Source: Flavobacterium sp. LC2016-23 (GTDB lineage Bacteria > Bacteroidota > Bacteroidia > Flavobacteriales > Flavobacteriaceae). From it: a DNA stretch of 64,000 nucleotides. Shown here one piece after another: positions 1-64,000 of the stretch; positions within the stretch are counted from its first letter, which is position 1, and each line of letters starts with the position of its first letter. The notes under the pieces were generated by a model. It had not been told where the DNA came from. It ran no database searches and saw only the letters and a list, made by a program, of their open reading frames with translations. The position numbers and the translations under genes were made by a program. The stretch lies in assembly GCF_009674775.1 (NCBI RefSeq), contig NZ_WKKE01000012.1:1-64000 (forward strand). Reading direction: 5' to 3'.

Positions 1-201
1 CAATCCGGGTTTAAGTCTTTCGGCACAATCTCTCGTACAATTATGAATCATTATCAAACCATATTAAACTATTTTGACAACAGAAGCACTAATGCCTCTG
101 CAGAATCATTCAATGCTAAAATAAAAGCATTCAGATCAAAATTCAGAGGTGTTAGGAATATAGAATACTTCCTTTTTAGACTAACTAATATTTATGCTTA
201 A
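1..201 (+). pseudogene. C-terminal end of an IS transposase (window-truncated)
   Basis: Frame 1 is open from the window edge to TAA at 199-201 and gives 66 residues. They include NYFDNRSTNASAESFNAK and end in FLFRLTNIYA. This matches what I know of the C-terminus of Bacteroidota DDE transposases called ISAon1 (ISL3-like), with the conserved E inside the SAESFNAK stretch. Only the end is visible, so I cannot tell whether the element is intact upstream of the window. The element's right terminal repeat should lie in about 202-245, but its exact edge cannot be set from one end. It sits next to a tRNA gene. Confidence 0.75.
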
Positions 202-316
202 TTTTTGTTAATCCACAGGTTTTCGTGTTGATCCGTAAAGAATCTGTACGCTGTAACGGAATAAAATATCCGGAATTCAAACTTTAGAATACGATAGTAA
301 TAATTAGAAAAAGCAT

Positions 317-348
317 AAAAAAAATCCCATTCGTTAGAATGGGATTTT
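317..348 (-). terminator. Intrinsic terminator downstream of tRNA-Arg
   Basis: A 12-bp perfect stem (321-332 with 337-348) has a 4-nt loop. On the minus strand it is followed by a T-run (complement of the A-run at 317-324). It lies 7 nt after the tRNA 3' end. Confidence 0.75.
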
Positions 349-355
349 AGTTTTG

Positions 356-429
356 TGACCTCGACTGGATTCAAACCAGTAACCTCTTGAGCCGTAATCA
401 AGTGCGCTATTCAGTTGCGCCACGAGGCC
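356..429 (-). tRNA. tRNA-Arg (anticodon ACG)
   Basis: The reverse complement folds as a 74-nt cloverleaf. The acceptor is GGCCTCG/CGAGGTC with one G-U pair, the D stem is GCGC/GCGC, the anticodon stem is CTTGA/TCAAG around loop TTACGGC (anticodon ACG), and the T stem is ACTGG/CCAGT. The discriminator is A and CCA is not encoded. The T loop reads TTTGAAT, so the usually invariant C56 is U. The D loop carries GA instead of GG at 18-19, so the G19-C56 tertiary pair appears to be replaced by A19-U56. Confidence 0.93.
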
Positions 430-541
430 AGTTTTTTTCATTAAGCTAATTTTCGTAGCTTTGATGAACGCTGTTTGCGGGTGCAAAGATAGAGATAAAT
501 GTGAGATAAACAAGGGAAAAATAACATAAAAGTAAAAAAAA

Positions 542-1054
542 ATGCAGATTAAAAATTATATACGTGATATTCAGGACTTTCCTAAAGAAGGAATTTTGTT
601 TAAAGATATCACCCCACTCTTAAATGACCCGATGGCGAGGAAAGAATGCCTGTCTGTTTTAGTGGCCTCTTTAAACGGACAGCATATTGATAAGGTAATA
701 GGAGCGGAAAGCCGCGGTTTTTTCTTCGGAATGTTACTGGCCCAGGAATTAAATGCCGGTTTTGTCCCGGCGCGTAAACCTAAAAAACTTCCGTATACCA
801 CTATTTCGGCTTCCTACGATTTGGAATACGGTACTAATGCATTAGAAATACACACAGATGCCATTCAAAAAGGAGACAGGGTTTTGATACACGACGATGT
901 TCTGGCTACAGGAGGGACGGCAAAAGCTCTCGGAGAATTGGTTCAGCGGCTGGGCGGAGAAATTGTACAGTATAATTTCCTTATGGAACTTTCTTTTTTA
1001 AACGGAAGAAATAAAATTGAAGGTCATCCGATTTTTGCCGCCCTAACTTATTAA
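542..1054 (+). CDS. apt: Adenine phosphoribosyltransferase
   Basis: Converts adenine and PRPP to AMP and pyrophosphate in purine salvage (cytosol). The 170-residue length is normal for the family. The PRPP-binding signature VLIHDDVLATGGTA spans about residues 114-127. The N-terminal DFPKEGILFKDITPLL and the AESRGFFFG motif (55-63) are typical of Apt. ATG at 542 is the first start and gives the full conserved N-terminus. The divergent tRNA lies upstream and a lipoprotein gene follows after 38 bp. Nothing is odd about the gene. Confidence 0.95.
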   Translation: MQIKNYIRDIQDFPKEGILFKDITPLLNDPMARKECLSVLVASLNGQHIDKVIGAESRGFFFGMLLAQELNAGFVPARKPKKLPYTTISASYDLEYGTNALEIHTDAIQKGDRVLIHDDVLATGGTAKALGELVQRLGGEIVQYNFLMELSFLNGRNKIEGHPIFAALTY

Positions 1055-1092
1055 CTTTACCTTTTCAAAAACCGATTAACCTAAACGCCACG

Positions 1093-1857
1093 ATGAGATA
1101 TTTTCTTTTAGCATCACTTTTTTTATTATTTTCCTGTACGGATAAAAAAGTTTCAGTTCCAAAAAAATCAAATGATAGTACTGGTATTACTTCTGAAAAT
1201 ATTGACGTAATTCCTGAAGAAGTTAATGTGTTTAGTGCCATACGGCCCGATGAAAGACTGAATAAAGGCGAGCAGTACGCGGATGAAGTAGAATATGTAG
1301 ATTATGATGCGAACGGCGACTATGCTTTATTCACCATAAAAAAAGGAAATGAAGTAGTGGCACTCCAGACTAATTTTGAAGGCTCTGATCAATTCAACAG
1401 AGGTGACGTCTTAAAAATCACCTGGAAAATGGATTCTACTTTTATAGCAGGTGAGGGAGAAAAACTTGATTTTACCGAGTGCCTTATAAACGCTGAAAAA
1501 GTAAAAGACGGAAAAGTTAGTTTATTTAAGAAAAAATACACCAGACCAATTAAATATACTTGGGCAGAAGGCCAAGAATACACCAAAGATTTCAAGGATT
1601 ATCTGTACACTCAGGTACAATATTATTTAGCCAATTCTAAAAAAGACCTTGTAAAAGTACACCTGCAGAATCCTGAAACACAGTTTGTCTATTCGATAGA
1701 AGACCGCGAAAAGGACGGACGTTCCTACACGGTTTTAGGAATTTCCAACGAATTCGAAAATCGTACCAGTATCATCCAGTGGCTGTATCTGGACAGCGAA
1801 AACAGGAAATTATATGAATATGATTTACCGAATGATAAACTGATTGAATTTAAGTAA
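1093..1857 (+). CDS. Putative lipoprotein of unknown function
   Basis: A 254-residue protein. It starts with a short lipoprotein signal (MRYFLLASLFLLFSC), with the lipobox LFSC placing the acylated Cys at residue 15. A low-complexity Lys/Ser/Asp linker follows. The rest is a soluble, mixed alpha/beta-looking region rich in charged and aromatic residues, with no motif I recognise. The export signal suggests an inner- or outer-membrane-anchored periplasmic protein. It starts 38 bp after apt and may be cotranscribed. It converges on the two-component regulator gene, leaving 8 bp between the stop codons. Confidence 0.7.
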   Translation: MRYFLLASLFLLFSCTDKKVSVPKKSNDSTGITSENIDVIPEEVNVFSAIRPDERLNKGEQYADEVEYVDYDANGDYALFTIKKGNEVVALQTNFEGSDQFNRGDVLKITWKMDSTFIAGEGEKLDFTECLINAEKVKDGKVSLFKKKYTRPIKYTWAEGQEYTKDFKDYLYTQVQYYLANSKKDLVKVHLQNPETQFVYSIEDREKDGRSYTVLGISNEFENRTSIIQWLYLDSENRKLYEYDLPNDKLIEFK

Positions 1858-1865
1858 AGATTCTT

Positions 1866-2516
1866 TTATACGAGTACAATTTTGTGTTTAATGGCATATA
1901 AAACCAAACCGATACGGGTTTTGATTTCGAGTTTATCGAACAAACACTCTCTGTAGCCATCAATTGTTTTAGGGCTCAGGCACATTTCTGAGGCGATTTC
2001 CTTATAGGTTTTTTCGCTGCAGGCATGTCGTATAAAAACGATTTCTTTTTCTTTTAAACTGATTTTTTTAGAATCGTCATTGGCTTTTTTGACCAGCATT
2101 CCGGAAACCAGTTCGGTGAAGTAAAAGCCTTTTTCAATGACACAGCACATGGCTTCTTTGAATATTTCGGGCGAAGTGTCTTTGAGCAGGTAGCCTTTGG
2201 CACCATTGGTAATCATCCTGATTATGATTTCTTCATCGTCATTTACAGACAGTGCGATCACTTTTAGGGAAGGCCTGTTTTCTTTGATCCATTTCATTGT
2301 TTCAACACCATCCAGCACCGGCATATTTACATCCAGTAAAATTAAATCGACTTCTGAATCGGTGTTTTCCTGAAGATAATTTATAAAAACTTTACCATTT
2401 TCGAAGCGGTTGATCACTTCAAATTCTTTAAAACTATTGATCAGAAGCTGTAAGGACTGGGAGAATAGCAAGTGATCATCAACAATAATAATTTTATTCT
2501 TCGCTATTGTTTTCAT
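1866..2516 (-). CDS. Two-component response regulator, NarL/FixJ family
   Basis: 216 residues: an N-terminal receiver domain (about 8-125) and a C-terminal LuxR-type HTH (about 150-212). Receiver residues visible are the acidic pair D13-D14, phosphoacceptor D62 in LLDVNMP, and the Lys in LLKDTS. The HTH stretch contains KTYKEIASEMCLSPKTIDGY, typical of DNA-binding LuxR domains. It is the last gene of a three-gene minus-strand operon. Its start overlaps the end of the histidine kinase gene by 23 bp, which points to coupled translation. The target genes cannot be read from this window. Confidence 0.9.
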   Translation of the reverse strand: MKTIAKNKIIIVDDHLLFSQSLQLLINSFKEFEVINRFENGKVFINYLQENTDSEVDLILLDVNMPVLDGVETMKWIKENRPSLKVIALSVNDDEEIIIRMITNGAKGYLLKDTSPEIFKEAMCCVIEKGFYFTELVSGMLVKKANDDSKKISLKEKEIVFIRHACSEKTYKEIASEMCLSPKTIDGYRECLFDKLEIKTRIGLVLYAIKHKIVLV

Positions 2517-3291
2517 CTGGTGGGGTTAATGGGTATTCTAATAGTATACTTGTTCCGTATTGGTTTGATTCTATAATTAGTTTGGCACCAATTAGTTTAG
2601 CTCGCAATTTCATGTTGTTTAATCCTATACCGGAATTGTTTTTTTTGGTATCATAACCAATTCCGAAATCTTTCATTTTTAATTGAAAAAGGGTTTCGGT
2701 TGTTGTAATATTCACCTCATACAAATCACTGTGTGAATGTTTCAGGCTATTGTGCAGGGCTTCCTGAAAAATGCGGTAAATAAACAAATCGTGTCCTTCA
2801 TTAATTTTGGGTATTTTTCCTTTAAAATTGTAATTGTACTGAATATGTTTTAATTTTTTTACACGTTGCAGATCTTGTTTTATAGCTTCTATAAAATTGG
2901 TCTCGAGTAAATTATCTTTATTTATAATTCGCGATAAAATTCTGATTTCATCTAACGATTTGGCTAAAACATCTTTAAGATCCGTGAGTTCTTTACTTTT
3001 AACAGCCTGACCGTTCTGTATGTACATATTGAGCTGCATAATGCCTACCGAAACAATCTGGCCGATATTGTCGTGCAGTTCTTTGCTTATTTCAGAAAGG
3101 GTCTGATCTTTAATTTCGATTCTGGTCTTTACTAACTCGGACTGGAAATACATCTCAGATTCCATTTTTTCAACCAGATAATGGTTTTTTTTCTTCAAAA
3201 AATAAAAAAAAATGACAAGCAGCGTGATCAGTAATGTAAAAAAAACAATACCTAATGAAATAACTAATAATTGTATTTCTTTTCGCTCCAT
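2494..3291 (-). CDS. Sensor histidine kinase, NarX/DesK (HisKA_3) type
   Basis: One N-terminal membrane segment (VISLGIVFFTLLITLLVIFF) is followed by a short coiled stretch. Then come a HisKA_3 dimerisation domain with H-box ELHDNIGQ and a C-terminal HATPase domain with N-box EALHNSLKHS and G-box GIGLNNMKLRAK. There is almost no extracytoplasmic or cytoplasmic sensory domain, so input probably comes from a partner. An upstream in-frame ATG at 3312 would add seven residues. I prefer 3291 (MERKEIQ), which shortens the overlap with the preceding membrane-protein gene to 28 bp. The partner regulator follows directly. Confidence 0.85.
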   Translation of the reverse strand: MERKEIQLLVISLGIVFFTLLITLLVIFFYFLKKKNHYLVEKMESEMYFQSELVKTRIEIKDQTLSEISKELHDNIGQIVSVGIMQLNMYIQNGQAVKSKELTDLKDVLAKSLDEIRILSRIINKDNLLETNFIEAIKQDLQRVKKLKHIQYNYNFKGKIPKINEGHDLFIYRIFQEALHNSLKHSHSDLYEVNITTTETLFQLKMKDFGIGYDTKKNNSGIGLNNMKLRAKLIGAKLIIESNQYGTSILLEYPLTPPDENNSEE

Positions 3292-3911
3292 ACAAATCCG
3301 ATTATATAACAACTATGTGCTAAAAAATTTAAAATAAACAGGACCAGACTAAATACAGATTCATCTTGTTTGATCAGGAACCATTTGATAGCCAGCATAA
3401 AGGGCAGAACGGGAACATGAAAAACAAGTATACCCAGAATATACCAGAAAAACACCGATTTTTTAAAATTTAAGATCTTGTTTGAATTGAAAATCTCTAC
3501 CAGATATAAGCAGGAGAGCATCATAACCACTATAACTCCTACCGCAAAACTGTACGTAAAGGAGTGATTTATGTCTTTTTTGTAATATAAAATATTTAAA
3601 AAAAAGGAAATTAGAAATAATATTAAAAATAGTACGGCTGAAATTCTGTTGGTTTGTTTCTGTAAAAGACTTCGAAGGAGCAGTATATAGGCGGAAAAAC
3701 TAACGAGCATATAAAAATTATAAACATAATAATTCAATAAGCCCGTCCACTGTGTAAAGAAATACCCAACAACTTCAGTTAATGCTGAAAACCAGATTAA
3801 AAGTACTAAAAATTTGCCTTTGTTACCGGGAAGTTTATGCAGGGAAATTAATCCGATGACTCCTGATAGCATAGCGAGATAGATAATATACGATCTTAAA
3901 AATTCAAACAT
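3264..3911 (-). CDS. Polytopic membrane protein, possible sensory partner of the kinase
   Basis: 215 residues, nearly all hydrophobic, with about seven predicted membrane segments separated by short Lys-rich loops (for example LFLILFLISFFLNILYY and FSLVLFILNFLAH). No catalytic motif is visible. It is the first gene of the operon and its 3' end overlaps the kinase gene. Inference: it may serve as the sensing module that the kinase lacks, as 7TM modules do in other systems, but here encoded separately. It could equally be an unrelated conserved membrane protein. The family is not recognised. Confidence 0.65.
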   Translation of the reverse strand: MFEFLRSYIIYLAMLSGVIGLISLHKLPGNKGKFLVLLIWFSALTEVVGYFFTQWTGLLNYYVYNFYMLVSFSAYILLLRSLLQKQTNRISAVLFLILFLISFFLNILYYKKDINHSFTYSFAVGVIVVMMLSCLYLVEIFNSNKILNFKKSVFFWYILGILVFHVPVLPFMLAIKWFLIKQDESVFSLVLFILNFLAHSCYIIGFVWSEKKYNY

Positions 3912-3918
3912 AATTTAT

Positions 3919-4359
3919 TTAGTATATAATGCTAGGTGGTCTTCCTATGTTGCCATAATTCATTGGGTCAAGGCTCTCAATATCAGCAGAAGCATCTTCT
4001 TTTGCCATCATAAAACTTTGTATCTGATTTGACTTTTCTTCTTCTGATACCGTTTTCTTTCCTGTTGCGGCCAGAAATAAAGTGGTTAAACCGGCCTTTT
4101 CACCATGTTTTTCATCATCCGGGTATACGCCAAAATAAAATCGGATTCCGTCCACTTCATATCCCGTATCAGCTCCGTGGGTCTTGATATAATTAATGTA
4201 GCTTTCTAAAGCTTCCAGTGAGTACCAAATGGCATTTGCATCTTCTTTTTTGGTTGATTTATGAATTAGTTTTCCTCTTTTACGAGTGTAATTCAAATTC
4301 AGCTCTTTGGCGAATTCTTTTGTAATCAACTGACTTGGTTTTTCGGAAAGGTTTTTCAT
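3919..4359 (-). CDS. Hypothetical protein, soluble, 146 residues
   Basis: No signal peptide or membrane segment. The middle (ANAIWYSLEALESYINYIKTHG, then EVDGIRFYFGVYPDD) looks like a compact alpha/beta domain. The C-terminus ends in NIGRPPSIIY. I do not recognise a family. The stop codon lies 7 bp before the start of the membrane-protein gene, so it is probably the first gene of the two-component transcription unit. This placement hints at a link to the signal, but that is inference only. Confidence 0.7.
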   Translation of the reverse strand: MKNLSEKPSQLITKEFAKELNLNYTRKRGKLIHKSTKKEDANAIWYSLEALESYINYIKTHGADTGYEVDGIRFYFGVYPDDEKHGEKAGLTTLFLAATGKKTVSEEEKSNQIQSFMMAKEDASADIESLDPMNYGNIGRPPSIIY

Positions 4360-4451
4360 GATCTTTTTTGGTTTTAAAAATAATTAGTTAAAATTTATTT
4401 ATGGTTTTGAAAATATTCCTGACAAAATTATTTTAAAAGATAAAAGTGTAC

Positions 4452-4473
4452 AAGGGTAAATTCACCCTTTTTT
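4452..4473 (+). terminator. Small hairpin with T-run in divergent spacer
   Basis: AAGGGT (4452-4457) pairs with ACCCTT (4464-4469) around a 6-nt loop, followed by a short T-run on the plus strand. No plus-strand gene ends here, so it might end a short leader or small RNA, or be a chance structure. Confidence 0.3.
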
Positions 4474-4652
4474 GATAGGTAAAATTATTAAAATAAAATA
4501 GTCAAAATGCTGTTTTATAATCATTTATGAATAATTAATTTTATATCGCTCATTTTCGCAGGGAAATAAACACTACGAAACTTTAAAATAAGCCTGTTAA
4601 AATGTAAAGCTTTAAAGAATTGCCGCAATGAACGATATTAAATTAAAAAGCT

Positions 4653-5477
4653 ATGAAAACTTTAAAATCCGGTGTAAAATCTGTCGAAGTATATTACTTA
4701 AATGAATTACTCGAAAAACTAAAATACAGCATTGTTGTTTCTGATTATTTCGGAGTTGAAACTGATAAAGCTGTCCGGGATTTCCAACTCAAAAATAATC
4801 TGGTTGTTGACGGTATTGTTGGGCTGAAGACCTGGTCTGCACTTATGGAGAAAAGCGCAGCCGGTTTTTTATCCAATTCTAAATTGCTTTCAGAACAAAA
4901 CCTGATCGATTTTTCGAAGCAGCATAATCTTGAACTGGCAATCGTAAAGGCTGTTAATTCTGTTGAAAGCAACGGAAAGGGATTTCTTTTAGACGGAAGG
5001 CCTAAAATTTTGTTTGAAGGACATGTTTTTTGGAGAGAGCTTGAGAAGAGAGGCATCAGTTGTCAAACCTATGAAAATGCGAATACGGAAAACATCCTCT
5101 TTAAAAACTATACCCGAAAATATTATCTCGGTGGCGCTGCTGAATACGAACGATTGGAAAAGGCTATTCATTTAAATCCGGATAAAAAATTCAGTGATGC
5201 CGCCAATTGTGCTGCTTCGTGGGGACTTTTCCAGATTATGGGTTTCAATGCAGTTTCTATCGGATATCAGAATATTGATGAATTTGTACAGAAAATGTAC
5301 CTGAATGAAGGTGAACACTTAAAAGCGTTTGGATTATTCCTCGAAAAAAACAAGCTGATCCCTGTTTTAAGAAATAAAAATTGGGCAGAATTCGCACTGA
5401 AATATAACGGTGAAGGGTACAAGGCCAATAAATATGACGAAAAACTGAAAAATGCTTATGTGAGATTTGCGTCGTGA
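4653..5477 (+). CDS. N-acetylmuramidase with peptidoglycan-binding domain (endolysin-like)
   Basis: 274 residues. Residues about 8-66 form a PG_binding_1-like repeat (AVRDFQLKNNLVVDGIVG, then LKTWSALM). Residues about 80-270 match the N-acetylmuramidase family (DUF3380/PF11860 type): VKAVNSVESNGKGFLLDGR with E105 as the likely catalytic acid, KILFEGHVFWREL, and CAASWGLFQIMGFN. The enzyme should cut glycan strands of peptidoglycan. No signal peptide or lipobox is visible, unlike housekeeping murein hydrolases, so export would need another route or it is a phage-derived lysin. No other phage gene is nearby. It converges on pheT across a repeat-rich spacer. Confidence 0.8.
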   Translation: MKTLKSGVKSVEVYYLNELLEKLKYSIVVSDYFGVETDKAVRDFQLKNNLVVDGIVGLKTWSALMEKSAAGFLSNSKLLSEQNLIDFSKQHNLELAIVKAVNSVESNGKGFLLDGRPKILFEGHVFWRELEKRGISCQTYENANTENILFKNYTRKYYLGGAAEYERLEKAIHLNPDKKFSDAANCAASWGLFQIMGFNAVSIGYQNIDEFVQKMYLNEGEHLKAFGLFLEKNKLIPVLRNKNWAEFALKYNGEGYKANKYDEKLKNAYVRFAS

Positions 5478-5487
5478 CAAAGTTTTC

Positions 5488-5638
5488 AGTCGCAGTTTTC
5501 AGTCACAGTTTTCAGTTTGCACGCGCAGTTTGCAGTCCCATCTCAGAAGACAATAAATAATTAAACCCGACAGGTTTTTAAAGCCTGTCGGGTTTGTATT
5601 GTATAAAGTTCATTGTGCAGTGACTGAAAACTGCGACT
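5488..5638. repeat. Tandem-word inverted-repeat locus (13-bp word)
   Basis: Plus-strand copies of a 13-bp word (AGTTTTCAGTCGC, then AGTTTTCAGTCAC) start at 5481. A 19-bp stretch at 5488-5506 is perfectly reverse-complemented at 5620-5638. Between the arms is the terminator at 5563-5595. No ORF is present. Confidence 0.8.
5563..5595. terminator. Bidirectional terminator between muramidase and pheT
   Basis: AAACCCGACAGG (5563-5574) pairs perfectly with CCTGTCGGGTTT (5584-5595). T/A-rich flanks allow it to act on both converging genes. Confidence 0.7.
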
Positions 5639-5652
5639 GCGACTACAAATTT

Positions 5653-8073
5653 TTACCTCAAACTCGCTCCAAGTTCTGTCTCAAAACTTTGTTGCAGTTT
5701 TGACATAATTTTATCAATCTGAGCGTCGGTTAGTGTTTTGGTGCTATCCTGAATCGTAAAGCTCAACGCATATGATTTTTTACCTTCCGGAAGATTTTTA
5801 CCTTCATACACATCAAAAAGGTTTACGTCTTTTAAAAGTACTTTTTCCGTTTGTTTCGCCAGATTATAAATACTTTCGTAAGTCGTCTTCTGATCGATTA
5901 ATAAAGCTAAATCCCTGCGGACTTCCGGATATTTTGGAATTTCGTTGTATTTAATTTTTCCTGAAATGATTTTTAAAATCAGATCCCAGTTGAAATCGGC
6001 AAAATAAACATCCTGTTTGATTCCGAAATGCTTCAGGATTGATTTTTTAACGACGCCCATTTCCACCAAAGTATCATTGTTGTAGCAAATCGACGTTCCT
6101 TCAGAGAAAATATCAGATTGCACCGGAGCATTAGTTACTTTATCAACGCCAAGACGGGACAAAATTGCTTTTACGTATCCTTTTAACAAAAAGAAATCCG
6201 TTGGTTTTTGCGGATTGGTCCAGCTTTCTTTATTTCTGTTTCCTGAAATGGATAACGTAAGATGTTTGTGTTCTTCGAAACCATTCAGGTATTTGTGGTA
6301 TGTTTTTCCAAATTCAAACAATTTCAAATCAGAATTTCTTCTGTTAATGTTGTAGGAAACCGCTTCTAAAGCTGAGAATAACAACGACTGACGCATAGTG
6401 GCCAAATCACCGCTTAACGGGTTCAGCATTGTTACATTATGCTCTTCTTTCAAAACAGTCGATAGTTTTGCATAAGCAGCTGTCGTTAAAGAATTCGCCA
6501 TCATTTCATGAAAACCCTGTGAGTTTAACTGTGAAGCGATGATATTCTGCACTTTATAATCTTCTGTTCTTGGGGAGTTGGCTACAGTTGCATTAAACTT
6601 CTTCGAGAATTCAATGTTGTTGTATCCGTACACCCTTAAAATTTCTTCAATTACATCAATTTCACGTTGTACATCCACACGGTAAGCCGGAATTGTTAAA
6701 CCAAGGCCCGATTCAGAAACACTGTTTACTTTGATGTCCAGAGAAACCAGTATCTTCTTAATGGTATCTTTTGGGATTTCCTGTCCGATGATTTTAGAAA
6801 CATGACTAAAGTTTAGCAGGACAGAAAAATCTTCTACTTTTTTAGGGTAAACTTCTACCACATCAGAAGTGATTTTTCCGCCGGCCACTTCCTGAATTAG
6901 AAGCGCTGCACGTTTTAAGGCATATTCTGTAATAGTCGGGTCAATTCCTCTTTCAAATCTAAAAGAAGCATCGGTATTTAACTGATGTCTTTTAGCGGTT
7001 TTACGAACGCTTACGGCATCAAAATAAGCACTTTCGAGGAAAATAGAAGTAGTTCCTTCAGAAACTCCTGATTTTTTTCCGCCAAAAACACCCGCAATAC
7101 AAAGAGGGCCTTTTTCGTCACAAATCATTAGATCCTCCGCGTGCAATGTTCTTTCAACATCATCCAGAGTGGTAAATTTGGTACCTTCCGGTAGTGTTTT
7201 TACAATTATTTTTCCGTTGATTTTTGCCGCATCAAAAGCATGCAGAGGCTGTCCTAATTCATGCAGCACATAATTAGTAACGTCAACAATATTGTTTTTT
7301 GGTGTTAAACCGATAGCTTTCAGACGATCCTGTAACCATGCCGGAGATTCTTCAACAGAAATTCCTGAAATAGTCAGTCCGCAATATCTTGGTGCTAAAA
7401 CAGGCTCTTCTACCGTAACATCAATTTTTAGGGTACGCATTTCTACCCTGAAATTGCTTACTGATGGCGTAATTAATTCGATGTTTACCCCACGCTGTAA
7501 CATTCCGGCTCTAAGATCACGGGCAGTGCCATAGTGACTCATGGCATCGGCGCGGTTAGGCGTTAATCCTATTTCGAAAACTTCATCACTTACAATATCA
7601 AATACTTTTGCAGCCGGAGTTCCGGGCTCTAGGTTCTCGTCTAAAATCATAATGCCGTCATGGCTTGTACCCAGACCTAATTCGTCTTCTGCGCAAATCA
7701 TTCCGTGGCTCTCCTGTCCGCGGATTTTTCCTTTTTTAATGGTAAATTCCCCACCATCTTTATCATACAAAACGGTTCCGATAGTGGCAACCGGTACTTT
7801 TTGACCTGCAGCAACATTGGCAGCACCACAAACAATTTGTAGAGGAGATTCCTGTCCGATATTAACGGTTGTAATATTTAGTCTGTCGGCATCGGGGTGT
7901 TTTTCACAAGTCAGTACGTGTCCTACAACAACTCCTTCTAAACCGCCTTTTACTGATTCGTACTTCTCAACAACTTCTACTTCCAGACCTAAATCTGTCA
8001 GTAATTCTGAAGTTTGCTCAGATGTCCAGTCTGTTTTAATGAATTGTTTTAACCAGTTGTAAGATATTTTCAT
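5653..8073 (-). CDS. pheT: Phenylalanyl-tRNA synthetase beta subunit
   Basis: 806 residues, normal for the bacterial long-form beta subunit. In order: N-terminal KISYNWLKQFIK, tRNA-binding (EMAP-II-like) domain about 40-150, B3/4 core with TPNRADAMSHYG, B5 domain about 400-475, inactive synthetase-like core, and C-terminal FDX-ACB anticodon-binding domain about 712-805 (KYPEVRRDLALLID). It pairs with PheS, not encoded here, to charge tRNA-Phe. The gene stands alone, with a 274-bp spacer before the divergent aldehyde dehydrogenase gene. Confidence 0.97.
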   Translation of the reverse strand: MKISYNWLKQFIKTDWTSEQTSELLTDLGLEVEVVEKYESVKGGLEGVVVGHVLTCEKHPDADRLNITTVNIGQESPLQIVCGAANVAAGQKVPVATIGTVLYDKDGGEFTIKKGKIRGQESHGMICAEDELGLGTSHDGIMILDENLEPGTPAAKVFDIVSDEVFEIGLTPNRADAMSHYGTARDLRAGMLQRGVNIELITPSVSNFRVEMRTLKIDVTVEEPVLAPRYCGLTISGISVEESPAWLQDRLKAIGLTPKNNIVDVTNYVLHELGQPLHAFDAAKINGKIIVKTLPEGTKFTTLDDVERTLHAEDLMICDEKGPLCIAGVFGGKKSGVSEGTTSIFLESAYFDAVSVRKTAKRHQLNTDASFRFERGIDPTITEYALKRAALLIQEVAGGKITSDVVEVYPKKVEDFSVLLNFSHVSKIIGQEIPKDTIKKILVSLDIKVNSVSESGLGLTIPAYRVDVQREIDVIEEILRVYGYNNIEFSKKFNATVANSPRTEDYKVQNIIASQLNSQGFHEMMANSLTTAAYAKLSTVLKEEHNVTMLNPLSGDLATMRQSLLFSALEAVSYNINRRNSDLKLFEFGKTYHKYLNGFEEHKHLTLSISGNRNKESWTNPQKPTDFFLLKGYVKAILSRLGVDKVTNAPVQSDIFSEGTSICYNNDTLVEMGVVKKSILKHFGIKQDVYFADFNWDLILKIISGKIKYNEIPKYPEVRRDLALLIDQKTTYESIYNLAKQTEKVLLKDVNLFDVYEGKNLPEGKKSYALSFTIQDSTKTLTDAQIDKIMSKLQQSFETELGASLR

Positions 8074-8269
8074 GTTAACTTTTTTGTTCTTAAATAAGGA
8101 TACAAATATAAGGATTGCGTATTGTAGTAAGAAAGAATTTATTTGCTTTTTTCTAACTGTTTTTATTTTTGAATAGAAGTCTGTAATAATGAGTATTTTA
8201 TATTTTCAACACTACTATTTTATTAAATTCGTATTATTAGTTGGTCATAAAAATGAATATGGAATTTTT

Positions 8270-8298
8270 GTGCTATTAGATGAATGAAAAGTGCTATT
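8270..8298 (+). promoter_or_regulatory. Direct repeats upstream of aldehyde dehydrogenase, candidate AraC operator
   Basis: GTGCTATT occurs at 8270-8277 and again at 8291-8298, exactly 21 bp apart (two helical turns). The second copy lies about 20 bp upstream of the TAAATTTG box, where an activator contacting RNA polymerase would sit. An AraC-family gene lies two genes downstream. Confidence 0.45.
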
Positions 8299-8317
8299 CT
8301 TTTTCAATTTAGGAAGT

Positions 8318-8325
8318 TAAATTTG
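8318..8325 (+). promoter_or_regulatory. Bacteroidota -7 box for aldehyde dehydrogenase
   Basis: TAAATTTG fits the TAnnTTTG consensus, 22 bp before the ATG at 8348. No clear TTTG -33 element is seen at the expected distance, which agrees with an activator-dependent promoter. Confidence 0.5.
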
Positions 8326-8347
8326 AAATGAATCAAAAAATAAAATT

Positions 8348-9853
8348 ATGAGTACTATAGCACAAAGACCTGAATTTAAGGCAAAGTATGACAATTATAT
8401 CAATGGAAAATTTACAGCACCTGTAAAAGGAGAATACTTTGATGTATTGTCTCCAATTGACGGAAAAGTATTTACCAGGGCTGCCCATTCCGGCAAGGAA
8501 GATTTGGAACTGGCAGTTGATGCAGCCTATGAAGCATTTAAAACCTGGGGAAAAACTTCAGTAACCGAGAGGAGTATTTTATTGAATAAGATTGCACAAA
8601 AAATAGAGGACAATCTCGAATATATTGCGACCGTTGAAACTATAGATAACGGAAAACCGATTCGTGAAACCCTGGCAGCCGATATTCCGCTGGCCATTGA
8701 TCATTTCAGGTATTTTGCAGGTGTCATTCGCGCCGAAGAAAGTTCGATAGCCGAACTGGATTCGCAAACGGTTTCTATCGCTTTAAGCGAACCACTAGGA
8801 GTTGTCGCACAGATCATTCCGTGGAACTTTCCGATTTTAATGGCCGTCTGGAAAATTGCTCCGGCACTGGCCGCAGGAAATACGATTGTTTTAAAACCTG
8901 CCGAAAGTACACCCATTTCCATATTGGTTTTAATGGAATTGATAGGCGATATCCTTCCTCCGGGGGTTTTGAATATCGTAAACGGTTTTGGGGCAGAATT
9001 AGGCCGGCCTTTGGTCACCAATAAAAAAGTAGCTAAAGCGGCTTTTACCGGTTCTACTACTACAGGGCGTCTGGTAATGCAATATGCGACCGAAAATATT
9101 ATCCCGGTTACCCTGGAATTAGGGGGTAAGTCACCCAATATTTTCTTTGCCTCAGTAGCCGATCATGACGATGATTTCTTTGATAAAGCGGTTGAAGGAG
9201 CGGTTTTATTCGCGCTGAATCAGGGTGAAATTTGTACGTGTCCGTCAAGATTATTAATTCACGAAGATATTTACGAGAAGTTTATTGCAAAAGTAATCGA
9301 AAGAACAGAAGCTATTATAGCCGGAAATCCGTTAGACCAATCGACTATGATTGGGGCTCAGACATCACTGGTTCAAAAAGAAAAAATATTATCTTATATA
9401 AAATTAGGAAAAGAAGAAGGGGCAGAATTACTGACCGGAGGTGATGTGAATCATCTGGGAGGAGATCTGGAAGGCGGTTATTACATTAAACCAACGTTGT
9501 TTAAAGGACATAACAAAATGCGCATTTTTCAGGAAGAAATCTTCGGACCGGTTTTGGCGGTTACCACTTTTAAAACCACTGAAGAAGCCATCGAAATCGC
9601 CAACGATACGATGTACGGCTTAGGTGCGGGTGTATGGACACGTGATGCACACGAGATTTATCAGGTTCCGAGAGCCATTCATTCCGGTCGTATCTGGATT
9701 AATCAATACCATTCGTATCCTGCGGGTGCTCCGTTTGGCGGATATAAACAATCCGGAATTGGTCGTGAAAACCACAAAATGATGTTAGGACAATACCGTC
9801 AGACTAAAAATATGCTGATTTCTTACGATAAAAAGAAATTAGGTTTCTTTTAA
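8348..9853 (+). CDS. NAD-dependent aldehyde dehydrogenase (AldB/ExaC-like)
   Basis: Oxidises an aldehyde to the acid with NAD(P) in the cytosol. At 501 residues it matches the family. Visible catalytic parts are N160 in PWNF (oxyanion), E257 in LELGGKSPN (general base) and C296 in [10 protein letters not shown] (nucleophile). The ICTCPSR variant of the active-site motif is typical of the acetaldehyde dehydrogenase branch. The adjacent DUF779 gene and AraC gene are the usual partners of this branch. An intrinsic terminator follows the stop codon. Substrate identity is inferred from family only. Confidence 0.93.
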
Positions 9854-9873
9854 TTTGTTGTTATGTTGGTTCG

Positions 9874-9904
9874 AAAAGGTAAGTTTCTGACTTACCTTTT
9901 TTTG
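9874..9904 (+). terminator. Intrinsic terminator between aldehyde dehydrogenase and DUF779 gene
   Basis: AAAAGGTAAG (9874-9883) pairs perfectly with CTTACCTTTT (9891-9900), followed by more T. It lies 26 bp before the DUF779 start, so downstream expression needs read-through or its own promoter. Confidence 0.7.
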
Positions 9905-9929
9905 TAAATTTAATGTAAAGAAAAATATC

Positions 9930-10304
9930 ATGATAAAAAGACTTGAGGCTACAGCTGAAGCCATTGAGCTGATCCGAATATTAAAGAAGAAACACGGAGA
10001 TTTAATGTTTTATCAGGCGGGCGGATGCTGTGAAGGTACGCAGCCGCAATGTTTTGAAAAAGGCGGCTATTATCAGAGAATGGGAGATGTCTGTATCGGA
10101 ACTATCGAAGATACTGAATTCTGGGTCGATAAGGATTTATTTGAATACTGGAAACATGCTCATTTTACACTAAAAGTAATTGATGCCTTTGGCGTGGGCG
10201 GCTTTTCTCTCGAAACGCCTTTAAAAAAAACCTTTCAGATCGAATACCGGATTTTTACGGAAGAAGAGGAGAAGGATCTGGAACCGGTGAGGTTTATTGA
10301 TTAA
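9930..10304 (+). CDS. DUF779 family protein (aldehyde dehydrogenase partner)
   Basis: 124 residues matching DUF779 (PF05610). The Cys-rich GGCCEGTQPQCF at about residues 31-42 suggests metal or redox chemistry. A central DTEFWVDKDLFEYWKH and the FGVGGFSLETPL stretch are also family-typical. Members are regularly encoded beside acetaldehyde-type aldehyde dehydrogenases, as here. The biochemical role is not established to my knowledge. It follows the dehydrogenase by 76 bp across an intrinsic terminator. Cytosolic, no membrane segment. Confidence 0.88.
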   Translation: MIKRLEATAEAIELIRILKKKHGDLMFYQAGGCCEGTQPQCFEKGGYYQRMGDVCIGTIEDTEFWVDKDLFEYWKHAHFTLKVIDAFGVGGFSLETPLKKTFQIEYRIFTEEEEKDLEPVRFID

Positions 10305-10307
10305 AAA

Positions 10308-10555
10308 AAGGTTCTGAGGTACTGAGGTTCTGAGATACAAAGGTGCAAAGGTGCAAAGGTGCAAAGGTACAAAGGTACAAAGGTACAAAGGTTTTCCGTA
10401 GAGGCGCACAGCAGTGCGTCTGAAATAAGGTATCAGGAATTGGGACATAGACGCACTGCTGTGCGCTTATACAGTAAAAATATTGCGGATATTCTTTGTT
10501 CCTCTTAATGACAAAGATTGAAAAAAATCTCAGAACCTTAGCATCTCAGAACCTT
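10308..10555. repeat. Tandem-word inverted-repeat locus (16-bp and 8-bp words) with inner hairpin
   Basis: Outer arms 10308-10334 and 10529-10555 are imperfect reverse complements (about 23 of 27 bp). The right side is a clean 16-bp tandem (10529-10544, 10545-10560). The left arm is followed by six 8-bp units (three AGGTGCAA, three AGGTACAA) at 10341-10388. An inner perfect 18-bp inverted repeat (10404-10421 with 10449-10466) is built on GCGCACAGCAGTGCGTCT. The spacer between DUF779 and araC genes holds no ORF. Confidence 0.82.
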
Positions 10556-10565
10556 AGCACCTTTT

Positions 10566-11489
10566 TCAGTTAACATATAACAACTGATACTGCTTCGGAG
10601 TAATTCCTTCATGTTTTTTGAATAAACGAATAAAATAATTGGCATCTTCAAAACCGGACAAATAGCAAACTTCATTAACCTGGATATTGGGATTTTTGAG
10701 TAATTTTTTGGCGTATTTTATTTTTTCATTTAAAATATACTCAATAGGACTCATACCCAGTTCGCGTTTGAAAAAACGATAGAAAGAAGCACTGCTCATA
10801 CACGCTTTGTCGCTCAGGCTTTTAAGGTTTATATTCTCTTTTAAATTGAGCTTAATAAATTCGGTAACTTCAAAAATCGGATTGTTGGAATGAATGGTAA
10901 GGCCTTCGTCAATTGATTTTATGGTCTGGGTCTGGATAATTCGGATTAACAGTTCCTGTAAAGTCAGATCCGCCAGGGCATCTTTGGTGATCGATGTGCC
11001 CATGCATTCTTTTATAAGTTTATTAATAGTGGTCGCCAGATCGATGTTATTGTAAAAGAAATAATTCTGATAGTTTAATTGCCAGTATACATCATTACCT
11101 TCTTTAGGATAGCGTTCGTTCAGGAAATTAAGGGTTTCTGTAATTTTAGATTTTTCTATGGCCAGGGCAAGGCATTGCGTCGGGGTCTCTCTGGAGGCTT
11201 CCGGAAAGTCAATTTTCATTTCTACATTAGAAGGAATGATTACTGTTTCACCCGGCAGGTAATCAAATCCGGGTTCATCAAAAAGATGCATGATTTTTTT
11301 TCCTCTGAGCATGCTGGTCACTACAAAATCGTTGAATTTTAGCGGAACCAGTTTCGAAGACTCGTACGTTTCAAAAATATTCAGTTCACAATGATTGAGC
11401 GTGTACACACTCCTGTTTTCGACCAGTGTTTTTAATGATTTTTCATTGGATAAATGAGGAGGACTTATTAAAACACGTTGATTCTGCAT
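10566..11489 (-). CDS. AraC-family transcriptional regulator
   Basis: 307 residues: an N-terminal ligand/cupin-like region (AraC_N type, about 20-180) and a C-terminal double-HTH AraC domain (about 205-305). The latter contains SLSDKACMSSASFYRFFKRE and the signature IQVNEVCYLSGFEDANYFIR. It is encoded convergent to the aldehyde dehydrogenase/DUF779 pair, a common pairing for this branch. Inference: it activates the dehydrogenase promoter through the 21-bp-spaced repeats at 8270-8298. The inducer is probably an aldehyde or related compound, but that is unknown. Confidence 0.9.
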   Translation of the reverse strand: MQNQRVLISPPHLSNEKSLKTLVENRSVYTLNHCELNIFETYESSKLVPLKFNDFVVTSMLRGKKIMHLFDEPGFDYLPGETVIIPSNVEMKIDFPEASRETPTQCLALAIEKSKITETLNFLNERYPKEGNDVYWQLNYQNYFFYNNIDLATTINKLIKECMGTSITKDALADLTLQELLIRIIQTQTIKSIDEGLTIHSNNPIFEVTEFIKLNLKENINLKSLSDKACMSSASFYRFFKRELGMSPIEYILNEKIKYAKKLLKNPNIQVNEVCYLSGFEDANYFIRLFKKHEGITPKQYQLLYVN

Positions 11490-11561
11490 TGTGATTAAAT
11501 TTTAAGTGAAGACTTTAAATTTAATGAAAATAAGTATATAAATTTTAGATTTAACGTTTCA

Positions 11562-12425
11562 TTAAATTAATTCTTCCACGTGTTTTTTAATGTTCTCTGA
11601 TATTTTTTTGATCGGTAAATCGTTTTCATCGTCACCAAACGGATCCTCAATTTCTTCCGCAATTAATTCTAAACTGGCTAGTACATAAAAGATAAAAACA
11701 ACTACCGGTGCCACATAATATCCGAGGCTCAAAGAATAGCCAAAAGGCAGCGTCATGATGTAAAAAAAGATAAACTTTTTGATGAAAGCACTGTACGAGT
11801 AGGGTATAGGGGTGTTTTTAATTCTTTCGCAGGCACCGCAAATATCGGTAAAGGCAACCAGTTCGGCATTCAAAATAATAAGCTGATCGCCCGTGATTTT
11901 TTTGGCTTCGTACAAATCATTGATTTTATGCGACATCATACGTTTTACCTGATTGGGTTTGTGCTTATGATGATCCAGCTCTAAATCTACATCGTCAAAA
12001 AGCTGTTTTGCAGTTTCAGAATTGTTTAAATGTTTGTATAAAACTGAAGCGTATGCGGGAATAAATTTCCTGAAAAATTTACGATCGTTTTCGTCTTTTA
12101 GCATGCAGGAGAGTTTGATGGCAAAATTCCGGCTGTTATTAACTAATGCACCCCATAATTTTCGGGCTTCCCACCAGCGGTCGTAAGCGGTGTTGGTTCT
12201 GAATACTAATAATAATGAAATCACAAAACCTAATATTCCGTGCATCAAAGGAATATTTTTGATGTAATGATTTTCATCGATTCCGAAATAAACTACTTCA
12301 AAATAACCAACGACTGCAGCATAAATTCCAATGGCAAGCATCACCGGAAAAAGTTGTCTTACGGTATCGGATTTGTGAAAGTGAAAAATAAAAGAAAACC
12401 AGTCTTTCGTATTGTATGAGATCAT
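11562..12425 (-). CDS. Bestrophin-family ion channel (RFP-TM/UPF0187)
   Basis: 287 residues with four membrane segments: two near residues 22-47 and 62-78, two near 215-250. Family motifs visible are NTAYDRWWEARKLWGALVNNSRN, partly seen as RWWEARKLWG, and the C-terminal LASLELIAEEIEDPFGDDENDLP, whose EIEDPFG is diagnostic. Bacterial homologues form pentameric inner-membrane channels; ion selectivity varies. The stop is 30 bp upstream of nothing else on this strand, and the start follows the TolC gene's stop by 29 bp, so it may be the last gene of the efflux operon. Confidence 0.9.
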   Translation of the reverse strand: MISYNTKDWFSFIFHFHKSDTVRQLFPVMLAIGIYAAVVGYFEVVYFGIDENHYIKNIPLMHGILGFVISLLLVFRTNTAYDRWWEARKLWGALVNNSRNFAIKLSCMLKDENDRKFFRKFIPAYASVLYKHLNNSETAKQLFDDVDLELDHHKHKPNQVKRMMSHKINDLYEAKKITGDQLIILNAELVAFTDICGACERIKNTPIPYSYSAFIKKFIFFYIMTLPFGYSLSLGYYVAPVVVFIFYVLASLELIAEEIEDPFGDDENDLPIKKISENIKKHVEELI

Positions 12426-12454
12426 TTAATTTTTGTTTTGAAAACAAAATTAAC

Positions 12455-13765
12455 TTAAAAATTGATATTTCCCGCCAATTCTTTTAAGGCAATTTCAGAT
12501 AGTTTTGCCTCATATTGTGCATTGCTATAGCGCACTTTTGCATTTACATAATTCAGCTGGGCAGTTCTGAAATCAATAGTTGTGATCGTTCCGATTTTGA
12601 ATTTATCCAGGGTAATCTCTAAGTTTTGTCTTGCGATCGCCTCGTTGTCTTCTTCTAGATCAATTAGCTCTAAATTGGTTAAATAGGTTTGAAAAGCAGT
12701 ACTTAACTGCGAATTTAAGATCATGTTTTGCTGTTCGATTGCAATTTGCGAATTCTCAATTTGCAGTTTCGCAATCTTTTCATTTCGGTGCTGATTGAAA
12801 CCGTCAAAAATATTTAAGGTAGCATTGAAACCGTAGTTTAAACCCCTTGCCGATGTGGAACTGGTAAAACCCAGACTAGATTCGCTTTCTGCAAAATTAT
12901 AACCTGAAGTTAGTCTTACCACAGGATAACGATCTGCTTTGACTTGTTTCAACTGTAATTCTGCGACGCGTTTGTTTATGATTTGGGTTTCCAGGGCCGG
13001 ATTTTGTTTTTGTGCTAAAGCTATTAAATCGGCCAAAACTAATTTGTTGTCTACTGTTACCAGATCTGTTACTTTAAAATCTATTTTAGCATCCCGGGCC
13101 AAATATTGATTTAACAGGATTTTGGCATTGGCGTAGGATTCCTTTTGTCTTAGCAAAGCAACCTGATCTGAATTTAAATCTACCTGAGCATTTAAAACTT
13201 CTAATTTTGAAGCTTTACCAATGCTAAAACGGTTTTTGGCGAGAGTCAGCCTTTGATTGGAAATAACAATGGTAGTATCTAATGCTGCCAATTGATGCTG
13301 TTGCTGCACCAAATCGTAATAAGCGGAATTTACCTGGCCAATTTTAGCCAAAATGGTTCTTTTTAACTCAGAATCACCCAATTTTTGAAGTTCTTTTAAC
13401 TGATCATGCCTTGCAAACATTTTCATTCCGTCAAAAATAGTCCAGCCAATACTTACACCGTAATTTAAACTGTTGTTTTTGGCGTTGTCCAGTGAGGTTG
13501 AAGTTCCGTCCTGACGGGTCTGTTTTGAATTCTGGATGCTGTTGTTATCGGTAACCGACGCGGTTGCGACAGGCAGCATTCCGGCATTTCCAGCCGTTAC
13601 ATTCGTCTCGCTTATCTTTGAATTGTTTTTGGCAATCTTGATTTCAAAATTGTTTTCCAAAGCTATTTTCATCGCGTCTTCAATAGTCAGGACTTCCTGT
13701 GCGTGCATTTTAGCAACGCAGAAGAAGCATAAAAGAAGGCTGGTGAATAAAAATTTAGTATTCAT
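12455..13765 (-). CDS. TolC-family outer-membrane efflux protein
   Basis: 436 residues with a Sec signal (MNTKFLFTSLLLCFFCVAKMHA, cleavage before QE). Two OEP repeats follow, with long amphipathic helices, for example QRLTLAKNRFSIGKASKLEV and the matching NLEITLDKFKIGTITTIDF in the second half. It should form a trimeric outer-membrane duct for the RND pump encoded upstream. The order adaptor, pump, outer-membrane factor on one strand supports a tripartite system. A non-terminator hairpin separates it from the pump gene. Confidence 0.92.
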   Translation of the reverse strand: MNTKFLFTSLLLCFFCVAKMHAQEVLTIEDAMKIALENNFEIKIAKNNSKISETNVTAGNAGMLPVATASVTDNNSIQNSKQTRQDGTSTSLDNAKNNSLNYGVSIGWTIFDGMKMFARHDQLKELQKLGDSELKRTILAKIGQVNSAYYDLVQQQHQLAALDTTIVISNQRLTLAKNRFSIGKASKLEVLNAQVDLNSDQVALLRQKESYANAKILLNQYLARDAKIDFKVTDLVTVDNKLVLADLIALAQKQNPALETQIINKRVAELQLKQVKADRYPVVRLTSGYNFAESESSLGFTSSTSARGLNYGFNATLNIFDGFNQHRNEKIAKLQIENSQIAIEQQNMILNSQLSTAFQTYLTNLELIDLEEDNEAIARQNLEITLDKFKIGTITTIDFRTAQLNYVNAKVRYSNAQYEAKLSEIALKELAGNINF

Positions 13766-13780
13766 ATTTGTTTTTCTTTT

Positions 13781-13818
13781 GTCCGGAATCCCGCAATTAT
13801 AATGCAGGAATTCCGGAC
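13781..13818 (-). other. Intra-operon hairpin between RND pump and tolC-like gene
   Basis: GTCCGGAAT (13781-13789) and ATTCCGGAC (13810-13818) form the outer stem, with further partial pairing inside. Neither strand has a T-run after it, so mRNA processing or differential stability is likelier than termination. Confidence 0.5.
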
Positions 13819-13824
13819 TACTAG

Positions 13825-16800
13825 TTATTTACTTTCTTTTTCGTATTCTTCGATATGATCAAATTCCGGATAATGTTTTCGGGCTTTGGACCACATCAGA
13901 TAGATCGCCGGAATTACAAAAAGTGTCAGGGCTAAAGAGAAAATAGTTCCTCCCACAATAACAACTCCCATTCCGATTCTGCTGGTAGAAGCAGCCCCAA
14001 GTGACATTGCAATCGGCAGCGCTCCCAAAGCAATAGCTAAACTGGTCATTAAAATCGGACGTAAACGCGCTTCTGTAGCTTCTAAAATAGCTTCCATTTT
14101 AGGTTTTCCCTGTTCCCTTAGCTGATTGGCAAATTCGACAATCAGGATACCGTTTTTCGTCACCAGTCCGATAAGCATTACCGTTCCAATCTGGCTGAAA
14201 ATGTTCCAGGTCTGATTGAACAACCATAACGAGAATAAAGCTCCGGCAACGGCCATAGGTACCGTTAAGATAATAATAAACGGATCTATAAAACTTTCAA
14301 ACTGAGCGGCAAGAATTAAAAATATAAGCAATAAAGCCAGTCCGAAAGCAAAAGAGGTATTGGAACTACTTTCCACAAAATCCCTTGATTCACCACTTAA
14401 ATCGGTTGTAAAACTCTCATCCAGTACCTTTGCTTTAATCTGATTCATCGCTTCGATTCCGTCACTTATACTTTTTCCCGGCGCTAAACCTGCCGAAACA
14501 GTGGCCGACATATAACGATTGTTGTGATACAATTGCGGCGGGTTACTTTGTTCTTCTATGTTCACCACGTTATCCATCTGAATCAGTTCTCCATTTTTGT
14601 TTTTAACAAACATCGAAGTTAAATCCAACGGCTTAGAGCGATCTTTTTGGTCAAATTGCCCAATCACCTGATACTGTTTTCCGTTTTTAATGAAATAGCC
14701 AAAACGCTGACCACTTAACGAAAGCTGTAAAGTCTGAGCAATATCCAGAATAGAAATACCTAAACTTTCGGCTTTTGCCCGATCGATGCTTACGTTGATT
14801 TCCGGTTTGTTGAATTTTAAATTTACATCGGTAACCGAGAAAACATCACTTTTACCCACTTCGTCCATAAAAAGCGGAATTTTTTCTCTTAATTTTTCAA
14901 AAGTAGGCGCCTGAATAATGTATTGAATCGGTAAGCCGCCACGTCTGTTTACGGCAATTGTAGGCTGTTGAATAACAGATGTTTTAGCGTCCGGATATTT
15001 TTTGGTCCATTTGGTTAATTTATCGGCAATGTCTTTTTGCGATGTTTTTCTTTCTCCGGGGTCTTTTAAAGAAAGCCTGATGAAGCCCGAATTGGTGGCA
15101 GAACCTCCGGAACCTCCGGCGGTAATAACTAAACTTACTTTTTTATCCTTAATCGAGTCATCCACCAGTTTTGATATTTCCTGCATAAAACGGTTGGTAT
15201 ATTCATAAGAAGAACCCTCGGGAGTAGTCATACGCATGGTTACCGAACTACGGTCATCATAAGGAGCGGTTTCTTTTGGAAGTACAGTAAAAAACAAATA
15301 AATCAATCCGAAACATACAATCAAAATCGGAAAACTGATCCATTTTTTTGCCATAAAACGGTTTAAGGCGTCGGCATAACCACTGTTTAATTTTTCGAAG
15401 AAAGGCTCTGTTTTAATGTAAAACTTCGATTTTTTCTGTTCACCGCCTTTCATCAAATAGGCATTCAGCATAGGGGTTAAAGTCAGCGATACAAAAGCGG
15501 AAATTAATACTGCAGCACCAATAACAACACCAAATTCCCGGAATAGTCTTCCTACGAAACCTTCTAAGAAAATTACCGGTAAAAACACGGCTGCCAATGT
15601 CACCGAAATCGAAATTACGGCATAAAAAATTTCGTTGGAACCTTTGATTGCGGCTTCAATTGGCGACATTCCTTCCTCTACTTTTTTGAATATATTTTCG
15701 GTGACAACAATTCCGTCATCGACTACCAGTCCCGTTGCCAAAACAATAGCTAAAAGGGTCAGTACATTGATGGAGAACCCGAAAAGCCACATGATAAAAA
15801 AGGTTGCTATTAAGGATACAGGAATGTCAATTAGGGGTCTGAAAGCAATGGCCCAGTCCCTGAAGAACAAATAAATAATGATGATTACCAATATAATTGA
15901 AATCCCCAGGGTTTCCGCTACTTCAAGTACCGATTTTTTAACGAAAAGGGTATTGTCCAGTGCAATATTAAGCTTGATATCCTTCGGTAAATCCTTTTTT
16001 AGGGCTTCGTATTTTTTATAAAATTCAGACGAAATATCCAAATAATTCGCTCCGGGCATGGGTACAATAGCCAGACCAATCATAGGAAGCCCTGAAGATG
16101 TTAGGGAAGTTTCGATATTTTCGGGTCCTAATTCGGCACCGCCAACATCACTTAAACGAACAATCTTGTCTCCGTCTGTACGGATGATGATATTATTAAA
16201 TTCTTCTGGTTTTGAAAGATTTCCGATGGTTTTTACAGTCAGTTCAGTATTGTTTCCGGTTAGCTTTCCGGAAGGCAGTTCGACATTTTGTGCATTCAGT
16301 GCTGTGCGGACTTCTGCCACCGTACAACCGTATGCGGCAAGTTTTGAAGGGTCGATCCATAAACGCATCGCGTAGCGTTTTTGTCCCCAGATTTGTACCC
16401 CACTTACGCCCGGAATAGTTTCTAATCGTTGTGAAATGACATTTTCGGCGTAATCACTCAATTCCAAAGAGCTTCGTGTATCACTCTGAACGGTCATCGA
16501 AATAATAGATTCACTATCAGCATCGGCTTTGGAAACTACCGGAGGGGCATCAATATCCTGCGGTAAACTTCTCACGGCTTGTGAAACCTTATCACGGACA
16601 TCATTGGCAGCTTCTTCTAAATCTTTATCCAGATTGAATTCGATGGTAATACTGCTGCTTCCCTGATTACTGGATGACGTTATATTTCGAATTCCGTCGA
16701 TAGCATTAACAGCTTTTTCTAACGGCTCAGTAATTTGTGATTCAATAATATCGGCATTGGCTCCGGTATAATTGGTTCTTATCGAAACCTGCGCGGGGTC

Positions 16801-16920
16801 AATGGAAGGGAATTCCCGAACACCTAAAAAGGTATACCCAATGAAACCGAATAAAATAATCAAAAGATTCAGTACAATGGTTAAAACAGGTCTTCTTATA
16901 CTTGTGGTGGATAAACTCAT
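13825..16920 (-). CDS. RND efflux pump inner-membrane protein (HAE1/AcrB-like)
   Basis: 1031 residues, normal for hydrophobe/amphiphile RND pumps with 12 membrane segments and two large periplasmic loops. The N-terminal SIRRPVLTIVLNLLIILFG and the TM4 proton-relay stretch ATGLVVDDGIVVTENI, with the paired Asp, are clear. The C-terminal half repeats the fold (GLVTKNGILIVEFANQLRE). The proton gradient drives export of drugs, dyes or metabolites; the substrate cannot be told. It follows the adaptor gene by 95 bp. Confidence 0.95.
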   Translation of the reverse strand: MSLSTTSIRRPVLTIVLNLLIILFGFIGYTFLGVREFPSIDPAQVSIRTNYTGANADIIESQITEPLEKAVNAIDGIRNITSSSNQGSSSITIEFNLDKDLEEAANDVRDKVSQAVRSLPQDIDAPPVVSKADADSESIISMTVQSDTRSSLELSDYAENVISQRLETIPGVSGVQIWGQKRYAMRLWIDPSKLAAYGCTVAEVRTALNAQNVELPSGKLTGNNTELTVKTIGNLSKPEEFNNIIIRTDGDKIVRLSDVGGAELGPENIETSLTSSGLPMIGLAIVPMPGANYLDISSEFYKKYEALKKDLPKDIKLNIALDNTLFVKKSVLEVAETLGISIILVIIIIYLFFRDWAIAFRPLIDIPVSLIATFFIMWLFGFSINVLTLLAIVLATGLVVDDGIVVTENIFKKVEEGMSPIEAAIKGSNEIFYAVISISVTLAAVFLPVIFLEGFVGRLFREFGVVIGAAVLISAFVSLTLTPMLNAYLMKGGEQKKSKFYIKTEPFFEKLNSGYADALNRFMAKKWISFPILIVCFGLIYLFFTVLPKETAPYDDRSSVTMRMTTPEGSSYEYTNRFMQEISKLVDDSIKDKKVSLVITAGGSGGSATNSGFIRLSLKDPGERKTSQKDIADKLTKWTKKYPDAKTSVIQQPTIAVNRRGGLPIQYIIQAPTFEKLREKIPLFMDEVGKSDVFSVTDVNLKFNKPEINVSIDRAKAESLGISILDIAQTLQLSLSGQRFGYFIKNGKQYQVIGQFDQKDRSKPLDLTSMFVKNKNGELIQMDNVVNIEEQSNPPQLYHNNRYMSATVSAGLAPGKSISDGIEAMNQIKAKVLDESFTTDLSGESRDFVESSSNTSFAFGLALLLIFLILAAQFESFIDPFIIILTVPMAVAGALFSLWLFNQTWNIFSQIGTVMLIGLVTKNGILIVEFANQLREQGKPKMEAILEATEARLRPILMTSLAIALGALPIAMSLGAASTSRIGMGVVIVGGTIFSLALTLFVIPAIYLMWSKARKHYPEFDHIEEYEKESK

Positions 16921-16924
16921 GTTG

Positions 16925-17010
16925 AGATTTTGGATTTTAGATCTTAGACTTTAGATTTCAGATTCTTGGATCTTTGGAATTTGGAATTTAGTTTTTGGAA
17001 TTTTAAAACT
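16925..17010. repeat. Low-complexity tandem words between adaptor and pump genes
   Basis: Degenerate repeats built on TTTAGATYT and TTTGGAATT, with about 14-bp spacing at the 16930-16960 end. They fill the 95-bp spacer inside the efflux operon. No clear reverse-complement arm was found. Confidence 0.5.
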
Positions 17011-17015
17011 ACATA

Positions 17016-18074
17016 TTATTTTACTTTAACTTTTATCGGAGCTTCATTTTTTAAGGACATCACACCGCTTGTTATTAGCGTATCACCCGCTTTCAGTCCG
17101 GATAAAACCAGAATAGAGGCATCGGTTCTGGTAGTGGCATCTACCATAACTTCTTTGGCTTTGCCCATATTGGCGATATATACTTTTTTGCCGCTTTGCA
17201 CGGGAACAATAGCCTGCGAAGGAACTACTATGGCATCTTTGATGATGTTTAAAGGTAATTTTACATCGGCAAAAGTACCCGGGAAAAGTTTGCCGTCTAA
17301 ATTATCGGCGATGGCGCGAATTTGTAAAGTACGGGTTGCTACGGCCACTTCAGGCTCAATAGCATATATTTTTGCCTTGTACACTTTATTGGAACCGGAT
17401 ACGGTAAAATCTATAACAGATCCTGACTGTACCTGTGAAGCATATTTTTCAGGAATTGAGAATGTAATTTTCAGTTTTCCGGTGTTGACTAATTTCGCTA
17501 CCAGAACAGTAGGGGTAATGTAAGTTCCCGGAGAAATAGAACGTAAACCAATTTTCCCGGAGAAAGGGGCTTTTACAGAAGTTTTGGCAATCTGAGCCCT
17601 GATCAGTTGCGTTTGTGCCTGCATGGATGCATAATCGGCATTTGCCACATCAAATTCTTCCTGACTAATGGCTTCTTTCTGAAGTAGCAGTTTGGCTCTT
17701 CTCTGATTTTCACCTGCTAAGCCTTCTTTGGTAACAGCCTGTCTTAATTGTGCTCTTAATTCAATATCATTTACTTTAAAAAGTACCTGACCTTTGTTTA
17801 CATTCGTGCCTTCCGTAAAATAAATACCTTCGACAATACCTGAGACTTCACTGTGAATTTCTACTTGTTCATTAGCTTCAATAGATCCGGATAAGGAAAG
17901 GTTATTATCAAATGTAGAAGTTGTAACTACAATACCTGTTACGGTTGTAGGTTTGTCTTTGTCTCCTGATTTTTTAGAATCTTCATTTTTACTTTTATTA
18001 GAGATGACCCTGTAGGCAATAAATCCTCCGAGTCCGATAATTAGAAGGGCGTAAACTAGGTTTTTTACTTTCAT
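17016..18074 (-). CDS. RND periplasmic adaptor (membrane fusion protein)
   Basis: 352 residues. An N-terminal signal anchor (NLVYALLIIGLGGFIAYRVI) is followed by a barrel-sandwich half (SGSIEANEQVEIHSEVSGIV) and a helical hairpin (about 105-150). The second sandwich half (VKAPFSGKIGLRSISPGTYI), a beta-barrel and a membrane-proximal domain complete it. It links the RND pump to the TolC-like protein. It is the first gene of the operon, so the 632-bp region upstream should hold the control elements. No regulator gene sits beside it. Confidence 0.93.
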   Translation of the reverse strand: MKVKNLVYALLIIGLGGFIAYRVISNKSKNEDSKKSGDKDKPTTVTGIVVTTSTFDNNLSLSGSIEANEQVEIHSEVSGIVEGIYFTEGTNVNKGQVLFKVNDIELRAQLRQAVTKEGLAGENQRRAKLLLQKEAISQEEFDVANADYASMQAQTQLIRAQIAKTSVKAPFSGKIGLRSISPGTYITPTVLVAKLVNTGKLKITFSIPEKYASQVQSGSVIDFTVSGSNKVYKAKIYAIEPEVAVATRTLQIRAIADNLDGKLFPGTFADVKLPLNIIKDAIVVPSQAIVPVQSGKKVYIANMGKAKEVMVDATTRTDASILVLSGLKAGDTLITSGVMSLKNEAPIKVKVK

Positions 18075-18706
18075 AGAATTGAGGTAAATGTAATTTTTGG
18101 TGTGAGTTTTAGTAAGTCTGCAAATTTAACTTTTTGTACTGAATCCAAATGGCGTTATCTTTTATTTAACATTTGTATGTACAAATCTTTACATTGGATA
18201 TAAGTATTTTTCAGTCAGGTTATTGTGAATTTTCAAGGCATTGTTTTTTATTAGTTTTGGTCTTATTTAGTTATTTTGTAAAGTATGTTATTTAGCATAT
18301 CACAGATGGATAAGCTTTTTAAGACCTTTATTTTTATATTTGGTTTAATGAAATGTCCTTTATTTATGTTTTTTTTAACAAAACCCTTAGAAATGTCTTA
18401 TAATTTGTCCTTTTTTCGCTGTTTGTACACCTGTAGATTTAATCAAAAAGCAACATTGAAAATAAGTTAATTGGTACTTAAAAAAAAAATTATTTGCAGT
18501 TTATTGATTTATTCGTACTGGGATAAGTTTCAACAAAATATTATAGTGGGCAGTTGAATTAATAATGGATAGGTTATTTCTTTTTATAAAACGATAGTTT
18601 TAGAAAGTTGACTAACTTTTTTATCTGAATCACTTATAGTTTCAGAAAATCAGCAAGTTAGTACTTTTGAACCTTTGTATCTCTGAATCTTTGTCCCTCT
18701 GAACCT
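18075..18706. other. 632-bp AT-rich spacer upstream of efflux operon
   Basis: No convincing gene. A 61-codon plus-strand reading frame at 18285-18470 has Phe-rich composition and no family likeness, so I treat it as chance. The spacer should contain the efflux promoter (minus strand). Its right end holds the 16-bp word tandem at 18668-18708. Confidence 0.5.
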
Positions 18707-18708
18707 TT
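18668..18708. repeat. 16-bp tandem words at recG 3' end
   Basis: TGAACCTTTGTATCTC (18668-18683), TGAATCTTTGTCCCTC (18684-18699) and a third partial copy (18700-18708) run up to the recG stop codon. The word resembles the reverse complement of the AGGTACAA/GAACCTT words at 10308-10560. No reverse arm was found nearby. Confidence 0.6.
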
Positions 18709-20815
18709 AACTAATATAATTCCAAATATTTTTCTTCTTTGTCAGTTCGATAAAAACGGCTTTCAGGACTGTGTGTTCCGGTTTTTGAAGAGCGGGATCT
18801 TCTTTGAGGATCTTCATGGCATAATTTCGTCCTAAGGCCAGAATATCGCGATCACGCACGATATCTGCAATTTGCAGGTTTAAAACACCACTTTGTTGTG
18901 TACCCATCAAATCCCCGGGGCCGCGAAGTTTAAGATCGACTTCAGCAATTTCAAAACCATCATTGGTACCTACCATCGTTTCCATACGGGTTTTGCTGTC
19001 GGCACTTAATTTATGGCTGGTCATCAGGATACAGTAACTTTGTTCGGCTCCACGACCCACGCGGCCACGCAGCTGATGGAGCTGAGACAGTCCAAAACGT
19101 TCGGCGCTTTCAATAATCATCACACTCGCGTTCGGAACGTTTACGCCAACTTCAATAACGGTTGTGGCGACCATGATATTGGTTTTACCTTCAGAAAAAC
19201 GTTTCATTTCAGCATCTTTATCCGCTGGTTTCATTTTTCCGTGTAAAATTGAAATGGAATATTGCGGTAAGGGAAAATCACGTGAAATACTTTCGTATCC
19301 GTCCATTAAATCTTTGTAATCCATTTTTTCGGATTCCTGAATTAGGGGATAAACAATATAAATTTGTCTGCCGAGCGCAATTTCGTCACGCAGGAATTTC
19401 CATACTTTCAGACGATTGGAATCAAATCGGTGTACGGTCTGAATCGGTTTTCTTCCAGGCGGTAATTCATCGATAACAGAAATATCCAGGTCACCATAGA
19501 GACTCATAGCCAGCGTTCTCGGAATAGGGGTGGCGGTCATCACCAAAATATGTGGCGGAATATCGTTTTTCTTCCATAATTTAGAACGCTGTTCTACGCC
19601 AAACCGGTGCTGCTCATCAATTACGGATAAACCTAAATTCTGAAATTTCACTTTATCTTCCAACAAGGCGTGAGTACCAATTAAAATATGTAAACTTCCG
19701 TTTTCGAGTTCTTCATGAATGATTTTTCGGGCAGCCGTTTTGGTGGAACCCGTAAGTATCTTAATATTGATGCCTAAAGTTTCTGCCAGTTCCGATAAAC
19801 CAATAAAATGCTGATTGGCCAGAATTTCGGTCGGCGCCATCAGACAGGCCTGAAAACCATTATCGATTGCCAAAAGCATACTCATAAAGGCTACAATGGT
19901 TTTTCCGGATCCCACGTCTCCCTGCAATAAGCGGTTCATTTGGGCATTACTTCCCATATCTGATCGAATTTCTTTGATCACCCTTTTTTGGGCATTTGTC
20001 AATTCAAACGGTAAATGATTTTTATAAAAGTCATTAAAAAGTTTACCCACTCTGGTAAACGGATGTCCTTTTATTTTATGTTTTCTAATAAGGTTTTTAG
20101 TGATTAATTGTAATTGAATAAAAAACAATTCTTCAAATTTTAAACGAAACTGCGCTTTTGATAAGGCATCGGCACTTTTCGGAAAATGGATGTTGAATAA
20201 AGCCGCTTTTTTGGAAATCAGTTTTAATTCTTCTATTAAATACGGAGGAAACGTTTCGGTAAACAAAGCCTGTGTTTCAATAAACAATTGTTCCATTAAT
20301 TTATTGATCGTTCGGTTTGAAATACCACGATTGGTCAGGGTTTCTGTCGAAGGATAAACGGGCTGCATGGCAGAACGAAGGCTTTTTTCGTGTTCGCTTA
20401 AAAGTTCAATTTCCGGATGTGCCATGCTAAACTGGCTTCCGTAAAGGGAACATTTTCCAAAAATTACACAGGGTTCATTCAGTTTCAGACTTTCGCGGAC
20501 CCATTTGTGTCCCTGGAACCAATTGAGGTCCAGTGATCCTGTATCATCCACGAAAGTAGCGACCAGACGCTTTTTGTTTTTAGCAAACTCAACCGTTTTT
20601 ATATTGATTATTTTTCCAACCAACTGCACTTCAGAGCCGGTATTCTGAAGTTCGTTTATTTTGTAATAACGGGTCCGGTCAATGTATCTGTTCGGAAAAA
20701 AGTTAATTAAATCACCATATTTATGAATCCCCAATTCCTTGCGAAGCAGCTGACCGCGACTTGGGCCAACACCTTTTAGGTATTCGATTGGAGTTTCAAG
20801 GAGATTATTAGACAT
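18707..20815 (-). CDS. recG: ATP-dependent DNA helicase RecG
   Basis: Remodels stalled replication forks and branched recombination intermediates. 702 residues, normal length. An N-terminal wedge/OB domain (LKGVGPSRGQLLRKELG; VGKIINIK) precedes two helicase lobes. Visible motifs are Walker A GDVGSGKT, DEQH box (VIDEQHRFG), TATPIPRT and the motif VI region QLRGRVGRGAEQSYC. The ATG at 20815 gives the full N-terminus. The gene stands alone, divergent from the DUF1697 gene. Confidence 0.96.
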   Translation of the reverse strand: MSNNLLETPIEYLKGVGPSRGQLLRKELGIHKYGDLINFFPNRYIDRTRYYKINELQNTGSEVQLVGKIINIKTVEFAKNKKRLVATFVDDTGSLDLNWFQGHKWVRESLKLNEPCVIFGKCSLYGSQFSMAHPEIELLSEHEKSLRSAMQPVYPSTETLTNRGISNRTINKLMEQLFIETQALFTETFPPYLIEELKLISKKAALFNIHFPKSADALSKAQFRLKFEELFFIQLQLITKNLIRKHKIKGHPFTRVGKLFNDFYKNHLPFELTNAQKRVIKEIRSDMGSNAQMNRLLQGDVGSGKTIVAFMSMLLAIDNGFQACLMAPTEILANQHFIGLSELAETLGINIKILTGSTKTAARKIIHEELENGSLHILIGTHALLEDKVKFQNLGLSVIDEQHRFGVEQRSKLWKKNDIPPHILVMTATPIPRTLAMSLYGDLDISVIDELPPGRKPIQTVHRFDSNRLKVWKFLRDEIALGRQIYIVYPLIQESEKMDYKDLMDGYESISRDFPLPQYSISILHGKMKPADKDAEMKRFSEGKTNIMVATTVIEVGVNVPNASVMIIESAERFGLSQLHQLRGRVGRGAEQSYCILMTSHKLSADSKTRMETMVGTNDGFEIAEVDLKLRGPGDLMGTQQSGVLNLQIADIVRDRDILALGRNYAMKILKEDPALQKPEHTVLKAVFIELTKKKNIWNYIS

Positions 20816-21123
20816 TTTTTTAGATTGTTGGAGCTTTTTTTAGATTTTTAGATCTTTAGATTGTTGGATCTTTAGATTTTTAGAAAATAGAACAAAGAAA
20901 ATAGAATAAAGAGTAAGATTTATTAATCTGTACTCTATTTTCTTTATTCTATACTCTATATTCTTTTCTCCTTACGCGAAGATAGATTTTAATTAGGAAT
21001 TTTGAAAATCCGGCTGTTTGATATATTGTTTTTTGTAAAAAAGAGGATTCATGTCCTTCAAGGAAATGGATTGTTTTTTAGACTTTGATTTAGAAAACAA
21101 TATCTTTGAATAAAATTTAAAAA
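20816..21123. other. Divergent spacer recG / DUF1697
   Basis: 308 bp. The recG-proximal 170 bp is the repeat locus described separately. The rest (about 20990-21120) is AT-rich and should hold the DUF1697 promoter. No gene is seen. Confidence 0.5.
20887..20952. repeat. Tandem-word inverted-repeat locus (14-bp word)
   Basis: Two 14-bp units (AAAATAGAACAAAG 20884-20897, AAAATAGAATAAAG 20898-20911) are followed by reverse-complement words from 20931. The stretch 20887-20905 matches the reverse complement of 20934-20952 at 18 of 19 positions. More degenerate TTAGATNTT words precede it at 20820-20880. Confidence 0.75.
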
Positions 21124-21666
21124 ATGACAACACATTTAGCACTTTTACGCGGTATCAACGTTTCCGGTCACAATATGATGAAAATGGAGGCTTTGAAAAC
21201 AATGTTAGAAAATATCGGTTTTCAAAATGTCAGAACGTACCTGCAATCGGGAAATGTATTTGTGGATACAGAGGAAGAAAGTGCTTCGAAAGTGGGGTTC
21301 ATGATCAAGCAGGAAATTTTTAAGGTTTTCGGACATGAAGTTCCAACGATTGTCATTACGAAAGAAGATTTACAAGCTTGTTTTACAAACAGTCCGTATT
21401 TAAAAGAAAAGGATTTGGATACCAAAAAGCTTTACGTTGCTTTTGTTTCCATCGCCCTGAAAAGTGAAAATATAAATGATCTGAAAATTAGCCAGTTTAA
21501 GCCTGATGAAGCGAGTATTGACGGTAACAGAATCTTTATTAAATATGCCGTGGGCGCCGGAAAAACAAGATTTGATCAGAAATATATAGAGAAAAAACTA
21601 AATGTTACGGCAACCATTAGAAACTGGAACACGGTTACAAATTTATTAAATATGTATTCTGAATAG
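21124..21666 (+). CDS. DUF1697 family protein
   Basis: 180 residues. The N-terminal HLALLRGINVSGHNMMKMEAL and the ENIGFQNVRTYLQSGNVFVD stretch are hallmarks of DUF1697 (PF08002). The C-terminal VTATIRNWNTVTNLLNM is also typical. Function is unknown for the family. Cytosolic, no signal. It is monocistronic, with a convergent gene 77 bp downstream. I see no frameshift or unusual feature. Confidence 0.9.
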   Translation: MTTHLALLRGINVSGHNMMKMEALKTMLENIGFQNVRTYLQSGNVFVDTEEESASKVGFMIKQEIFKVFGHEVPTIVITKEDLQACFTNSPYLKEKDLDTKKLYVAFVSIALKSENINDLKISQFKPDEASIDGNRIFIKYAVGAGKTRFDQKYIEKKLNVTATIRNWNTVTNLLNMYSE

Positions 21667-21743
21667 ACCACAGGCAGGTGAAAATTCCTGATCACTGATT
21701 TAAAAGCTGCACCGAGAAATAATTAATTTTCAAATGGATCCGA

Positions 21744-22253
21744 TTAATCTCTCATCCATTTGAGCATCGTTGGAAAGGCAGGTTTGTTTTCCTTACCTGC
21801 GCGATCTTTCCCCAGACAAAGCCCGATCCATTCCAGAAAAGGCAATCCTACATAGTTTTCAGTATTAAAATTTGAAATTAGCCAATCAGATTCGTTTTTA
21901 TAGCCATTGGGATGAAACACGAATTCGACAGGTAACTTTAAATGATTTACTGCAGCAAAAGACCAGAGAATTGCACCCATTTCTTCTGCCTGAGTCGGCC
22001 ATTCCGCTGATATATGTTCGGTTCCGACTAATTTTCGTTCGGTAGCAGTTGTAACGGCCAAATGTCCTGCTTCGTGAAGTATATCCCCGGGATATAATAA
22101 TTTATCATAATCGATATAAATACAATTGGGACCTAAACTTAATCCGGGTAAAAAAGTGTCATCTAATTCTTTTTCAATTACATCGATTCCTATTTCTTTA
22201 AGGAAAGATAAGGTTTGTTGTGTTTCTAAAGCTTCTTTTACGGGCACATTCAT
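21744..22253 (-). CDS. Putative zinc-binding protein with HEAGH motif
   Basis: 169 residues, no signal peptide. A zincin-type motif, HEAGH (residues 60-64, in DILHEAGHLAVT), follows a strand-forming stretch (NCIYIDYDKLL). This is the layout of IrrE/ImmA-like or other small metallopeptidase domains, though I cannot place the family. A downstream acidic pair in QAEEMGAILW could give the third ligand. It is the last gene of a three-gene operon, 16 bp after the hydroxylase-like gene. Protease activity is inferred from one motif only. Confidence 0.65.
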   Translation of the reverse strand: MNVPVKEALETQQTLSFLKEIGIDVIEKELDDTFLPGLSLGPNCIYIDYDKLLYPGDILHEAGHLAVTTATERKLVGTEHISAEWPTQAEEMGAILWSFAAVNHLKLPVEFVFHPNGYKNESDWLISNFNTENYVGLPFLEWIGLCLGKDRAGKENKPAFPTMLKWMRD

Positions 22254-22269
22254 GGGGTTAAAAAAGTTG

Positions 22270-22959
22270 TTATTTCAAATTTTTAATCAGTTCATTTGCA
22301 GCAGTTGTATTCATACGTTTTAACTCAGCTATCATCAATTGCTTTTGCTCTTCGTTCATGGCGCTTTCCGGTTTTATAAATTGATTTTCGGGAGCTTCTT
22401 TATAAAATAAGGCATCAGTCCAGTCATTTCTAATGCCGTCAATTACGAGATGAATCCGGTCCTGATTTCCTCTGTTGGCCACTGAATGGGTAAAATTAGC
22501 ATCAATATACCAGCATTCCCCTTCATTCATAATCAGACGTTTTCCGTCCAGTATAAATTCAACATCCGGATTGGTAATAATCGGAATATGCAATCGGAAC
22601 GAACCATCTTCATACCCGAGACAATGATCTGAATGGGGCTTGATTTCTGCTCCCACAGCGAGCTGAAGTAATCTTACGGCTGTTTTTTCGAAATGAAAAT
22701 TGTCCAGAATTTCTTTGAAGTATGTACAGGAATCTAAAATTTCGGTATGCATCATTTCATCACCAGCATTGGACAAGGCAAAAATAGAATCGGATTTTCC
22801 GTCTTTAGACATCAGGGCTACAGAAGTCCATTTTCCCGTATAATCATTTTTGTTGTAATGATCTGTCCAGCTTTTATTCAGTATTCCTGCAAGGTCGCTT
22901 TTGAGTTTGTCGACATCAAAAGAGATTGGAAATTTGATAAAACGTATTAATCTATCCAT
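22270..22959 (-). CDS. Aspartyl/asparaginyl beta-hydroxylase-like dioxygenase
   Basis: 229 residues. The core fits the Asp_Arg_Hydrox family (PF05118): GAEIKPHSDH, FRLHIPIITNPDVEF, GECWYIDANFTHSVANRG and DRIHLVIDG. H124 and H170 correspond to the two iron-binding His of AspH-like enzymes; R168 is placed to bind 2-oxoglutarate. The likely reaction is 2-oxoglutarate-dependent hydroxylation of a protein or amino-acid side chain. Cytosolic here, since no signal is seen. It is the middle gene of an operon with an ATP-pyrophosphatase and a HEAGH protein. Confidence 0.85.
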   Translation of the reverse strand: MDRLIRFIKFPISFDVDKLKSDLAGILNKSWTDHYNKNDYTGKWTSVALMSKDGKSDSIFALSNAGDEMMHTEILDSCTYFKEILDNFHFEKTAVRLLQLAVGAEIKPHSDHCLGYEDGSFRLHIPIITNPDVEFILDGKRLIMNEGECWYIDANFTHSVANRGNQDRIHLVIDGIRNDWTDALFYKEAPENQFIKPESAMNEEQKQLMIAELKRMNTTAANELIKNLK

Positions 22960-23006
22960 ATTTTTTGCTTTAAATAGTATTGGTAAACTGCCACAAGTTC
23001 AATGCT

Positions 23007-23777
23007 TTATTTCGGAATCAGATCGCAATACCAGAATCCAAAGTCAAAAGCATCGGTGGCACTGGTATCGCATGCGGTGTCAGATGACTCTTCATTTTTT
23101 GGCCGTTCGTATTTGCGGTAAACGATCTCGCCGATTTCAAACACTATCGGCCTGGAAAAAATAGGGCCATCGAATGTAAAGGTATGAAATTCACCATTTT
23201 CTCCGCATACATCTACATTTTCAGGTAAATCCTTTATAAAATCGGAATCAATGATGCGTCCGACAAAACTTTTGTCTAAATAGCGTTCGTTCACACAAAC
23301 CACAATCGTTTTAAAACCCAATTGAATGAATTCCCGGATCAATTCACTGGTTGGAATCTTCCAGATTGGGAAAACGCCTTCAAAATTTATTCTTGCCAGT
23401 TGTGTTTCCCTGTATTTCCGCAAATCTTCCAGAAAAATATCCCCAAAAACCGAATGGGTTATTCCTTCATTTTTAAGTTCGGTCAGCGTTTCGGTCATTA
23501 CCTTTTCATATACTTCCATGGTGGGCATCTCGGGAACCTGCATGATTTTCAGCGGTAAGCCTATACTTTCGGCCTGTGCTTCAAGCAGCTCCACGCGAAC
23601 ACCATGCATCGAAATGCGCTGAAATTTTTGGTTGACACTCGTTAATAGATATTCAATTTTATACTCCGGATTCTGTAAAATTTTGTAAAGGGTCAGTGCG
23701 GAATCTTTTCCACTGCTCCAGTTAAATAAGGCTTTGATTGGTTTTGACACGTTCTGATAGTTTTCTATCGTAAACAT
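23007..23777 (-). CDS. Dph6-like ATP-pyrophosphatase (diphthine-ammonia ligase family)
   Basis: The PP-loop FNWSSGKDSALTLYKIL near the N-terminus and the later SVFGDIFLEDLRKYRE are characteristic of the adenine-nucleotide alpha-hydrolase/Dph6 family, which adenylates a carbonyl for amide formation. Bacteria lack diphthamide, so the true substrate is unknown. I prefer the ATG at 23777 (MFTIENYQ) over 23804, because the longer form adds nine residues outside the domain and crowds the divergent gene. First gene of a three-gene operon, 47 bp before the hydroxylase-like gene. The C-terminus ends in an acidic tail. Confidence 0.82.
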   Translation of the reverse strand: MFTIENYQNVSKPIKALFNWSSGKDSALTLYKILQNPEYKIEYLLTSVNQKFQRISMHGVRVELLEAQAESIGLPLKIMQVPEMPTMEVYEKVMTETLTELKNEGITHSVFGDIFLEDLRKYRETQLARINFEGVFPIWKIPTSELIREFIQLGFKTIVVCVNERYLDKSFVGRIIDSDFIKDLPENVDVCGENGEFHTFTFDGPIFSRPIVFEIGEIVYRKYERPKNEESSDTACDTSATDAFDFGFWYCDLIPK

Positions 23778-23843
23778 ACAAATTTCCTTCGATTTGTTTG
23801 TCAAACCTTTGTAACTTTGGGTTTCTGCCCAAATTTATTTTCA

Positions 23844-25904
23844 ATGAAATACATCTTTCTATTTATTACCAGCGTCGTTTTTGCACAACAAACTCATTTT
23901 GTGGATTTTAAATCGGTTTCCGGACAACTAGCATTAAATGCAAAAGAAAAATCGGTTTCCGGATCTGTTGTTTATGATTTTAATGTCCTGAAACCCGTTG
24001 ATACGGTTAAAATCGATGCCAAAAACATGGAGTTTACTCAGGTGAAAATAGATGGAAAAGAAGTTGTCTTTTTAAATACGGGAAAGGAGCTACAGATTAT
24101 TTCGCACTTTCAAAAAGGTAAAAAACATTTAAGTTTTGATTACTCTGTTAAACCGAAACAAGCGTTATATTTCGTTGATATCGAAAATGCTGAAGTTCAG
24201 ATCTGGACACAGGGCCAGGGAAGGTACACCAGTAATTGGTTTCCCAGTTTCGATGATGTGAATGAGAAAGTGATTTTTAATTTACAAATTAGTTATGATA
24301 AAGATTATCAGGTGGTTTCGAATGGTGTTTTAAAGAATAAGATAGAGAACAACAGTCAAACAGACTGGCAATATGAAATGGAGCATCCCATGAGTTCTTA
24401 TTTGCTGATGCTTGCCGTTGGTAAATTTGATAAAAATGAGTTTACTTCAAAAACTAAAATTCCGTTAGAGTATTACTTAGAAAATAAAGACAAAAAATCT
24501 TTTGAGCCGACTTATCGCTATTCTAAACGCATTTTTGATTTTCTGGAAAAAGAAATAGGCGTGAAGTATCCCTGGGAAATTTACAGGCAAATTCCGGTTC
24601 GTGATTTCCTGTATGGCGGAATGGAAAATACAACTGCAACGCTTTTTACCACACGCTATGTAGTAGATTCAACTGGTTTTGCGGACAGAAAATATACGAA
24701 TGTTGATGCTCATGAATTGGCGCACCATTGGTTTGGCGATCTCATTACTGCTGAAAGCGGCACCCATCACTGGCTGCAGGAAGGTTTTGCAACCTACTAC
24801 GCTTTGTTGGCGGAAAGGGATATTTTTGGAGACGATTATTTTTATTCCAGATTATATGAAACAGCCCAGCAGCTGAAGTTTGCCTCACGGACAGATGCTG
24901 TTCCTGTTTTAAATGCTAAAGCGAGTTCATTGACTTTTTATGAAAAGGGGGCCTGGGCGTTGTTCGTTTTGCATGAGTCAATAGGAGATAAGGCATTCAA
25001 AAAAGCCATTAAAAGTTATTTGAAAAAATATGCTTATCAAACCGTGAATACTCAGGATTTCTTTGATGAAATAAAAAAGGTTTCTAATTTTGATCTGGAG
25101 CAATTTCAAAAAACCTGGCTGGAATCGGTGGCCTTCGATACGCCAACAGCCAACGCTTTACTGAGTAAAAACAAAGCAATTCAAATCCGTTTGGAAGTTG
25201 ATAAACTAAAAAAAATACCTTTTGCAGAAAAGAAAGATTTTTTAATTAAAACTTTAAATTCTGATGTATACCATTCTGTAAAAGAAGCTATTGTAGATCA
25301 GATTCAAAATGAGAAATATGACTTAAAAAAGGAATTATTACTGATTGCTTTACATACGAATGATGTTCAGGTTCGCCAGACTCTTGCCGATAGTTTTAGC
25401 GGGATTCCAGAAGATTTCAGAGTAAATTACGAAACTTTACTGGACGATAAATCCTACCAGACGCAGGAAATCGCGCTGTTCAATTTATGGAGAAACTTTC
25501 CGGATCACCGTAGAGCTTATTTAGATAAATCTAAAGACTGGATTGGTTTTAACGATTACAATCTGCGTACGTTATGGCTTTCACTGGCCTTATCGACGCC
25601 AGATTACGCTGAGGATCCGGACGCCTTAATAGCTGAGTTGGTTGCTTTTTCTTCCACTAAATATGAGGCTACAACCCGACAGAATGCACTGGAAAAGCTT
25701 ATAGCCTTTAAACTGACAAACGATCCCGTTTTAATAAATCTTGTAAATGCGACAACGCACCATATGTGGCAATTTTCAAAATTCGGAAGGGATTCTATAC
25801 GGAGCTTATTAAAAAATTCAGAAATGCGTGTGTCGTTTGAAAGAATTTTGCCTAATTTGAACCCCGATGAGCAGTTTCAGTTGAATCGGTTATTGAAGGA
25901 GTAG
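23844..25904 (+). CDS. M1 family metalloaminopeptidase, exported
   Basis: Zinc aminopeptidase. Taking ATG 23844 gives a clean signal peptide (MKYIFLFITSVVFAQQ); the upstream ATG 23817 would add nine residues before it. Residues visible are the YGGMENTT exopeptidase motif, H290-E291-L-A-H-H (zinc and catalysis; H290, H294) in VDAHELAHHWFGD, and the downstream helix HHWLQEGFATYYALLAERD with the third ligand Glu. A C-terminal HEAT-like helical half follows (VRQTLADSFSGIPEDF). Likely periplasmic peptide degradation. It is divergent from the Dph6-like gene. Confidence 0.92.
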   Translation: MKYIFLFITSVVFAQQTHFVDFKSVSGQLALNAKEKSVSGSVVYDFNVLKPVDTVKIDAKNMEFTQVKIDGKEVVFLNTGKELQIISHFQKGKKHLSFDYSVKPKQALYFVDIENAEVQIWTQGQGRYTSNWFPSFDDVNEKVIFNLQISYDKDYQVVSNGVLKNKIENNSQTDWQYEMEHPMSSYLLMLAVGKFDKNEFTSKTKIPLEYYLENKDKKSFEPTYRYSKRIFDFLEKEIGVKYPWEIYRQIPVRDFLYGGMENTTATLFTTRYVVDSTGFADRKYTNVDAHELAHHWFGDLITAESGTHHWLQEGFATYYALLAERDIFGDDYFYSRLYETAQQLKFASRTDAVPVLNAKASSLTFYEKGAWALFVLHESIGDKAFKKAIKSYLKKYAYQTVNTQDFFDEIKKVSNFDLEQFQKTWLESVAFDTPTANALLSKNKAIQIRLEVDKLKKIPFAEKKDFLIKTLNSDVYHSVKEAIVDQIQNEKYDLKKELLLIALHTNDVQVRQTLADSFSGIPEDFRVNYETLLDDKSYQTQEIALFNLWRNFPDHRRAYLDKSKDWIGFNDYNLRTLWLSLALSTPDYAEDPDALIAELVAFSSTKYEATTRQNALEKLIAFKLTNDPVLINLVNATTHHMWQFSKFGRDSIRSLLKNSEMRVSFERILPNLNPDEQFQLNRLLKE

Positions 25905-26106
25905 AGTATAGAATATAGAAGAAAGAGTATAGAAGGAAGAGTATAGAAGGAAGAGTATAGAAGAAAGAGTATAGAAGAAAGAGTATAGAGGCAAGAGACA
26001 AGAGAATAGAGCATAGAACATAGATCAGGAGAGTAAAGTTTAGAATACAGAGTATAAGCAATAGGCTAAGTCTATTCTCTTGACTCTATATTCTTGGCTC
26101 TGTTTT
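25905..26106. repeat. Tandem-word inverted-repeat locus (14-bp word, five units)
   Basis: Five consecutive 14-bp units, GAAAGAGTATAGAA and one-base variants, occupy 25921-25990. Related words run to about 26060. Reverse-complement words (TCTATTCTCTTGACTCTATA at 26071-26090, then TTCTTGGCTCTG) close the locus. The minus-strand reading frame across it (Leu/Tyr/Ser-rich) is an artefact of the repeats. Confidence 0.8.
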
Positions 26107-26134
26107 CCAAAAAAAAAAAAATTACAATAAACTT

Positions 26135-27034
26135 ATGAGAGCATTGGTTATTTCTGGCGGAGGCAGTAAAGGAGCATTTGCTGGCGGCGTCGCACAATAT
26201 TTAATAGAAGAAAAAAAGCATGAGTACGATCTCTTTTTAGGAACTTCAACCGGAAGTTTGTTAATTCCGCATTTGGCTCTTGGGCATATAAAAAAAATCC
26301 ACTGGGTTTACACCAATGTTACCATGTCTAAAATCTTTAATATTTGCCCTTTCGTTGTGAAAATTAAAGATGGAATTGATATTGTGACGATCAACCATTT
26401 TAATGTTATACGTCAGTTTTTCAAGGGAAAAAGAACCTTTGGTGAAAGTAAAGGTTTGCAGAAATATATCAAAAACAATTTTTCGATATCCGATTTTAAT
26501 AAACTCAAAAAGCTCAACTCTGATGTTATTGTAACGGTTACGAATTTAACCAAAAACGAAGCAGAATACAAATCGGTTAAAGATTGTACTTACGATGAAT
26601 TCTGTGACTGGACCTGGATTTCCAGTAATTATATTCCGTTTATGAGTCTGGTGACCAAAAACAATTATGAATACGGGGACGGTGGTTTTTCGAGTCTGGT
26701 ACCCATTCGCGAAGCCATCAATCGGGGTGCCACCGAAATTGATGTTATTGTATTGGAAACCGAAGTTAATATGGATAAAATGGTTATTGGTAAAAATCCG
26801 TTTTCACTGATGATCGATTTGTTTCGAATTGCCTTAGATCAGGTTGAAAAGCATGATATTGCGATTGGGAAATTAATGGCCAACAATAAAAACGTGAAAC
26901 TCAATTTGTATTATACGCCGACAAAACTTACCAATAACGCTTTGATTTTTAATAAAGAAGTGATGAAAGAATGGTGGGAACAGGGGTACGAATATGCTCA
27001 GAACAAATCAGAAATCATGAGTGATAACAAGTAG
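26135..27034 (+). CDS. Patatin-like phospholipase
   Basis: 299 residues. The oxyanion loop SGGGSKGAFAGG sits at residues 7-18, the nucleophile S38 in GTSTG (36-40), and the dyad Asp D182 in GDGG (181-184). This is the complete Ser-Asp dyad of patatins. No signal peptide and no C-terminal barrel, so it should be a cytosolic or inner-membrane-associated lipid acyl hydrolase. The T9SS-linked PlpD-type outer-membrane form is excluded by size. The ATG at 26135 sits just before the conserved strand. A minus-strand terminator follows. Confidence 0.88.
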   Translation: MRALVISGGGSKGAFAGGVAQYLIEEKKHEYDLFLGTSTGSLLIPHLALGHIKKIHWVYTNVTMSKIFNICPFVVKIKDGIDIVTINHFNVIRQFFKGKRTFGESKGLQKYIKNNFSISDFNKLKKLNSDVIVTVTNLTKNEAEYKSVKDCTYDEFCDWTWISSNYIPFMSLVTKNNYEYGDGGFSSLVPIREAINRGATEIDVIVLETEVNMDKMVIGKNPFSLMIDLFRIALDQVEKHDIAIGKLMANNKNVKLNLYYTPTKLTNNALIFNKEVMKEWWEQGYEYAQNKSEIMSDNK

Positions 27035-27076
27035 TTTGAATACCTGGGAAGAAAAATTTACTTACTGTCATCATTC

Positions 27077-27113
27077 AAAAAAAAAAGCAGGAATCCATAA
27101 ATGGGCTCCTGCT
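27077..27113 (-). terminator. Terminator of the 27159-27680 gene
   Basis: AGCAGGA (27086-27092) pairs with TCCTGCT (27107-27113). The A-run at 27077-27086 becomes a T-run after the stem on the minus strand. Confidence 0.65.
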
Positions 27114-27158
27114 ATAGTATTATAGAAGTCTATTTTGTCTGCAGTAATGCTCAGGGTT

Positions 27159-27680
27159 CTACCACAATTCAGAAACCTCATTTTTAATGTATCCCAAAGC
27201 AGCATTACTTGGAGATTGTTTTTCTAATAAGTCATTCAGAATTACTTCACGCAATTTATCCGCACTTTCAACGCGTTCGCTCATTGCAGCTTTACGAATA
27301 ATTTGTATTGTGGAGTTTTTAGCTGTTGTGATAATAGTCCAGCATTCGTCAGACATATAAATCTGCTGGGTCAGATTGTGTTCGAATTCCTGTTCAATCT
27401 GATCGATTACAAAATTTTCATAATCATGTTTTTCAGTAGAAATAGGCGCAATTCTGATTAATAGTTTCGTTAAGTTGATGCGCTCCAAATACAAAGTCAT
27501 GCGTTCGTAGGCCTGTAAACGAATTGGCAGCGATTCGCTGTGGGCTTGTTTGTTTAATAAAAAAGCACGTTTTCTGTCGTTGTTTTTAATATGTAATTCA
27601 AAAAAACTGTAGGCCACAAATCCCGTAACAATGGCGGGTAAAGTATAACTTGCTAATTCTATAATTCTTGTAAAATCCAT
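27159..27680 (-). CDS. Membrane-anchored protein of unknown function
   Basis: 173 residues. One N-terminal membrane segment (ELASYTLPAIVTGFVAYSFF) is followed by a cytosolic helical region. It includes RKRAFLLNKQAHSESLPIRL and a helix-rich middle ending in MSERVESADKLREVILNDLL. I recognise the pattern as a conserved Bacteroidota hypothetical but cannot name a function. Monocistronic, with its own terminator and a divergent TSUP gene. Confidence 0.72.
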   Translation of the reverse strand: MDFTRIIELASYTLPAIVTGFVAYSFFELHIKNNDRKRAFLLNKQAHSESLPIRLQAYERMTLYLERINLTKLLIRIAPISTEKHDYENFVIDQIEQEFEHNLTQQIYMSDECWTIITTAKNSTIQIIRKAAMSERVESADKLREVILNDLLEKQSPSNAALGYIKNEVSELW

Positions 27681-27736
27681 TTGAGTAATTTTTTAGCAAA
27701 AATATACTTTTTGAGGAGAAATCCACTTTAAAATTA

Positions 27737-27767
27737 TTGTAATAAACAAAATGGAATTCTACTTTTG
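27737..27767 (+). promoter_or_regulatory. Bacteroidota-type promoter for TSUP gene
   Basis: TTG at 27737-27739 and TACTTTTG at 27760-27767 (TAnnTTTG) are separated by 20 bp, matching the -33/-7 arrangement. The gene starts 37 bp further on. Confidence 0.5.
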
Positions 27768-27803
27768 TGCACAATTCTTTAAACCTACTGATAAACAACA
27801 GAA

Positions 27804-28571
27804 ATGGAATCATACATCATTATTTTACTTTGCTTAGCTGCTTTTGCTGCAGGATTTATTGATGCCATTGTTGGAGGCGGAGGATTGATTCAAACCCCAA
27901 TGGGATTGATCTTATTGCCTAATTTACCGGTTTCTACGGTTATCGGGACTTTAAAATTACCGGCTTTCAGCGGTACGGCATTTGCAGCTTTTCAATACCT
28001 GAAAAAAGTAGTAATTCAGTGGAAATTATTGTTAATCATGATGTTTCTGGCAGTTCCTTCAGCCTTTTTGGGTTCTGCGATACTGACCTATGTAAGTAAT
28101 GATTTTATGAAACCGCTCCTGCTGGTAGTTTTGTCACTTTTGTTGATTTACACTTATGCGAAGAAAAATTTCGGGCAGCATGTGGCTAAAGAACATTCCG
28201 ATAAGACACAAATTTTATATGCGGTTGTAATTAGCATAATTGTTGGTTTTTACGACGGATTTATTGGTCCCGGAACGGGAAGTTTTTTGGTAGTGGCTTT
28301 CATAGCCTTAATGGGTTTTGATTTTCTGCACGCTTCCGCGAATGCTAAAATGGTCAATCTGGCAACGAATTTCGGTTCGATTTGTTTGTTTATTTCCAAA
28401 GGGAAAATAATCTGGGCAATCGCATTGCCAATGGCGGCAAGTAACGCATTGGGAGGCTGGATGGGCGCTAAATTGGCCATTAATAAAGGAAACGGCTTTA
28501 TCAGAATTTTCTTTTTGGTGGTAGTAATCGGTACTTTGATCCGCTTTGCGTACGATGTTTTTTATAAGTAA
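27804..28571 (+). CDS. TSUP family transporter (TauE/SafE)
   Basis: 255 residues with about eight membrane segments in two halves. The repeated signature is visible in AFAAGFIDAIVGGGGLIQTP and in SIIVGFYDGFIGPGTGSF. TauE/SafE proteins move sulfonates, sulfite or other organic anions; the substrate cannot be told. Inner membrane. The gene is alone, with a good TAnnTTTG promoter. No sulfur-metabolism gene is nearby to guide assignment. Confidence 0.9.
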   Translation: MESYIIILLCLAAFAAGFIDAIVGGGGLIQTPMGLILLPNLPVSTVIGTLKLPAFSGTAFAAFQYLKKVVIQWKLLLIMMFLAVPSAFLGSAILTYVSNDFMKPLLLVVLSLLLIYTYAKKNFGQHVAKEHSDKTQILYAVVISIIVGFYDGFIGPGTGSFLVVAFIALMGFDFLHASANAKMVNLATNFGSICLFISKGKIIWAIALPMAASNALGGWMGAKLAINKGNGFIRIFFLVVVIGTLIRFAYDVFYK

Positions 28572-28694
28572 TCTGACGGTATATCGGGTTGCCCGACAGG
28601 CTGCATTTTTCAAATTATACCAATCTTAAAAGCAGACTGTCTTCGTATCTTCATCATAGCCACTTAGTCACTTTCTTTTTCCATCTTTAATTCT

Positions 28695-28702
28695 TATTTT
28701 TG
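28695..28702 (+). promoter_or_regulatory. Candidate -7 box for uvrD-like gene
   Basis: TATTTTTG fits TAnnTTTG, 19 bp before the ATG at 28722. No clear -33 element. Confidence 0.4.
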
Positions 28703-28721
28703 CATAAACAGAAAAAAATTC

Positions 28722-31058
28722 ATGCATAAATATATTGACCAGCTAAACGAAGCGCAAAGAGAACCCGTTCTGCAAAAAGACGGGCCAATGATTATTATTG
28801 CTGGTGCAGGTTCGGGAAAAACACGTGTTTTAACCATTCGAATTGCCTATTTGATGCATCAGGGTATTGACGCTTTTAATATTTTGTCACTTACTTTTAC
28901 GAACAAGGCAGCTCGTGAAATGAAGCACAGAATCTCTGATATTGTGGGACCGACCGAAGCAAAAAATCTTTGGATGGGAACATTTCACTCGATTTTTGCC
29001 CGTATCCTTCGTTCAGAATCAGAACATTTGGGATACCCTTCCAATTTTACCATTTATGATTCACAGGATTCGCAGAGACTGATTTCTTCTATTATAAAAG
29101 AAATGCAACTGGATCGTGATGTCTACAAACCTAAGCAGGTTTTAGGCCGAATTTCAAGTTATAAAAACAGCTTAATTACGGTAAAAGCCTATTTCAACAA
29201 TCCGGAATTGCAGGAAGCCGATGCTATGGCTAAAAAGCCAAGGTTAGGAGAAATCTACCAACAGTACGTAGACCGGTGTTTCAAGGCCGGAGCAATGGAT
29301 TTTGATGATTTATTATTGAAAACCAATGAATTATTAACCCGTTTTCCTGAAGTTTTATCCAAATACCAAAACCGTTTCCGCTATATTCTGGTGGATGAGT
29401 ACCAGGATACGAATCACTCTCAGTATTTGATTGTTAGGGCATTATCCGATAAATTTCAGAATATTTGTGTGGTAGGAGATGATGCGCAGAGTATTTATGC
29501 TTTCCGTGGTGCGAATATCAATAATATTTTGAATTTCCAGAAAGATTATGAAGGCGTAAAAACCTTTCGACTGGAACAAAATTACCGCTCAACGCGAAAT
29601 ATTGTAGAAGCTGCAAATACGATTATCGATCACAATAAAACTAAGCTGGATAAGATCGTTTGGACAGCCAATGATTTTGGTCCAAAAATAAAAATTCACC
29701 GAAGTCTAACTGATGCCGAAGAAGGTCGTTTTGTAGCCAGTACCATCTTCGAACAAAAGATGCAAAATCAACTGCACAACGGGTCTTTTGCTATTTTGTA
29801 CCGTACCAATGCGCAATCGCGTGCCATGGAAGATGCGCTGAGAAAACGTGATATTCCCTATCGAATTTATGGAGGTTTATCCTTCTATCAACGTAAAGAA
29901 ATTAAGGATGTGCTTTGTTATCTGCGCCTCGTGATTAATCCGAAAGACGAAGAAGCCCTGATTCGTGTAATCAACTATCCGGCACGTGGAATTGGGGATA
30001 CAACCGTTGAAAAACTAACTATTGCCGCCAATCATTACAAAAGATCGATCTGGGAAGTAATGGTCAATATTGATAAAATTGACCTGAAACTGAATTCCGG
30101 AACAAAACAAAAGCTAAACGATTTCGTAACCATGATCCAGAGTTTTCAGGTAATTGATCAGAATCAGGATGCTTTTTATATTACTGATTATGTAGCGAAA
30201 AAAACCGGTTTAGTTCAGGAACTTAAAAAAGATGCTACTCCCGAAGGAATGGCTAAAATTCAGAATATTGAAGAACTTTTAAACGGTATAAAAGATTTTA
30301 CGGAAGGTCAGAAAGAAATTGATGGTGCCAGAGGAGCTTTGTCTGAATTTATGGAAGACGTAGCGCTGGCAACAGATTTAGATAAAGATACTACCGATGA
30401 AGATCGTGTCGCTTTAATGACCATTCACCTGGCAAAAGGACTTGAATTTCCCCACGTTTTTGTGGTCGGAATGGAAGAGGATCTGTTTCCGAGTGCCATG
30501 AGTATGAGTACAAGAAGTGAACTGGAAGAAGAAAGACGTTTGTTTTATGTAGCACTGACCCGTGCAGAACATCAGGCCTATTTGACTTATGCACAATCAC
30601 GATACCGCTGGGGAAAACTAACCGACAGCGAACCATCACGATTTATTGAAGAAATTGATCCGCAATATTTAGAATATTTAACACCGGCAGAAAGCAATTA
30701 CCGCTATAAGCCTATGATTGACAGCGATATTTTTGGAGATATTGACAAATCGAAACTGCGATTGGCAAAACCGGTAGGAGGAACTCCGCCGAAATATATA
30801 ACAGACAATGAACCGAAACCGGATTTGAATATCCGAAAATTAAAACCAGTTGCCGGTACCAACCCAAATTCCGGTGCTCCCAATTTATTTGACAATAAGC
30901 TGACTGTCGGTAATATAGTGATGCACGAGCGTTTTGGAAAAGGAGAAGTGATTAATCTGGAAGGCGTAGGACCGGATAAAAAAGCAGAGATTAAATTTGA
31001 AGTTGGAGGAATCAAAAAACTTTTGCTGCGATTTGCCAAACTGGATGTTGTTGGATAA
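28722..31058 (+). CDS. UvrD/PcrA-type DNA helicase
   Basis: 778 residues, a superfamily 1A 3'-5' helicase for repair and removal of RecA or RNA polymerase from DNA. Motifs are Q-motif LNEAQREPV, Walker A GAGSGKT, DEYQDTN (motif II), GDDAQSIYAFRGA (III), EQNYRST (IV), TIHLAKGLEF (V) and FYVALTRAEH (VI). The C-terminal linker and Tudor-like end (VGNIVMHERFGKGEVINLEG) fit PcrA/UvrD. Start at MHKYIDQLNEAQ. Single gene with a weak TAnnTTTG box. The symbol could be uvrD or pcrA, so none is given. Confidence 0.95.
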   Translation: MHKYIDQLNEAQREPVLQKDGPMIIIAGAGSGKTRVLTIRIAYLMHQGIDAFNILSLTFTNKAAREMKHRISDIVGPTEAKNLWMGTFHSIFARILRSESEHLGYPSNFTIYDSQDSQRLISSIIKEMQLDRDVYKPKQVLGRISSYKNSLITVKAYFNNPELQEADAMAKKPRLGEIYQQYVDRCFKAGAMDFDDLLLKTNELLTRFPEVLSKYQNRFRYILVDEYQDTNHSQYLIVRALSDKFQNICVVGDDAQSIYAFRGANINNILNFQKDYEGVKTFRLEQNYRSTRNIVEAANTIIDHNKTKLDKIVWTANDFGPKIKIHRSLTDAEEGRFVASTIFEQKMQNQLHNGSFAILYRTNAQSRAMEDALRKRDIPYRIYGGLSFYQRKEIKDVLCYLRLVINPKDEEALIRVINYPARGIGDTTVEKLTIAANHYKRSIWEVMVNIDKIDLKLNSGTKQKLNDFVTMIQSFQVIDQNQDAFYITDYVAKKTGLVQELKKDATPEGMAKIQNIEELLNGIKDFTEGQKEIDGARGALSEFMEDVALATDLDKDTTDEDRVALMTIHLAKGLEFPHVFVVGMEEDLFPSAMSMSTRSELEEERRLFYVALTRAEHQAYLTYAQSRYRWGKLTDSEPSRFIEEIDPQYLEYLTPAESNYRYKPMIDSDIFGDIDKSKLRLAKPVGGTPPKYITDNEPKPDLNIRKLKPVAGTNPNSGAPNLFDNKLTVGNIVMHERFGKGEVINLEGVGPDKKAEIKFEVGGIKKLLLRFAKLDVVG

Positions 31059-31145
31059 ATAATGTTTTAAGTTTCAGTTTTCAGGTTGTTTTTGACTACC
31101 TTCAAACATGAAACCTGAGACAAATTAAACTTTTAAACAAAAAAA

Positions 31146-31766
31146 ATGGCAGAATTTATAAAAATATATCCCGATAAACCCAGTGAAGCTGCAATTGCCA
31201 AAGTTGTAAAAGTGCTTCAGAACGGTGGTTTAGTAATTTACCCGACAGATACCGTTTACGGTTTAGGTTGTGATATTACAAATTCAAGAGCTTTGGAAAA
31301 AATTGCAAAAATTAAGGGTGTAAAACTGGAAAAAGCAAACTTCTCGTTTATTTGCCACGATTTAAGCAATTTATCAGATTATGTGCGTCAGATTGATACA
31401 GCTACTTTTAAGATTCTAAAAAGAGCTTTACCCGGGCCGTATACTTTTATTTTACCGGGAAATAATAATCTCCCAAAAGAGTTCAAAAAGAAAACAACAG
31501 TTGGTATCCGTGTTCCCGATAATAATATTATTCTGGAAATTGTTAGGCAATTAGGAAATCCTGTTGTGTCTACTTCCATCCGGGATGAAGATGATGTAAT
31601 TGAATATACTACTGATCCGGAATTGATTTTTGAAAAATGGCAAAACCTTGTAGATTTGGTTATTGATGGTGGTTACGGAGATAATGTAGGTTCGACGATT
31701 ATCGATTTATCAGAACATGAACCGGTAATTGTAAGGGAAGGAAAAGGCGACATAGGAATTTTGTAA
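31146..31766 (+). CDS. YrdC/Sua5-type L-threonylcarbamoyladenylate synthase
   Basis: 206 residues. Signatures are GGLVIYPTDTVYGLGCD, PGPYTFILPG, VGIRVPDN and the end STIIDLSEHEPVIVREGKG. The family makes threonylcarbamoyl-AMP from threonine, bicarbonate and ATP for the t6A37 modification of tRNAs. The short single-domain form with KANFSFICHDLSNLSDYV resembles the YciO branch, whose role is less sure. TsaE, acting in the same pathway, is encoded at 44214-44621. The ATG is preceded by an A-rich leader. Confidence 0.85.
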   Translation: MAEFIKIYPDKPSEAAIAKVVKVLQNGGLVIYPTDTVYGLGCDITNSRALEKIAKIKGVKLEKANFSFICHDLSNLSDYVRQIDTATFKILKRALPGPYTFILPGNNNLPKEFKKKTTVGIRVPDNNIILEIVRQLGNPVVSTSIRDEDDVIEYTTDPELIFEKWQNLVDLVIDGGYGDNVGSTIIDLSEHEPVIVREGKGDIGIL

Positions 31767-31900
31767 AAAAAAACTGAAATTGTGTAATAATAAAAAAATA
31801 ATACTTAACTTTAATATCAGTTAAAATTTAGTTAGTTAATTGAAAATAATGCTATTCTTGATTTATATTTAATTGGTTATTAAAAAAGTTAAGAATACAT

Positions 31901-31926
31901 AAAAGCAGGTCTAATGACCTGCTTTT
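31901..31926. terminator. Bidirectional terminator between yrdC-type and ompA-type genes
   Basis: AAAAGCAGGTC pairs with GACCTGCTTTT across a 4-nt loop (TAAT), with T and A flanks on both sides. It serves the two converging genes. Confidence 0.7.
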
Positions 31927-31957
31927 TCTGTTTTTATAATAAAGAAAACGGTATTTT

Positions 31958-32791
31958 TTATTTCGCCTGTTTTTTCATTTCTTTTTCGATCATATCATAG
32001 AACTGATCGATTTTTGGCATAACAACAATACGTGTTCTTCTGTTACGTGATTTGTTTTCAGGAGAATCATTTGCTACTAAAGGTACATATGAACTTCTAC
32101 CGGCAGCAATTAATTTTGCAGGATTAACACCTAAATCATTTGTTAAGACACGAACGATTGAAGTGGAACGTTTAACACTTAAATCCCAGTTGTCTAACAA
32201 AACACCATTACTTTTGTAGGGTACATCATCGGTGTGACCTTCAACCATACATTCGAAATCCGGTTTGTCGTTTACTACCTTAGCTACTTTTGCTAAAACT
32301 GATTTTGCTTTATCACTTACGTCGTAACTACCACTTTTGAATAGTAATTTGTCAGCAATAGAAATAAAAACCACTCCTTTTTCTACGTTGATTTCTATAT
32401 CCGGGTCGTTGATTCCAACTGCTCCTTTTAAACTTGTTACTAAAGCTAACGTTACACTGTCTTTTTTAGTTAAAGCGTCTTGTAATCTCGATATTTTTAA
32501 ATCTTTTTCTTTTAAACTTTCTAAAGATTTTTCAAGATTTTCAGCACCTTTTGTAGTCAGTACAGTTAAGTCTTTTGAACTGTTTATTAAATCCTGATTA
32601 TGTTGTTTATAACTTTCTGCCGTAGCCGCCAATCCTGCTTTTTCTTCTAAACATGAATTAAGTTTTACAGTACAAGAATTTAATAAGTCCTGAATCTCTT
32701 TGTTTTTAGCTTCCAAGGCTGCATATTCCTTTTTAGAAACGCACGATGTTAAAGCCATTAATACTGATAGTGCAATTACTATTTTTCTCAT
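31958..32791 (-). CDS. OmpA-family peptidoglycan-binding lipoprotein
   Basis: 277 residues. Lipoprotein signal with lipobox LTSC (acylated C17), then a Lys/Glu-rich coiled coil (about 25-110), then an OmpA C-terminal domain (about 135-265). The latter contains VEGHTDDVPYK, NWDLSVKRSTSIVRVL and NRRTRIVV, which bind diaminopimelate of peptidoglycan. It likely tethers the outer membrane to the wall. The gene follows the glycosyltransferase by 32 bp, so they may be cotranscribed. Confidence 0.92.
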   Translation of the reverse strand: MRKIVIALSVLMALTSCVSKKEYAALEAKNKEIQDLLNSCTVKLNSCLEEKAGLAATAESYKQHNQDLINSSKDLTVLTTKGAENLEKSLESLKEKDLKISRLQDALTKKDSVTLALVTSLKGAVGINDPDIEINVEKGVVFISIADKLLFKSGSYDVSDKAKSVLAKVAKVVNDKPDFECMVEGHTDDVPYKSNGVLLDNWDLSVKRSTSIVRVLTNDLGVNPAKLIAAGRSSYVPLVANDSPENKSRNRRTRIVVMPKIDQFYDMIEKEMKKQAK

Positions 32792-32823
32792 AATTTTAAT
32801 TTAATTAAACGTTGATTACAAAT

Positions 32824-33843
32824 TTAGTTTTTAATATTTTTAATTCTGTTAAAGATTTCTTTAAATACTGTCAATTTCTCTACGTAATACAAGTAAACGA
32901 TACTTTTTACGCTATAGTATTGTTGCATCTGAAAATCTTTTCTTTTTCTTGTGTACTTTAAAGATATGCAATAAAACGAAAGATGTGCTTTCAAAATGGC
33001 AAAAGTATGTTTGATTTTTCCCTGTGTAAGAAAGCGTACAGCCGCAATTCCATCCAGAATCATTCGGGTGAAAATCACAAAGAAAAGCCCTTTTTTGGGT
33101 AGATTTTTGACAAGCATTAATAGCGAATTCCTGAAATTTAAATAGGTCTTTTTCGGATTTCCCTGCTGTAAAGTGGCTCCGCCAACATGATAAACAGTAG
33201 ATTGGGAATTGTACTTAATAATGTATCCTTCGTTCAGGGCACGCCAGCACAAATCGATTTCTTCCTGATGGGCAAAAAAGGTTTCGTCAAACCCGCCTAA
33301 TTCGTGATAGACCTGTTTTCGTATAAAAAAGCAGGCTCCGGAAGCCCATGATAGTTCGCAATTATCATCATATTGGCCCTGATCTTTTTCGATGGTTTCA
33401 AAAATACGGCCACGACAGTAGGGATAGCCATATTTATCTATGAAGCCACCAGCGGCGCCGGCATATTCAAAATATTCTTTATTTTTAAAGTCAAGAATTT
33501 TGGGTTGTATAATAGCTGTCTGATTTTCAATCTCAAAAGTCTCAATAATAGGTTTCAGCCAATTTTCAGTTACTTCAATATCAGAATTGACCAAAGCATA
33601 TATTTCAGCATCAACATGTTGTAAAGCATCATTATAACCTTTTGCAAAGCCATGATTACCGCTATTTTGTATAATTTTAATACTTGGGAATTTTTCTTTG
33701 ACAAAATTTACAGAATCGTCAGTTGACGCATTATCTGCAACATATATAGTGGCTCCTGCTGAAAATCGAACTACAGATGGTAAAAATTGTTCTAACAATT
33801 TTACCCCGTTCCAATTTAAAATGACAACTGCTATTTTATCCAA
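32824..33843 (-). CDS. Glycosyltransferase family 2
   Basis: 339 residues. The GT-A fold starts at the N-terminus (IAVVILNWNGVKLLEQFLPS). NASTDDSV and the DXD-like VNSDIEV give the nucleotide-sugar site, and GGFDETFFAHQEEIDLCWRA carries the catalytic ED-type motif of rhamnosyl/galactosyl-transferase-like GT2 enzymes. The C-terminal basic helices may sit on the inner membrane. The sugar acceptor is unknown; cell-surface polysaccharide is the likely target. It lies between the HsdR-N-like gene (20 bp) and the OmpA lipoprotein gene. Confidence 0.9.
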   Translation of the reverse strand: MDKIAVVILNWNGVKLLEQFLPSVVRFSAGATIYVADNASTDDSVNFVKEKFPSIKIIQNSGNHGFAKGYNDALQHVDAEIYALVNSDIEVTENWLKPIIETFEIENQTAIIQPKILDFKNKEYFEYAGAAGGFIDKYGYPYCRGRIFETIEKDQGQYDDNCELSWASGACFFIRKQVYHELGGFDETFFAHQEEIDLCWRALNEGYIIKYNSQSTVYHVGGATLQQGNPKKTYLNFRNSLLMLVKNLPKKGLFFVIFTRMILDGIAAVRFLTQGKIKHTFAILKAHLSFYCISLKYTRKRKDFQMQQYYSVKSIVYLYYVEKLTVFKEIFNRIKNIKN

Positions 33844-33863
33844 AAGTATTTTTTTATAATTTT

Positions 33864-34313
33864 TTAAATCTGCTTGTAATCGGGTAGCGATTGTAAAAAC
33901 TGATATTTTTCGTTTTCAAAATCCATCTGACAATAAAAATGATTCAGACCGTTGGTAACGTTCAAAAACCGTGCCTTCATTGTCATATTATAACGTGCAA
34001 TCTGATCAAAAGTGGCCTGCGAAATTTTTACTTCAGGAGCTTTGCACTCTACTAATATATGTATAGAACCGTCAGAATTAAACACAACAACATCATAACG
34101 TTTTCTCAATCCGTTGACTGTGAGAACTTTTTCTACATTGATGAGCGACTTCGGGTATTTTTTTTCATTCATTAAAAAATGAACAACATGCTGGCGAACC
34201 CATTCTTCCGGGGTAAGAATGATAAATTTTTTCCTGATTTCATCAAAAATAGACACTTTATTTTCGCTATTTTTGAATCGGAAAGTATAAGTAGGGAAAT
34301 TTAATCTTAGCAT
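33864..34313 (-). CDS. HsdR N-terminal-domain protein (stand-alone nuclease-like)
   Basis: 149 residues from ATG 34313 (MLRLNFPTYTF); an upstream ATG at 34340 would add nine residues reaching into the repeat locus. The fold fits the type I restriction HsdR N-terminal domain. It has KRYDVVVFNSDGSIHILVECKA, visible as YDVVVF followed by LVECKAPE, the PD-(D/E)xK-type catalytic core. No helicase part and no HsdM or HsdS gene are present, so this is not a type I R-M system. The divergent neighbour is holA. A role in DNA processing is possible; the function is unknown. Confidence 0.82.
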   Translation of the reverse strand: MLRLNFPTYTFRFKNSENKVSIFDEIRKKFIILTPEEWVRQHVVHFLMNEKKYPKSLINVEKVLTVNGLRKRYDVVVFNSDGSIHILVECKAPEVKISQATFDQIARYNMTMKARFLNVTNGLNHFYCQMDFENEKYQFLQSLPDYKQI

Positions 34314-34340
34314 AAAGCAAAAATATAAAAATGGTTTCAA

Positions 34341-34399
34341 GTTTTAGGTTTAAAGTTTCAAGTTATTGAAACAAGTACCTGAAACTTTAAACCTGAAAC
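34341..34399. repeat. Tandem-word inverted-repeat locus (14-bp word) in divergent promoter spacer
   Basis: Left arm 34341-34363 matches the reverse complement of 34377-34399 at 21 of 23 positions. Both arms show 14-bp periodicity (GGTTTCAAGTTTTA then GGTTTAAAGTTTCA; ACCTGAAACTTTAA then ACCTGAAAC). The right arm ends 9 bp before the holA start. Confidence 0.82.
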
Positions 34400-34408
34400 A
34401 AAATTTTA

Positions 34409-35413
34409 ATGGACGAAGTTGTAAAAATTGTTAATGATATAAAAGCCGGAAATATTAAACCAATTTATTTTTTAATGGGGGAAGAACCTTATTATATCGA
34501 TAAATTGTCGGAGTATATTGAGCAGAATGTACTTTCAGAAGAAGAAAAAGGGTTTAATCAGACCGTTTTGTACGGAAGAGATGTTTCTGTTGAGGATATC
34601 GTTTCTACAGCCAAGCGCTATCCTATGATGGCGGATCGCCAGGTTGTTATTGTTAAAGAAGCACAGGATTTGTCCAGGACGATTGACAAAATTGAGTCTT
34701 ACGTCAATAACCCAATGGAAACTACTGTTTTGGTTTTTTGTTACAAATATAAAACACTTGATAAACGCAAAAAAGTTACGAAACTACTTGCTCAGAATGG
34801 AGTGGTTTATGAGAGTAAAAAATTATACGAAAATCAGGTCGGCGACTGGATCAAGAGGGTACTCGCAGGAAAAAAATATACCATTGATCCCAAGGCTAAT
34901 GCGATGTTAGTAGAATTTTTAGGGACTGATTTAAGTAAAATTAATAATGAACTTGAAAAATTACAGATTATTTTGCCTCAGGGAACTGTAATTACACCCA
35001 GTCATATTGAAGAAAATATAGGTTTCAGTAAGGATTATAATGTTTTTGAACTTCGTAAAGCAATTGGAGAACGAAATGAGTTAAAAGCCTATAAAATTGC
35101 TGAAAATTTCGCACATAATCCTAAGGAATATCCACTGGTAATGACAACAGGATTGGTTTTTGGCTTTTTTATACAGCTTTTAAAATACCATGGACTAAAA
35201 GATAAGAACCCTAAGAATGTTGCTGCGGCAATTGGCGTAAATCCTTATTTTCTAAAAGAGTACGATTTGGCTATAAAGAACTATCCGATGCGAAAAGTGA
35301 GTCAGATTGTGGGTGCGCTGCGTGATATTGATGTAAAAAGTAAGGGAGTTGGAGCTAATGCTTTATCGCAATCGGACTTGTTAAAAGAAATGCTGTACAA
35401 AATATTTAATTAA
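34409..35413 (+). CDS. holA: DNA polymerase III subunit delta
   Basis: 334 residues. The N-terminus FLMGEEPYYIDKLSEYIE and the middle DWIKRVLAGKKYTIDPKANAMLVEFLGTDLSKINNELEKL (for example FLGTDLSKINNELEKL) match the HolA family. The C-terminal helical collar domain has NPYFLKEYDLAIKNYP. Delta opens the beta clamp in the clamp loader. ATG at 34409 lies 9 bp after the repeat arm. Stand-alone gene, followed 68 bp later by a small membrane protein gene. Confidence 0.94.
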   Translation: MDEVVKIVNDIKAGNIKPIYFLMGEEPYYIDKLSEYIEQNVLSEEEKGFNQTVLYGRDVSVEDIVSTAKRYPMMADRQVVIVKEAQDLSRTIDKIESYVNNPMETTVLVFCYKYKTLDKRKKVTKLLAQNGVVYESKKLYENQVGDWIKRVLAGKKYTIDPKANAMLVEFLGTDLSKINNELEKLQIILPQGTVITPSHIEENIGFSKDYNVFELRKAIGERNELKAYKIAENFAHNPKEYPLVMTTGLVFGFFIQLLKYHGLKDKNPKNVAAAIGVNPYFLKEYDLAIKNYPMRKVSQIVGALRDIDVKSKGVGANALSQSDLLKEMLYKIFN

Positions 35414-35481
35414 GCCATGAAAATTCACGATATTTGCCTTTCCGAAAAAAATAAACGACATTAAAAATTAATTAATCAATT

Positions 35482-35664
35482 ATGGGAATGAATAAAAATA
35501 CCGTTCTAGGATGGGCAACTTTTATAATGGTACTTATGGGATTATTACTTATAGGTCTTGGAGCTTTCAGGTACAGTGATGTATCCGGCTGGGGATTTGT
35601 AGCAGTAGGTGTGGGTTTTTTTGCTAATGCCTGGGTTTTTAATGCTTTGAAAGGGAGAGTTTAG
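35482..35664 (+). CDS. Small membrane protein, CAL67264-like
   Basis: 60 residues with two membrane segments (ATFIMVLMGLLLIGLGAFRY and GWGFVAVGVGFFANAWVFNAL). It resembles a small conserved Flavobacteriia family that I know as CAL67264 family membrane protein. Function unknown. It is followed directly by the inverted-repeat cassette; without the cassette it would sit just upstream of the ABC-F gene. Confidence 0.8.
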   Translation: MGMNKNTVLGWATFIMVLMGLLLIGLGAFRYSDVSGWGFVAVGVGFFANAWVFNALKGRV

Positions 35665-35670
35665 TTGGTA

Positions 35671-36128
35671 GTTTGTTGTTTATAGTTTGTTGTTGTTGTG
35701 GCGAGAATAAATAAATTTGAAGATTTAGAAATTTGGCAAAAAGCTAGAGAATTATGTCAATATGTTGAGTTATTGATTCAAACAACAACTTTAAAAACAA
35801 ATTATTCACTTAAAGATCAAATTGAAAGAAGCTCAGGATCTGTAATGGATAATATTGCAGAAGGTTTTGAAAGAAATGGGAATAGAGAATTTATACAATT
35901 TTTGAGTATTGCAAAAGGTTCAGCCGGGGAAGTAAAATCGCAATCTTACAGAGCTTTTGATAAAAAGTTGATTTCAGAAGAACAATATTTGAAATTAAAT
36001 GAAATGACTGAAATAGAAAAAAATAAAATAGGAGCAATGATGAATTATTTAATGAATTGTGAAATCAAAGGACTTAAATTTAAATAATTTACCAATAAAT
36101 TAATAACAATAAACTAATAACAATAAAC
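35671..36128 (+). mobile_element. Candidate four-helix-bundle (IVS-type) cassette with terminal inverted repeats
   Basis: The left arm (35671-35697) and the reverse complement of the right arm (36102-36128) agree at 22 of 27 positions. Each arm is a two-unit tandem with 14-bp period (left TAGTTTGTTGTTTA; right TAATAACAATAAAC). Between them is a single gene, whose GTG start follows the left arm with no gap and whose stop lies 14 bp before the right arm. No target-site duplication is evident. It separates the small membrane protein gene from the ABC-F gene. Confidence 0.55.
35698..36087 (+). CDS. Four-helix-bundle protein (23S rRNA intervening-sequence family)
   Basis: 129 residues. The N-terminal FEDLEIWQKARELCQYVELL, then YSLKDQIERSSGSVMDNIAEGFER and EFIQFLSIAKGSAGEVKSQSYRA, are the signature of the family first known from intervening sequences in 23S rRNA and related to the Avd protein of diversity-generating retroelements. 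Start is GTG at 35698: the frame upstream has a TAG at 35683-35685 inside the left repeat and no earlier ATG. No reverse transcriptase or rRNA is in the window. The molecular role is unresolved; nucleic-acid binding is likely for Avd-like bundles. Confidence 0.9.
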   Translation: MARINKFEDLEIWQKARELCQYVELLIQTTTLKTNYSLKDQIERSSGSVMDNIAEGFERNGNREFIQFLSIAKGSAGEVKSQSYRAFDKKLISEEQYLKLNEMTEIEKNKIGAMMNYLMNCEIKGLKFK

Positions 36129-36133
36129 ATAAT

Positions 36134-37825
36134 ATGTCAGACGATAAGAAAGTAATTTTCTCAATGCAGAAATTGAGCAAAACCTATCAGGGAGCAGACA
36201 AGCCGATTCTTAAAAATATTTACCTGAGTTTCTTTTACGGTGCAAAAATTGGTATTCTTGGACTTAACGGTTCAGGAAAATCTTCTTTGTTAAAGATTAT
36301 TGCAGGAGTTGATAAAAACTATCAGGGAGATGTTGTTTTTCAACCTGGATATACTGTAGGGTATTTAGAACAGGAACCAATTCTTGATGATTCTAAGACG
36401 GTGATCGAAATTGTTCGTGAAGGCGCTGCTGAAACTATGGCAGTTTTAGAAGAATACAATCAAATTAATGATTTGTTTGGTCTTCCTGAAAATTACGAAG
36501 ATCAGGACAAAATGGACAAATTAATGGATCGTCAGGCTGCTTTACAAGACAAAATTGATGCTCTTGGTGCCTGGGAAATCGATACTAAATTAGAAATTGC
36601 AATGGATGCGTTGCGTACTCCGGAAGGTGATACGCCTATTAAAAATCTTTCAGGAGGGGAGCGCCGTCGTGTAGCTTTATGTCGTTTGTTATTACAACAA
36701 CCGGATGTATTGCTTTTGGATGAGCCTACCAACCACCTTGATGCGGAGTCTGTACTTTGGTTAGAGCAGCATTTGGCACAATATGCAGGAACTGTAATTG
36801 CGGTAACGCACGACAGGTATTTCCTTGATAATGTAGCAGGCTGGATTTTAGAGCTTGATAGAGGAGAAGGTATTCCGTGGAAAGGAAATTATTCTTCCTG
36901 GTTAGATCAAAAATCAAACCGTATGGCACAAGAGGAAAAGGTAGCTTCTAAACGCAGAAAAACATTAGAACGTGAGCTGGACTGGGTTCGTCAGGGAGCG
37001 AAAGGACGTCAGACGAAACAAAAAGCGCGTTTACAGAATTACGATAAATTATTGAACGAAGACCAAAAACAACTGGATGAAAATCTGGAAATTTATATCC
37101 CGAATGGTCCGCGTTTAGGTACCAATGTTATCGAAGCCAAAAATGTAGCCAAAGCTTTTGGAGACAAATTGCTGTATGATAATTTAAACTTCACTTTACC
37201 ACAAGCCGGAATTGTTGGAATTATCGGACCAAACGGTGCTGGTAAATCAACCATTTTCAAAATGATCATGGGAGAGCAAAAAACGGATAGCGGAGAATTT
37301 TCTGTGGGTGAAACGGTAAAGATCGCTTATGTAGATCAATCACATTCTAACATTGATCCGAATAAATCTATTTGGGAAAACTTTGCTGACGGTCAGGAAC
37401 TAATCATGATGGGTGGAAAACAAGTGAATTCAAGAGCTTATTTATCACGTTTCAATTTTGGTGGCGGTGAGCAGAATAAAAAAGTATCCATGTTGTCAGG
37501 GGGAGAACGTAACCGTTTGCACTTAGCAATGACATTGAAAGAAGAAGGAAATGTACTTTTACTGGATGAGCCAACGAATGATCTGGATGTAAACACACTT
37601 CGTGCACTGGAAGAAGGTTTGGAGAATTTTGCAGGTTGTGCCGTAATTATTTCACACGACAGATGGTTCTTAGACAGAATTTGTACGCACATTTTAGCTT
37701 TCGAAGGAGATTCTGAAGTTTATTATTTTGAAGGTGGTTTCTCTGAATACGAAGAAAACAAAAAGAAACGTTTAGGTGGTGATTTAACTCCAAAACGTTT
37801 GAAATACAGAAAGTTAATTAGATAA
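36134..37825 (+). CDS. ettA: ABC-F ATPase, EttA-like translational throttle protein
   Basis: 563 residues with two ABC ATPase domains and no membrane segment. Walker A GLNGSGKSS and GPNGAGKST; signature LSGGERRR and LSGGERNR; Walker B LLLDEPTNHLD and LLLDEPTNDLD. The linker (PtIM) between them is rich in Lys/Arg (RKTLERELDWVRQGAKGRQT), typical of EttA. EttA binds the ribosomal E site and gates entry into elongation according to ADP/ATP. Start ATG 36134 lies 5 bp after the cassette's right arm, which may have displaced its native leader. Confidence 0.92.
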   Translation: MSDDKKVIFSMQKLSKTYQGADKPILKNIYLSFFYGAKIGILGLNGSGKSSLLKIIAGVDKNYQGDVVFQPGYTVGYLEQEPILDDSKTVIEIVREGAAETMAVLEEYNQINDLFGLPENYEDQDKMDKLMDRQAALQDKIDALGAWEIDTKLEIAMDALRTPEGDTPIKNLSGGERRRVALCRLLLQQPDVLLLDEPTNHLDAESVLWLEQHLAQYAGTVIAVTHDRYFLDNVAGWILELDRGEGIPWKGNYSSWLDQKSNRMAQEEKVASKRRKTLERELDWVRQGAKGRQTKQKARLQNYDKLLNEDQKQLDENLEIYIPNGPRLGTNVIEAKNVAKAFGDKLLYDNLNFTLPQAGIVGIIGPNGAGKSTIFKMIMGEQKTDSGEFSVGETVKIAYVDQSHSNIDPNKSIWENFADGQELIMMGGKQVNSRAYLSRFNFGGGEQNKKVSMLSGGERNRLHLAMTLKEEGNVLLLDEPTNDLDVNTLRALEEGLENFAGCAVIISHDRWFLDRICTHILAFEGDSEVYYFEGGFSEYEENKKKRLGGDLTPKRLKYRKLIR

Positions 37826-37851
37826 TAATTTCTAAATAAATTTCAAATTTA

Positions 37852-37896
37852 AAAATCCCAAATTCCAATTTTGAAAATTGAATTTGGGATTTTTTA
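37852..37896 (+). terminator. Terminator of ettA
   Basis: AAAATCCCAAATTC (37852-37865) pairs perfectly with GAATTTGGGATTTT (37880-37893), followed by T. The loop itself can pair (CAATTTT/GAAAATTG). Degenerate GGAATTT words follow to 37990. Confidence 0.75.
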
Positions 37897-37990
37897 TTGG
37901 TTTTATTGGATTGACGTATTTTTTGTTCTTACTGCCCTGAAGAATTGGAATTTGGAATTTAAAAGATTAGAATTTTAAAAGAATTGGAAT

Positions 37991-38404
37991 TTAAAGAAAC
38001 TTTGCCTTCAACTCCGGAGTAGGAATCATGCAGCTTTCTTTTTTGCCGTACCACTTGTATCTGTTTTTGGCAATATAATCATAAAGGTAATTTCGGAATT
38101 TTTCAGGAAAAATTTTAAAAACGAAAGCTAAGCTATAGATTCCACCTAAATCTTCGCCAATTTCAAGAACAGCCGAAGATTTGTAATAATAAGCAACACC
38201 AGGATGGTACAAAATAATGCTGTCAATTTTAGTCTGATCAACACCAATATAATTACAAATGGCAATTCCTAATTCAGATTGCAAAGCCACAAACCTAAAA
38301 ATATCTTTTTTATCATGACTGATGATAAACTGAACGGCGCCATTGCATAAATTGCAGACTCCGTCGAAGAGGATAATTTTTTTGTCTTTTGGAAGGTCTT
38401 TCAT
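37991..38404 (-). CDS. DCC-family (DUF393) thiol-disulfide oxidoreductase-like protein
   Basis: 137 residues. The N-terminal ILFDGVCNLCNGAVQFIISHD carries the DxxCxxC-type motif that names the DCC family. The C-terminal half (RNYLYDYIAKNRYKWYGKKESC) is also standard. A thioredoxin-like fold is predicted; the redox role is unproved. Cytosolic. Encoded alone, downstream of two inverted-repeat elements that separate it from mutS2. Confidence 0.9.
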   Translation of the reverse strand: MKDLPKDKKIILFDGVCNLCNGAVQFIISHDKKDIFRFVALQSELGIAICNYIGVDQTKIDSIILYHPGVAYYYKSSAVLEIGEDLGGIYSLAFVFKIFPEKFRNYLYDYIAKNRYKWYGKKESCMIPTPELKAKFL

Positions 38405-38438
38405 TTGGAAAATTTCAAGTTTAAGATTTAGAGTTTTT

Positions 38439-38473
38439 AAGCTTTGTCAAAGTTTAAAACTTTGACAAAGCTT
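38439..38473. repeat. 35-bp near-perfect palindrome
   Basis: AAGCTTTGTCAAAGTTT (38439-38455) and its exact reverse complement (38457-38473) are separated by one base. It could extrude as a cruciform or form a stem. It lies upstream of the DCC gene and directly before the longer inverted repeat. Confidence 0.8.
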
Positions 38474-38482
38474 GCCTGTAGT

Positions 38483-38584
38483 TTGTCATTTCGACGAAGG
38501 AGAAATCACACCAGTAATTCCATACAGAATATCATCAGTCTTTTTCGAGCTGCGCGTGTGATTTCTCCTTCGTCGAAATGACAA
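38483..38584. repeat. Inverted-repeat element with 29-bp perfect arms, copy 1
   Basis: Arms 38483-38511 and 38556-38584 are exact reverse complements; the core word is TTTCGACGAAGGAGAAATC. The 44-bp centre has no ORF. A decayed copy is at 41844-41930. I know this word as recurrent in Flavobacteriia intergenic DNA. It looks like a non-coding transposable (MITE-like) or REP-like unit. 38585-38832 is AT-rich with no gene. Confidence 0.82.
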
Positions 38585-38832
38585 GATTGCGGGTGATCTT
38601 TCCATCAAATAAAAAAGCTTTTTCAAAACTATTTTTTTTGTTTATAAAAATAGTTTTTTGCATAGATTTTACAAATCAAAAACAACCTTCATAAATAAGT
38701 TTTAAGCGATTTTTTTAAATTTTACAAATTCGTTTATAGTTCTCAAGCAGATGCTTGTTTAAATCGCCTTATTTTAATTTTACCTAATTTTCACTATTTT
38801 AAAACTCAAAAACTGCGACTCAAAACCGAAAA

Positions 38833-40998
38833 CTACTTCTTACCCGCTTCAACAAATTCCAATTCATCCAGACTTACTTTCGAAGTAAAGATGCCGTAAT
38901 TTACTGTTGCCTTATTTTTTTCAATTGAATCGATACTACCAACAGATCTTCCATCAAGCATTCTTACGCGGTCACCCACTTTTAGAATTGGTTTAGGTTT
39001 TTCGATAACAGGTTTGAGTTTCTTTTCTTTTTTCTCTTTTCTGATTTCTTCGACCTGAACGGTTATTTCGGCAATAACTTCTTTCTTTTTTTCGATTATA
39101 GCTTTTGCTTCTTTTGGAGTGGCTTTTTTACGTTTCGAATTTTCAATTTCAATTATTTTCAAAAATTCGCCAATCAGTTCTTTTTTGTTTTTGTTGTTAA
39201 AATATTTCTCAGAGATGTCTTCTATTTTTTGCCCAATGTAAATGGTCTTTTGGTTGCTGTCATATAATTCCTGATAGCTTTCCAGTTTTTGCTTGATTTT
39301 TACATTGATGTTTTCCATCTTTTTGCTTTCCTCACGCGCCCGGGTTTCTTCTTCTTTTAGATTGATGGAAGTTTTTTCCAGCTTGGAACGCTCTTTCTGC
39401 AGGGTCGCAATCGTTTTATCGAAACGGACTTTGCCGACTTCAATTTTCTTTTTCGCACGATTAATCAATCCAAATGGGATTCCGTTTTTCAAGGCCACTT
39501 CAAAGGTAAAGGAACTTCCGGCCTGACCAAGGGCCAGTTTATACATAGGTTCAAGCGATTTTTCGTCAAACATCATATTGGCGTTTGTAGCAAAAGGCAA
39601 TTCGTTGGCGAGAATTTTGAGATTAGAATAATGGGTCGTGATAATTCCGAAAGCTTCACGATGATAGAATTCTTCCAGAAAGATTTCCGCTAAAGCACCT
39701 CCCAATTCAGGATCAGAACCTGTACCGAATTCATCAATCAGAAACATGGTTTTTTTATTACACTTTTTCAGGAAGTAATTCATGTTTTTTAATCGATAGC
39801 TGTAGGTACTTAAATGATTTTCAATGGATTGATTATCTCCAATATCCGTTAAGATTCTGTCAAAAAGAAAAGTTTCGCTGCGTTCGTGTACCGGAATCAG
39901 CATTCCGGATTGTAACATCAATTGCAGTAAGCCTACTGTTTTAAGTGAAATTGTTTTTCCGCCTGCATTGGGTCCTGAAATAACAATGATTCGGTTATCT
40001 TGTTTTAATTCAATAGTTTGCGGGTGGGTGATTTCGTTTTTCTGCTTGTTATTGAGATACAAAATCGGATGATAGGCTTCTCTGAAAAATAATCTTCTTT
40101 CTTCCGTAATTGTTGGCAGAATTCCGTTGATTCTGTTGGCATATTTTGCTTTTCCTGCCACCACATCAATATCACTTAAAAACTCCTGATATTCAATTAA
40201 TAAAGGTAAAAAAGGACGAATTGCATTTGATAATTGTTTCAAAATTCGCATAATTTCCTCTTTCTCTTCGTATTCAAGATTTGCTAATTCTCTTGAATAT
40301 TGTAAAGTTGCTTCAGGTTCGATATAGGCAATACTTCCGGTTTTGGAACTTCCTAAAATAGAACCTTTTACTTTACGGCGATACATCGCTAAAACCGCAA
40401 GAACTCTGCGGTTCTGAACAAAACTTTCTTTGATATCGTCTAAGTAACCAAGACTGTTGTTGTGCGTAAGGGCAACTCCAAAACTCTGGTTTACTTTACC
40501 ACGAACGATGTTCATATTTTGTCGAATGCTCAAAAGAGCAGGTGAGGCATTGTCTTTTATTTCGCCATATTTGTCTACAATGGCATCAATTAGCGTTACA
40601 ATATCTTTTGTGTATTCTACTCTTGAAGCTCTGGCATTTAAATTCGGATAATAGTCATCGAATTTTTTAAGGAAATTCAGCAGAAAATTCGAGGTTGACG
40701 AAAGTGTTGCAATTTTCCTGAAACTGCCTACTTCCAGAAAACTGTCTTCTATGGCCAGAAATTTAATTTCGTGCGTTATGGCGTCAAAACCATGATTTGG
40801 AATTGCGTTATTATTCTGGAAAGACGAAACATATTCTGATGTCTGCATCAAAGCCTGCATCAAAGTTTCCTTGTCTCTAAACGGAGTTATATGTAAAGCT
40901 TTTTCCTTTCCAATGTCGGTATTGCAACCAGCTGAAATGGTTTCGAGTACGGTTGGAAATTGTAAGTCTTGTAATGTTTTTTCGGTAATACTGATCAT
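38833..40998 (-). CDS. MutS2-type ATPase lacking the Smr domain
   Basis: 721 residues. MutS core and lever domains (about 1-310), then the ABC-type ATPase with Walker A GPNAGGKT, Walker B MFLIDEFGTGSDP and the switch STYSYRLKNMNY, then a long Lys/Glu coiled coil (about 510-670). It ends in a short KOW-like barrel (VGDRVRMLDGRSVGSIDSIE). Full MutS2 carries a C-terminal Smr nuclease domain after this barrel; here the frame stops there. It should bind branched DNA or collided ribosomes, but nuclease activity would need another protein. TAnnTTTG box at 41021-41028. Confidence 0.9.
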   Translation of the reverse strand: MISITEKTLQDLQFPTVLETISAGCNTDIGKEKALHITPFRDKETLMQALMQTSEYVSSFQNNNAIPNHGFDAITHEIKFLAIEDSFLEVGSFRKIATLSSTSNFLLNFLKKFDDYYPNLNARASRVEYTKDIVTLIDAIVDKYGEIKDNASPALLSIRQNMNIVRGKVNQSFGVALTHNNSLGYLDDIKESFVQNRRVLAVLAMYRRKVKGSILGSSKTGSIAYIEPEATLQYSRELANLEYEEKEEIMRILKQLSNAIRPFLPLLIEYQEFLSDIDVVAGKAKYANRINGILPTITEERRLFFREAYHPILYLNNKQKNEITHPQTIELKQDNRIIVISGPNAGGKTISLKTVGLLQLMLQSGMLIPVHERSETFLFDRILTDIGDNQSIENHLSTYSYRLKNMNYFLKKCNKKTMFLIDEFGTGSDPELGGALAEIFLEEFYHREAFGIITTHYSNLKILANELPFATNANMMFDEKSLEPMYKLALGQAGSSFTFEVALKNGIPFGLINRAKKKIEVGKVRFDKTIATLQKERSKLEKTSINLKEEETRAREESKKMENINVKIKQKLESYQELYDSNQKTIYIGQKIEDISEKYFNNKNKKELIGEFLKIIEIENSKRKKATPKEAKAIIEKKKEVIAEITVQVEEIRKEKKEKKLKPVIEKPKPILKVGDRVRMLDGRSVGSIDSIEKNKATVNYGIFTSKVSLDELEFVEAGKK

Positions 40999-41020
40999 TT
41001 ATTCTCTTTATGAAGTCACG

Positions 41021-41028
41021 CAAAAGTA
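41021..41028 (-). promoter_or_regulatory. Candidate -7 box for mutS2
   Basis: CAAAAGTA on the plus strand reads TACTTTTG on the minus strand (TAnnTTTG), 22 bp before the ATG at 40998. Confidence 0.4.
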
Positions 41029-41126
41029 CAAAAATTGTAGCATTGAATGATGTAAAGTTTGGCTCTAATTTTATAGCGTGTAAATATGATTGCAATGAAA
41101 AAATTCCGAAATTCGCATAAAAAAGT

Positions 41127-41792
41127 ATGGACGTTAAAATGCATGATTCCTGGAAGCCCGTTTTGAAGGAGGAATTCGAAAAGCCCTATTTCAACGAGTT
41201 AATTGCTTTCGTAAAATCAGAATACACAACCAAAATTTGTTACCCGAAAGGAAGTCAGATTTTTTCCGCTTTTGATCATTGTCATTTTGATCAGGTAAAA
41301 GTTGTAATCATCGGACAAGATCCTTATCATGGTCCTAATCAGGCCAACGGATTGTGCTTTTCCGTAAATGACGGAATTCCGTTTCCACCTTCTCTCCAGA
41401 ATATTTTTAAAGAAATTGAAACGGATTTAAGTAAGCCATTGCCGAAAACGGGTAATTTAGAACGTTGGGCAGATCAGGGTGTTTTTCTCCTAAATGCTAC
41501 TTTAACCGTTCGACAATCTGAAGCCGGAAGCCATCAGGGAAAAGGCTGGGAAAAATTTACGGATGCTGTTATTAAGCAAATCTCGGCGGAGAGTGAAAAT
41601 GTTGTTTTTTTACTTTGGGGAGGCTTTGCCCAAAAGAAAGCAGCATTAATTGACGCTTCAAAACACCATATTTTAAAATCAGGGCATCCTTCGCCTTTAA
41701 GCGCAAATAGAGGATTTTGGTTTGGAAACAAACATTTTAGTCAGACGAATACTTTCCTGAAATCAAAAGGAATTACAGAAATTGAGTGGTAA
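41127..41792 (+). CDS. ung: Uracil-DNA glycosylase, family 1
   Basis: 221 residues. Removes uracil from DNA as the first step of base-excision repair. The water-activating motif GQDPYHGP has D65; NGLCFSV and the DNA-intercalating loop GHPSPLSA (His-Pro-Ser) are all present. The uracil-binding FLLNATLTV stretch is intact. It is divergent from mutS2 and alone. Start at MDVKMHDSWK gives the usual N-terminus. Confidence 0.96.
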   Translation: MDVKMHDSWKPVLKEEFEKPYFNELIAFVKSEYTTKICYPKGSQIFSAFDHCHFDQVKVVIIGQDPYHGPNQANGLCFSVNDGIPFPPSLQNIFKEIETDLSKPLPKTGNLERWADQGVFLLNATLTVRQSEAGSHQGKGWEKFTDAVIKQISAESENVVFLLWGGFAQKKAALIDASKHHILKSGHPSPLSANRGFWFGNKHFSQTNTFLKSKGITEIEW

Positions 41793-41843
41793 TTTTATAC
41801 CATATAAATGGATGATAGTCACCTATAAGAGGGTTCTGCAAGC

Positions 41844-41930
41844 TTGTCATTTCGGGGGCCTAGAAAATCAAATAGTGAATTAACAGTTCATTACTCTCCG
41901 GATGTGATTTCTCATTCTTCGAAATGACAA
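41844..41930. repeat. Inverted-repeat element, decayed copy 2
   Basis: The right part 41904-41930 matches the right arm of the 38483-38584 element at 25 of 27 positions. The left arm is reduced to TTGTCATTTCG (41844-41854), followed by unrelated sequence. It lies between converging ung and the DUF4258-like gene. Confidence 0.75.
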
Positions 41931-41938
41931 AATGCCGA

Positions 41939-42325
41939 CTATTTTTCTAAAGGTTTCTTAATAATCTCATCTAAAACGGCTTTGTTTTCGTAGTTGATTA
42001 CCTTTAGGATAATTTCCTGATTTTTTATGGTTTTGCCTTCAATGACATAAAGTTTTCCTTTTTTGAAAGGTACATTGCTCTGATCAAAATCAACATCTCC
42101 GTAGGTTAATGTCTTTCTGACATCAGCTGTGTCAACCCATTTTTCATTTAAGGTCTGAATTGCTTGTGGGGAATACTGAAAAGGTTTGGTACGCAGATTG
42201 TTTAAAACGCGGGCATTTGGAAAGTAATTGCATCGGGTGTCTTTTCCACTAAAAACAAGGGCTACGAAAAAGCATCCCATAATAAGACCAATCAAATAAT
42301 AAGCAAAACGATGTACGAACTTCAT
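41939..42325 (-). CDS. Membrane-anchored protein, possibly DUF4258-like
   Basis: 128 residues from ATG 42325 (MKFVHRF); ATG 42343 would add six residues. One N-terminal membrane segment (FAYYLIGLIMGCFFVALVFS) precedes a periplasmic domain. The soluble part (ADVRKTLTYGDVDFDQSN, then GKLYVIEGKTIKNQEIILKV) has the helix-plus-sheet look of DUF4258, but I am not certain. Function unknown. The gene starts 36 bp after the alanine dehydrogenase stop, so cotranscription is likely. Confidence 0.68.
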   Translation of the reverse strand: MKFVHRFAYYLIGLIMGCFFVALVFSGKDTRCNYFPNARVLNNLRTKPFQYSPQAIQTLNEKWVDTADVRKTLTYGDVDFDQSNVPFKKGKLYVIEGKTIKNQEIILKVINYENKAVLDEIIKKPLEK

Positions 42326-42361
42326 GAAATATTTTTTTGGCAAAGGTACATTAAAGTTCTT

Positions 42362-43561
42362 TTAAAATACAAGTAAATTAATGTCGTTATCCGGTAAATC
42401 AAACCATTCTCCAATGGCTTTGTTGGTAAGGATTCCATGATACAGATACACTCCGTTTTTAAGTCCTTTATTGCATCTTATCGAGCTTTCCAGGCCACCT
42501 TCTTCTGCTATTTGAAGCAGGTAAGGCGTTAAGATATTACTTATTGAAAGTGAGGCCGTTTTGGAATATCGTGAAGGAATATTAGGTACACAATAATGCA
42601 AAACATTGCTTTTGATAAAGGTTGGTTTTTCATGGGTTGTCACTTCCGAGGTTTCAAAACATCCTCCGGTATCAATGCTTACATCAACGATTACAGCCCC
42701 TTTTTTCATGTGCTCTACCATAGTTTCTGTTACTATAATAGGACAGCGTTCTTTTCCGCGCATGGCTCCAATAGCCACATCGCAGCGTCTTAAGGCTTTT
42801 AATAATGCTTTTTGCTGCACTGTGGAAGTAAAGATTCTTTGGTTTAAATTATTCTGCAGGCGACGTAACTTAGTAATCGAATTGTCAAAAACTTTTACGT
42901 TTGCACCTAAGCCAATAGCGGTTTTAGCGGCAAATTCACCTACGGTTCCCGCTCCTAAAATAACAACTTCAGTAGGAGGTACGCCGGTAATGTTTCCAAA
43001 CAGAAGGCCTTTTCCAAATTCATCCGTGATCATTAATTCTGCTGCAATAAGTATCGAGGCGGTTCCTGCTATTTCGCTTAATGATTTTACGGCCGGATAG
43101 GATCCGTCTTCATCTTTTATATATTCAAAAGCAAGTGCAGTAATCTTTTTTTGTGCTAAAGCTTCGAAGTATGTTTTTTTCTTTGTTTTTAACTGAATGG
43201 CAGAAATAATGATCGTTTCCGGATTAATCATTTCAATTTCAGCCAGAGTTGGCGGTTCTACTTTAAGGAGCATCGGACAGCCAAATACTTTTTTGGTATC
43301 TTTTGTTACTTCTGCACCGGCATCTGCATATTCTTTATCGGTATAACTTGAACTTTCTCCGGCTCCGGATTCAATCATAACGCGGTGGCCTTCATAGGTC
43401 AATGAGTTTACGGCGTCAGGAGTCAGGCATATACGACGTTCCTGATAACTTGTTTCTTTAGGGATTCCTATAAAAAGTTCTCTTTTAAATCGTCCCACTT
43501 CAAGTTTTTCTTCTTGAGGCAACAATTGTTGTTTCGTAAACGGAGTTAAGGTAATTGACAT
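42362..43561 (-). CDS. ald: Alanine dehydrogenase
   Basis: 399 residues of the AlaDH/PNT family: reversible NAD-dependent deamination of L-alanine to pyruvate and ammonia. The N-terminal domain has IGIPKETSYQERRICLTPDAV, visible as PKETSYQERR. The NAD-binding fold has VVILGAGTVGEFAAKTAIG. The region RGKERCPIIVTETMVEHMKKGAVIVDVSID (for example KKGAVIVDVSID) is standard. Transhydrogenase alpha is a less likely reading because no beta subunit is nearby. It lies 84 bp after the GNAT gene. Confidence 0.9.
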   Translation of the reverse strand: MSITLTPFTKQQLLPQEEKLEVGRFKRELFIGIPKETSYQERRICLTPDAVNSLTYEGHRVMIESGAGESSSYTDKEYADAGAEVTKDTKKVFGCPMLLKVEPPTLAEIEMINPETIIISAIQLKTKKKTYFEALAQKKITALAFEYIKDEDGSYPAVKSLSEIAGTASILIAAELMITDEFGKGLLFGNITGVPPTEVVILGAGTVGEFAAKTAIGLGANVKVFDNSITKLRRLQNNLNQRIFTSTVQQKALLKALRRCDVAIGAMRGKERCPIIVTETMVEHMKKGAVIVDVSIDTGGCFETSEVTTHEKPTFIKSNVLHYCVPNIPSRYSKTASLSISNILTPYLLQIAEEGGLESSIRCNKGLKNGVYLYHGILTNKAIGEWFDLPDNDINLLVF

Positions 43562-43645
43562 GTATTATTCAAAAATGTTAAGAGTACAAATTACGTAAAA
43601 AGTTTTAAAATTAGTAGAATTATTCTGCTAATAAAACATTAATAA

Positions 43646-44119
43646 TTAAGGCATTATTTTTTCCATTTTAATATCGGCTCTTTCATAAATCCCTTCTTCC
43701 AGCGGAATCTCCTTAAAACCAAATTTTTCATATAAATGAATGGCCGGAAGCAGTATTCTGTTCGAATATAAAAACAGTTTTTTAATGTTGTTTTCCCCGG
43801 CTACAGCCATGCAGTGCACTAGCATTTTGTTGCCAATTCCAAGTCCCTGTGCTTTATCGGAAACGGCCATTTTTCCAAGTTCGAATGTCGTATCATCTGC
43901 CTTTAGCAAAGAATACGTTCCAATGATTTCATTGTTATATCTCGCATAAAAGATAAATCCGCCCTTATCAATAATTTCTTCCTGCGGATTTGAAAGGACC
44001 AATTCGTCTCTTTGTTCTACTCTGAAATACTTCTTTAGCCATTCTGTATTGAGGATTTTGACAGCCTCTTTTAGATCAGCTGAAAAAGGAATTATTTCTA
44101 CTGTTTGCTGCGGATTCAT
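43646..44119 (-). CDS. GNAT family N-acetyltransferase
   Basis: 157 residues from ATG 44119 (MNPQQTVEIIPF); an upstream ATG at 44176 adds 19 residues that look like non-coding sequence. The acetyl-CoA loop is ELGKMAVSDKAQGLGIGNKML (for example AQGLGIGNKML), the typical Q/RxxGxG/A motif. The closing AIHLYEKFGFKEIPL is also standard. The acceptor is unknown. It lies between tsaE and alanine dehydrogenase on the same strand. Confidence 0.88.
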   Translation of the reverse strand: MNPQQTVEIIPFSADLKEAVKILNTEWLKKYFRVEQRDELVLSNPQEEIIDKGGFIFYARYNNEIIGTYSLLKADDTTFELGKMAVSDKAQGLGIGNKMLVHCMAVAGENNIKKLFLYSNRILLPAIHLYEKFGFKEIPLEEGIYERADIKMEKIMP

Positions 44120-44213
44120 TTTTAATAATTTTATTAAAATCAACTTATTTAACAAAGATTCGCCGTGATTTTGCAAAGACTCACAAAGCTTTTTGTGTAT
44201 CTCTGTGAAATAA

Positions 44214-44621
44214 TTAAACTAAAGTCAACGACCTTGTTCCGTCAGCCAATTGTTCAATTGTAACAACAGAATGCTCTTCAGGAATCAGATTTTCTATTTT
44301 TTCGGACCATTCAATAAAACACCAGTTGCCGGAATACAGATAATCATCAACTCCCATATCGAGTGCTTCTGTTTCTTTGTTTAGACGGTAAAAGTCAAAA
44401 TGATAGACAATTTGATTGTCAGAAGTATAGTATTCATTAACTAAAGAAAAAGTCGGACTGCTTGTAGCGTCTTCAACTCCCAGAGTTTTGCACAATTGTT
44501 TGATCAAAGTAGTTTTCCCAACACCCATTTCTCCGTTGAAAAGAATAATTTTCTTTGGGTTCTGCGATAAAATTTGCCCTGCTACTTCTTTAATCTCATC
44601 TAATGAAAAAATAATATTCAT
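44214..44621 (-). CDS. tsaE: tRNA t6A synthesis ATPase TsaE
   Basis: 135 residues. P-loop NGEMGVGKTTLIKQL at about 29-43, then SSPTFSLVNEYY and the Walker B-like HFDFYRLN. The end, CFIEWSEKIENLIPEE, is a strong TsaE marker. TsaE works with TsaB and TsaD in transferring threonylcarbamoyl to A37 of tRNAs. Encoded after porX with a 232-bp repeat-bearing spacer between. Confidence 0.95.
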   Translation of the reverse strand: MNIIFSLDEIKEVAGQILSQNPKKIILFNGEMGVGKTTLIKQLCKTLGVEDATSSPTFSLVNEYYTSDNQIVYHFDFYRLNKETEALDMGVDDYLYSGNWCFIEWSEKIENLIPEEHSVVTIEQLADGTRSLTLV

Positions 44622-44654
44622 GTCTTAATTTAATTTTTGAATGGTGTTCAGTAA

Positions 44655-44836
44655 CAGTCTCAGTCTCAGTCTCAGTCTCAGTTTTCAGTTACTGAACGTA
44701 GACTAAAAACTTTTTTTGCCACGAATTTCACGAATTTCCACTAATTTAAAAGTGGTATTTAAAAAGAAATTCGCACTAATTAGTGAAATTCGTGGCAACT
44801 TTTTTTACTCTAAACTGACACTGAAAACTGAGACTG
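44655..44836. repeat. Nested inverted-repeat element between porX and tsaE
   Basis: Four CAGTCT hexamers (44655-44678) lead into an outer arm 44673-44689 that is exactly reverse-complemented at 44820-44836 (17 bp). Inside, a second inverted repeat has the right arm 44778-44796 (AATTAGTGAAATTCGTGGC). Its left partner begins at 44718 and carries a 10-bp internal duplication (44718-44745). The outer word matches the one at 5481-5638. No ORF. Confidence 0.82.
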
Positions 44837-44853
44837 CCACCGTAAACTTTTCT

Positions 44854-46407
44854 CTATTTCGGGTTAAATACCAAAAACGGAATAATCATTTCTTCTAAAG
44901 AAATCCCCCCATGCTGATACGTATTTCTGTAATAACTCACATAATGGTTATAGTTGTTTACATAGGCCAAAAAGAAATCATTTTTAGCGAAAATAAACGA
45001 ACTGCTCATATTTATGGCCGGTAAGCCAATATCTTTTGGTTCTTTTACGACATAGACATCTTTTTGCTCATATGTAAGACTACGACCGGTTTTGTAACGC
45101 AAATTTAAGCTTGTATTTTTATCTCCGACAACTTTTGAAGGGTTTTTTACATTAATCGTTCCGTGATCGGTAGTCAGGATTAATTTAAAACCTAAAAGTT
45201 GAGCCTGCTGAATAATTTCTAAAAGCGGAGAGTTTTTAAACCAGCTCAATGTTAAGGAACGATAGGCTTTATCATCGGAAGCCAGTTCTTTTACCACATC
45301 CATTTCGGTTTTGGCATGCGATAACATATCAACGAAATTATAGACAACAGTTACCAGATCGTTGCCTTTTAGCGCCTTGAAGTTTTCAGCCAGTTTTTTT
45401 CCGCCGGCATAATTGGTGATTTTGAAATAATCTTCTTTAATATTTAAGCCCAAACGTTTTAGCTGTGCGCTTAAAAATTCGGCTTCATACAGGTTTTTTC
45501 CTCCGTCTTCCACGTCATTTTTCCAGTATTGCGGAAATTGTTTTTCCATCTCAGTTGGCAATAAACCGGAGAAAATAGCATTTCTGGCATATTGTGTCGC
45601 TGTTGGAAGAATAGAGTAATAAGGAACTTCTTTTTCCAGTTTATAGTAGTTGGCTACTACGGTTTCAAAAGATTTCCACTGGTCGTAACGCAGATTATCA
45701 ATAACTACAAACAAAATTGGCTTGTCTTTCTTTTTGATTTCAGGAACTACTAATTCCTTAAACAGCGTATGTGACTGAATAGGTTTGTCTGCTTTTGGTG
45801 CAAACCAGTCTTCGTAATTGCGCTCGATATATTTTCCAAATTGAGAATTGGCTTCTACTTTTTGAGATTCCAATATCTCAATCATTCCCTGATCATTGAT
45901 GTTTTCTAGTTCTAATTCCCAGAAAATCAATTTTTTGTATAATTCCACCCAGTCTTCAAATGAATTCACCATCGCTAATTCCATTGAGATTTTTCGGAAT
46001 TCTTTCTGGTAATCTAAGGTTGTTTTCTCTGAAATAAGTCTTGAATGATCGAGGTTTTTCTTTAAGCTCAGTAAAATTTGGTTCGGATTTACCGGTTTTA
46101 TCAGATAATCAGCGATTTTAGAACCAATGGCTTCTTCCATTATATATTCTTCCTCGCTTTTGGTAATCATAATCATCGGAATGGCAGATTTTTTTTCTTT
46201 CATTTCAGAAAGTGTTTCCAGACCACTCATTCCGGGCATATTTTCATCTAAAAAAACAATGTCAAAATTATCTTCGTCAAACAATGCGATTGCGTCTAAT
46301 CCGTTATTACAAGTGGTTACAGCGTAATTTTTCTTTTCAAGAAATAATATATGTGGTTTCAAAAGATCGATCTCGTCATCGACCCAAAGTATTTTTATCT
46401 TATCCAT
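44854..46407 (-). CDS. porX: Response regulator with PglZ domain, PorX type (type IX secretion)
   Basis: 517 residues from ATG 46407 (MDKIKILWVDDE); ATG 46413 adds two. Receiver domain about 1-120 with acidic pair in WVDDE and phosphoacceptor D54 in FLDENMPG. A helical linker follows, then a PglZ/alkaline-phosphatase-like domain (about 205-515) with DNLRYDQW, YNFVDMLSH and TTDHGTINVKNPS, which carry metal-binding Asp/His. This architecture is PorX, which with PorY and SigP controls T9SS genes and has phosphodiesterase activity in its PglZ domain. No other T9SS gene is in the window. Confidence 0.93.
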   Translation of the reverse strand: MDKIKILWVDDEIDLLKPHILFLEKKNYAVTTCNNGLDAIALFDEDNFDIVFLDENMPGMSGLETLSEMKEKKSAIPMIMITKSEEEYIMEEAIGSKIADYLIKPVNPNQILLSLKKNLDHSRLISEKTTLDYQKEFRKISMELAMVNSFEDWVELYKKLIFWELELENINDQGMIEILESQKVEANSQFGKYIERNYEDWFAPKADKPIQSHTLFKELVVPEIKKKDKPILFVVIDNLRYDQWKSFETVVANYYKLEKEVPYYSILPTATQYARNAIFSGLLPTEMEKQFPQYWKNDVEDGGKNLYEAEFLSAQLKRLGLNIKEDYFKITNYAGGKKLAENFKALKGNDLVTVVYNFVDMLSHAKTEMDVVKELASDDKAYRSLTLSWFKNSPLLEIIQQAQLLGFKLILTTDHGTINVKNPSKVVGDKNTSLNLRYKTGRSLTYEQKDVYVVKEPKDIGLPAINMSSSFIFAKNDFFLAYVNNYNHYVSYYRNTYQHGGISLEEMIIPFLVFNPK

Positions 46408-46410
46408 AAA

Positions 46411-46418
46411 CAAAATTA
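46411..46418 (-). promoter_or_regulatory. TAnnTTTG box immediately before porX start
   Basis: CAAAATTA reads TAATTTTG on the minus strand. It ends 3 nt before the ATG at 46407. If used, the transcript would have almost no leader, or translation would start further in; alternatively the match is chance. Confidence 0.3.
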
Positions 46419-46595
46419 ATTTTAATGCAATTTAAAGGTATAGAACTTAAAAAGTATTAAAAATAGTATAAAATTCAGAATAACAAATTATGTTTTTTTT
46501 CAAATGACTTTTGTTCAATTGTGGTTTTGCAATATGCTCGTATGGAACGGTATTATTTTAAATCAAAAACCGAAAACTCTTTATAGTTATTTACT

Positions 46596-46603
46596 TATAT
46601 TTG
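46596..46603 (+). promoter_or_regulatory. -7 box for HD hydrolase gene
   Basis: TATATTTG matches TAnnTTTG exactly, 22 bp before the GTG start at 46626. Confidence 0.5.
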
Positions 46604-46625
46604 TTGACTTAAAAATAACCAAATA

Positions 46626-47855
46626 GTGACTCACATTAATAAGTTAAAAATATTCAATGACCCCATTTACGGGTTTATTTCCATCCCAAACGAGCTTATT
46701 TACGATTTAATCCAGCATCCGTACTTTCAGCGTTTGCGCCGTATTTCTCAGATGGGATTGTCTTATTTGGTCTATCCTGGAGCAAATCATACCCGTTTCC
46801 ATCATGCATTGGGCTGTATGCATTTAATGCAGAAAGCGGTAGAAACGCTTCGTTTTAAAGGAGTTGCTGTTTCATCAGAAGAAGAGAATGCTTTATATAT
46901 TGCTATTTTACTGCACGATATTGGTCATGGTCCCTTTTCGCATGCCATGGAAAAAAGTATTGTAGAAGATGTGAATCATGAAGCTATTTCACTGCTGTTT
47001 ATGAATCAGCTGAACGATGAATTTGAAGGAAAACTGAGTTTGGCCATTCAGGTCTTCAAAGGAGATTATCACCGTAAATTCATGTTGCAATTGATTTCAA
47101 GTCAATTGGATATGGATCGAATGGATTATTTGAAACGAGATAGTTTTTACACCGGTGTGGCAGAAGGAAATGTCAATTCTGAGCGATTGATTCAGATGAT
47201 GAATGTGGTTGACGGTATTTTGGTCATTGAAGAAAAAGGTATTTATTCTGTAGAAAAATTCCTGCTTTCACGAAGACTGATGTACTGGCAGGCTTATTTG
47301 CATAAAACAAGTCTCGTGGCGGAATTAATTTTGATGAAAGTCTTAAAAAGAGCCAAAGAACTAACGTTAAAAGGGGTAAATCTGCCTTGCAGTGCGCCTC
47401 TTTTGTATTTTATGAAAAACAAAATTACCCTTGAAGATTTCGATGCTGAAAAATTGGATCTGTTTTCACAATTGGATGATTTTGATATTATCAGCGCATT
47501 GAAAGCCTGGCAAAAACAAGATGATTTTATTCTTTCTACATTAAGTAAAATGATCATTAACAGGGATTTGCTGAAGATTAAGTTGAGTGCCGAAAAAATC
47601 CCGATGGAAGAATCCCAGTCCTTAAAAGAAGAATTTGCAGAAGAGCATCATATTAGCTTACTGGAAGCGGGTTATTTTATTTTCAGAGGAAAAATAAAAA
47701 ACCAGGCTTACAGTAAAGAAGCTGAACCGATACGAATTTTGAAAAAAGATAAAACAATTGAAGATGTTGTTGAAGCTTCTGATCAGCTGAATTTGAAATC
47801 ATTATCTAAACTGGTGACAAAATATTACATCTGTTTTCCAAAACAACTTATTTAA
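46626..47855 (+). CDS. HD-domain phosphohydrolase (dNTPase-like)
   Basis: 409 residues, start GTG at 46626 (no in-frame ATG gives the conserved N-terminus IFNDPIYGFISIPNELI). Metal site: H in FHHALGCMH, HD pair in LLHDIGHGPFSHAME, and the later Asp in SSQLDMDRMDYLKRDS. This matches the SAMHD1/dGTPase-like branch of HD proteins common in Bacteroidota. The nucleotide preference is unknown. It is divergent from porX and followed by lpxD after 39 bp. Confidence 0.9.
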   Translation: MTHINKLKIFNDPIYGFISIPNELIYDLIQHPYFQRLRRISQMGLSYLVYPGANHTRFHHALGCMHLMQKAVETLRFKGVAVSSEEENALYIAILLHDIGHGPFSHAMEKSIVEDVNHEAISLLFMNQLNDEFEGKLSLAIQVFKGDYHRKFMLQLISSQLDMDRMDYLKRDSFYTGVAEGNVNSERLIQMMNVVDGILVIEEKGIYSVEKFLLSRRLMYWQAYLHKTSLVAELILMKVLKRAKELTLKGVNLPCSAPLLYFMKNKITLEDFDAEKLDLFSQLDDFDIISALKAWQKQDDFILSTLSKMIINRDLLKIKLSAEKIPMEESQSLKEEFAEEHHISLLEAGYFIFRGKIKNQAYSKEAEPIRILKKDKTIEDVVEASDQLNLKSLSKLVTKYYICFPKQLI

Positions 47856-47881
47856 AATTAACATTTAAAATCTATTTTTTA

Positions 47882-47889
47882 TATTTTTG
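47882..47889 (+). promoter_or_regulatory. TAnnTTTG box close to lpxD start
   Basis: TATTTTTG ends 5 nt before the lpxD ATG (47895), which would give a leaderless or nearly leaderless mRNA. Confidence 0.35.
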
Positions 47890-47894
47890 TCGCA

Positions 47895-48938
47895 ATGAAA
47901 TTTACAGCAGAACAAATAGCAGGAATTTTAGAAGGAGAAGTTGTTGGGAATCCCAATGCAGAAGTTTCTCGCTTATCTAAGATTGAAGAAGGTGAGGAAG
48001 GATCTCTTACTTTTTTGGCTAACCCAAAATATATCAATTACATATATACTACAAAGGCTTCAGTAACAATTGTTAATGATAGCTTCACGCCTGAACAGGA
48101 AATTACTACCACTTTAATAAAAGTAGAAGATGCATATGCCTCTTTTTCGAAGCTTTTACAGTTTTACAATCAGGTTAAATTGAATAAAAACGGAATAGAA
48201 GCGCAATCTTTTATGTCTGAAGGAACTAAATATGGAGAAAATTTATATTTAGGAAGTTTCAGTTATATAGGCCAAAATGTCGTTTTAGGTAACAATGTGA
48301 AAATTTATCCAAACAGTTTTATTGGAGATAATGTTGTTATTGGAGATAATGTATATATTTTTGCAGGCGCCAAAATATATTCGGAGACGATAATTGGAAA
48401 TAATTGTACGATTCATTCCGGTACTATAATAGGTGCAGATGGTTTTGGTTTTGTGCCAAATGAAGCAGGAATTTATAGTAAAGTGCCACAGATTGGTAAT
48501 GTTATTATAGAGGATAACGTAGATATTGGAGCTAACACTACAATAGACAGAGCAACTCTCGGTTCTACGATTATAAGAAAAGGAGTAAAATTAGACAATC
48601 AGATTCAGATTGCCCACAATGTAGAAATTGGTAAAAATACTGTGATTGCAGCGCAATCAGGTGTGGCAGGTTCTACAAAAATTGGCGAAAATTGTATGAT
48701 TGGCGGGCAGGTTGGTATAGCAGGTCATCTGGTGATAGGTAATAATGTCAGGCTGCAGGCTCAGTCCGGAGTAGCAAGAAACATTAAAGATGATGAGATT
48801 TTGCAGGGAACGCCATCACTTGGATATACAGATTTTAATAAATCATATGTTCATTTTAAAAATTTACCTAAAATCGTAGCCGAACTGGAAGAATTAAAAA
48901 AACAAATAATAAACCCAAAAAATGGAAATAATGGTTAA
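47895..48938 (+). CDS. lpxD: UDP-3-O-(3-hydroxyacyl)glucosamine N-acyltransferase
   Basis: 347 residues. Third step of lipid A synthesis: transfers a 3-hydroxyacyl chain from ACP to the 2-amine. N-terminal uridine-binding domain ([22 protein letters not shown]), then a left-handed beta-helix of hexapeptide repeats (about 105-310). Catalytic His lies in [11 protein letters not shown]. The C-terminal helix follows. It overlaps the lpxC-fabZ gene (ATG 48931) by 8 bp, so the genes are translationally coupled. Confidence 0.94.
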
Positions 48939-50319
48939 ACAGAAGACCATCAAAAATGAAATTTCACTAACAGGCGTTGGATTACACACTGGAAAAGAAG
49001 TTACAATGACTTTCAAACCAGCTCCAATTAATAACGGTTTCACTTTTGTAAGAGTAGATTTGCAAGGTCAGCCGGTGATCGAAGCAGATGCTAACTATGT
49101 TGTTAATACGCAGAGAGGCACAAACTTAGAAAAACTAGGTGTAAAAATTCAGACTCCGGAACATGTTTTGGCAGCTTTAGTTGGTTGTGATCTGGATAAT
49201 GTTGTTATAGAATTGAATGCTTCAGAACTACCTATCATGGATGGTTCTTCAAAATATTTTGTAGAGGCTATTGAAAAAGCAGGAATCGAAGAACAAGATG
49301 CTAAACGTAATGTTTATGTGGTAAAAGAAGTGATTTCATTTACTGACGAAGCTACCGGAAGCGAGATTCTTGTTATGCCAAGTGATGATTATCAGGTGAC
49401 TGCAATGGTAGATTTTGGTACTAAAGTGTTAGGTACTCAAAATGCAACCATGAAAAGCATAGCTGATTTTAAAGAAGAAATAGCTAATTCAAGAACTTTT
49501 AGTTTTTTACATGAATTAGAATCTTTATTAGAGAATGGATTAATTAAAGGGGGTGATTTAAATAATGCAATTGTATATGTAGATAAGGAAATATCTGAAA
49601 GTACAATGGAAAATTTAAAGAAAGCATTTGGTAAAGATAAAATTTCGGTAAAACCAAATGGAGTTCTGGACAATCTTACCTTGCATTACCCTAATGAAGC
49701 AGCACGTCACAAATTATTGGATGTTGTTGGAGATTTAGCTTTAATTGGTGTTAGAATCCAGGGGAAAATTATTGCAAACAAACCGGGACACTACGTAAAT
49801 ACCCAATTTGCCAAGAAAATTGGTAAAATAATTAAGATTGAACAAAGAAATCATGTTCCGGTTTACGATCTGAACAAAGAGCCTTTGATGGATATTCACA
49901 AAATCATGGCCATGCTGCCACACAGACCACCGTTTTTATTAATCGACAGGATTATAGAAATGTCTGATCGTCATGTGGTTGGTTTGAAAAATGTAACAAT
50001 GAATGAAAATTTCTTTGTAGGGCATTTTCCAGAAGCACCTGTTATGCCAGGCGTTTTAATTGTTGAAGCTATGGCTCAGACCGGAGGAATTTTGGTTTTA
50101 AGTACTGTTCCGGATCCTGAAAATTATTTGACTTATTTTATGAAAATAGATAATGTTAAATTCAAACACAAAGTATTGCCGGGTGATACCTTAATTTTTA
50201 AATGTGAATTGATTTCTCCTATCAGAAGAGGAATCTGTCATATGCAGGCAAATGCATACGCAAATGGAAAATTAGTTACTGAGGCAGAATTAATGGCGCA
50301 AATTGTAAAAAAACAATAA
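48931..50319 (+). CDS. LpxC-FabZ fusion (deacetylase and hydroxyacyl-ACP dehydratase)
   Basis: 462 residues from ATG 48931 (ATG 48922 adds three). Residues about 1-300 are LpxC, the zinc deacetylase of lipid A synthesis: [21 protein letters not shown] (Zn His), [13 protein letters not shown] and [20 protein letters not shown] (Zn His/Asp). Residues about 310-462 are Fab[18 protein letters not shown] and [20 protein letters not shown] with catalytic His and Glu. The fusion is typical of Bacteroidota and ties 3-hydroxyacyl-ACP use to lipid A. Between lpxD and lpxA. Confidence 0.95.
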
Positions 50320-50393
50320 TAATTTAATCAAATTTATTGTTTACGTTTGTTGCCCAAATCAGACTATTTTAATTAAAAATATAAAACATACAG

Positions 50394-51179
50394 ATGAATC
50401 AACCATTAGCTTATGTTCATCCTGGCGCTAAAATCGCTAAAAATGTTGTAATTGAGCCCTTTACAACAATTCACAATAATGTTATTATTGGTGACGGCAC
50501 CTGGATTGGTTCAAATGTGACCATCATGGAAGGCGCTCGTATTGGTAAAAATTGCAATATTTTTCCGGGTGCGGTAATTTCTGCAGTTCCACAAGATTTA
50601 AAATTTGGAGGAGAAGATTCTTTGGCTATTATTGGAGACAATTGTACGATCAGAGAATGTGTAACTATAAACAGAGGTACAGTTGCCTCAGGACAAACGA
50701 TCTTAGGAAACAATTGTCTGGTGATGGCATATGCACATATTGCACATGATTGCGAAATTGGAAACAATGCTATTATTGTAAACGGGGTTGCCCTGGCAGG
50801 TCACGTGGTAGTGGGTAATCATGCCGTAATTGGAGGTTTGGCTGCGATTCATCAATTTATTCATATTGGAGATCACGCTATGATTTCAGGTGGTTCTTTG
50901 GTACGAAAAGATGTTCCGCCTTATACAAAAGCAGCAAAAGAGCCGTTATCCTACGTAGGAATCAATTCCGTAGGTTTAAGAAGAAGAGGTTTCAGTACCG
51001 ATAAAATCAGGGAAATTCAGGAAATCTACAGAATTTTATACCAAAAAAATTACAATACAACACAAGCTTTAAGCATTATTGAAGCGGAAATGGAAGCTAC
51101 TCCGGAGAGAGATGAAATTCTGGATTTTATCAGAAATTCATCAAGAGGAATTATGAAAGGTTATTCAGGGAATTATTAA
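50394..51179 (+). CDS. lpxA: UDP-N-acetylglucosamine acyltransferase
   Basis: 261 residues, first step of lipid A synthesis. Left-handed beta-helix of hexapeptide repeats (about 5-190) with SAVPQDLKFGGEDS and catalytic His in AYAHIAHDCEIGN. The C-terminal helical domain (SVGLRRRGFSTDKIREIQE) completes the family pattern. It follows lpxC-fabZ by 74 bp, with the same orientation, in the common lpxD-lpxC/fabZ-lpxA-efp order of Bacteroidota. Confidence 0.95.
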   Translation: MNQPLAYVHPGAKIAKNVVIEPFTTIHNNVIIGDGTWIGSNVTIMEGARIGKNCNIFPGAVISAVPQDLKFGGEDSLAIIGDNCTIRECVTINRGTVASGQTILGNNCLVMAYAHIAHDCEIGNNAIIVNGVALAGHVVVGNHAVIGGLAAIHQFIHIGDHAMISGGSLVRKDVPPYTKAAKEPLSYVGINSVGLRRRGFSTDKIREIQEIYRILYQKNYNTTQALSIIEAEMEATPERDEILDFIRNSSRGIMKGYSGNY

Positions 51180-51187
51180 TTTTAGAG

Positions 51188-51306
51188 TTTAGATTTCTGA
51201 TTTTAGATTTCTAAGCTGCAGTATATAAAATTAAAAAGATTAAAATATTATAAAAAATGTAGATTAGTTTTTCAAAATCTAAAATCTACTTTCAAAAATC
51301 TAAAAT
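51188..51306. repeat. Tandem-word inverted-repeat locus between lpxA and efp (14-bp word)
   Basis: TTTAGATTTCTGAT (51188-51201) and TTTAGATTTCTAAG (51202-51215) form a 14-bp tandem. Reverse-complement words (AAATCTAAA) recur in 51272-51306, just before the efp start. Confidence 0.65.
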
Positions 51307-51315
51307 AAAAAACAA

Positions 51316-51882
51316 ATGGCATCTACATCAGATATTAGAAACGGATTGTGTATTAAATTCAATCACGATATTTATAAAATCGTTGAATTTCTTCACGTAA
51401 AACCTGGAAAAGGTCCCGCTTTCGTAAGAACAAAATTAAGAAGTTTAACTACAGGAAGAGTATTGGACAATACATTTTCTGCGGGACATAAAATAGACGA
51501 TGTGCGTGTAGAGACGCATAATTACCAGTTTTTGTATGCTGAAGGAGATGAATTTCATTTTATGAATACAGAATCCTTTGAGCAAATTTCCTTGAATAAA
51601 AATATCCTGGATGCTCCGGGATTATTGAAAGAAGGAACAAGTGTAATGGTTCAGGTAAATACAGAAACAGATTTGCCATTATCAGTAGATATGCCATCTT
51701 CTGTAATTCTTGAAGTTACTTATGCTGAACCGGGAGTAAAAGGAAATACAGCTACAAATGCTACAAAATCTGCTACGGTAGAAACGGGAGCAACTGTAAA
51801 CGTTCCGTTGTTCATCAACGAAGGTGATAAAATTAAAATAGATACTGCTTCAGGAAATTACATGGAGCGTGTAAAAGAGTAG
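51316..51882 (+). CDS. efp: Elongation factor P
   Basis: 188 residues, three beta-barrel domains. Domain I has FLHVKPGKGPAFVRTKLRSL, where the loop PGKGPA carries the Lys that is modified in some bacteria. Domain III closes with GDKIKIDTASGNYMERVKE. EF-P relieves ribosome stalling on polyproline. The plain KG loop suggests the Lys pathway (EpmA-type) or no modification; no such gene is in the window. Start at MASTSDIRNGL. Confidence 0.96.
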   Translation: MASTSDIRNGLCIKFNHDIYKIVEFLHVKPGKGPAFVRTKLRSLTTGRVLDNTFSAGHKIDDVRVETHNYQFLYAEGDEFHFMNTESFEQISLNKNILDAPGLLKEGTSVMVQVNTETDLPLSVDMPSSVILEVTYAEPGVKGNTATNATKSATVETGATVNVPLFINEGDKIKIDTASGNYMERVKE

Positions 51883-51960
51883 TTTATTAATTAAGATAAT
51901 TTGTCAATGAGTCAATTAGATAATTTGTGAATCAACACAATTTGAACATTTATTTCTAAC

Positions 51961-52008
51961 TGACTCATTTTCTAATTGACACATTTTCTAATTGACAAAT
52001 TTTCTAAT
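51961..52008. repeat. 16-bp tandem words before the second lpxD-like gene
   Basis: Three units, TGACTCATTTTCTAAT (51961-51976), TGACACATTTTCTAAT and TGACAAATTTTCTAAT (to 52008). Reverse-complement words (GTCAATTAGA, GAGTCAATTAGAT) lie in 51903-51930. The locus fills the efp spacer. Confidence 0.78.
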
Positions 52009-52016
52009 TATAAAAT

Positions 52017-52946
52017 ATGAAATTTCCAAAGATTCATTCTTTACAAGAAATTGCAAATTTGCTTGAATGCGAATTTATTGGCGACCAAAACTTTCCAGTT
52101 TCAGGCATGAATGAAATACATGTTGTTGAACCGGGCGATATTGTTTTTGTTGACCATCCCAAATATTATGAAAAAGCTTTACAATCGGCTGCAACTATTG
52201 TTCTGATCAATAAGAAAGTAGATTGCCCGGAAGGTAAAGCTCTTTTAATTTCTGATGATCCTTTCAGAGATTTTAATACGCTGACCAGACATTTTAAACC
52301 TTTTCAATTTGCGAATGTAGCGGTTTCGGCTTCTGCAGTTATTGGTGAAGGAACGGTTATCCAGCCCAATAGTTTTATTGGTAATCATGTAAAAATCGGA
52401 AAGAACTGTCTGATTCATTCCAATGTTTCTATTTACGATCATACCGTTATTGGTGATAATGTAATCATTCATGCCGGTACTATTCTGGGAGCTGATGCTT
52501 TCTACTATAAAAAACGTCCCGATGGTTTCGATCAGTTGATTTCAGGAGGAAGAGTTGTAATTAAAGATAACGTAGGTATTGGGGCACTTTGTACTATTGA
52601 CAAAGGTGTTACCGGTGATACCACTATCGGAGAAGGAACCAAAATTGACAATCAGGTGCATGTCGGACATGATTCTGTAATAGGAAAAAAATGCCTGATC
52701 GCTTCACAAACCGGTATTGCCGGTTGTGTTGTTATTGAAGATGAAGTAACGATCTGGGGACAGGTTGGTACCACCAGCGGTATTACGATAGGAGCGAAAG
52801 CTGTTATTATGGGGCAGACAGGAGTTACAAAATCGGTTGAAGGCGGAAAATCTTATTTCGGAACTCCAATCGAAGAATCAAGAGAAAAGTTAAAACAACT
52901 GGCCAATATCAAAAAGATTCCTGAAATTCTAAATAAATTGAAGTGA
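52017..52946 (+). CDS. LpxD-like N-acyltransferase paralogue
   Basis: 309 residues. Same fold as the LpxD at 47895-48938: short N-terminal uridine-binding-like domain (GMNEIHVVEPGDIVFVDHPKY), hexapeptide beta-helix (about 100-290) with NQVHVGHDSVIGKKC in the catalytic-His position, and a short tail. It is 38 residues shorter, lacking the long C-terminal helix. A second acylation substrate or a divergent role (other amino sugar) is possible. It lies 134 bp after efp and 1 bp before the NTF2-like gene. Confidence 0.85.
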   Translation: MKFPKIHSLQEIANLLECEFIGDQNFPVSGMNEIHVVEPGDIVFVDHPKYYEKALQSAATIVLINKKVDCPEGKALLISDDPFRDFNTLTRHFKPFQFANVAVSASAVIGEGTVIQPNSFIGNHVKIGKNCLIHSNVSIYDHTVIGDNVIIHAGTILGADAFYYKKRPDGFDQLISGGRVVIKDNVGIGALCTIDKGVTGDTTIGEGTKIDNQVHVGHDSVIGKKCLIASQTGIAGCVVIEDEVTIWGQVGTTSGITIGAKAVIMGQTGVTKSVEGGKSYFGTPIEESREKLKQLANIKKIPEILNKLK

Positions 52947-52947
52947 T

Positions 52948-53310
52948 ATGTCTATAAAAGAATTTGTTCAAAAGTTTTATAAGTCGGATGCCCTGATTGA
53001 CAGTGAAATCATGAAAGCTTATTTACATCCTGAAGTTACAGTAGAATGGAATAGTACAAAGGGGCTAATTATGCTGGATCATGCTTCAATGCTCGCTATG
53101 GCCAATGAATTAAGTCGTGCTTATGTGCGTTCAAAAGTTAGAATTAGTCATATTATTGCCGAAGATGATTTAGTATCAATACGTTATTCTCACTACGTTA
53201 AGACTATTGAAAATCCGAGGGAAGAAATGTTGCTGGCTCATTTTTCTACCATTTGGCAAATTAAAGACGATAAATTATATCGCGGTTATCAAATGAGTCA
53301 ATTTTCTTAA
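52948..53310 (+). CDS. NTF2-like (SnoaL-type) fold protein
   Basis: 120 residues. The pattern of N-terminal helix FVQKFYKSDALIDSEIMKAY, LHPEVTVEWNSTKG and C-terminal strands EEMLLAHFSTIWQIKDDKLYRGYQM fits the NTF2-like superfamily (nuclear transport factor 2 family, SnoaL-like). These bind small ligands or act as simple enzymes; no catalytic residue can be assigned. It starts 1 bp after the lpxD-like gene, so the two are cotranscribed and probably linked in function. Confidence 0.82.
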   Translation: MSIKEFVQKFYKSDALIDSEIMKAYLHPEVTVEWNSTKGLIMLDHASMLAMANELSRAYVRSKVRISHIIAEDDLVSIRYSHYVKTIENPREEMLLAHFSTIWQIKDDKLYRGYQMSQFS

Positions 53311-53351
53311 TTTTTTTGATGACAAAAAGGTTAAAATACATTACAAAACCT

Positions 53352-53359
53352 TATTTTTG
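53352..53359 (+). promoter_or_regulatory. -7 box for sucD
   Basis: TATTTTTG fits TAnnTTTG, 35 bp before the ATG at 53395. The -33 element is not clear. Confidence 0.45.
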
Positions 53360-53394
53360 CATCACAATTTTAAAAACTACATAAAATATATATC

Positions 53395-54267
53395 ATGAGT
53401 GTTTTAGTTAATAAAGATTCCAAAATAATTGTTCAAGGATTTACAGGTAGCGAAGGAACTTTCCACGCTTCTCAAATGATTGAGTACGGTACTAATGTTG
53501 TTGGTGGTGTAACTCCCGGAAAAGGAGGAACGACCCATTTAGATCGTCCGGTTTTTAATACAGTAAAAGACGCTGTAGACCAAGCCGGAGCTGATACTTC
53601 TATCATTTTTGTTCCGCCAGCTTTTGCTGCTGATGCAATTATGGAAGCTGCTGATGCCGGAATTAAAGTAATTATTGCTATTACAGAAGGAATTCCTGTA
53701 GCAGATATGATTAAAGCGAATAATTATGTTAAGGAAAGAAATTCCAGATTAATCGGACCAAACTGTCCTGGTATCATCACTCCGGGTGAAGCTAAAGTTG
53801 GTATTATGCCAGGTTTCGTTTTCAAAAAAGGAACTGTTGGTATCGTTTCTAAATCAGGAACTTTAACTTATGAAGCTGCTGACCAGGTTGTAAAACAAGG
53901 TTTAGGAATTACTACAGCTATTGGTATTGGTGGAGATCCAATTATTGGAACGACAACTAAAGAAGCTGTTGAATTATTAATGAATGACCCTGAAACTGAA
54001 ATTATCATCATGATTGGTGAAATTGGAGGTCAATTAGAAGCTGATGCTGCTAAATGGGTAAGAGCTGATGGTAACCGCAAGCCAGTTGTTGGTTTTATCG
54101 CCGGAGAAACAGCTCCTGCCGGTAGAACAATGGGTCACGCAGGTGCTATTGTTGGTGGTTCTGATGATACAGCTGCTGCTAAAAAACAAATCATGAGAGA
54201 CAACGGAATTCACGTTGTTGATTCACCAGCTGAAATTGGTAAAAAAGTAAAAGAAGTATTGGGATAA
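53395..54267 (+). CDS. sucD: Succinyl-CoA synthetase alpha subunit
   Basis: 290 residues. CoA-binding Rossmann domain ([20 protein letters not shown]), [14 protein letters not shown], and the phosphohistidine in [13 protein letters not shown]. With SucB/C it makes succinate plus ATP/GTP from succinyl-CoA in the TCA cycle. The beta subunit gene (sucC) is not adjacent, which is usual in Bacteroidota. A clear terminator follows the stop codon. Confidence 0.96.
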
Positions 54268-54295
54268 TCTCCGGTATTCAAAATAACAAATTCCC

Positions 54296-54327
54296 AAAAA
54301 GTCTCAATATTTTGTTGAGACTTTTTT
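54296..54327 (+). terminator. Terminator of sucD
   Basis: AAAAAGTCTCAA pairs with TTGAGACTTTTT (perfect stem, loop TATTTTG), followed by T. Confidence 0.8.
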
Positions 54328-54408
54328 ACATTTTTAAAATGACTGGAATTTAATTTAAAACTTAGCGGCTCAGATTCTCAGAACCTTAGAAGCTTAAACA
54401 AAAGAAAT

Positions 54409-54837
54409 ATGTACAAAGAATTAGAAAAATTTAAAGTAAGCAATAGTTTTACTTTTACTGTTGAAGATAGTTTAGAACAAACTTGTAATGCTCCGGAAGC
54501 GGGTGCAGGCGTTTTTGTGGTTTATGCTGTTGAAGGTGATGCAAAAGAATTAATCATGGTAGCTTCTACAGGAACTGTTCAGAATGACGGGACTTTAAAA
54601 AGTAAAAATGGCGGTTTATATGATAAAATCGTAAACGGACACCAGTTTGCTAAAACAGGAAGAAAATATTCCTGGTCTGCACAAATGAAATTAGAAAACA
54701 TCACGGCTTTAGAAGTAGTGTGGTACGAAACTTTTACTGCTGAAGTAAAAGGAATTCCAACTACTGTTGAAGGACAGGTTTTGCAAAATTTCTTAGATGA
54801 AAATGGTAAACTCCCAAGATGGAATGTGGCTTTCTAA
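54409..54837 (+). CDS. Hypothetical protein with possible degenerate GIY-YIG-like fold
   Basis: 142 residues, no signal. Spacing of AGAGVFVVYAVEGDAKELIMVASTGTV, visible as GVFVVYAV then ELIMVASTGT, and the GLYDKIVNGHQF, WYETF and EGQVLQNFLDENGKLPRWNVAF ends resemble GIY-YIG nuclease domains of Bacteroidota. However the catalytic Tyr residues and the Arg/Glu set are not clearly kept. Without a profile search I call it a hypothetical protein. It has its own terminator. An AGAACCTTAG word like those at 10529 lies 20-30 bp upstream. Confidence 0.7.
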   Translation: MYKELEKFKVSNSFTFTVEDSLEQTCNAPEAGAGVFVVYAVEGDAKELIMVASTGTVQNDGTLKSKNGGLYDKIVNGHQFAKTGRKYSWSAQMKLENITALEVVWYETFTAEVKGIPTTVEGQVLQNFLDENGKLPRWNVAF

Positions 54838-54863
54838 AAGCTGTTTTATTAAAAAAAATATTC

Positions 54864-54897
54864 AAAAGCCCTACTATTCTTTAGTAGGGCTTTTCTT
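54864..54897 (+). terminator. Terminator of the 54409-54837 gene
   Basis: AAAAGCCCTACTA (54864-54876) pairs perfectly with TAGTAGGGCTTTT (54882-54894), followed by CTTTTT. Confidence 0.85.
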
Positions 54898-55008
54898 TTT
54901 AATACGATCAATAGCTAGATTTGAATCTATATGTGGACTGTGTAAAATCTGACAATTTTTAAATATAAAATAACTTTAACATTCGCCCCTATAGCCCGCT
55001 AAATCAAC

Positions 55009-55047
55009 AAAAGAGACAGTTTTCTATGTTAGAAAACTGTCTCTTTT
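55009..55047 (+). terminator. Second strong hairpin, 18-bp perfect stem, orphan
   Basis: 55009-55026 pairs perfectly with 55030-55047 around a 3-nt loop, ending in TTTT. It lies 170 bp past the last stop codon and 133 bp before the sigma factor gene, so it ends no annotated gene. It may close a small RNA encoded in about 54900-55047. The rest of the spacer 54898-55179 shows no ORF. Confidence 0.6.
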
Positions 55048-55179
55048 GTGTAAAAAAATTGGTTTTATATATTTGCTTTTATATATTTATCGCACAAATC
55101 TAAAGAATAATGTTAAAAAACTATATTCTTTGTATTAAGTAAAAGTATCTTTTTTAGCAATTCTGCGCCCAAACAAATT

Positions 55180-55791
55180 ATGAAAACCACAACCGTACAA
55201 AACACTTTTGATGATATTACTCTTTGGAATAACATGAGGGAAGGTGATGAGAAATCCTTTTCGATATTATTTGAAAAGTATTACGGTGATTTAGTGCGTT
55301 ATGGCAATTCACTTTCGCCTTATACAGAAAAAGTGCAGGATTGCATACAAGATGTATTTATTGATGTCTGGAATTACAAAGAAAAACTGCAAAGTTCCGT
55401 TGTTGTAAAAGCGTACTTATTATCAAGTGTTCGCAAGAGAATTGCACGGCTGTACGAAAGAGATCATATTTTTAGAAAAGTCACCAGTACTGATTCTATT
55501 GCTTTTCTTTTGGAATTTTCGGTAGAACATGATCTTATAGACGATGACGATGATGCAACAAAAGAAAAAGTGGCCCGTTTAAATAATTTATTGAATAATC
55601 TTCCTCCCAGACAAAAAGAAGCTTTGTATCTCAAGTACCATCAGGGCTTGACAGTAGAGCAGATTGCTGAAATGCTCGACGTAAATTATCAGTCTGCAAG
55701 TAATTTATTATACCGTGGTTTACTTACGCTTCGTAAAGAATGGAAGGGTGCTTTATCCTTATTAACACTATTATCTTCAGGTACTTTTTAA
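55180..55791 (+). CDS. ECF-type RNA polymerase sigma factor
   Basis: 203 residues. Region 2 (about 25-90) has DEKSFSILFEKYYGDLVRYG and IQDVFIDVWNYKEKL. Region 4 (about 135-190) has LPPRQKEALYLKYHQGLTVEQIAEMLDVNYQSASNLLYR, for example GLTVEQIAEMLDVNYQS. This is the FecI-like group paired with FecR anti-sigma factors in Bacteroidota. It should direct transcription of the SusC/D-type genes downstream. First gene of the block; the fecR-like gene follows after 90 bp. Confidence 0.92.
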   Translation: MKTTTVQNTFDDITLWNNMREGDEKSFSILFEKYYGDLVRYGNSLSPYTEKVQDCIQDVFIDVWNYKEKLQSSVVVKAYLLSSVRKRIARLYERDHIFRKVTSTDSIAFLLEFSVEHDLIDDDDDATKEKVARLNNLLNNLPPRQKEALYLKYHQGLTVEQIAEMLDVNYQSASNLLYRGLLTLRKEWKGALSLLTLLSSGTF

Positions 55792-55881
55792 AAATATTTC
55801 AAAAAAAATAAAAAAAATCACAATTTGGTGAGTATATAATAAGAGGTCTGTCCTCTATGTTTTTGTAACCTCATTTTACAG

Positions 55882-56994
55882 ATGCAAAAACGTAATACCT
55901 ATACCGAAATTGAAGATTTTTTATCTGATGATTCATTCCAGGCCTGGATCTTGTCTAAAGTGGATGAAGAGGGTTGGGAAGAATGGACTTTAGAAAATCA
56001 ACAGCGTGCAAAACTGGTTGAAGATGCCAGATTAATATTGCTCGCCATGAAAGTACCGGAGTCGCAACTATCAGCTTCCGATATTCACAGAGCGTTACAA
56101 AATACCTGGATCAAAATTGAAAATAGCCAAAAGAAAATTGATTTCAGCCAAGGTACCAAACAGAGATTCGTTAAGAAATATTTTCTTTCCGGAGTTGCAG
56201 CAACCTTATTTTTTTGCTTACTGTCGGTTTGGTTTTACAAAAGCAGTTTTAACGAAGGTCATGAAATTGTAACCTACAAAGAACTTATAGATAAAAATAG
56301 TGAAGGATTGGTAGAGCAGACCAATAATTCCAATAAACCGCAAATCATCACATTATCTGATGGAAGTTCGGTTTTATTACAGCCCAATAGTAAATTAAGT
56401 TACCCTAAAATCTTTACCGGAAACGAAAGAAAGGTGTATTTGTCCGGCGAAGGTTTCTTTGAAATTAGTAAAAATCCTAAAAAGCCTTTTTTCGTTTATG
56501 CAAACGAAATCGTCACAAAAGTTGTAGGAACCAGTTTTAGAGTTAAAGCTTATTCTGATCAGCCTGATGTTGAAGTTCTTGTTCGCACCGGTAAAGTTAA
56601 GGTAAAATCCAATGAGTTAGTGTCGTCATCAGATCGGGAAGTAGTTTTGCTTCCTAATCAGGCCTTGCGATTTGTAAGACATGATTTAACTTTTAACAAA
56701 ATCACTAATATTACCGAGGATGAAACGCTGTCCGGCAGTGTGGGTAATATTGAACAATTGAGTTTTGAATTTACCGACATTCCTGTTTCCCAGATCTTTG
56801 AGACCATAGAGCAGGCCTACTTAATTGATATTGATTATCCTCACGAAAAGCTAAAGGATTGTCATCTTACCACCTCACTAAGCGATCAGCCCCTCACGGA
56901 AAAACTAAAAATTGTCTGTCGAAGTATTGGTAATAATACCAGTTTTGAGATGAATGGCAATCAGATTATTATAACATCTGAAGGATGTAATTAA
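55882..56994 (+). CDS. FecR-family anti-sigma factor
   Basis: 370 residues. Cytosolic N-terminal part (about 1-95) to bind the sigma factor, one membrane segment (YFLSGVAATLFFCLLSVWFY), FecR domain (about 145-245: ITLSDGSSVLLQPNSKLSYP, EGFFEISKNPKKPFFVYAN, GTSFRVKAY), and C-terminal DUF4974 domain (about 290-370: FEFTDIPVSQIFETIEQAY). It should receive the signal from the SusC STN domain and control the adjacent sigma factor. Standard for transport-linked regulation in the group. Confidence 0.93.
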   Translation: MQKRNTYTEIEDFLSDDSFQAWILSKVDEEGWEEWTLENQQRAKLVEDARLILLAMKVPESQLSASDIHRALQNTWIKIENSQKKIDFSQGTKQRFVKKYFLSGVAATLFFCLLSVWFYKSSFNEGHEIVTYKELIDKNSEGLVEQTNNSNKPQIITLSDGSSVLLQPNSKLSYPKIFTGNERKVYLSGEGFFEISKNPKKPFFVYANEIVTKVVGTSFRVKAYSDQPDVEVLVRTGKVKVKSNELVSSSDREVVLLPNQALRFVRHDLTFNKITNITEDETLSGSVGNIEQLSFEFTDIPVSQIFETIEQAYLIDIDYPHEKLKDCHLTTSLSDQPLTEKLKIVCRSIGNNTSFEMNGNQIIITSEGCN

Positions 56995-57103
56995 CTTTTT
57001 CAAAGACTTGTATCACTACTGTTGCCAGGGAATAATTTCAGTGCAGCATCTTATCATTTTTTAAAAGAGGTAAGCTGAATTCTTTTAAGCAGGAGGAGTT
57101 TGC

Positions 57104-57217
57104 ATGAATCTAAAAGAACAAAAAGAATCATTCAAAAATAAAAACAAAGGCCTATGTGAATTTAAAATGCAAAAAAAAAAGTGCCGAAATGCTGTAACAT
57201 TTTCGACACTTAAATAA
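57104..57217 (+). CDS. Candidate 37-residue leader peptide
   Basis: ATG at 57104 has AGGAGG 7 nt upstream, and the frame stays open for 37 codons (MNLKEQKESFKNKNKGLCEF, then basic residues) to TAA. The peptide is Lys-rich with two Cys; it has no known relative that I recognise. The frame crosses a run of ten A, so it would be sensitive to slippage. It could be a regulatory leader, or coincidence. Confidence 0.3.
   Translation: MNLKEQKESFKNKNKGLCEFKMQKKKCRNAVTFSTLK
57179..57211 (-). terminator. Hairpin with minus-strand T-run upstream of susC-like gene
   Basis: AAGTGCCGAAATG (57179-57191) pairs with CATTTTCGACACTT (57198-57211) with one G-U-type mismatch and one bulge. The ten-A run at 57171-57180 gives a T-run only on the minus strand, so it fits a terminator for antisense transcription from the susC leader. 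Confidence 0.5.
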
Positions 57218-57300
57218 AGTTGAATTGCTTTCTGTAAAAAGGAATTCATTCGTTTCTTAAAATACGCTCTAAACAGTATTAATCAAAACAAACCAAAATT

Positions 57301-60300
57301 ATGAAAAAACCAGTTGTTAAACAACGATTACTCCATCGAATCATGAAAATAACACTATTTCAGTTTGTCTTAGCACTTATATTTTCAAGTGGCGCTATGG
57401 CGAACGATGCAAATGGACAAAAAAAATTAGATACCAAAGTAACAATTACAGTTGAAAATTTAACTTTGGACAATGCGTTATCTAAACTTTCGAAATCTGC
57501 ACATGTAAAGTTTTCCTATAATTCAAGAATAGCGCAACTGAATCAGAAAGTAAGTATTGAAGCTAATAATGAAACATTATCTGCTATTCTGTCCAGAATT
57601 TTGGAGCCCCTAAACATTTCATATTCAGAAATCAGTAATCAGATTGTATTGCAAAAAAGCAGTAAAAATCTGTTCTCAGATTCAGAAAATACAAATTCAC
57701 TATTTGAAAGTTTAGTTCCGGGACCAATTATAAAAGGTAAAGTTACAGATCCCAGCGGTGTTCCGCTTCCGGGTGCTACAGTATTGGCAAAAGGGACTAA
57801 AATCGCTGTGCTTACAGACTTTGACGGTAACTTTTCGATAGATATGCCGGCCAATAGCACAGCATTGGTGATTTCTTATGTAGGTATGGAAACTAAAGAA
57901 ATCGGGATAGAAAATACGACTCCAACGGTAGTTCTGAATGAAGCAGGACAAAATTTAAAAGAAGTAGTAGTGACTACGGGTTACGAAAAAACATCAAAGA
58001 GAACTTTTACAGGAGCCATCAGCAAAATTTCCGGAACAGAATTAAAAGTAGACGGCGTTGTTGATATCAGCAGGATGATTGAAGGAAAAGCTGCCGGGGT
58101 TACCGTTCAGAACGTGACGGGTACATTTGGTACTGCGCCTAAAATTACAGTACGTGGATCTTCTTCTATCTTTGGAGATACAAAACCATTATGGGTTATT
58201 GATGGTGTGGTACAGGAAGATATTATCAATATTTCATTTGCTGATTTAGCTTCCGGAAATTCGGAAACTTTATTAAGTTCTGCCGTTGCAGGTTTGAATT
58301 CAAATGATATTCAAAGCATTGAAATTCTTAAAGATGCTTCTGCTACTTCAATCTATGGTTCAAGATCATTAAACGGGGTTGTAGTTGTAACAACGAAGCA
58401 AGGACGAAGGGATTCTCCGTTAAAAGTGAATTATTCTGTTGAAAATACAGTACGAACAGTTCCGAGTTATACGCAGTATGATATTTTAAATTCTCAGGAA
58501 TCGATGAGCATTTTAAAAGAAATGGAGCAAAAAGGATTTCTGGACATGCCCTCAACCCTTCAGGGAAGATATGGAGGGGTGTACAATCTTCTTTCCAGAC
58601 AAATTAATCTATATCAGACATCCGGAGGGCAATTTGGAGTGAAAAACGAACAGCCTTATCAAAACGAATTTTTAAAAAAATACGAATTAGCCAATACCGA
58701 CTGGTTCAAAGTTTTGTTCAGGCCATCCATTACACAAAATCACTCTTTGAGTTTTTCCGGTGGTGGAAAAAACAATACTTTTTATGCTTCTTTAGGTTAT
58801 TATACTGATCCGGGATGGACTATTGCGGACAGCGTTAAACAATTGTCATCCAATATAAAAGGAACTTTTTATGTAAATGATAAATTGAATATTACCTTAT
58901 CTACCATGGCTTCTGTTCGTGATCAGAATGCACCGGGAAGTTACGAAAGCCAGCAGGATGTTGTGTTTGGTAACGTAACAAGGGATTTCGATATCAATCC
59001 GTTTAATTATGTTTTAAGCACCAGCAGAACCCTGAGACCTTACGATGATTTAGGGAACAAGGAATATTACAGAAATAACTGGGCTCCGATGAATATTATA
59101 AATGAATTGGAAAACAATGTTTTAGAGATAAAAGTAAAAGATATTCGTTTTCAGTTGGATTTAGATTATAAAATCAACAAGCATTTAAGCTATAATCTTA
59201 CTGGTTCTGCGCGTTATGCGAACACCAGCAGAGAGCACAAAATCTATGAAAATTCTAATGTGGTGGAAGCTTACAAAGCAGGTACGGAATATGGAGCAGA
59301 CGGAGCTAATACCATTGTTAGAAATGCCAATATCTTTTTATATAAAGATCCAAACGATTTAACGGCACAACCCATTTCAGTATTGCCGAATGGAGGATTT
59401 TTAAGAAAATTTACAAATGATCTGACTTCATACAATATCAGAAACAGTGTAACATACCGAAACACTTTGAACGACAAACATGAATTAGAAGGCTTTTTTG
59501 GTACTGAATTAAGATCATTAGACCGAAACAGCGATAACTTTACAGCTGCCGGAATTCAGTATGACAGAGGACTTACTGCTTTTACGGATCCAAAGATTAT
59601 TGAAAAAATCATCAATGAGGGAAGTTCCTATTTTGGATTTAATACAGAAAGAGAAAGAACAGTTGGTTTCTTCGGAAAAGTAGGGTATACCTATGATCGT
59701 CGTTACACCGGTTCGATTACAGGTCGTTATGACGGATCGAACAGACAGGGAAACAGCGGTTCTTCAAGATGGCTGCCAACGTATACCGTAAGTGGTAAAT
59801 GGAATGTGGCCGAAGAGAAATTCATGAAAAATGTAGAATCTATAAATAATTTAGCTTTAAGAGCTTCTTATGGACTTACCGCTACAGCAGGACCTGCAAC
59901 AAATTCATTAGCGATTTACAAAAGTTTTATTACAGATCGTCTGGGAATTTCAGACAGAGAAACCGGAATTAATATTGACGAATTGCAAAATGCGGACTTA
60001 ACCTGGGAAAAACAATACGAAACAAACGTCGGTGTAGATTTGGGGATGTTTAACAACAGAGTACAATTTACAACAGATGTTTATAGCCGTAAAGCGTTTG
60101 ATTTGGTTGATTTCGTAGTGACTTCCGGAATTGGAGGACAAAAAATCAAACAGGGAAATAACGCCAATATGGAGACTAAGGGTATTGAGGTTGGTTTTAC
60201 CACTCAAAACATTGCAACAAGCAATTTTAAATGGTCAACAACACTTAATTTTTCCGTATACAACCAGGAAATTACCAAATTAGAAAATCAGCCAACTGCA

Positions 60301-61026
60301 TTTGATTTAGTGGATGGAAATGGAGGAAACGCCATCGGACGACCTAGAAACTCCATTTATTCTTACCAGTTTACAGGTTTAAACAATCAGGGACTACCTA
60401 CTTTTATCATGCAGGATGGAGAGTCTGATAAAGTAACAGGAGCTAATTTCCAGGATACTGAAAATGTGACGAAATACCTGAAATATGAAGGTTCTATTGA
60501 ACCTAATAAATCAATAGGTTTAGCGAACACTTTTACATACAAAAGATGGTCGCTATATGTATTTGTTGTAGGTTCAGGCGGAAATAAAGTTCGCTTAAAT
60601 CCGGCTTTCAGCAGTCAGTATGATGATTTGACTGTATTTACAAAAGACTTTACCAACCGCTGGATCAACCCTGGTGACGAACAATACACTAATGTTCCTG
60701 TAATTGCAGACAAACGACTGATTACCAACTACGATGGGGCAAATGCATTAGGACGTGCCTACAATACTTACAACTATTCTGATGTAAGAATTGCTGACGG
60801 TGATTTTGTGAGACTGAAAAATGTTTCGCTTAGCTGGGAATTTCCAAATGATTTCAAGAAAAAATTAGGAGTAAGTACTTTTACCTTAAAAGGTTCAGCG
60901 GTTAATCCTTGGCTGATTTATTCTGATAAGAGATTAAACGGACAAGATCCTGAATTCCGTAATACAGGTGGTGTTGCTTTTCCAATTACAACACAGTACA
61001 GTTTTTCTTTAAACCTTTCATTCTAA
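57301..61026 (+). CDS. SusC/RagA-type TonB-dependent outer-membrane transporter with STN domain
   Basis: 1241 residues. N-terminal signal (about 12-36), STN signalling domain (about 45-119: VTITVENLTLDNALSKLSK), CarboxypepD_reg-like domain (about 145-220: VTDPSGVPLPGATVLAKGTK), TonB plug (SKISGTELKVDGVVDISRMI; ATSIYGSRSLNGVVVVTTK), then a long beta-barrel ending in YSFSLNLSF with the terminal Phe. The STN domain indicates signalling to the FecR anti-sigma. Substrate unknown. The SusD partner starts 12 bp after the stop. Confidence 0.95.
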   Translation: MKKPVVKQRLLHRIMKITLFQFVLALIFSSGAMANDANGQKKLDTKVTITVENLTLDNALSKLSKSAHVKFSYNSRIAQLNQKVSIEANNETLSAILSRILEPLNISYSEISNQIVLQKSSKNLFSDSENTNSLFESLVPGPIIKGKVTDPSGVPLPGATVLAKGTKIAVLTDFDGNFSIDMPANSTALVISYVGMETKEIGIENTTPTVVLNEAGQNLKEVVVTTGYEKTSKRTFTGAISKISGTELKVDGVVDISRMIEGKAAGVTVQNVTGTFGTAPKITVRGSSSIFGDTKPLWVIDGVVQEDIINISFADLASGNSETLLSSAVAGLNSNDIQSIEILKDASATSIYGSRSLNGVVVVTTKQGRRDSPLKVNYSVENTVRTVPSYTQYDILNSQESMSILKEMEQKGFLDMPSTLQGRYGGVYNLLSRQINLYQTSGGQFGVKNEQPYQNEFLKKYELANTDWFKVLFRPSITQNHSLSFSGGGKNNTFYASLGYYTDPGWTIADSVKQLSSNIKGTFYVNDKLNITLSTMASVRDQNAPGSYESQQDVVFGNVTRDFDINPFNYVLSTSRTLRPYDDLGNKEYYRNNWAPMNIINELENNVLEIKVKDIRFQLDLDYKINKHLSYNLTGSARYANTSREHKIYENSNVVEAYKAGTEYGADGANTIVRNANIFLYKDPNDLTAQPISVLPNGGFLRKFTNDLTSYNIRNSVTYRNTLNDKHELEGFFGTELRSLDRNSDNFTAAGIQYDRGLTAFTDPKIIEKIINEGSSYFGFNTERERTVGFFGKVGYTYDRRYTGSITGRYDGSNRQGNSGSSRWLPTYTVSGKWNVAEEKFMKNVESINNLALRASYGLTATAGPATNSLAIYKSFITDRLGISDRETGINIDELQNADLTWEKQYETNVGVDLGMFNNRVQFTTDVYSRKAFDLVDFVVTSGIGGQKIKQGNNANMETKGIEVGFTTQNIATSNFKWSTTLNFSVYNQEITKLENQPTAFDLVDGNGGNAIGRPRNSIYSYQFTGLNNQGLPTFIMQDGESDKVTGANFQDTENVTKYLKYEGSIEPNKSIGLANTFTYKRWSLYVFVVGSGGNKVRLNPAFSSQYDDLTVFTKDFTNRWINPGDEQYTNVPVIADKRLITNYDGANALGRAYNTYNYSDVRIADGDFVRLKNVSLSWEFPNDFKKKLGVSTFTLKGSAVNPWLIYSDKRLNGQDPEFRNTGGVAFPITTQYSFSLNLSF

Positions 61027-61037
61027 TATAGTTGATT

Positions 61038-62522
61038 ATGAAAAATATAAAATATATAAAAATCACCCTGGCATTTTTACTGATCATTACGCTCAGCAGC
61101 TGCGATGAATTTCTTTCGGAAGTGCCGGATAACAGAACGCAAATTGATACGCCGGATAAAATATCGGAATTACTGGTAAATGCCTATCCGGAAGCCTCTT
61201 ATATGGATTTTGCCGAAACGATGTCTGATAACGTTGCAGACGCGGGACTGAACAACTCCAATATAAAAAACGAGCAGAGCTATTATTGGGAAATGCACGA
61301 TCAGACCAATGTAGATAGTGAAGCCAACTACTGGGATGCCTGCTATAAAGCTATTGCCCATGCCAATCAGGCACTGGAATCGATTAAAAAACTTGGAGAT
61401 CCCGCTGGTTTAAATCCGCAAAAAGGAGAAGCCTTACTGGCCAGAGCCTATGCACACTTTATGTTAGTGACATTTTGGTCCAATCGTTACAATCCCGCTA
61501 CAGCAGCGAAAGATTTAGGAGTACCTTATGTAACGGAACCGGAAACGGAATTGCTGAAAAGCTACAAAAGAAATAGTGTAGAAGAAGTTTTTAATTTTAT
61601 TCAGAAGGACCTGGAGGAAGGTCTGAGATATGTAACCAACGATTACAAAGAACCTAAATTTCATTTCAATAAAGAAGCCGCTAAAGCATTTGCGAGCCGT
61701 TTCTATCTTGTAAAAGGAGATTGGGATAAAGTACTGGAAGTTTCTGCCAGTTTAGGTTCTAAGCCTGACGGAAAGCTTAAAGATTATGTAACGCTGTCAA
61801 GCCTGGCTCCGGATGTTCAGTTTATAGAATACGGAAAATCATCTTATACGGCTAATCTGCTCATAGCATCCCCGAATACACTTATAGGAAGATCTGCAAG
61901 CGGTAGCAACTATTATCTTACTGATGGAAAACAAACGGAGCTTTTTGGCCCTCAAACCAGTTTTTACAATAAAGCATGGTTGTTTGATTTTTACAGTTAC
62001 AACAGCAGCAGCACCTTGTTTACACCGAAGTTTGAAGAATACTTTAAATATACCAACCTGACGGCGAATATAGGAATACCGTATGCCGGAATTGTGCTTT
62101 TATCTAATGATGAGTTTTACCTGAACCGTATTGAAGCACTGGTAATGAAGAACAGAATTGAAGAAGCCAATACAGAATTAGAGTATTTTTTAGGAACAAG
62201 AACAGCAGGATACAATCCGACAACAGATAAACTGACTGAAGCGAAAGTAGTGGCAAAATACCCGGTTATTACAGATGAGTTTACACCTTATTACAGCCTG
62301 ACGCCATTGCAGACTTCTTATGTTAAAGCCATTGCAGAAGCGAGAAGAAGGGATTTTGTACACGAAGGATTAAGATGGCTTGATGTAAAACGTTTTAATA
62401 TTGTAGTAAGCCGAAATGACGCTGGTAGTCCGGTTAAAACTTTGGTAAAAGACGATAAACGCAGAGCTTTGCAAATACCGCTTAGCGCATCAAACTACGG
62501 AATAGAAAAAAATCCCCGATAA
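61038..62522 (+). CDS. SusD/RagB-type surface lipoprotein
   Basis: 494 residues from ATG 61038 (MKNIKYIK); ATG 61032 adds two. Lipobox LSSC gives the acylated Cys. The TPR-like helices (NYWDACYKAIAHANQALESI; GEALLARAYAHFMLV) and the closing EARRRDFVHEGLRWLDVKRF are standard SusD marks. It forms the lid on the SusC barrel and binds the substrate outside the cell. The end DDKRRALQIPLSASNYGIEKNPR closes as usual. Next gene follows after 22 bp. Confidence 0.95.
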   Translation: MKNIKYIKITLAFLLIITLSSCDEFLSEVPDNRTQIDTPDKISELLVNAYPEASYMDFAETMSDNVADAGLNNSNIKNEQSYYWEMHDQTNVDSEANYWDACYKAIAHANQALESIKKLGDPAGLNPQKGEALLARAYAHFMLVTFWSNRYNPATAAKDLGVPYVTEPETELLKSYKRNSVEEVFNFIQKDLEEGLRYVTNDYKEPKFHFNKEAAKAFASRFYLVKGDWDKVLEVSASLGSKPDGKLKDYVTLSSLAPDVQFIEYGKSSYTANLLIASPNTLIGRSASGSNYYLTDGKQTELFGPQTSFYNKAWLFDFYSYNSSSTLFTPKFEEYFKYTNLTANIGIPYAGIVLLSNDEFYLNRIEALVMKNRIEEANTELEYFLGTRTAGYNPTTDKLTEAKVVAKYPVITDEFTPYYSLTPLQTSYVKAIAEARRRDFVHEGLRWLDVKRFNIVVSRNDAGSPVKTLVKDDKRRALQIPLSASNYGIEKNPR

Positions 62523-62544
62523 TTTTAATTCAATTTTTTAGACT

Positions 62545-63405
62545 ATGAAAATATTAAAAAAATATAAAGCAATACTGGCAGTTGCAGGGGTTTTAACTTT
62601 TACAGCCTGTGCCCATGAAGATCAGCCAACCGAAAGTCAGCTGGATTATTCAATACCTGTAAAAACAGCCTTAGACAACTGGATTTCGACTAACTTTCTT
62701 AATCCGTATAATATCAGTGCACAATACAAATGGAACCAGAACAAAGTAGATAACAACAGATTCCTTTTTCCTCCGTTGGTAGAGAATGTACAACCGGCGC
62801 TGGAAGTTGTTAAACAAATCTGGATTGACAGTTATTCGGAAGTAGGCGGTGCTGATTTTGTAAAGATACTGGCACCAAGGGAAATTGTTCTGGTTGGAGG
62901 CCTAAACTCTAATTCGAACGGAACAAGAACACTTGGAATTGCAGACTCCGGACAAAGAATCACCCTTTTTGAGGTAGATTATCTGGACACATCAAATCGT
63001 GAAAATGTTACCGAATTCATTCATACCATTCAACACGAATATGTACATATCTTAAATCAAAACAAGCCTTTTGATGAACAGGCCTGGCAAAAAATAACGC
63101 CGGGAGATTATACCGGAACGTGGCATTTAGAGCAGCTTCAGACCTCAAGAAATCTGGGGTTTGTAACCAACTACGCAAGAAATAATATTATTGAAGATTT
63201 TGCTGAAACAGCCTCTACCATACTGACGAGTTCAAAAGCAGAATATGCGGCGCTTTTGGCCAGTATTACCAATGCAAACGGAAGAGCAAAACTGAAACAG
63301 AAAGAAGCAATAGTTGTACAATATTATAAAGATGCTTTTAATATTGATTTCTATGCTTTAAGAGATGCTGCTGAGAGAAATACAACAGCTGTTGTTAATC
63401 AATAA
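62545..63405 (+). CDS. Substrate-import-associated zinc metallohydrolase lipoprotein
   Basis: 286 residues. Lipobox (VLTFTAC, C22). HEXXH motif H164-E165-Y-V-H168 in TIQHEYVHILNQN, then a downstream Glu in IIEDFAETAST for the third zinc ligand. The layout fits the TIGR04549-type lipoproteins found with SusC/SusD pairs. A surface metallohydrolase that cuts the imported substrate, or releases it from a carrier, is the usual idea, but no activity is established to my knowledge. Third gene of the import operon. Confidence 0.88.
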   Translation: MKILKKYKAILAVAGVLTFTACAHEDQPTESQLDYSIPVKTALDNWISTNFLNPYNISAQYKWNQNKVDNNRFLFPPLVENVQPALEVVKQIWIDSYSEVGGADFVKILAPREIVLVGGLNSNSNGTRTLGIADSGQRITLFEVDYLDTSNRENVTEFIHTIQHEYVHILNQNKPFDEQAWQKITPGDYTGTWHLEQLQTSRNLGFVTNYARNNIIEDFAETASTILTSSKAEYAALLASITNANGRAKLKQKEAIVVQYYKDAFNIDFYALRDAAERNTTAVVNQ

Positions 63406-63438
63406 GCACTTTAATGTACAATTTATAAAAGTAAAATT

Positions 63439-64000
63439 ATGAAACCAAAAAATATATTGAAGTACTTAATGGTTGCCTTTCTGGCAGTGTATGCCTTAGG
63501 CGCTTGTACAAATAGCACAGAAGCAGAACAGATATTCGATAAAACCCCGTCGGAACGTCTGAATGCACAAAAAAAAGAATTAAACGATGCGTTGCTTTCT
63601 TCAGAGTTTGGCTGGAAAGCCGTTTACTTTACCGATGATACGCAGTTAGGAGGCTTTACACATTTGTTTAAATTCTCTGCCGGAGGAAAAGTAGTAATGG
63701 CATCTGATTTTGATGATGATGTCCTGCCTCATGAAAGCGAGTATGATGTGGTATTAGGGAGTACAGTTAGTCTAGTATTTACCACATTCAATAAAATACA
63801 TCTTTTATCCGATTCAGACAACTATCCAACCAGTGCTTTAAGAGGTAAGGGATATCTGGGAGATTTTCAGTTTTTATATTACGGACAGGAAAATGGTGAT
63901 CTTGTTTTTAAAAGCAACAGATTAGTCAGAGAAGTACGTTTTGTAAAAGCCACACAGCAAGACTGGACGGATTTGGCTAAAAATCTGGTATCGAAGCAAA
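63439..64000 (+). CDS. DUF4302-like lipoprotein, 3' end cut by window
   Basis: 187 complete codons are visible from ATG 63439. A lipoprotein signal has lipobox ALGAC (Cys near residue 24). The region FDKTPSERLNAQKKELNDAL then SSEFGWKAVYFTD matches the start of DUF4302 (PF14135), which often accompanies SusCD operons with the zinc metallohydrolase lipoprotein. It is probably a surface substrate-binding protein. The gene is open to the window end and continues beyond it, so its length and C-terminus are unknown. Confidence 0.85.
   Translation, partial: MKPKNILKYLMVAFLAVYALGACTNSTEAEQIFDKTPSERLNAQKKELNDALLSSEFGWKAVYFTDDTQLGGFTHLFKFSAGGKVVMASDFDDDVLPHESEYDVVLGSTVSLVFTTFNKIHLLSDSDNYPTSALRGKGYLGDFQFLYYGQENGDLVFKSNRLVREVRFVKATQQDWTDLAKNLVSKQ

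Follow-up and report, generated by a model that had tools for sequence, protein, structure and literature searches.

In REPIN-RAYT systems, a gene is flanked by inverted short repeats, gene-less hairpins are dispersed, and the class of the repeat is tied to the clade of the protein. The intervening sequences (IVSs) of rRNA are excised by RNase III without ligation. Those of 23S rRNA have a sporadic distribution and are supposed to spread horizontally, and the protein family PF05635 has been described as functionally uncharacterized (PMC11270868). A resemblance of Avd, from the diversity-generating retroelements (DGRs), to PF05635 has also been noted (PMC10053308). TAACTGA and other heptamer repeats occur in Beggiatoaceae, Cyanobacteria and Bacteroidetes, and the TAACTGA heptamers are intergenic, often lie just before start codons, and are patchily distributed, suggesting transfer (PMC4679880). 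That study found no transfer mechanism for one such word and mentioned neither intervening sequences nor four-helix bundles (PMC4679880).

A PF05635 gene between inverted word arrays

The window (the whole stretch of DNA analysed, 64,000 nt from Flavobacterium sp. LC2016-23, contig NZ_WKKE01000012.1) contains a cassette with the following features and neighbours.

35482..35664, + strand: upstream neighbour, a CAL67264 family membrane protein gene with its stop codon 6 nt before the left arm
35671..35697, + strand: left arm of GTT-class 7-nt words (GTTTGTTGTTTATAGTTTGTTGTTGTT); orthologous copies have ~16-58 nt of such words at this place
35698..36087, + strand: four-helix-bundle gene of PF05635 / TIGR02436, starting with GTG and encoding 129 aa, from profile matches
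36088..36101, + strand: 14-bp spacer from the stop codon to the right arm, partly word-like, from the sequence
36102..36128, + strand: right arm of complementary words (AATAACAATAAACTAATAACAATAAAC), from the arm alignment
36134..37825, + strand: downstream neighbour, an EttA-like ABC-F gene with its ATG 5 nt after the right arm

The cassette almost fills the gap between the upstream stop and the downstream start. Its two 27-bp arms matched as inverted repeats at 22 of 27 positions, a value beyond every shuffle and random pair tried (at most 19 for shuffled flanks, and at most 19 for 300 random window pairs of similar spacing). Both arms have a 14-bp period, equal to a pair of 7-nt words. The gene starts with the GTG at 35698, directly past the left arm, which carries an in-frame TAG, and ends at 36087, 14 bp ahead of the right arm. 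The inverted match, the period and the positions of start, TAG and stop had been described in the first-pass annotation and were confirmed here; the make-up of the arms as word arrays and the matching flanks of other family copies in the genome are additional to it. Paired as RNA, the arms gave -26.3 kcal/mol, compared with -12.4 ± 2.7 for shuffles.

The sole gene between the arms matched PF05635 at 108 bits and also TIGR02436. The predicted fold of its product (pLDDT 93.6) matched 2GSC, 2RLD, Avd 4DWL and chains from DGR ribonucleoprotein entries (TM ~0.65-0.75 for 4DWL and the DGR chains). Residues N52, E55 and R59 are invariant. The 2GSC and 2RLD crystal entries contain five chains each, and the window protein is probably a pentameric ring like these and Avd. 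We infer a nucleic-acid-binding ring that would read the words along the arms. To our knowledge, PF05635 has no established binding or catalytic function.

The cassette resembles each of the described systems in part, REPIN-RAYT systems (PMC3116915) among them. It carries the same protein family, 23S_rRNA_IVP (PF05635), as ORF-bearing 23S rRNA IVSs, and likewise has arms that can pair into a stem as RNA, a sporadic distribution and a supposed spread by horizontal transfer. However, IVSs lie inside an rRNA gene, whereas this cassette is free-standing between the CAL67264 and ettA genes, has clade- and locus-specific word arrays as arms, and has dispersed gene-less relatives. An Rfam search found no rRNA in the cassette region (the CAL67264/ettA neighbourhood) or near 15 other loci, and insertion inside rRNA was rejected. 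Descent from a 23S rRNA IVS is not supported. The inverted flanking repeats, dispersed gene-less hairpins and class-clade tie of REPIN-RAYT systems all have counterparts in the cassettes, but the RAYT partner is a Y1 (HUH) transposase and not a PF05635 four-helix bundle, and REPINs have one palindrome where the cassettes have tandem 7-8-nt words. The likeness to DGRs is that of an Avd-like protein, by fold only, and the LC2016-23 genome has no reverse transcriptase (PF00078) match; no pair of template and variable repeats was incidentally noticed. Classical transposons and MITEs have one fixed terminal inverted repeat, unlike the cassette arms, which differ per locus. TAACTGA heptamers are likewise 7-nt tandem words, intergenic and patchy. 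IVSs, REPIN-RAYT systems and Avd/DGRs each differ from the cassette in a tested defining feature, and the TAACTGA heptamers, as described, come without a link to a PF05635 gene. Read on the complement strand, TAACTGA is a GTT-class heptad (TCAGTTA), the word type of the window clade.

No report linking PF05635 to word arms or repeats was found in the open-access literature searched, and we rate the cassettes as a new kind for this reason. They would be a variant of the REPIN kind if that kind is taken to include every dispersed hairpin that has a partner gene.

Words, clades and gene-less arrays

The LC2016-23 genome has 13 PF05635 genes. The words differ from locus to locus (RAGNNNCT, GCCTAAA, TTAATCGT, GGTTGAT, CAGTTTT, GTTAAGA and TTTTAGA are among them), and the other copies of the family have matching flanks of their own, mostly inverted and some direct (L002, L009 and L013). 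When left flanks were compared with reverse-complemented right flanks, the score was 21.6 within loci and 12.2 between them, a difference reached by 0 of 100,000 permutations. Among 125 loci from ~50 Flavobacterium genomes, the inverse match was 21.2, compared with 11.8 against other loci and 12.4 for 730 control genes in the same DNA (p<1e-45). The values were 15.9 and 10.4 for 28 phylum-wide, mostly non-Flavobacterium loci, and 19.4 and 11.7 for 78 named loci, mostly from Bacteroidota; single ones of the latter are titled Acidobacteria, Armatimonadetes, Prosthecobacter or Lentisphaerae, and some of the MAG titles could be due to mis-binning. The search for locus-specific inverted arms at other family copies, suggested by the first-pass annotation, was positive both in the LC2016-23 genome and at the 125 genus loci. 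What had been seen as a candidate minimal cassette is one of many, and the arms, expected at equal distances from start and stop, lie at unequal ones.

The arm autocorrelation was 0.41 for a period of 7 nt (0.26 farther out) and 0.35 for one of 8 nt (0.24 farther out). Chance or AT-richness was rejected as the source of the arms, since shuffles, random pairs, mismatched loci and control genes all scored lower. The same arm pattern was present at a locus of GC 62% (L226). A general property of genes was likewise rejected; the 730 control genes speak against it, as do six Y1 transposase loci, where we found no such arms. Several distant PF05635 loci that we examined had no clear arms. Arms of the same locus paired as RNA at -24.4 kcal/mol and mismatched arms at -14.9. 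The PF05635 gene was co-directional with both neighbours at 116 of 125 loci, compared with 333 of 518 controls, and the family was present in 60/61 Flavobacterium genomes and 75/99 phylum-wide genomes sampled. At L002, a long tandem array of GCCTAAA and AAGCTGTAGGCC words, whose repeat unit measures several tens of bp, lies upstream of the PF05635 gene and before groEL. A Flavo-1 RNA (RF01705) match was seen at 5793-5871 of L244, less than 3 kb from a PF05635 locus.

Comparison supports a word class that tracks the protein clade across unrelated sites. For loci at different sites, arm composition and protein identity were correlated (Mantel r 0.123, p 0.0005; 0.021 for the far flanks), a weak correlation from crude trinucleotide profiles, for which periodic word tests were far sharper. 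These tests gave p values of 1e-4 to 1e-17 in six clades, which are optimistic because the words were picked after inspection of the clades, and the test failed in clade 9. GTTT heptads were found at 38/76 loci of the window clade and 6/169 elsewhere, and their complement on the same strand at 3/76. The corresponding counts in the cognate clade and elsewhere were 13/24 and 0/221 for GCT heptads, 11/17 and 3/228 for CAGT heptads, and 9/9 and 18/236 for AGA heptads; the loci, genomes and pairs in all these comparisons are related and not phylogenetically independent. Several of the signature words keep a fixed strand, and most additional loci of the L009 clade had CAGT-type words. Within groups of orthologous loci, the right arm matched its own left arm best (within-site permutation z 5.7-8.1), and the arms therefore change in concert.

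Arrays of such words also occur without a gene. Five lie in the window, none with an assigned strand.

10309..10396: RAGNNNCT / CAAAGGTG 8-mers as in the L001 arms
16926..16955: TTTTAGA as in L012
20836..20869: TTTAGATN, resembling L003
25987..26024: AGA-type words
44647..44687: CAGTCTC as in L009, with an inverted partner nearby

A palindrome like AGACGCACTGCTGTGCGTCT adjoins a word array at 10400-10460, possibly a separate REP-like repeat. The density of period-7/8 arrays was 43 per Mb in 464 kb of the LC2016-23 genome (13 PF05635 genes) and 2.5 per Mb in a genome without a PF05635 gene, in a comparison of four genomes. Six of the 21 gene-less arrays checked in the LC2016-23 genome had a clear inverted partner. 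AAAGTC arrays had a median of 7 per genome with the cognate clade and 0 without it (p 4e-6; p 0.26 for the reversed control pattern), and CAGTTTT-type words were likewise more numerous with the cognate gene (p 0.002). AAAGTC arrays were still found in 38/80 genomes without the cognate clade, and the tie of dispersed words to the cognate gene is an association that is not absolute. One Flavobacterium genome (G016) had 342 AAAGTCN triplet matches, far above the other genomes sampled, and is a candidate for a recent expansion of gene-less words.

Occupied, empty and exchanged sites

The ettA site held the cassette in ~10 of the ~395 Flavobacterium genomes that matched the region. Relatives with empty CAL67264|ettA sites, the check proposed for mobility, were indeed found, with ~40-95 bp between the genes and in most cases no words. 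Close relatives at ~87% flank identity had a short intergenic region in place of the cassette. The clean empty sites that were anticipated thus hold for most ettA sites, but a simple model of this kind fails at two others, where relatives have gene-less word hairpins. These are the sdhA|sdhB (L010) and L005 sites, at which several close relatives have compact hairpins, mostly of other word classes and mostly folding well below shuffles. No target-site duplication could be defined, the occupied and empty pairs being too distant to fix the junctions.

Frameshifts or stops were present in 5/10 copies at the ettA site, and alongside these pseudogene copies the first and second codon positions of the PF05635 gene are conserved. 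At third codon positions, its mean identity across species was 0.76, compared with 0.55-0.67 for holA, CAL67264 and ettA, and it lay above all three flanking genes in 38/45 pairs. In host-gene trees, the ettA-occupied genomes were interspersed with empty ones. Taken together, the third-position excess and the interspersed occupancy point to repeated arrival at the ettA site more than to vertical descent alone.

A whole 458-bp cassette of the window type, arms included, was found at 82% identity at a second location, between folE and cysS in a relative (G327). This site is occupied by another clade in the LC2016-23 genome, and by the window clade in its nearest relative (G331). Three further sites in G331 had genes that were only ~71% identical despite 92-95% flank identity. 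Five LC2016-23 sites had no counterpart gene in G331, and four of these were examined: two had either a word hairpin or compact intergenic DNA, one had other reading frames, and the L009 site spanned a longer stretch. At the L008 site of G331, G382, G228 and G200 (L388, L396, L406 and L407), we noted other short reading frames that are not PF05635 and by eye resemble a toxin-antitoxin pair of the RelE/ParE type. The right flank of L196 (5426-5500) has words of the window class and, after them, words resembling those of the other clade found at this site in LC2016-23; the second set is possibly a remnant of an earlier occupant. Mobility of the cassette is well supported by these sequence comparisons, and the empty sites and the second location bear out the earlier description of a free-standing gene-plus-arms unit that moves.

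A proposed REPIN-like system with an Avd-like partner

We interpret the cassettes, with a probability of about 0.6, as a system of mobile hairpins that resembles REPINs but in which an Avd-like four-helix bundle, and not a transposase, would be the partner. Comparison among loci supports a unit in which the PF05635 gene lies in the loop between inverted arrays of 7-8-nt words, and in which the arms belong to the unit and change together. It also supports cassettes that appear, vanish and swap class at fixed intergenic sites, and that arrive in different species at a common site. In this interpretation, the protein would recognise its own word class in hairpins of single-stranded DNA or RNA and promote the copying or insertion of hairpins bearing it. 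The hairpins might travel with the gene, as autonomous elements, or without it, like REPINs, and host enzymes would cut and join the strands. Since the arms are able to pair around the gene in the transcript, the cassette should be a large hairpin in the operon mRNA, which may be cut out like the rRNA intervening sequences.

Several observations would also suit an RNA-level module, in which the arms would be maintained as an RNA stem separating the gene from the operon transcript. The stem might perhaps be a protein-binding site for TRAP-like autoregulation, with relocation left to ordinary recombination and horizontal transfer. This is consistent with the co-directional placement in operons, the strong pairing of the arms as RNA, their co-variation, the codon positions conserved beside pseudogene copies, and the five-chain crystal entries of relatives. 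By itself, however, the module leaves unexplained the dispersed gene-less cognate words, the same-site arrivals in distant species that the flanking genes do not match, and the wholesale swaps of class, and we consider it unlikely. The word hairpins might instead be independent, with the PF05635 gene inserting into loops of a preferred class, as IVSs do in 23S rRNA helices. Such targeting agrees with the word hairpins of relatives at two sites without the gene and with the commonness of gene-less arrays, but those hairpins are mostly of other word classes, most empty ettA sites have no words, and cassettes arrive at a new place with arms of their own. We think it quite improbable.

An enzyme encoded elsewhere (a transposase, a reverse transcriptase or another) might move the hairpins, PF05635 being a passenger or accessory like Avd in DGRs. 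The Avd-like fold points that way, as do the Y1 or reverse transcriptase genes present in many PF05635-bearing genomes. Among the families surveyed (Y1 and PF00078), however, PF00078 has no match in the LC2016-23 genome, and four genomes (G041, G054, G068 and G069) have neither Y1 (PF01797) nor PF00078 at the thresholds used, yet carry 6-9 PF05635 genes each. A requirement for either enzyme, Y1 transposase or PF00078 reverse transcriptase, in the same genome is thus not supported, and we give this account very little weight. In the window gene itself only PF05635 was found, and no transposase was recognised in the cassette. The new mechanism proposed in the first-pass annotation, with no need of a transposase in the usual sense, is an inference. 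The arms might, lastly, be low-complexity DNA of AT-rich intergenic regions, produced by slippage and unrelated to the gene. The words are tandem, their copy number shifts fast, and arrays exist without a gene, so slippage may lengthen arms. As a complete account it is hardly credible, being refuted by the clade-specific words and by the locus-matched inversion above mismatched-locus and control-gene baselines; the pattern at the GC-rich L226 and the armless Y1 transposase loci also argue against it.

Beyond the REPIN-like interpretation, we suggest tentatively, and with more doubt than belief, that PF05635 proteins might be rings that read words and, with no transposase involved, mobilise hairpins of their own; each clade would read one class of 7-8-nt word and copy its gene-bearing and gene-less hairpins alike. 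If so, many of the heptamer repeats dispersed in Bacteroidota, and perhaps in other phyla, would stem from PF05635. Such a reading would make sense of the fold common to PF05635 and Avd. If it holds, a family very common in Bacteroidota would gain a role, the cassettes would be a mobile element on a new principle, in which the words vary and follow the clade of the protein, and heptamer repeats of open origin would have a testable source.

Follow-up and report, generated by a model that had tools for sequence, protein, structure and literature searches.

The window analysed here is a 64,000-nucleotide stretch of DNA from Flavobacterium sp. LC2016-23. Six genes follow one another on the plus strand towards its end, each at the place and on the strand given by an earlier reading of the DNA letters (the sequence-only reading).

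54864..54894, no strand, terminator-like hairpin separating the sigma gene from the gene upstream (L002:864-894; hairpin scan)
55180..55791, plus strand, ECF-type sigma-70 factor gene (PF04542, PF08281, TIGR02937)
55882..56994, plus strand, FecR-type anti-sigma factor gene (PF04773, PF16344)
57301..61026, plus strand, susC-type TonB-dependent transporter gene with an N-terminal STN domain, residues 70-119 (PF07660, PF07715, TIGR04056)
61038..62522, plus strand, susD-type lipoprotein gene (PF14322); the frame is open also from TTG 61032
62545..63405, plus strand, Mx1/TIGR04549 zinc metallopeptidase lipoprotein gene (profile matches, model and fold comparison)
63439..64000, plus strand, DUF4302 lipoprotein gene, continuing to 64788 beyond the window (L002:9439-10788; profile match)

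The sigma-70 r2 and r4 domains and TIGR02937 of the sigma factor score above curated cut-offs, as do the FecR and FecR_C domains of the second protein and the STN, CarbopepD_reg_2 and Plug domains of SusC; the sigma factor reaches 87.6 with the Bacteroidetes subfamily TIGR02985, below its cut-off of 126.4. SusC matches TIGR04056 with 617 bits (cut-off 368) and SusD matches SusD-like_3 with 141 bits (cut-off 27), so that a TonB-dependent protein of the SusC/RagA type adjoins a SusD-family lipoprotein, as expected of a SusCD importer. Mx1 scores 260 bits with Peptidase_Mx1 (cut-off 25.6) and 288.9 bits with TIGR04549 (cut-off 75), and DUF4302 (PF14135, cut-off 27 bits) is matched with 134.9 bits by the part in the window and 155.4 bits by the whole gene, which encodes 449 amino acids. 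TIGR04549 and DUF4302 are each found in a single gene of the whole genome, both in this operon. The intergenic gaps are 90, 306, 5, 22 and 33 bp in operon order, the last three being the short gaps from susC onwards described earlier. For susD, ATG 61038 is the more likely start.

The hairpin at 54864..54894 is the likely upstream boundary of the operon. Since the sequence-only reading had seen no carbohydrate-active enzyme up to the window's end and had proposed to read on beyond position 64,000, we followed the operon further. A hairpin with a T-run lies 37 bp 3′ of the DUF4302 gene (64826-64845 on the window scale; L002:10826-10845), and the operon ends at this terminator, just outside the window. 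From the sigma gene through the terminator there is neither a glycoside hydrolase (GH) nor a polysaccharide lyase (PL) gene, and because the terminator is followed by a small ORF, fabG and a VWA gene, the rest of the operon holds no carbohydrate-active enzyme. The sole glycosidase among the genes scanned in the 10 kb downstream is a GH5 enzyme (L002:17799-18800), separated from the operon by unrelated genes and some 7 kb. The locus therefore lacks the combination of SusCD and carbohydrate-active enzymes in one operon by which a polysaccharide utilization locus (PUL) is recognised. Small ORFs 3′ of DUF4302 genes (91-aa two-helix proteins and bacteriocin-like-leader peptides) were set aside as operon members or cargo, since in this genome the terminator precedes them and in others they are patchy and syntenic with fabG, not with the module.

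Comparison across genomes reveals that SusC-SusD-Mx1-DUF4302 is a rigid module. The strict order is kept at 120 of 128 Mx1 genes (126 loci) and in 39 of 41 cases in a Bacteroidales panel, and TIGR04549 (above cut-off) and DUF4302 occur in the identical 21 of 395 genomes of the phylum. The claim that TIGR04549 lipoproteins recur beside SusCD pairs is thus strongly supported and can be sharpened to four genes. Family, lipoprotein signal, HExxH motif and gene position are shared with the known TIGR04549/Peptidase_Mx1 lipoproteins beside SusCD (solved relatives 4l7a and 9urd), whereas the near-invariant block with DUF4302, barrel fusions and inactive subtypes (see below) set the present group apart.

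In the same comparison, an STN domain in SusC and a FecR gene upstream are both present in 81 loci and both absent in 40, and thus agree in 121 of 123; of the remaining two, one has a split gene and the other lies at a contig end. STN/FecR signalling is therefore a detachable cassette, and self-signalling from STN to FecR, as proposed earlier, is well supported. As in FecI-FecR-FecA trans-envelope signalling, the ECF sigma factor, FecR and the STN-bearing TonB receptor are encoded in one cluster; unlike in that system, the receptor is a SusC partnered by SusD, and a predicted antisense RNA is added. This RNA, unannotated so far and absent from the sequence-only reading, is a new candidate feature of the susC leader:

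57171..57289, minus strand, predicted cis-antisense RNA spanning the susC leader, about 119 nt long (covariation, strand stability and covariance model R1; ends inferred)
57222-57248 (approximately), minus strand, its upstream hairpin
57180-57211, minus strand, its terminator hairpin, with a U-run to about 57171
57294..57324, minus strand, promoter-like element with TTG (57322-57324), a 20-nt spacer and a -7 box TAATTTTG (57294-57301; comparative motif)

The -7 box TAATTTTG is of the sigma-A type and overlaps the susC start codon; the length of about 119 nt is predicted from this box and the T-run. The full TTG/-7 motif is present in 40/40 Flavobacterium loci with FecR, and susC codons 5 and 8-10 show synonymous conservation over the putative promoter. 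As a mark across genera the full -33/-7 pattern failed (2/36 other FecR loci, 0.4 expected) and only the -7 box holds: it sits at the start codon of FecR-associated susC in 38/39 cases in Flavobacterium and 11/31 in other genera, compared with 0/23 for susC lacking FecR outside Flavobacterium and 3/490 for unrelated genes. In the hairpins, 11 of 22 pairs are changed on both sides among 35 Flavobacterium sequences (0/500 shuffles). A search of the leader against Rfam gave no family match, sub-threshold matches lying elsewhere in the stretch only.

The hairpins could also represent a sense-strand leader structure or protein-binding palindromes in the DNA. The loops of both read CTGTAA on the plus strand, and L159 has CTCTAA in both, a shared change as would be expected with a common binding protein. 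However, one stem position pairs as U.G in the minus-strand fold of 34 of the 35 sequences, where a plus-strand fold would set C against A without pairing; the T-run is found at the minus-strand 3′ end only, the minus strand folds more stably than the plus strand in 35/35 sequences, and the controls above back the placement of the -7 box. We consider such a reading improbable, and the existence of the antisense RNA strongly supported by the comparative evidence.

A minus-strand terminator is found in 40/40 Flavobacterium loci with FecR; outside Flavobacterium it is present in 24/36 loci with FecR (and missing in 12/36) versus 6/35 without. The plus-strand control is reversed outside Flavobacterium (4/36 with FecR, 14/35 without), as expected, since upstream genes end there. 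Two Flavobacterium loci lack FecR, one with a terminator and one with a -7 box; in one of them, L150, the contig begins at susC. A stricter window (-100 to -40, dG -10 or lower) gives 20/76 versus 1/37 over all genera and was left unused, because Flavobacterium terminators, near -120, are mostly missed. It should be noted that p-values for such counts overstate independence, since most sequences are related. The predicted RNA appears to be general in Flavobacterium, frequent in FecR-type loci of other genera and rare without FecR.

Being encoded antisense to the susC 5′ end with a sigma-A type promoter and an intrinsic terminator, the candidate resembles the DonS-type cis-antisense RNAs of Bacteroides PULs; its length, with both ends predicted, compares with 78-128 nt reported for the DonS type. 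Unlike DonS, it belongs to Flavobacteriaceae, was found by comparative sequence alone, is coupled to STN/FecR-type systems and matches no Rfam family. By analogy with DonS, it is probably the operon's brake.

Mx1 carries a lipid site at Cys22, the motif H164-E165-x-x-H168, and residues Tyr210, Glu217, Asp218 and Glu221. Among 118 Mx1 proteins, Glu165 is conserved in 116, Tyr210 in 116, Glu or Asp at 217 in 118 and Glu221 in 117. Among the matches listed for the structural model (pLDDT 91.4), 4l7a comes first (Z 27.6), and 9urd, the second solved Mx1 structure, is absent. The lethal-factor catalytic domain from anthrax aligns with the model over 183 residues at rmsd 4.3 (Z 10.8, identity about 13-14%), and PPEP-3 reaches Z 7.9, within the tool's stated background. 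The spacing H-E-x-x-H ... Y-x6-E agrees with that of M34 peptidases. The model thus points to a lethal-factor/PPEP-like peptidase fold with HExxH kept, and Mx1 is a probable surface peptidase; it differs from lethal factor and PPEP in being about 13% identical and a predicted surface lipoprotein in an import operon. Literature searches on Peptidase_Mx1 and the TIGR04549 metallohydrolase name found nothing, one on DUF4302 brought up two papers, and none in the collection searched names 8YPT, 8YPU (the closest solved SusCD pair) or 9URD.

The model of the DUF4302 homologue in L133 (pLDDT 92.5) indicates three lipocalin-like barrels. In 17 Mx1 proteins the C-terminus is extended by a segment that matches the third of these alone (hhalign 94.9%, E 4.6e-8, versus E 0.009 and 0.15 for the first two); this barrel thus occurs also fused to Mx1. 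Profile comparison among the three barrels found no repeats, and a SusD-DUF4302 profile match is limited to the signal-peptide end. Beta-clamp-like Foldseek matches (rmsd near 18) were not credited. The fold comparison speaks for families in its match lists, not for families missing from them.

The peptidase fold of the model and the GH-less operon both count for a non-glycan cargo; a peptide or glycopeptide is the most likely one, at about even odds. A literature search for SusCD importers of peptides in a marine setting found nothing. Downstream of 41 Bacteroidales modules (59 proteins), no GH or PL was found in the 33 inspected of 35 matched Pfam families. The opposing reading is a glycan importer, in which the module takes up short O-glycans or glycosylated fragments after enzymes encoded elsewhere have freed them, with Mx1 only removing the peptide moiety or playing an accessory role. 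It draws on an Aquimarina module (L176) with GH19 and GH18 chitinases 392 bp downstream, on a CBM_4_9 domain in 3 of the 59 proteins, and on Bacteroides thetaiotaomicron PUL71. This locus has the same gene order, with BT3958 annotated as TonB receptor, BT3959 as SusD and BT3961 as DUF4302, and between the latter two BT3960, a putative protease enriched in OMVs. The counterpart is presumed from gene order, not sequence comparison, BT3960 being matched by position. PUL71 presumably has GH92 genes downstream, unlike the GH-less operon described here. The literature lists BT3958-3961 among the mucin O-glycan PULs (core 1), and for BT3958/BT3959 induction by the core 1 disaccharide is reported, as is their appearance on galactooligosaccharides and milk oligosaccharides. 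One paper (PMC4071793) gives 'BT3958' as a GH92 enzyme within BT3853-BT3862, which we read as a misprint, as it conflicts with other papers and with its own range. In sum, a glycan importer is rather unlikely; that the cargo is no plain glycan, as first suggested, stays plausible on the operon, the downstream Bacteroidales proteins and the fold, with the L176 chitinases and the PUL listing against it.

Alternatively, Mx1 might chiefly be a binding or gating subunit with hydrolysis secondary. Five Mx1 genes (2/118, and 3/40 in a second sample) have HQxxK or HQxxR instead of HExxH; since the module is retained, cleavage is dispensable in these loci. Pfam identifies a neighbouring DUF4856 protein in two of them, L109 and L246; L115 groups with L109, and L243 and L253 show the same arrangement of downstream genes. 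With HExxH kept in 116/118 Mx1 proteins, the window's copy included, we regard this as a distant alternative. Uptake linked to metal, haem or siderophores, in which DUF4302 would be a TbpB-like receptor, is the least probable, even though FecI/FecR/STN logic is classically iron-linked and the barrels weakly resemble those of TbpB and fHbp (Z 3-4). The TbpB similarity does not exceed background, and iron depletion lowers BT3958-59 and BT3961 2.6- to 3.6-fold (as it does many Sus loci), which also disfavours the metal-bound ligand of the sequence-only reading. Literature listings on iron capture in Capnocytophaga brought up two papers at most.

We therefore favour, with a probability of roughly 55%, a SusCD importer of proteinaceous cargo that reports on itself via STN/FecR and carries an antisense brake. 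Mx1, DUF4302 and SusD would presumably reside on the cell surface, where Mx1 would trim or free the ligand and the triple-barrel protein would bind it or dock Mx1 next to SusCD; SusD would then close over the ligand for import by SusC. Judging from the families, loaded SusC would signal through STN to FecR, a coupling shown by co-occurrence, and free the ECF sigma factor for transcription from susC onwards. The predicted ~119-nt RNA, transcribed from a housekeeping-type promoter that overlaps the susC start codon to its own terminator, would pair with the susC leader and hold susC off while the sigma factor is idle, as the DonS analogy suggests. More tentatively, at somewhat less than even odds, STN, FecR, sigma factor and antisense leader RNA may form one inherited Flavobacteriaceae control module that is added to or removed from importers as a unit, here governing a glycopeptide importer with Mx1 and triple-barrel DUF4302; a locus shedding STN and FecR would then shed the antisense RNA with them, and each self-sensing SusC would come with a built-in RNA brake.

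Research on SusCD has dealt mostly with glycan loci, and a strictly conserved importer that has a surface peptidase but lacks a glycosidase offers a clean test of wide SusCD use for protein-derived cargo. That DUF4302 and Mx1 have a barrel in common hints at how these two orphan families may cooperate. The antisense RNA, if true, would extend PUL-type RNA control beyond Bacteroides to soil and aquatic Flavobacteriia and link it with a single type of signalling; the exact coordinates given here allow a simple test.

The six genes of the operon (55180-64788, plus strand) encode an ECF sigma factor, FecR, an STN-containing SusC, SusD, the metallopeptidase lipoprotein Mx1 (TIGR04549) and a DUF4302 protein, and profile matches over the window bear out the families given in the sequence-only reading. 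The window covers positions 1-64,000 of a contig 176 kb long, in a genome of 5.39 Mb. Reading on past position 64000 shows that the DUF4302 gene ends at 64788 and is followed by a hairpin with a T-run, and the absence of a glycoside hydrolase noted within the window holds for the whole operon. The features that border the operon, or lie within it, are as follows.

54864-54894, terminator-like hairpin, which sets the sigma gene apart from its upstream neighbour
57171-57289, minus strand, predicted antisense RNA of about 119 nt across the susC leader
64826-64845, hairpin with T-run past DUF4302, the downstream end of the operon

The 306-bp gap upstream of susC suggests that this gene has its own promoter. 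Past the DUF4302 terminator, reading of the translations gives a 93-aa ORF, fabG and a VWA-type gene; a GH5 protein is encoded 7 kb further downstream, outside the operon. A near-perfect inverted repeat at 55007-55049 (AAAGAGACAGTTTTCTA...TAGAAAACTGTCTCTTT), noticed via sub-threshold Rfam matches, is situated ∼130 bp upstream of the sigma gene and could form a hairpin on either strand.

The operon is a well-formed example of the SusC-SusD-Mx1-DUF4302 module, which is widespread. We read the neighbourhoods of 46 panel loci, counting that of the window, and of 80 named genome-scan loci (the best 80 among 528 confirmed matches), which yielded 128 Mx1 genes, 119 of them distinct. Comparing operons of the same families in this set, we found that the four-gene block recurs, with its order kept for 120/128 Mx1 genes. 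Five of the eight exceptions are at contig ends; at two others, an ORF called on the opposite strand covers the expected gene; and at the last (locus L109) SusC is set apart. TIGR04549 scores over cut-off in 23/299 genomes of the family and 21/395 of the phylum, and comparison of the two lists shows that DUF4302 occurs in the same 21 phylum genomes. In a Bacteroidales-like panel (the family of genome G513), DUF4302 is present in 53/201 genomes, and the same order surrounds 39 of 41 DUF4302 genes in 40 stretches, chosen mostly as top-scoring from 69 listed places. Among the matches listed, close relatives of the window Mx1 (84-85% identity) come from Flavobacterium sp. HBTb2-11-1 and CF136, which places the window in this genus.

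A Pfam scan of 40 proteins (cluster representatives of downstream genes plus some other neighbours) returned mostly housekeeping and surface families (Porin_10, BshC, RNase HII, OmpA and BACON). Glycoside hydrolase domains were found in three: the distant GH5 of the window genome and two chitinases of an Aquimarina locus (L176:12607-18705), where GH19 and GH18 enzymes with CBM5/12 and T9SS tails lie directly 3' of the module. The Bacteroidales panel gave 59 same-strand downstream proteins of at least 150 aa, including BACON (20 proteins), BspA-type LRR, RCC1, DUF4856, peptidases M6 and M49, GDSL lipase and CBM_4_9 (3); these 59 matched 35 Pfam families, and none of the 33 inspected is a glycoside hydrolase or polysaccharide lyase.

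Several arrangements recur beside the module. In many marine Flavobacteriaceae a putative porin (Porin_10) gene comes right after it (most of L092, L094-L105, L107, L108, L178-L180, L183, L185, L186, L191 and L201), in most cases with a divergent RNase HII-type gene upstream. Small ORFs follow it at L002:10930-11211 (the window genome's copy, without a match in the Pfam scan) and at similar places in L135, L136, L139, L143, L147 and others; they share a leader-like start (MLKTILNF.GVE.LS...), a Gly-rich break and variable tails, and resemble bacteriocin-type leader peptides. A second small family (cluster e0, 20 members; L132:12371-12646 and like places), of ∼91 aa with two hydrophobic stretches by eye, directly follows DUF4302 in many Flavobacterium.

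Among 118 Mx1 proteins from the panel and the best 80 of 528 loci (one short fragment having been dropped beforehand), H164 and D218 are kept in all 118, E221 in 117, and E165, H168 and Y210 in 116 each. The AlphaFold2 model (pLDDT 91.4) matches 4l7a at Z 27.6; next come the catalytic domain of lethal factor, at Z 10.8, and PPEP-3, at Z 7.9. Conserved residues Y210 and E217 are spaced Y-x6-E, the same spacing as in lethal factor and PPEP. Because of these fold matches and this spacing, Mx1 is more likely to be a peptidase than another hydrolase. HExxH is gone in five Mx1 genes (L109 and L115 among the 118; L243, L246 and L253 in a second count, of 40). In this subtype HQxxK or HQxxR replaces the motif, leaving Mx1 inactivated, DUF4302 is shorter (about 343 aa), and there are additional lipoprotein genes, DUF4856 among them: a DUF4856 protein is encoded downstream in L109 and L246, the L115 downstream protein clusters with that of L109, and L243 and L253 share this downstream gene layout.

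A sequence search with DUF4302 for relatives of solved structure gave none. For the L133 homologue, the predicted structure (pLDDT 92.5) shows three barrels (near 41-171, 179-286 and 292-447), and its top structural matches are weak and of lipocalin/small-barrel type (Z ≤8.3). In 17 Mx1 proteins, none in Flavobacterium loci, the C-terminus is extended by 162-190 aa that match the third DUF4302 barrel alone by hhalign (probability 94.9%, E 4.6e-8, versus E 0.009 and 0.15 for the first and second). This fusion supports a direct Mx1-DUF4302 partnership.

The nearest functional record for the cargo is BT3958-3961 of Bacteroides thetaiotaomicron, described as a mucin O-glycan PUL (PMC5238430, PMC13088901) and reported to be down under iron depletion (PMC10434189). 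BT3960, which we infer from gene order to be an Mx1 protein, is reported as protease-like and enriched in vesicles (PMC6222051). Our best estimate for the cargo is a peptide or glycopeptide, with a probability of about one in two.

Signalling travels together with STN. For the 123 Mx1 genes with an identified SusC (46 panel loci and the best 80 of 528), FecR and STN are both present in 81, both absent in 40 and in disagreement in two. Flavobacterium supplies roughly half of the FecR+ loci, so the 123 are not independent events. One exception, L145, has its susC broken up over two ORFs; the contig of the other, L150, begins at susC.

In the fecR-susC gap, the last 150 bp are conserved and the first half is not (34 sequences). 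The minus strand of the conserved part contains two hairpins, with an invariant T-run after the second one (35 of the 36 sequences found; L152, whose stretch is longer, was excluded). The predicted structure pairs in 88.7% of cells, with double-sided changes in 11/22 pairs, a number reached by 0/500 shuffles; slid controls gave at most 7 pairs. Folding of the minus strand is better in 35/35 sequences (mean -31.0 versus -20.0 for the plus strand); in the window, the values are -26.9 kcal/mol (z -2.93) versus -19.7 (z -1.70). In L159 (4652-4786), both hairpin loops carry the identical single change, TTACAG to TTAGAG, hinting at one partner recognising both.

A minus-strand box, TAATTTTG, overlaps the start codon of susC. 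The sigma-A consensus reported in F. psychrophilum is TAnnTTTG (PMC9723704), and its -7 box is described as confirmed in F. johnsoniae (PMC7366714). For susC genes with an ATG start, the box occupies exactly this position in 38/39 Flavobacterium and 11/31 other FecR+ loci, versus 0/23 non-Flavobacterium FecR- susC genes and 3/490 unrelated genes. Codons 5, 8 and 10 of susC are single-codon in 36/36 and codon 9 in 35/36, while only 1/37 fully conserved leucine columns is equally fixed. The susC-start search motif was strict; it recovered 36 of 37 loci examined, the miss being L162, which has no FecR.

A minus-strand terminator lies 30-200 bp upstream of susC in 40/40 FecR+ loci of Flavobacterium; outside that genus it is present in 24/36 FecR+ versus 6/35 FecR- loci. 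The hairpin tip TGYTN2-4RCA is found again on different stems, 18/18 in FecR+ loci. In the own genome, the covariance model R1 of the antisense RNA finds this site alone; in other genera it gives six weak matches, four at the same place. In position and parts, the predicted RNA would be like the DonS group, antisense RNAs of 78-128 nt reported to lower susC expression in Bacteroides (PMC7366714); 32 annotated PUL-associated antisense RNAs are reported for B. thetaiotaomicron (PMC10994844).

Among the other FecR-SusC loci of the own genome, 5/7 show a terminator on the minus strand between -60 and -91, and two of these five also carry the -7 box over the start codon. On all these counts, the predicted antisense RNA is a feature of the signalling type and not of the Mx1 cargo, and this regulatory half is a stronger and newer result than the reading of the cargo.
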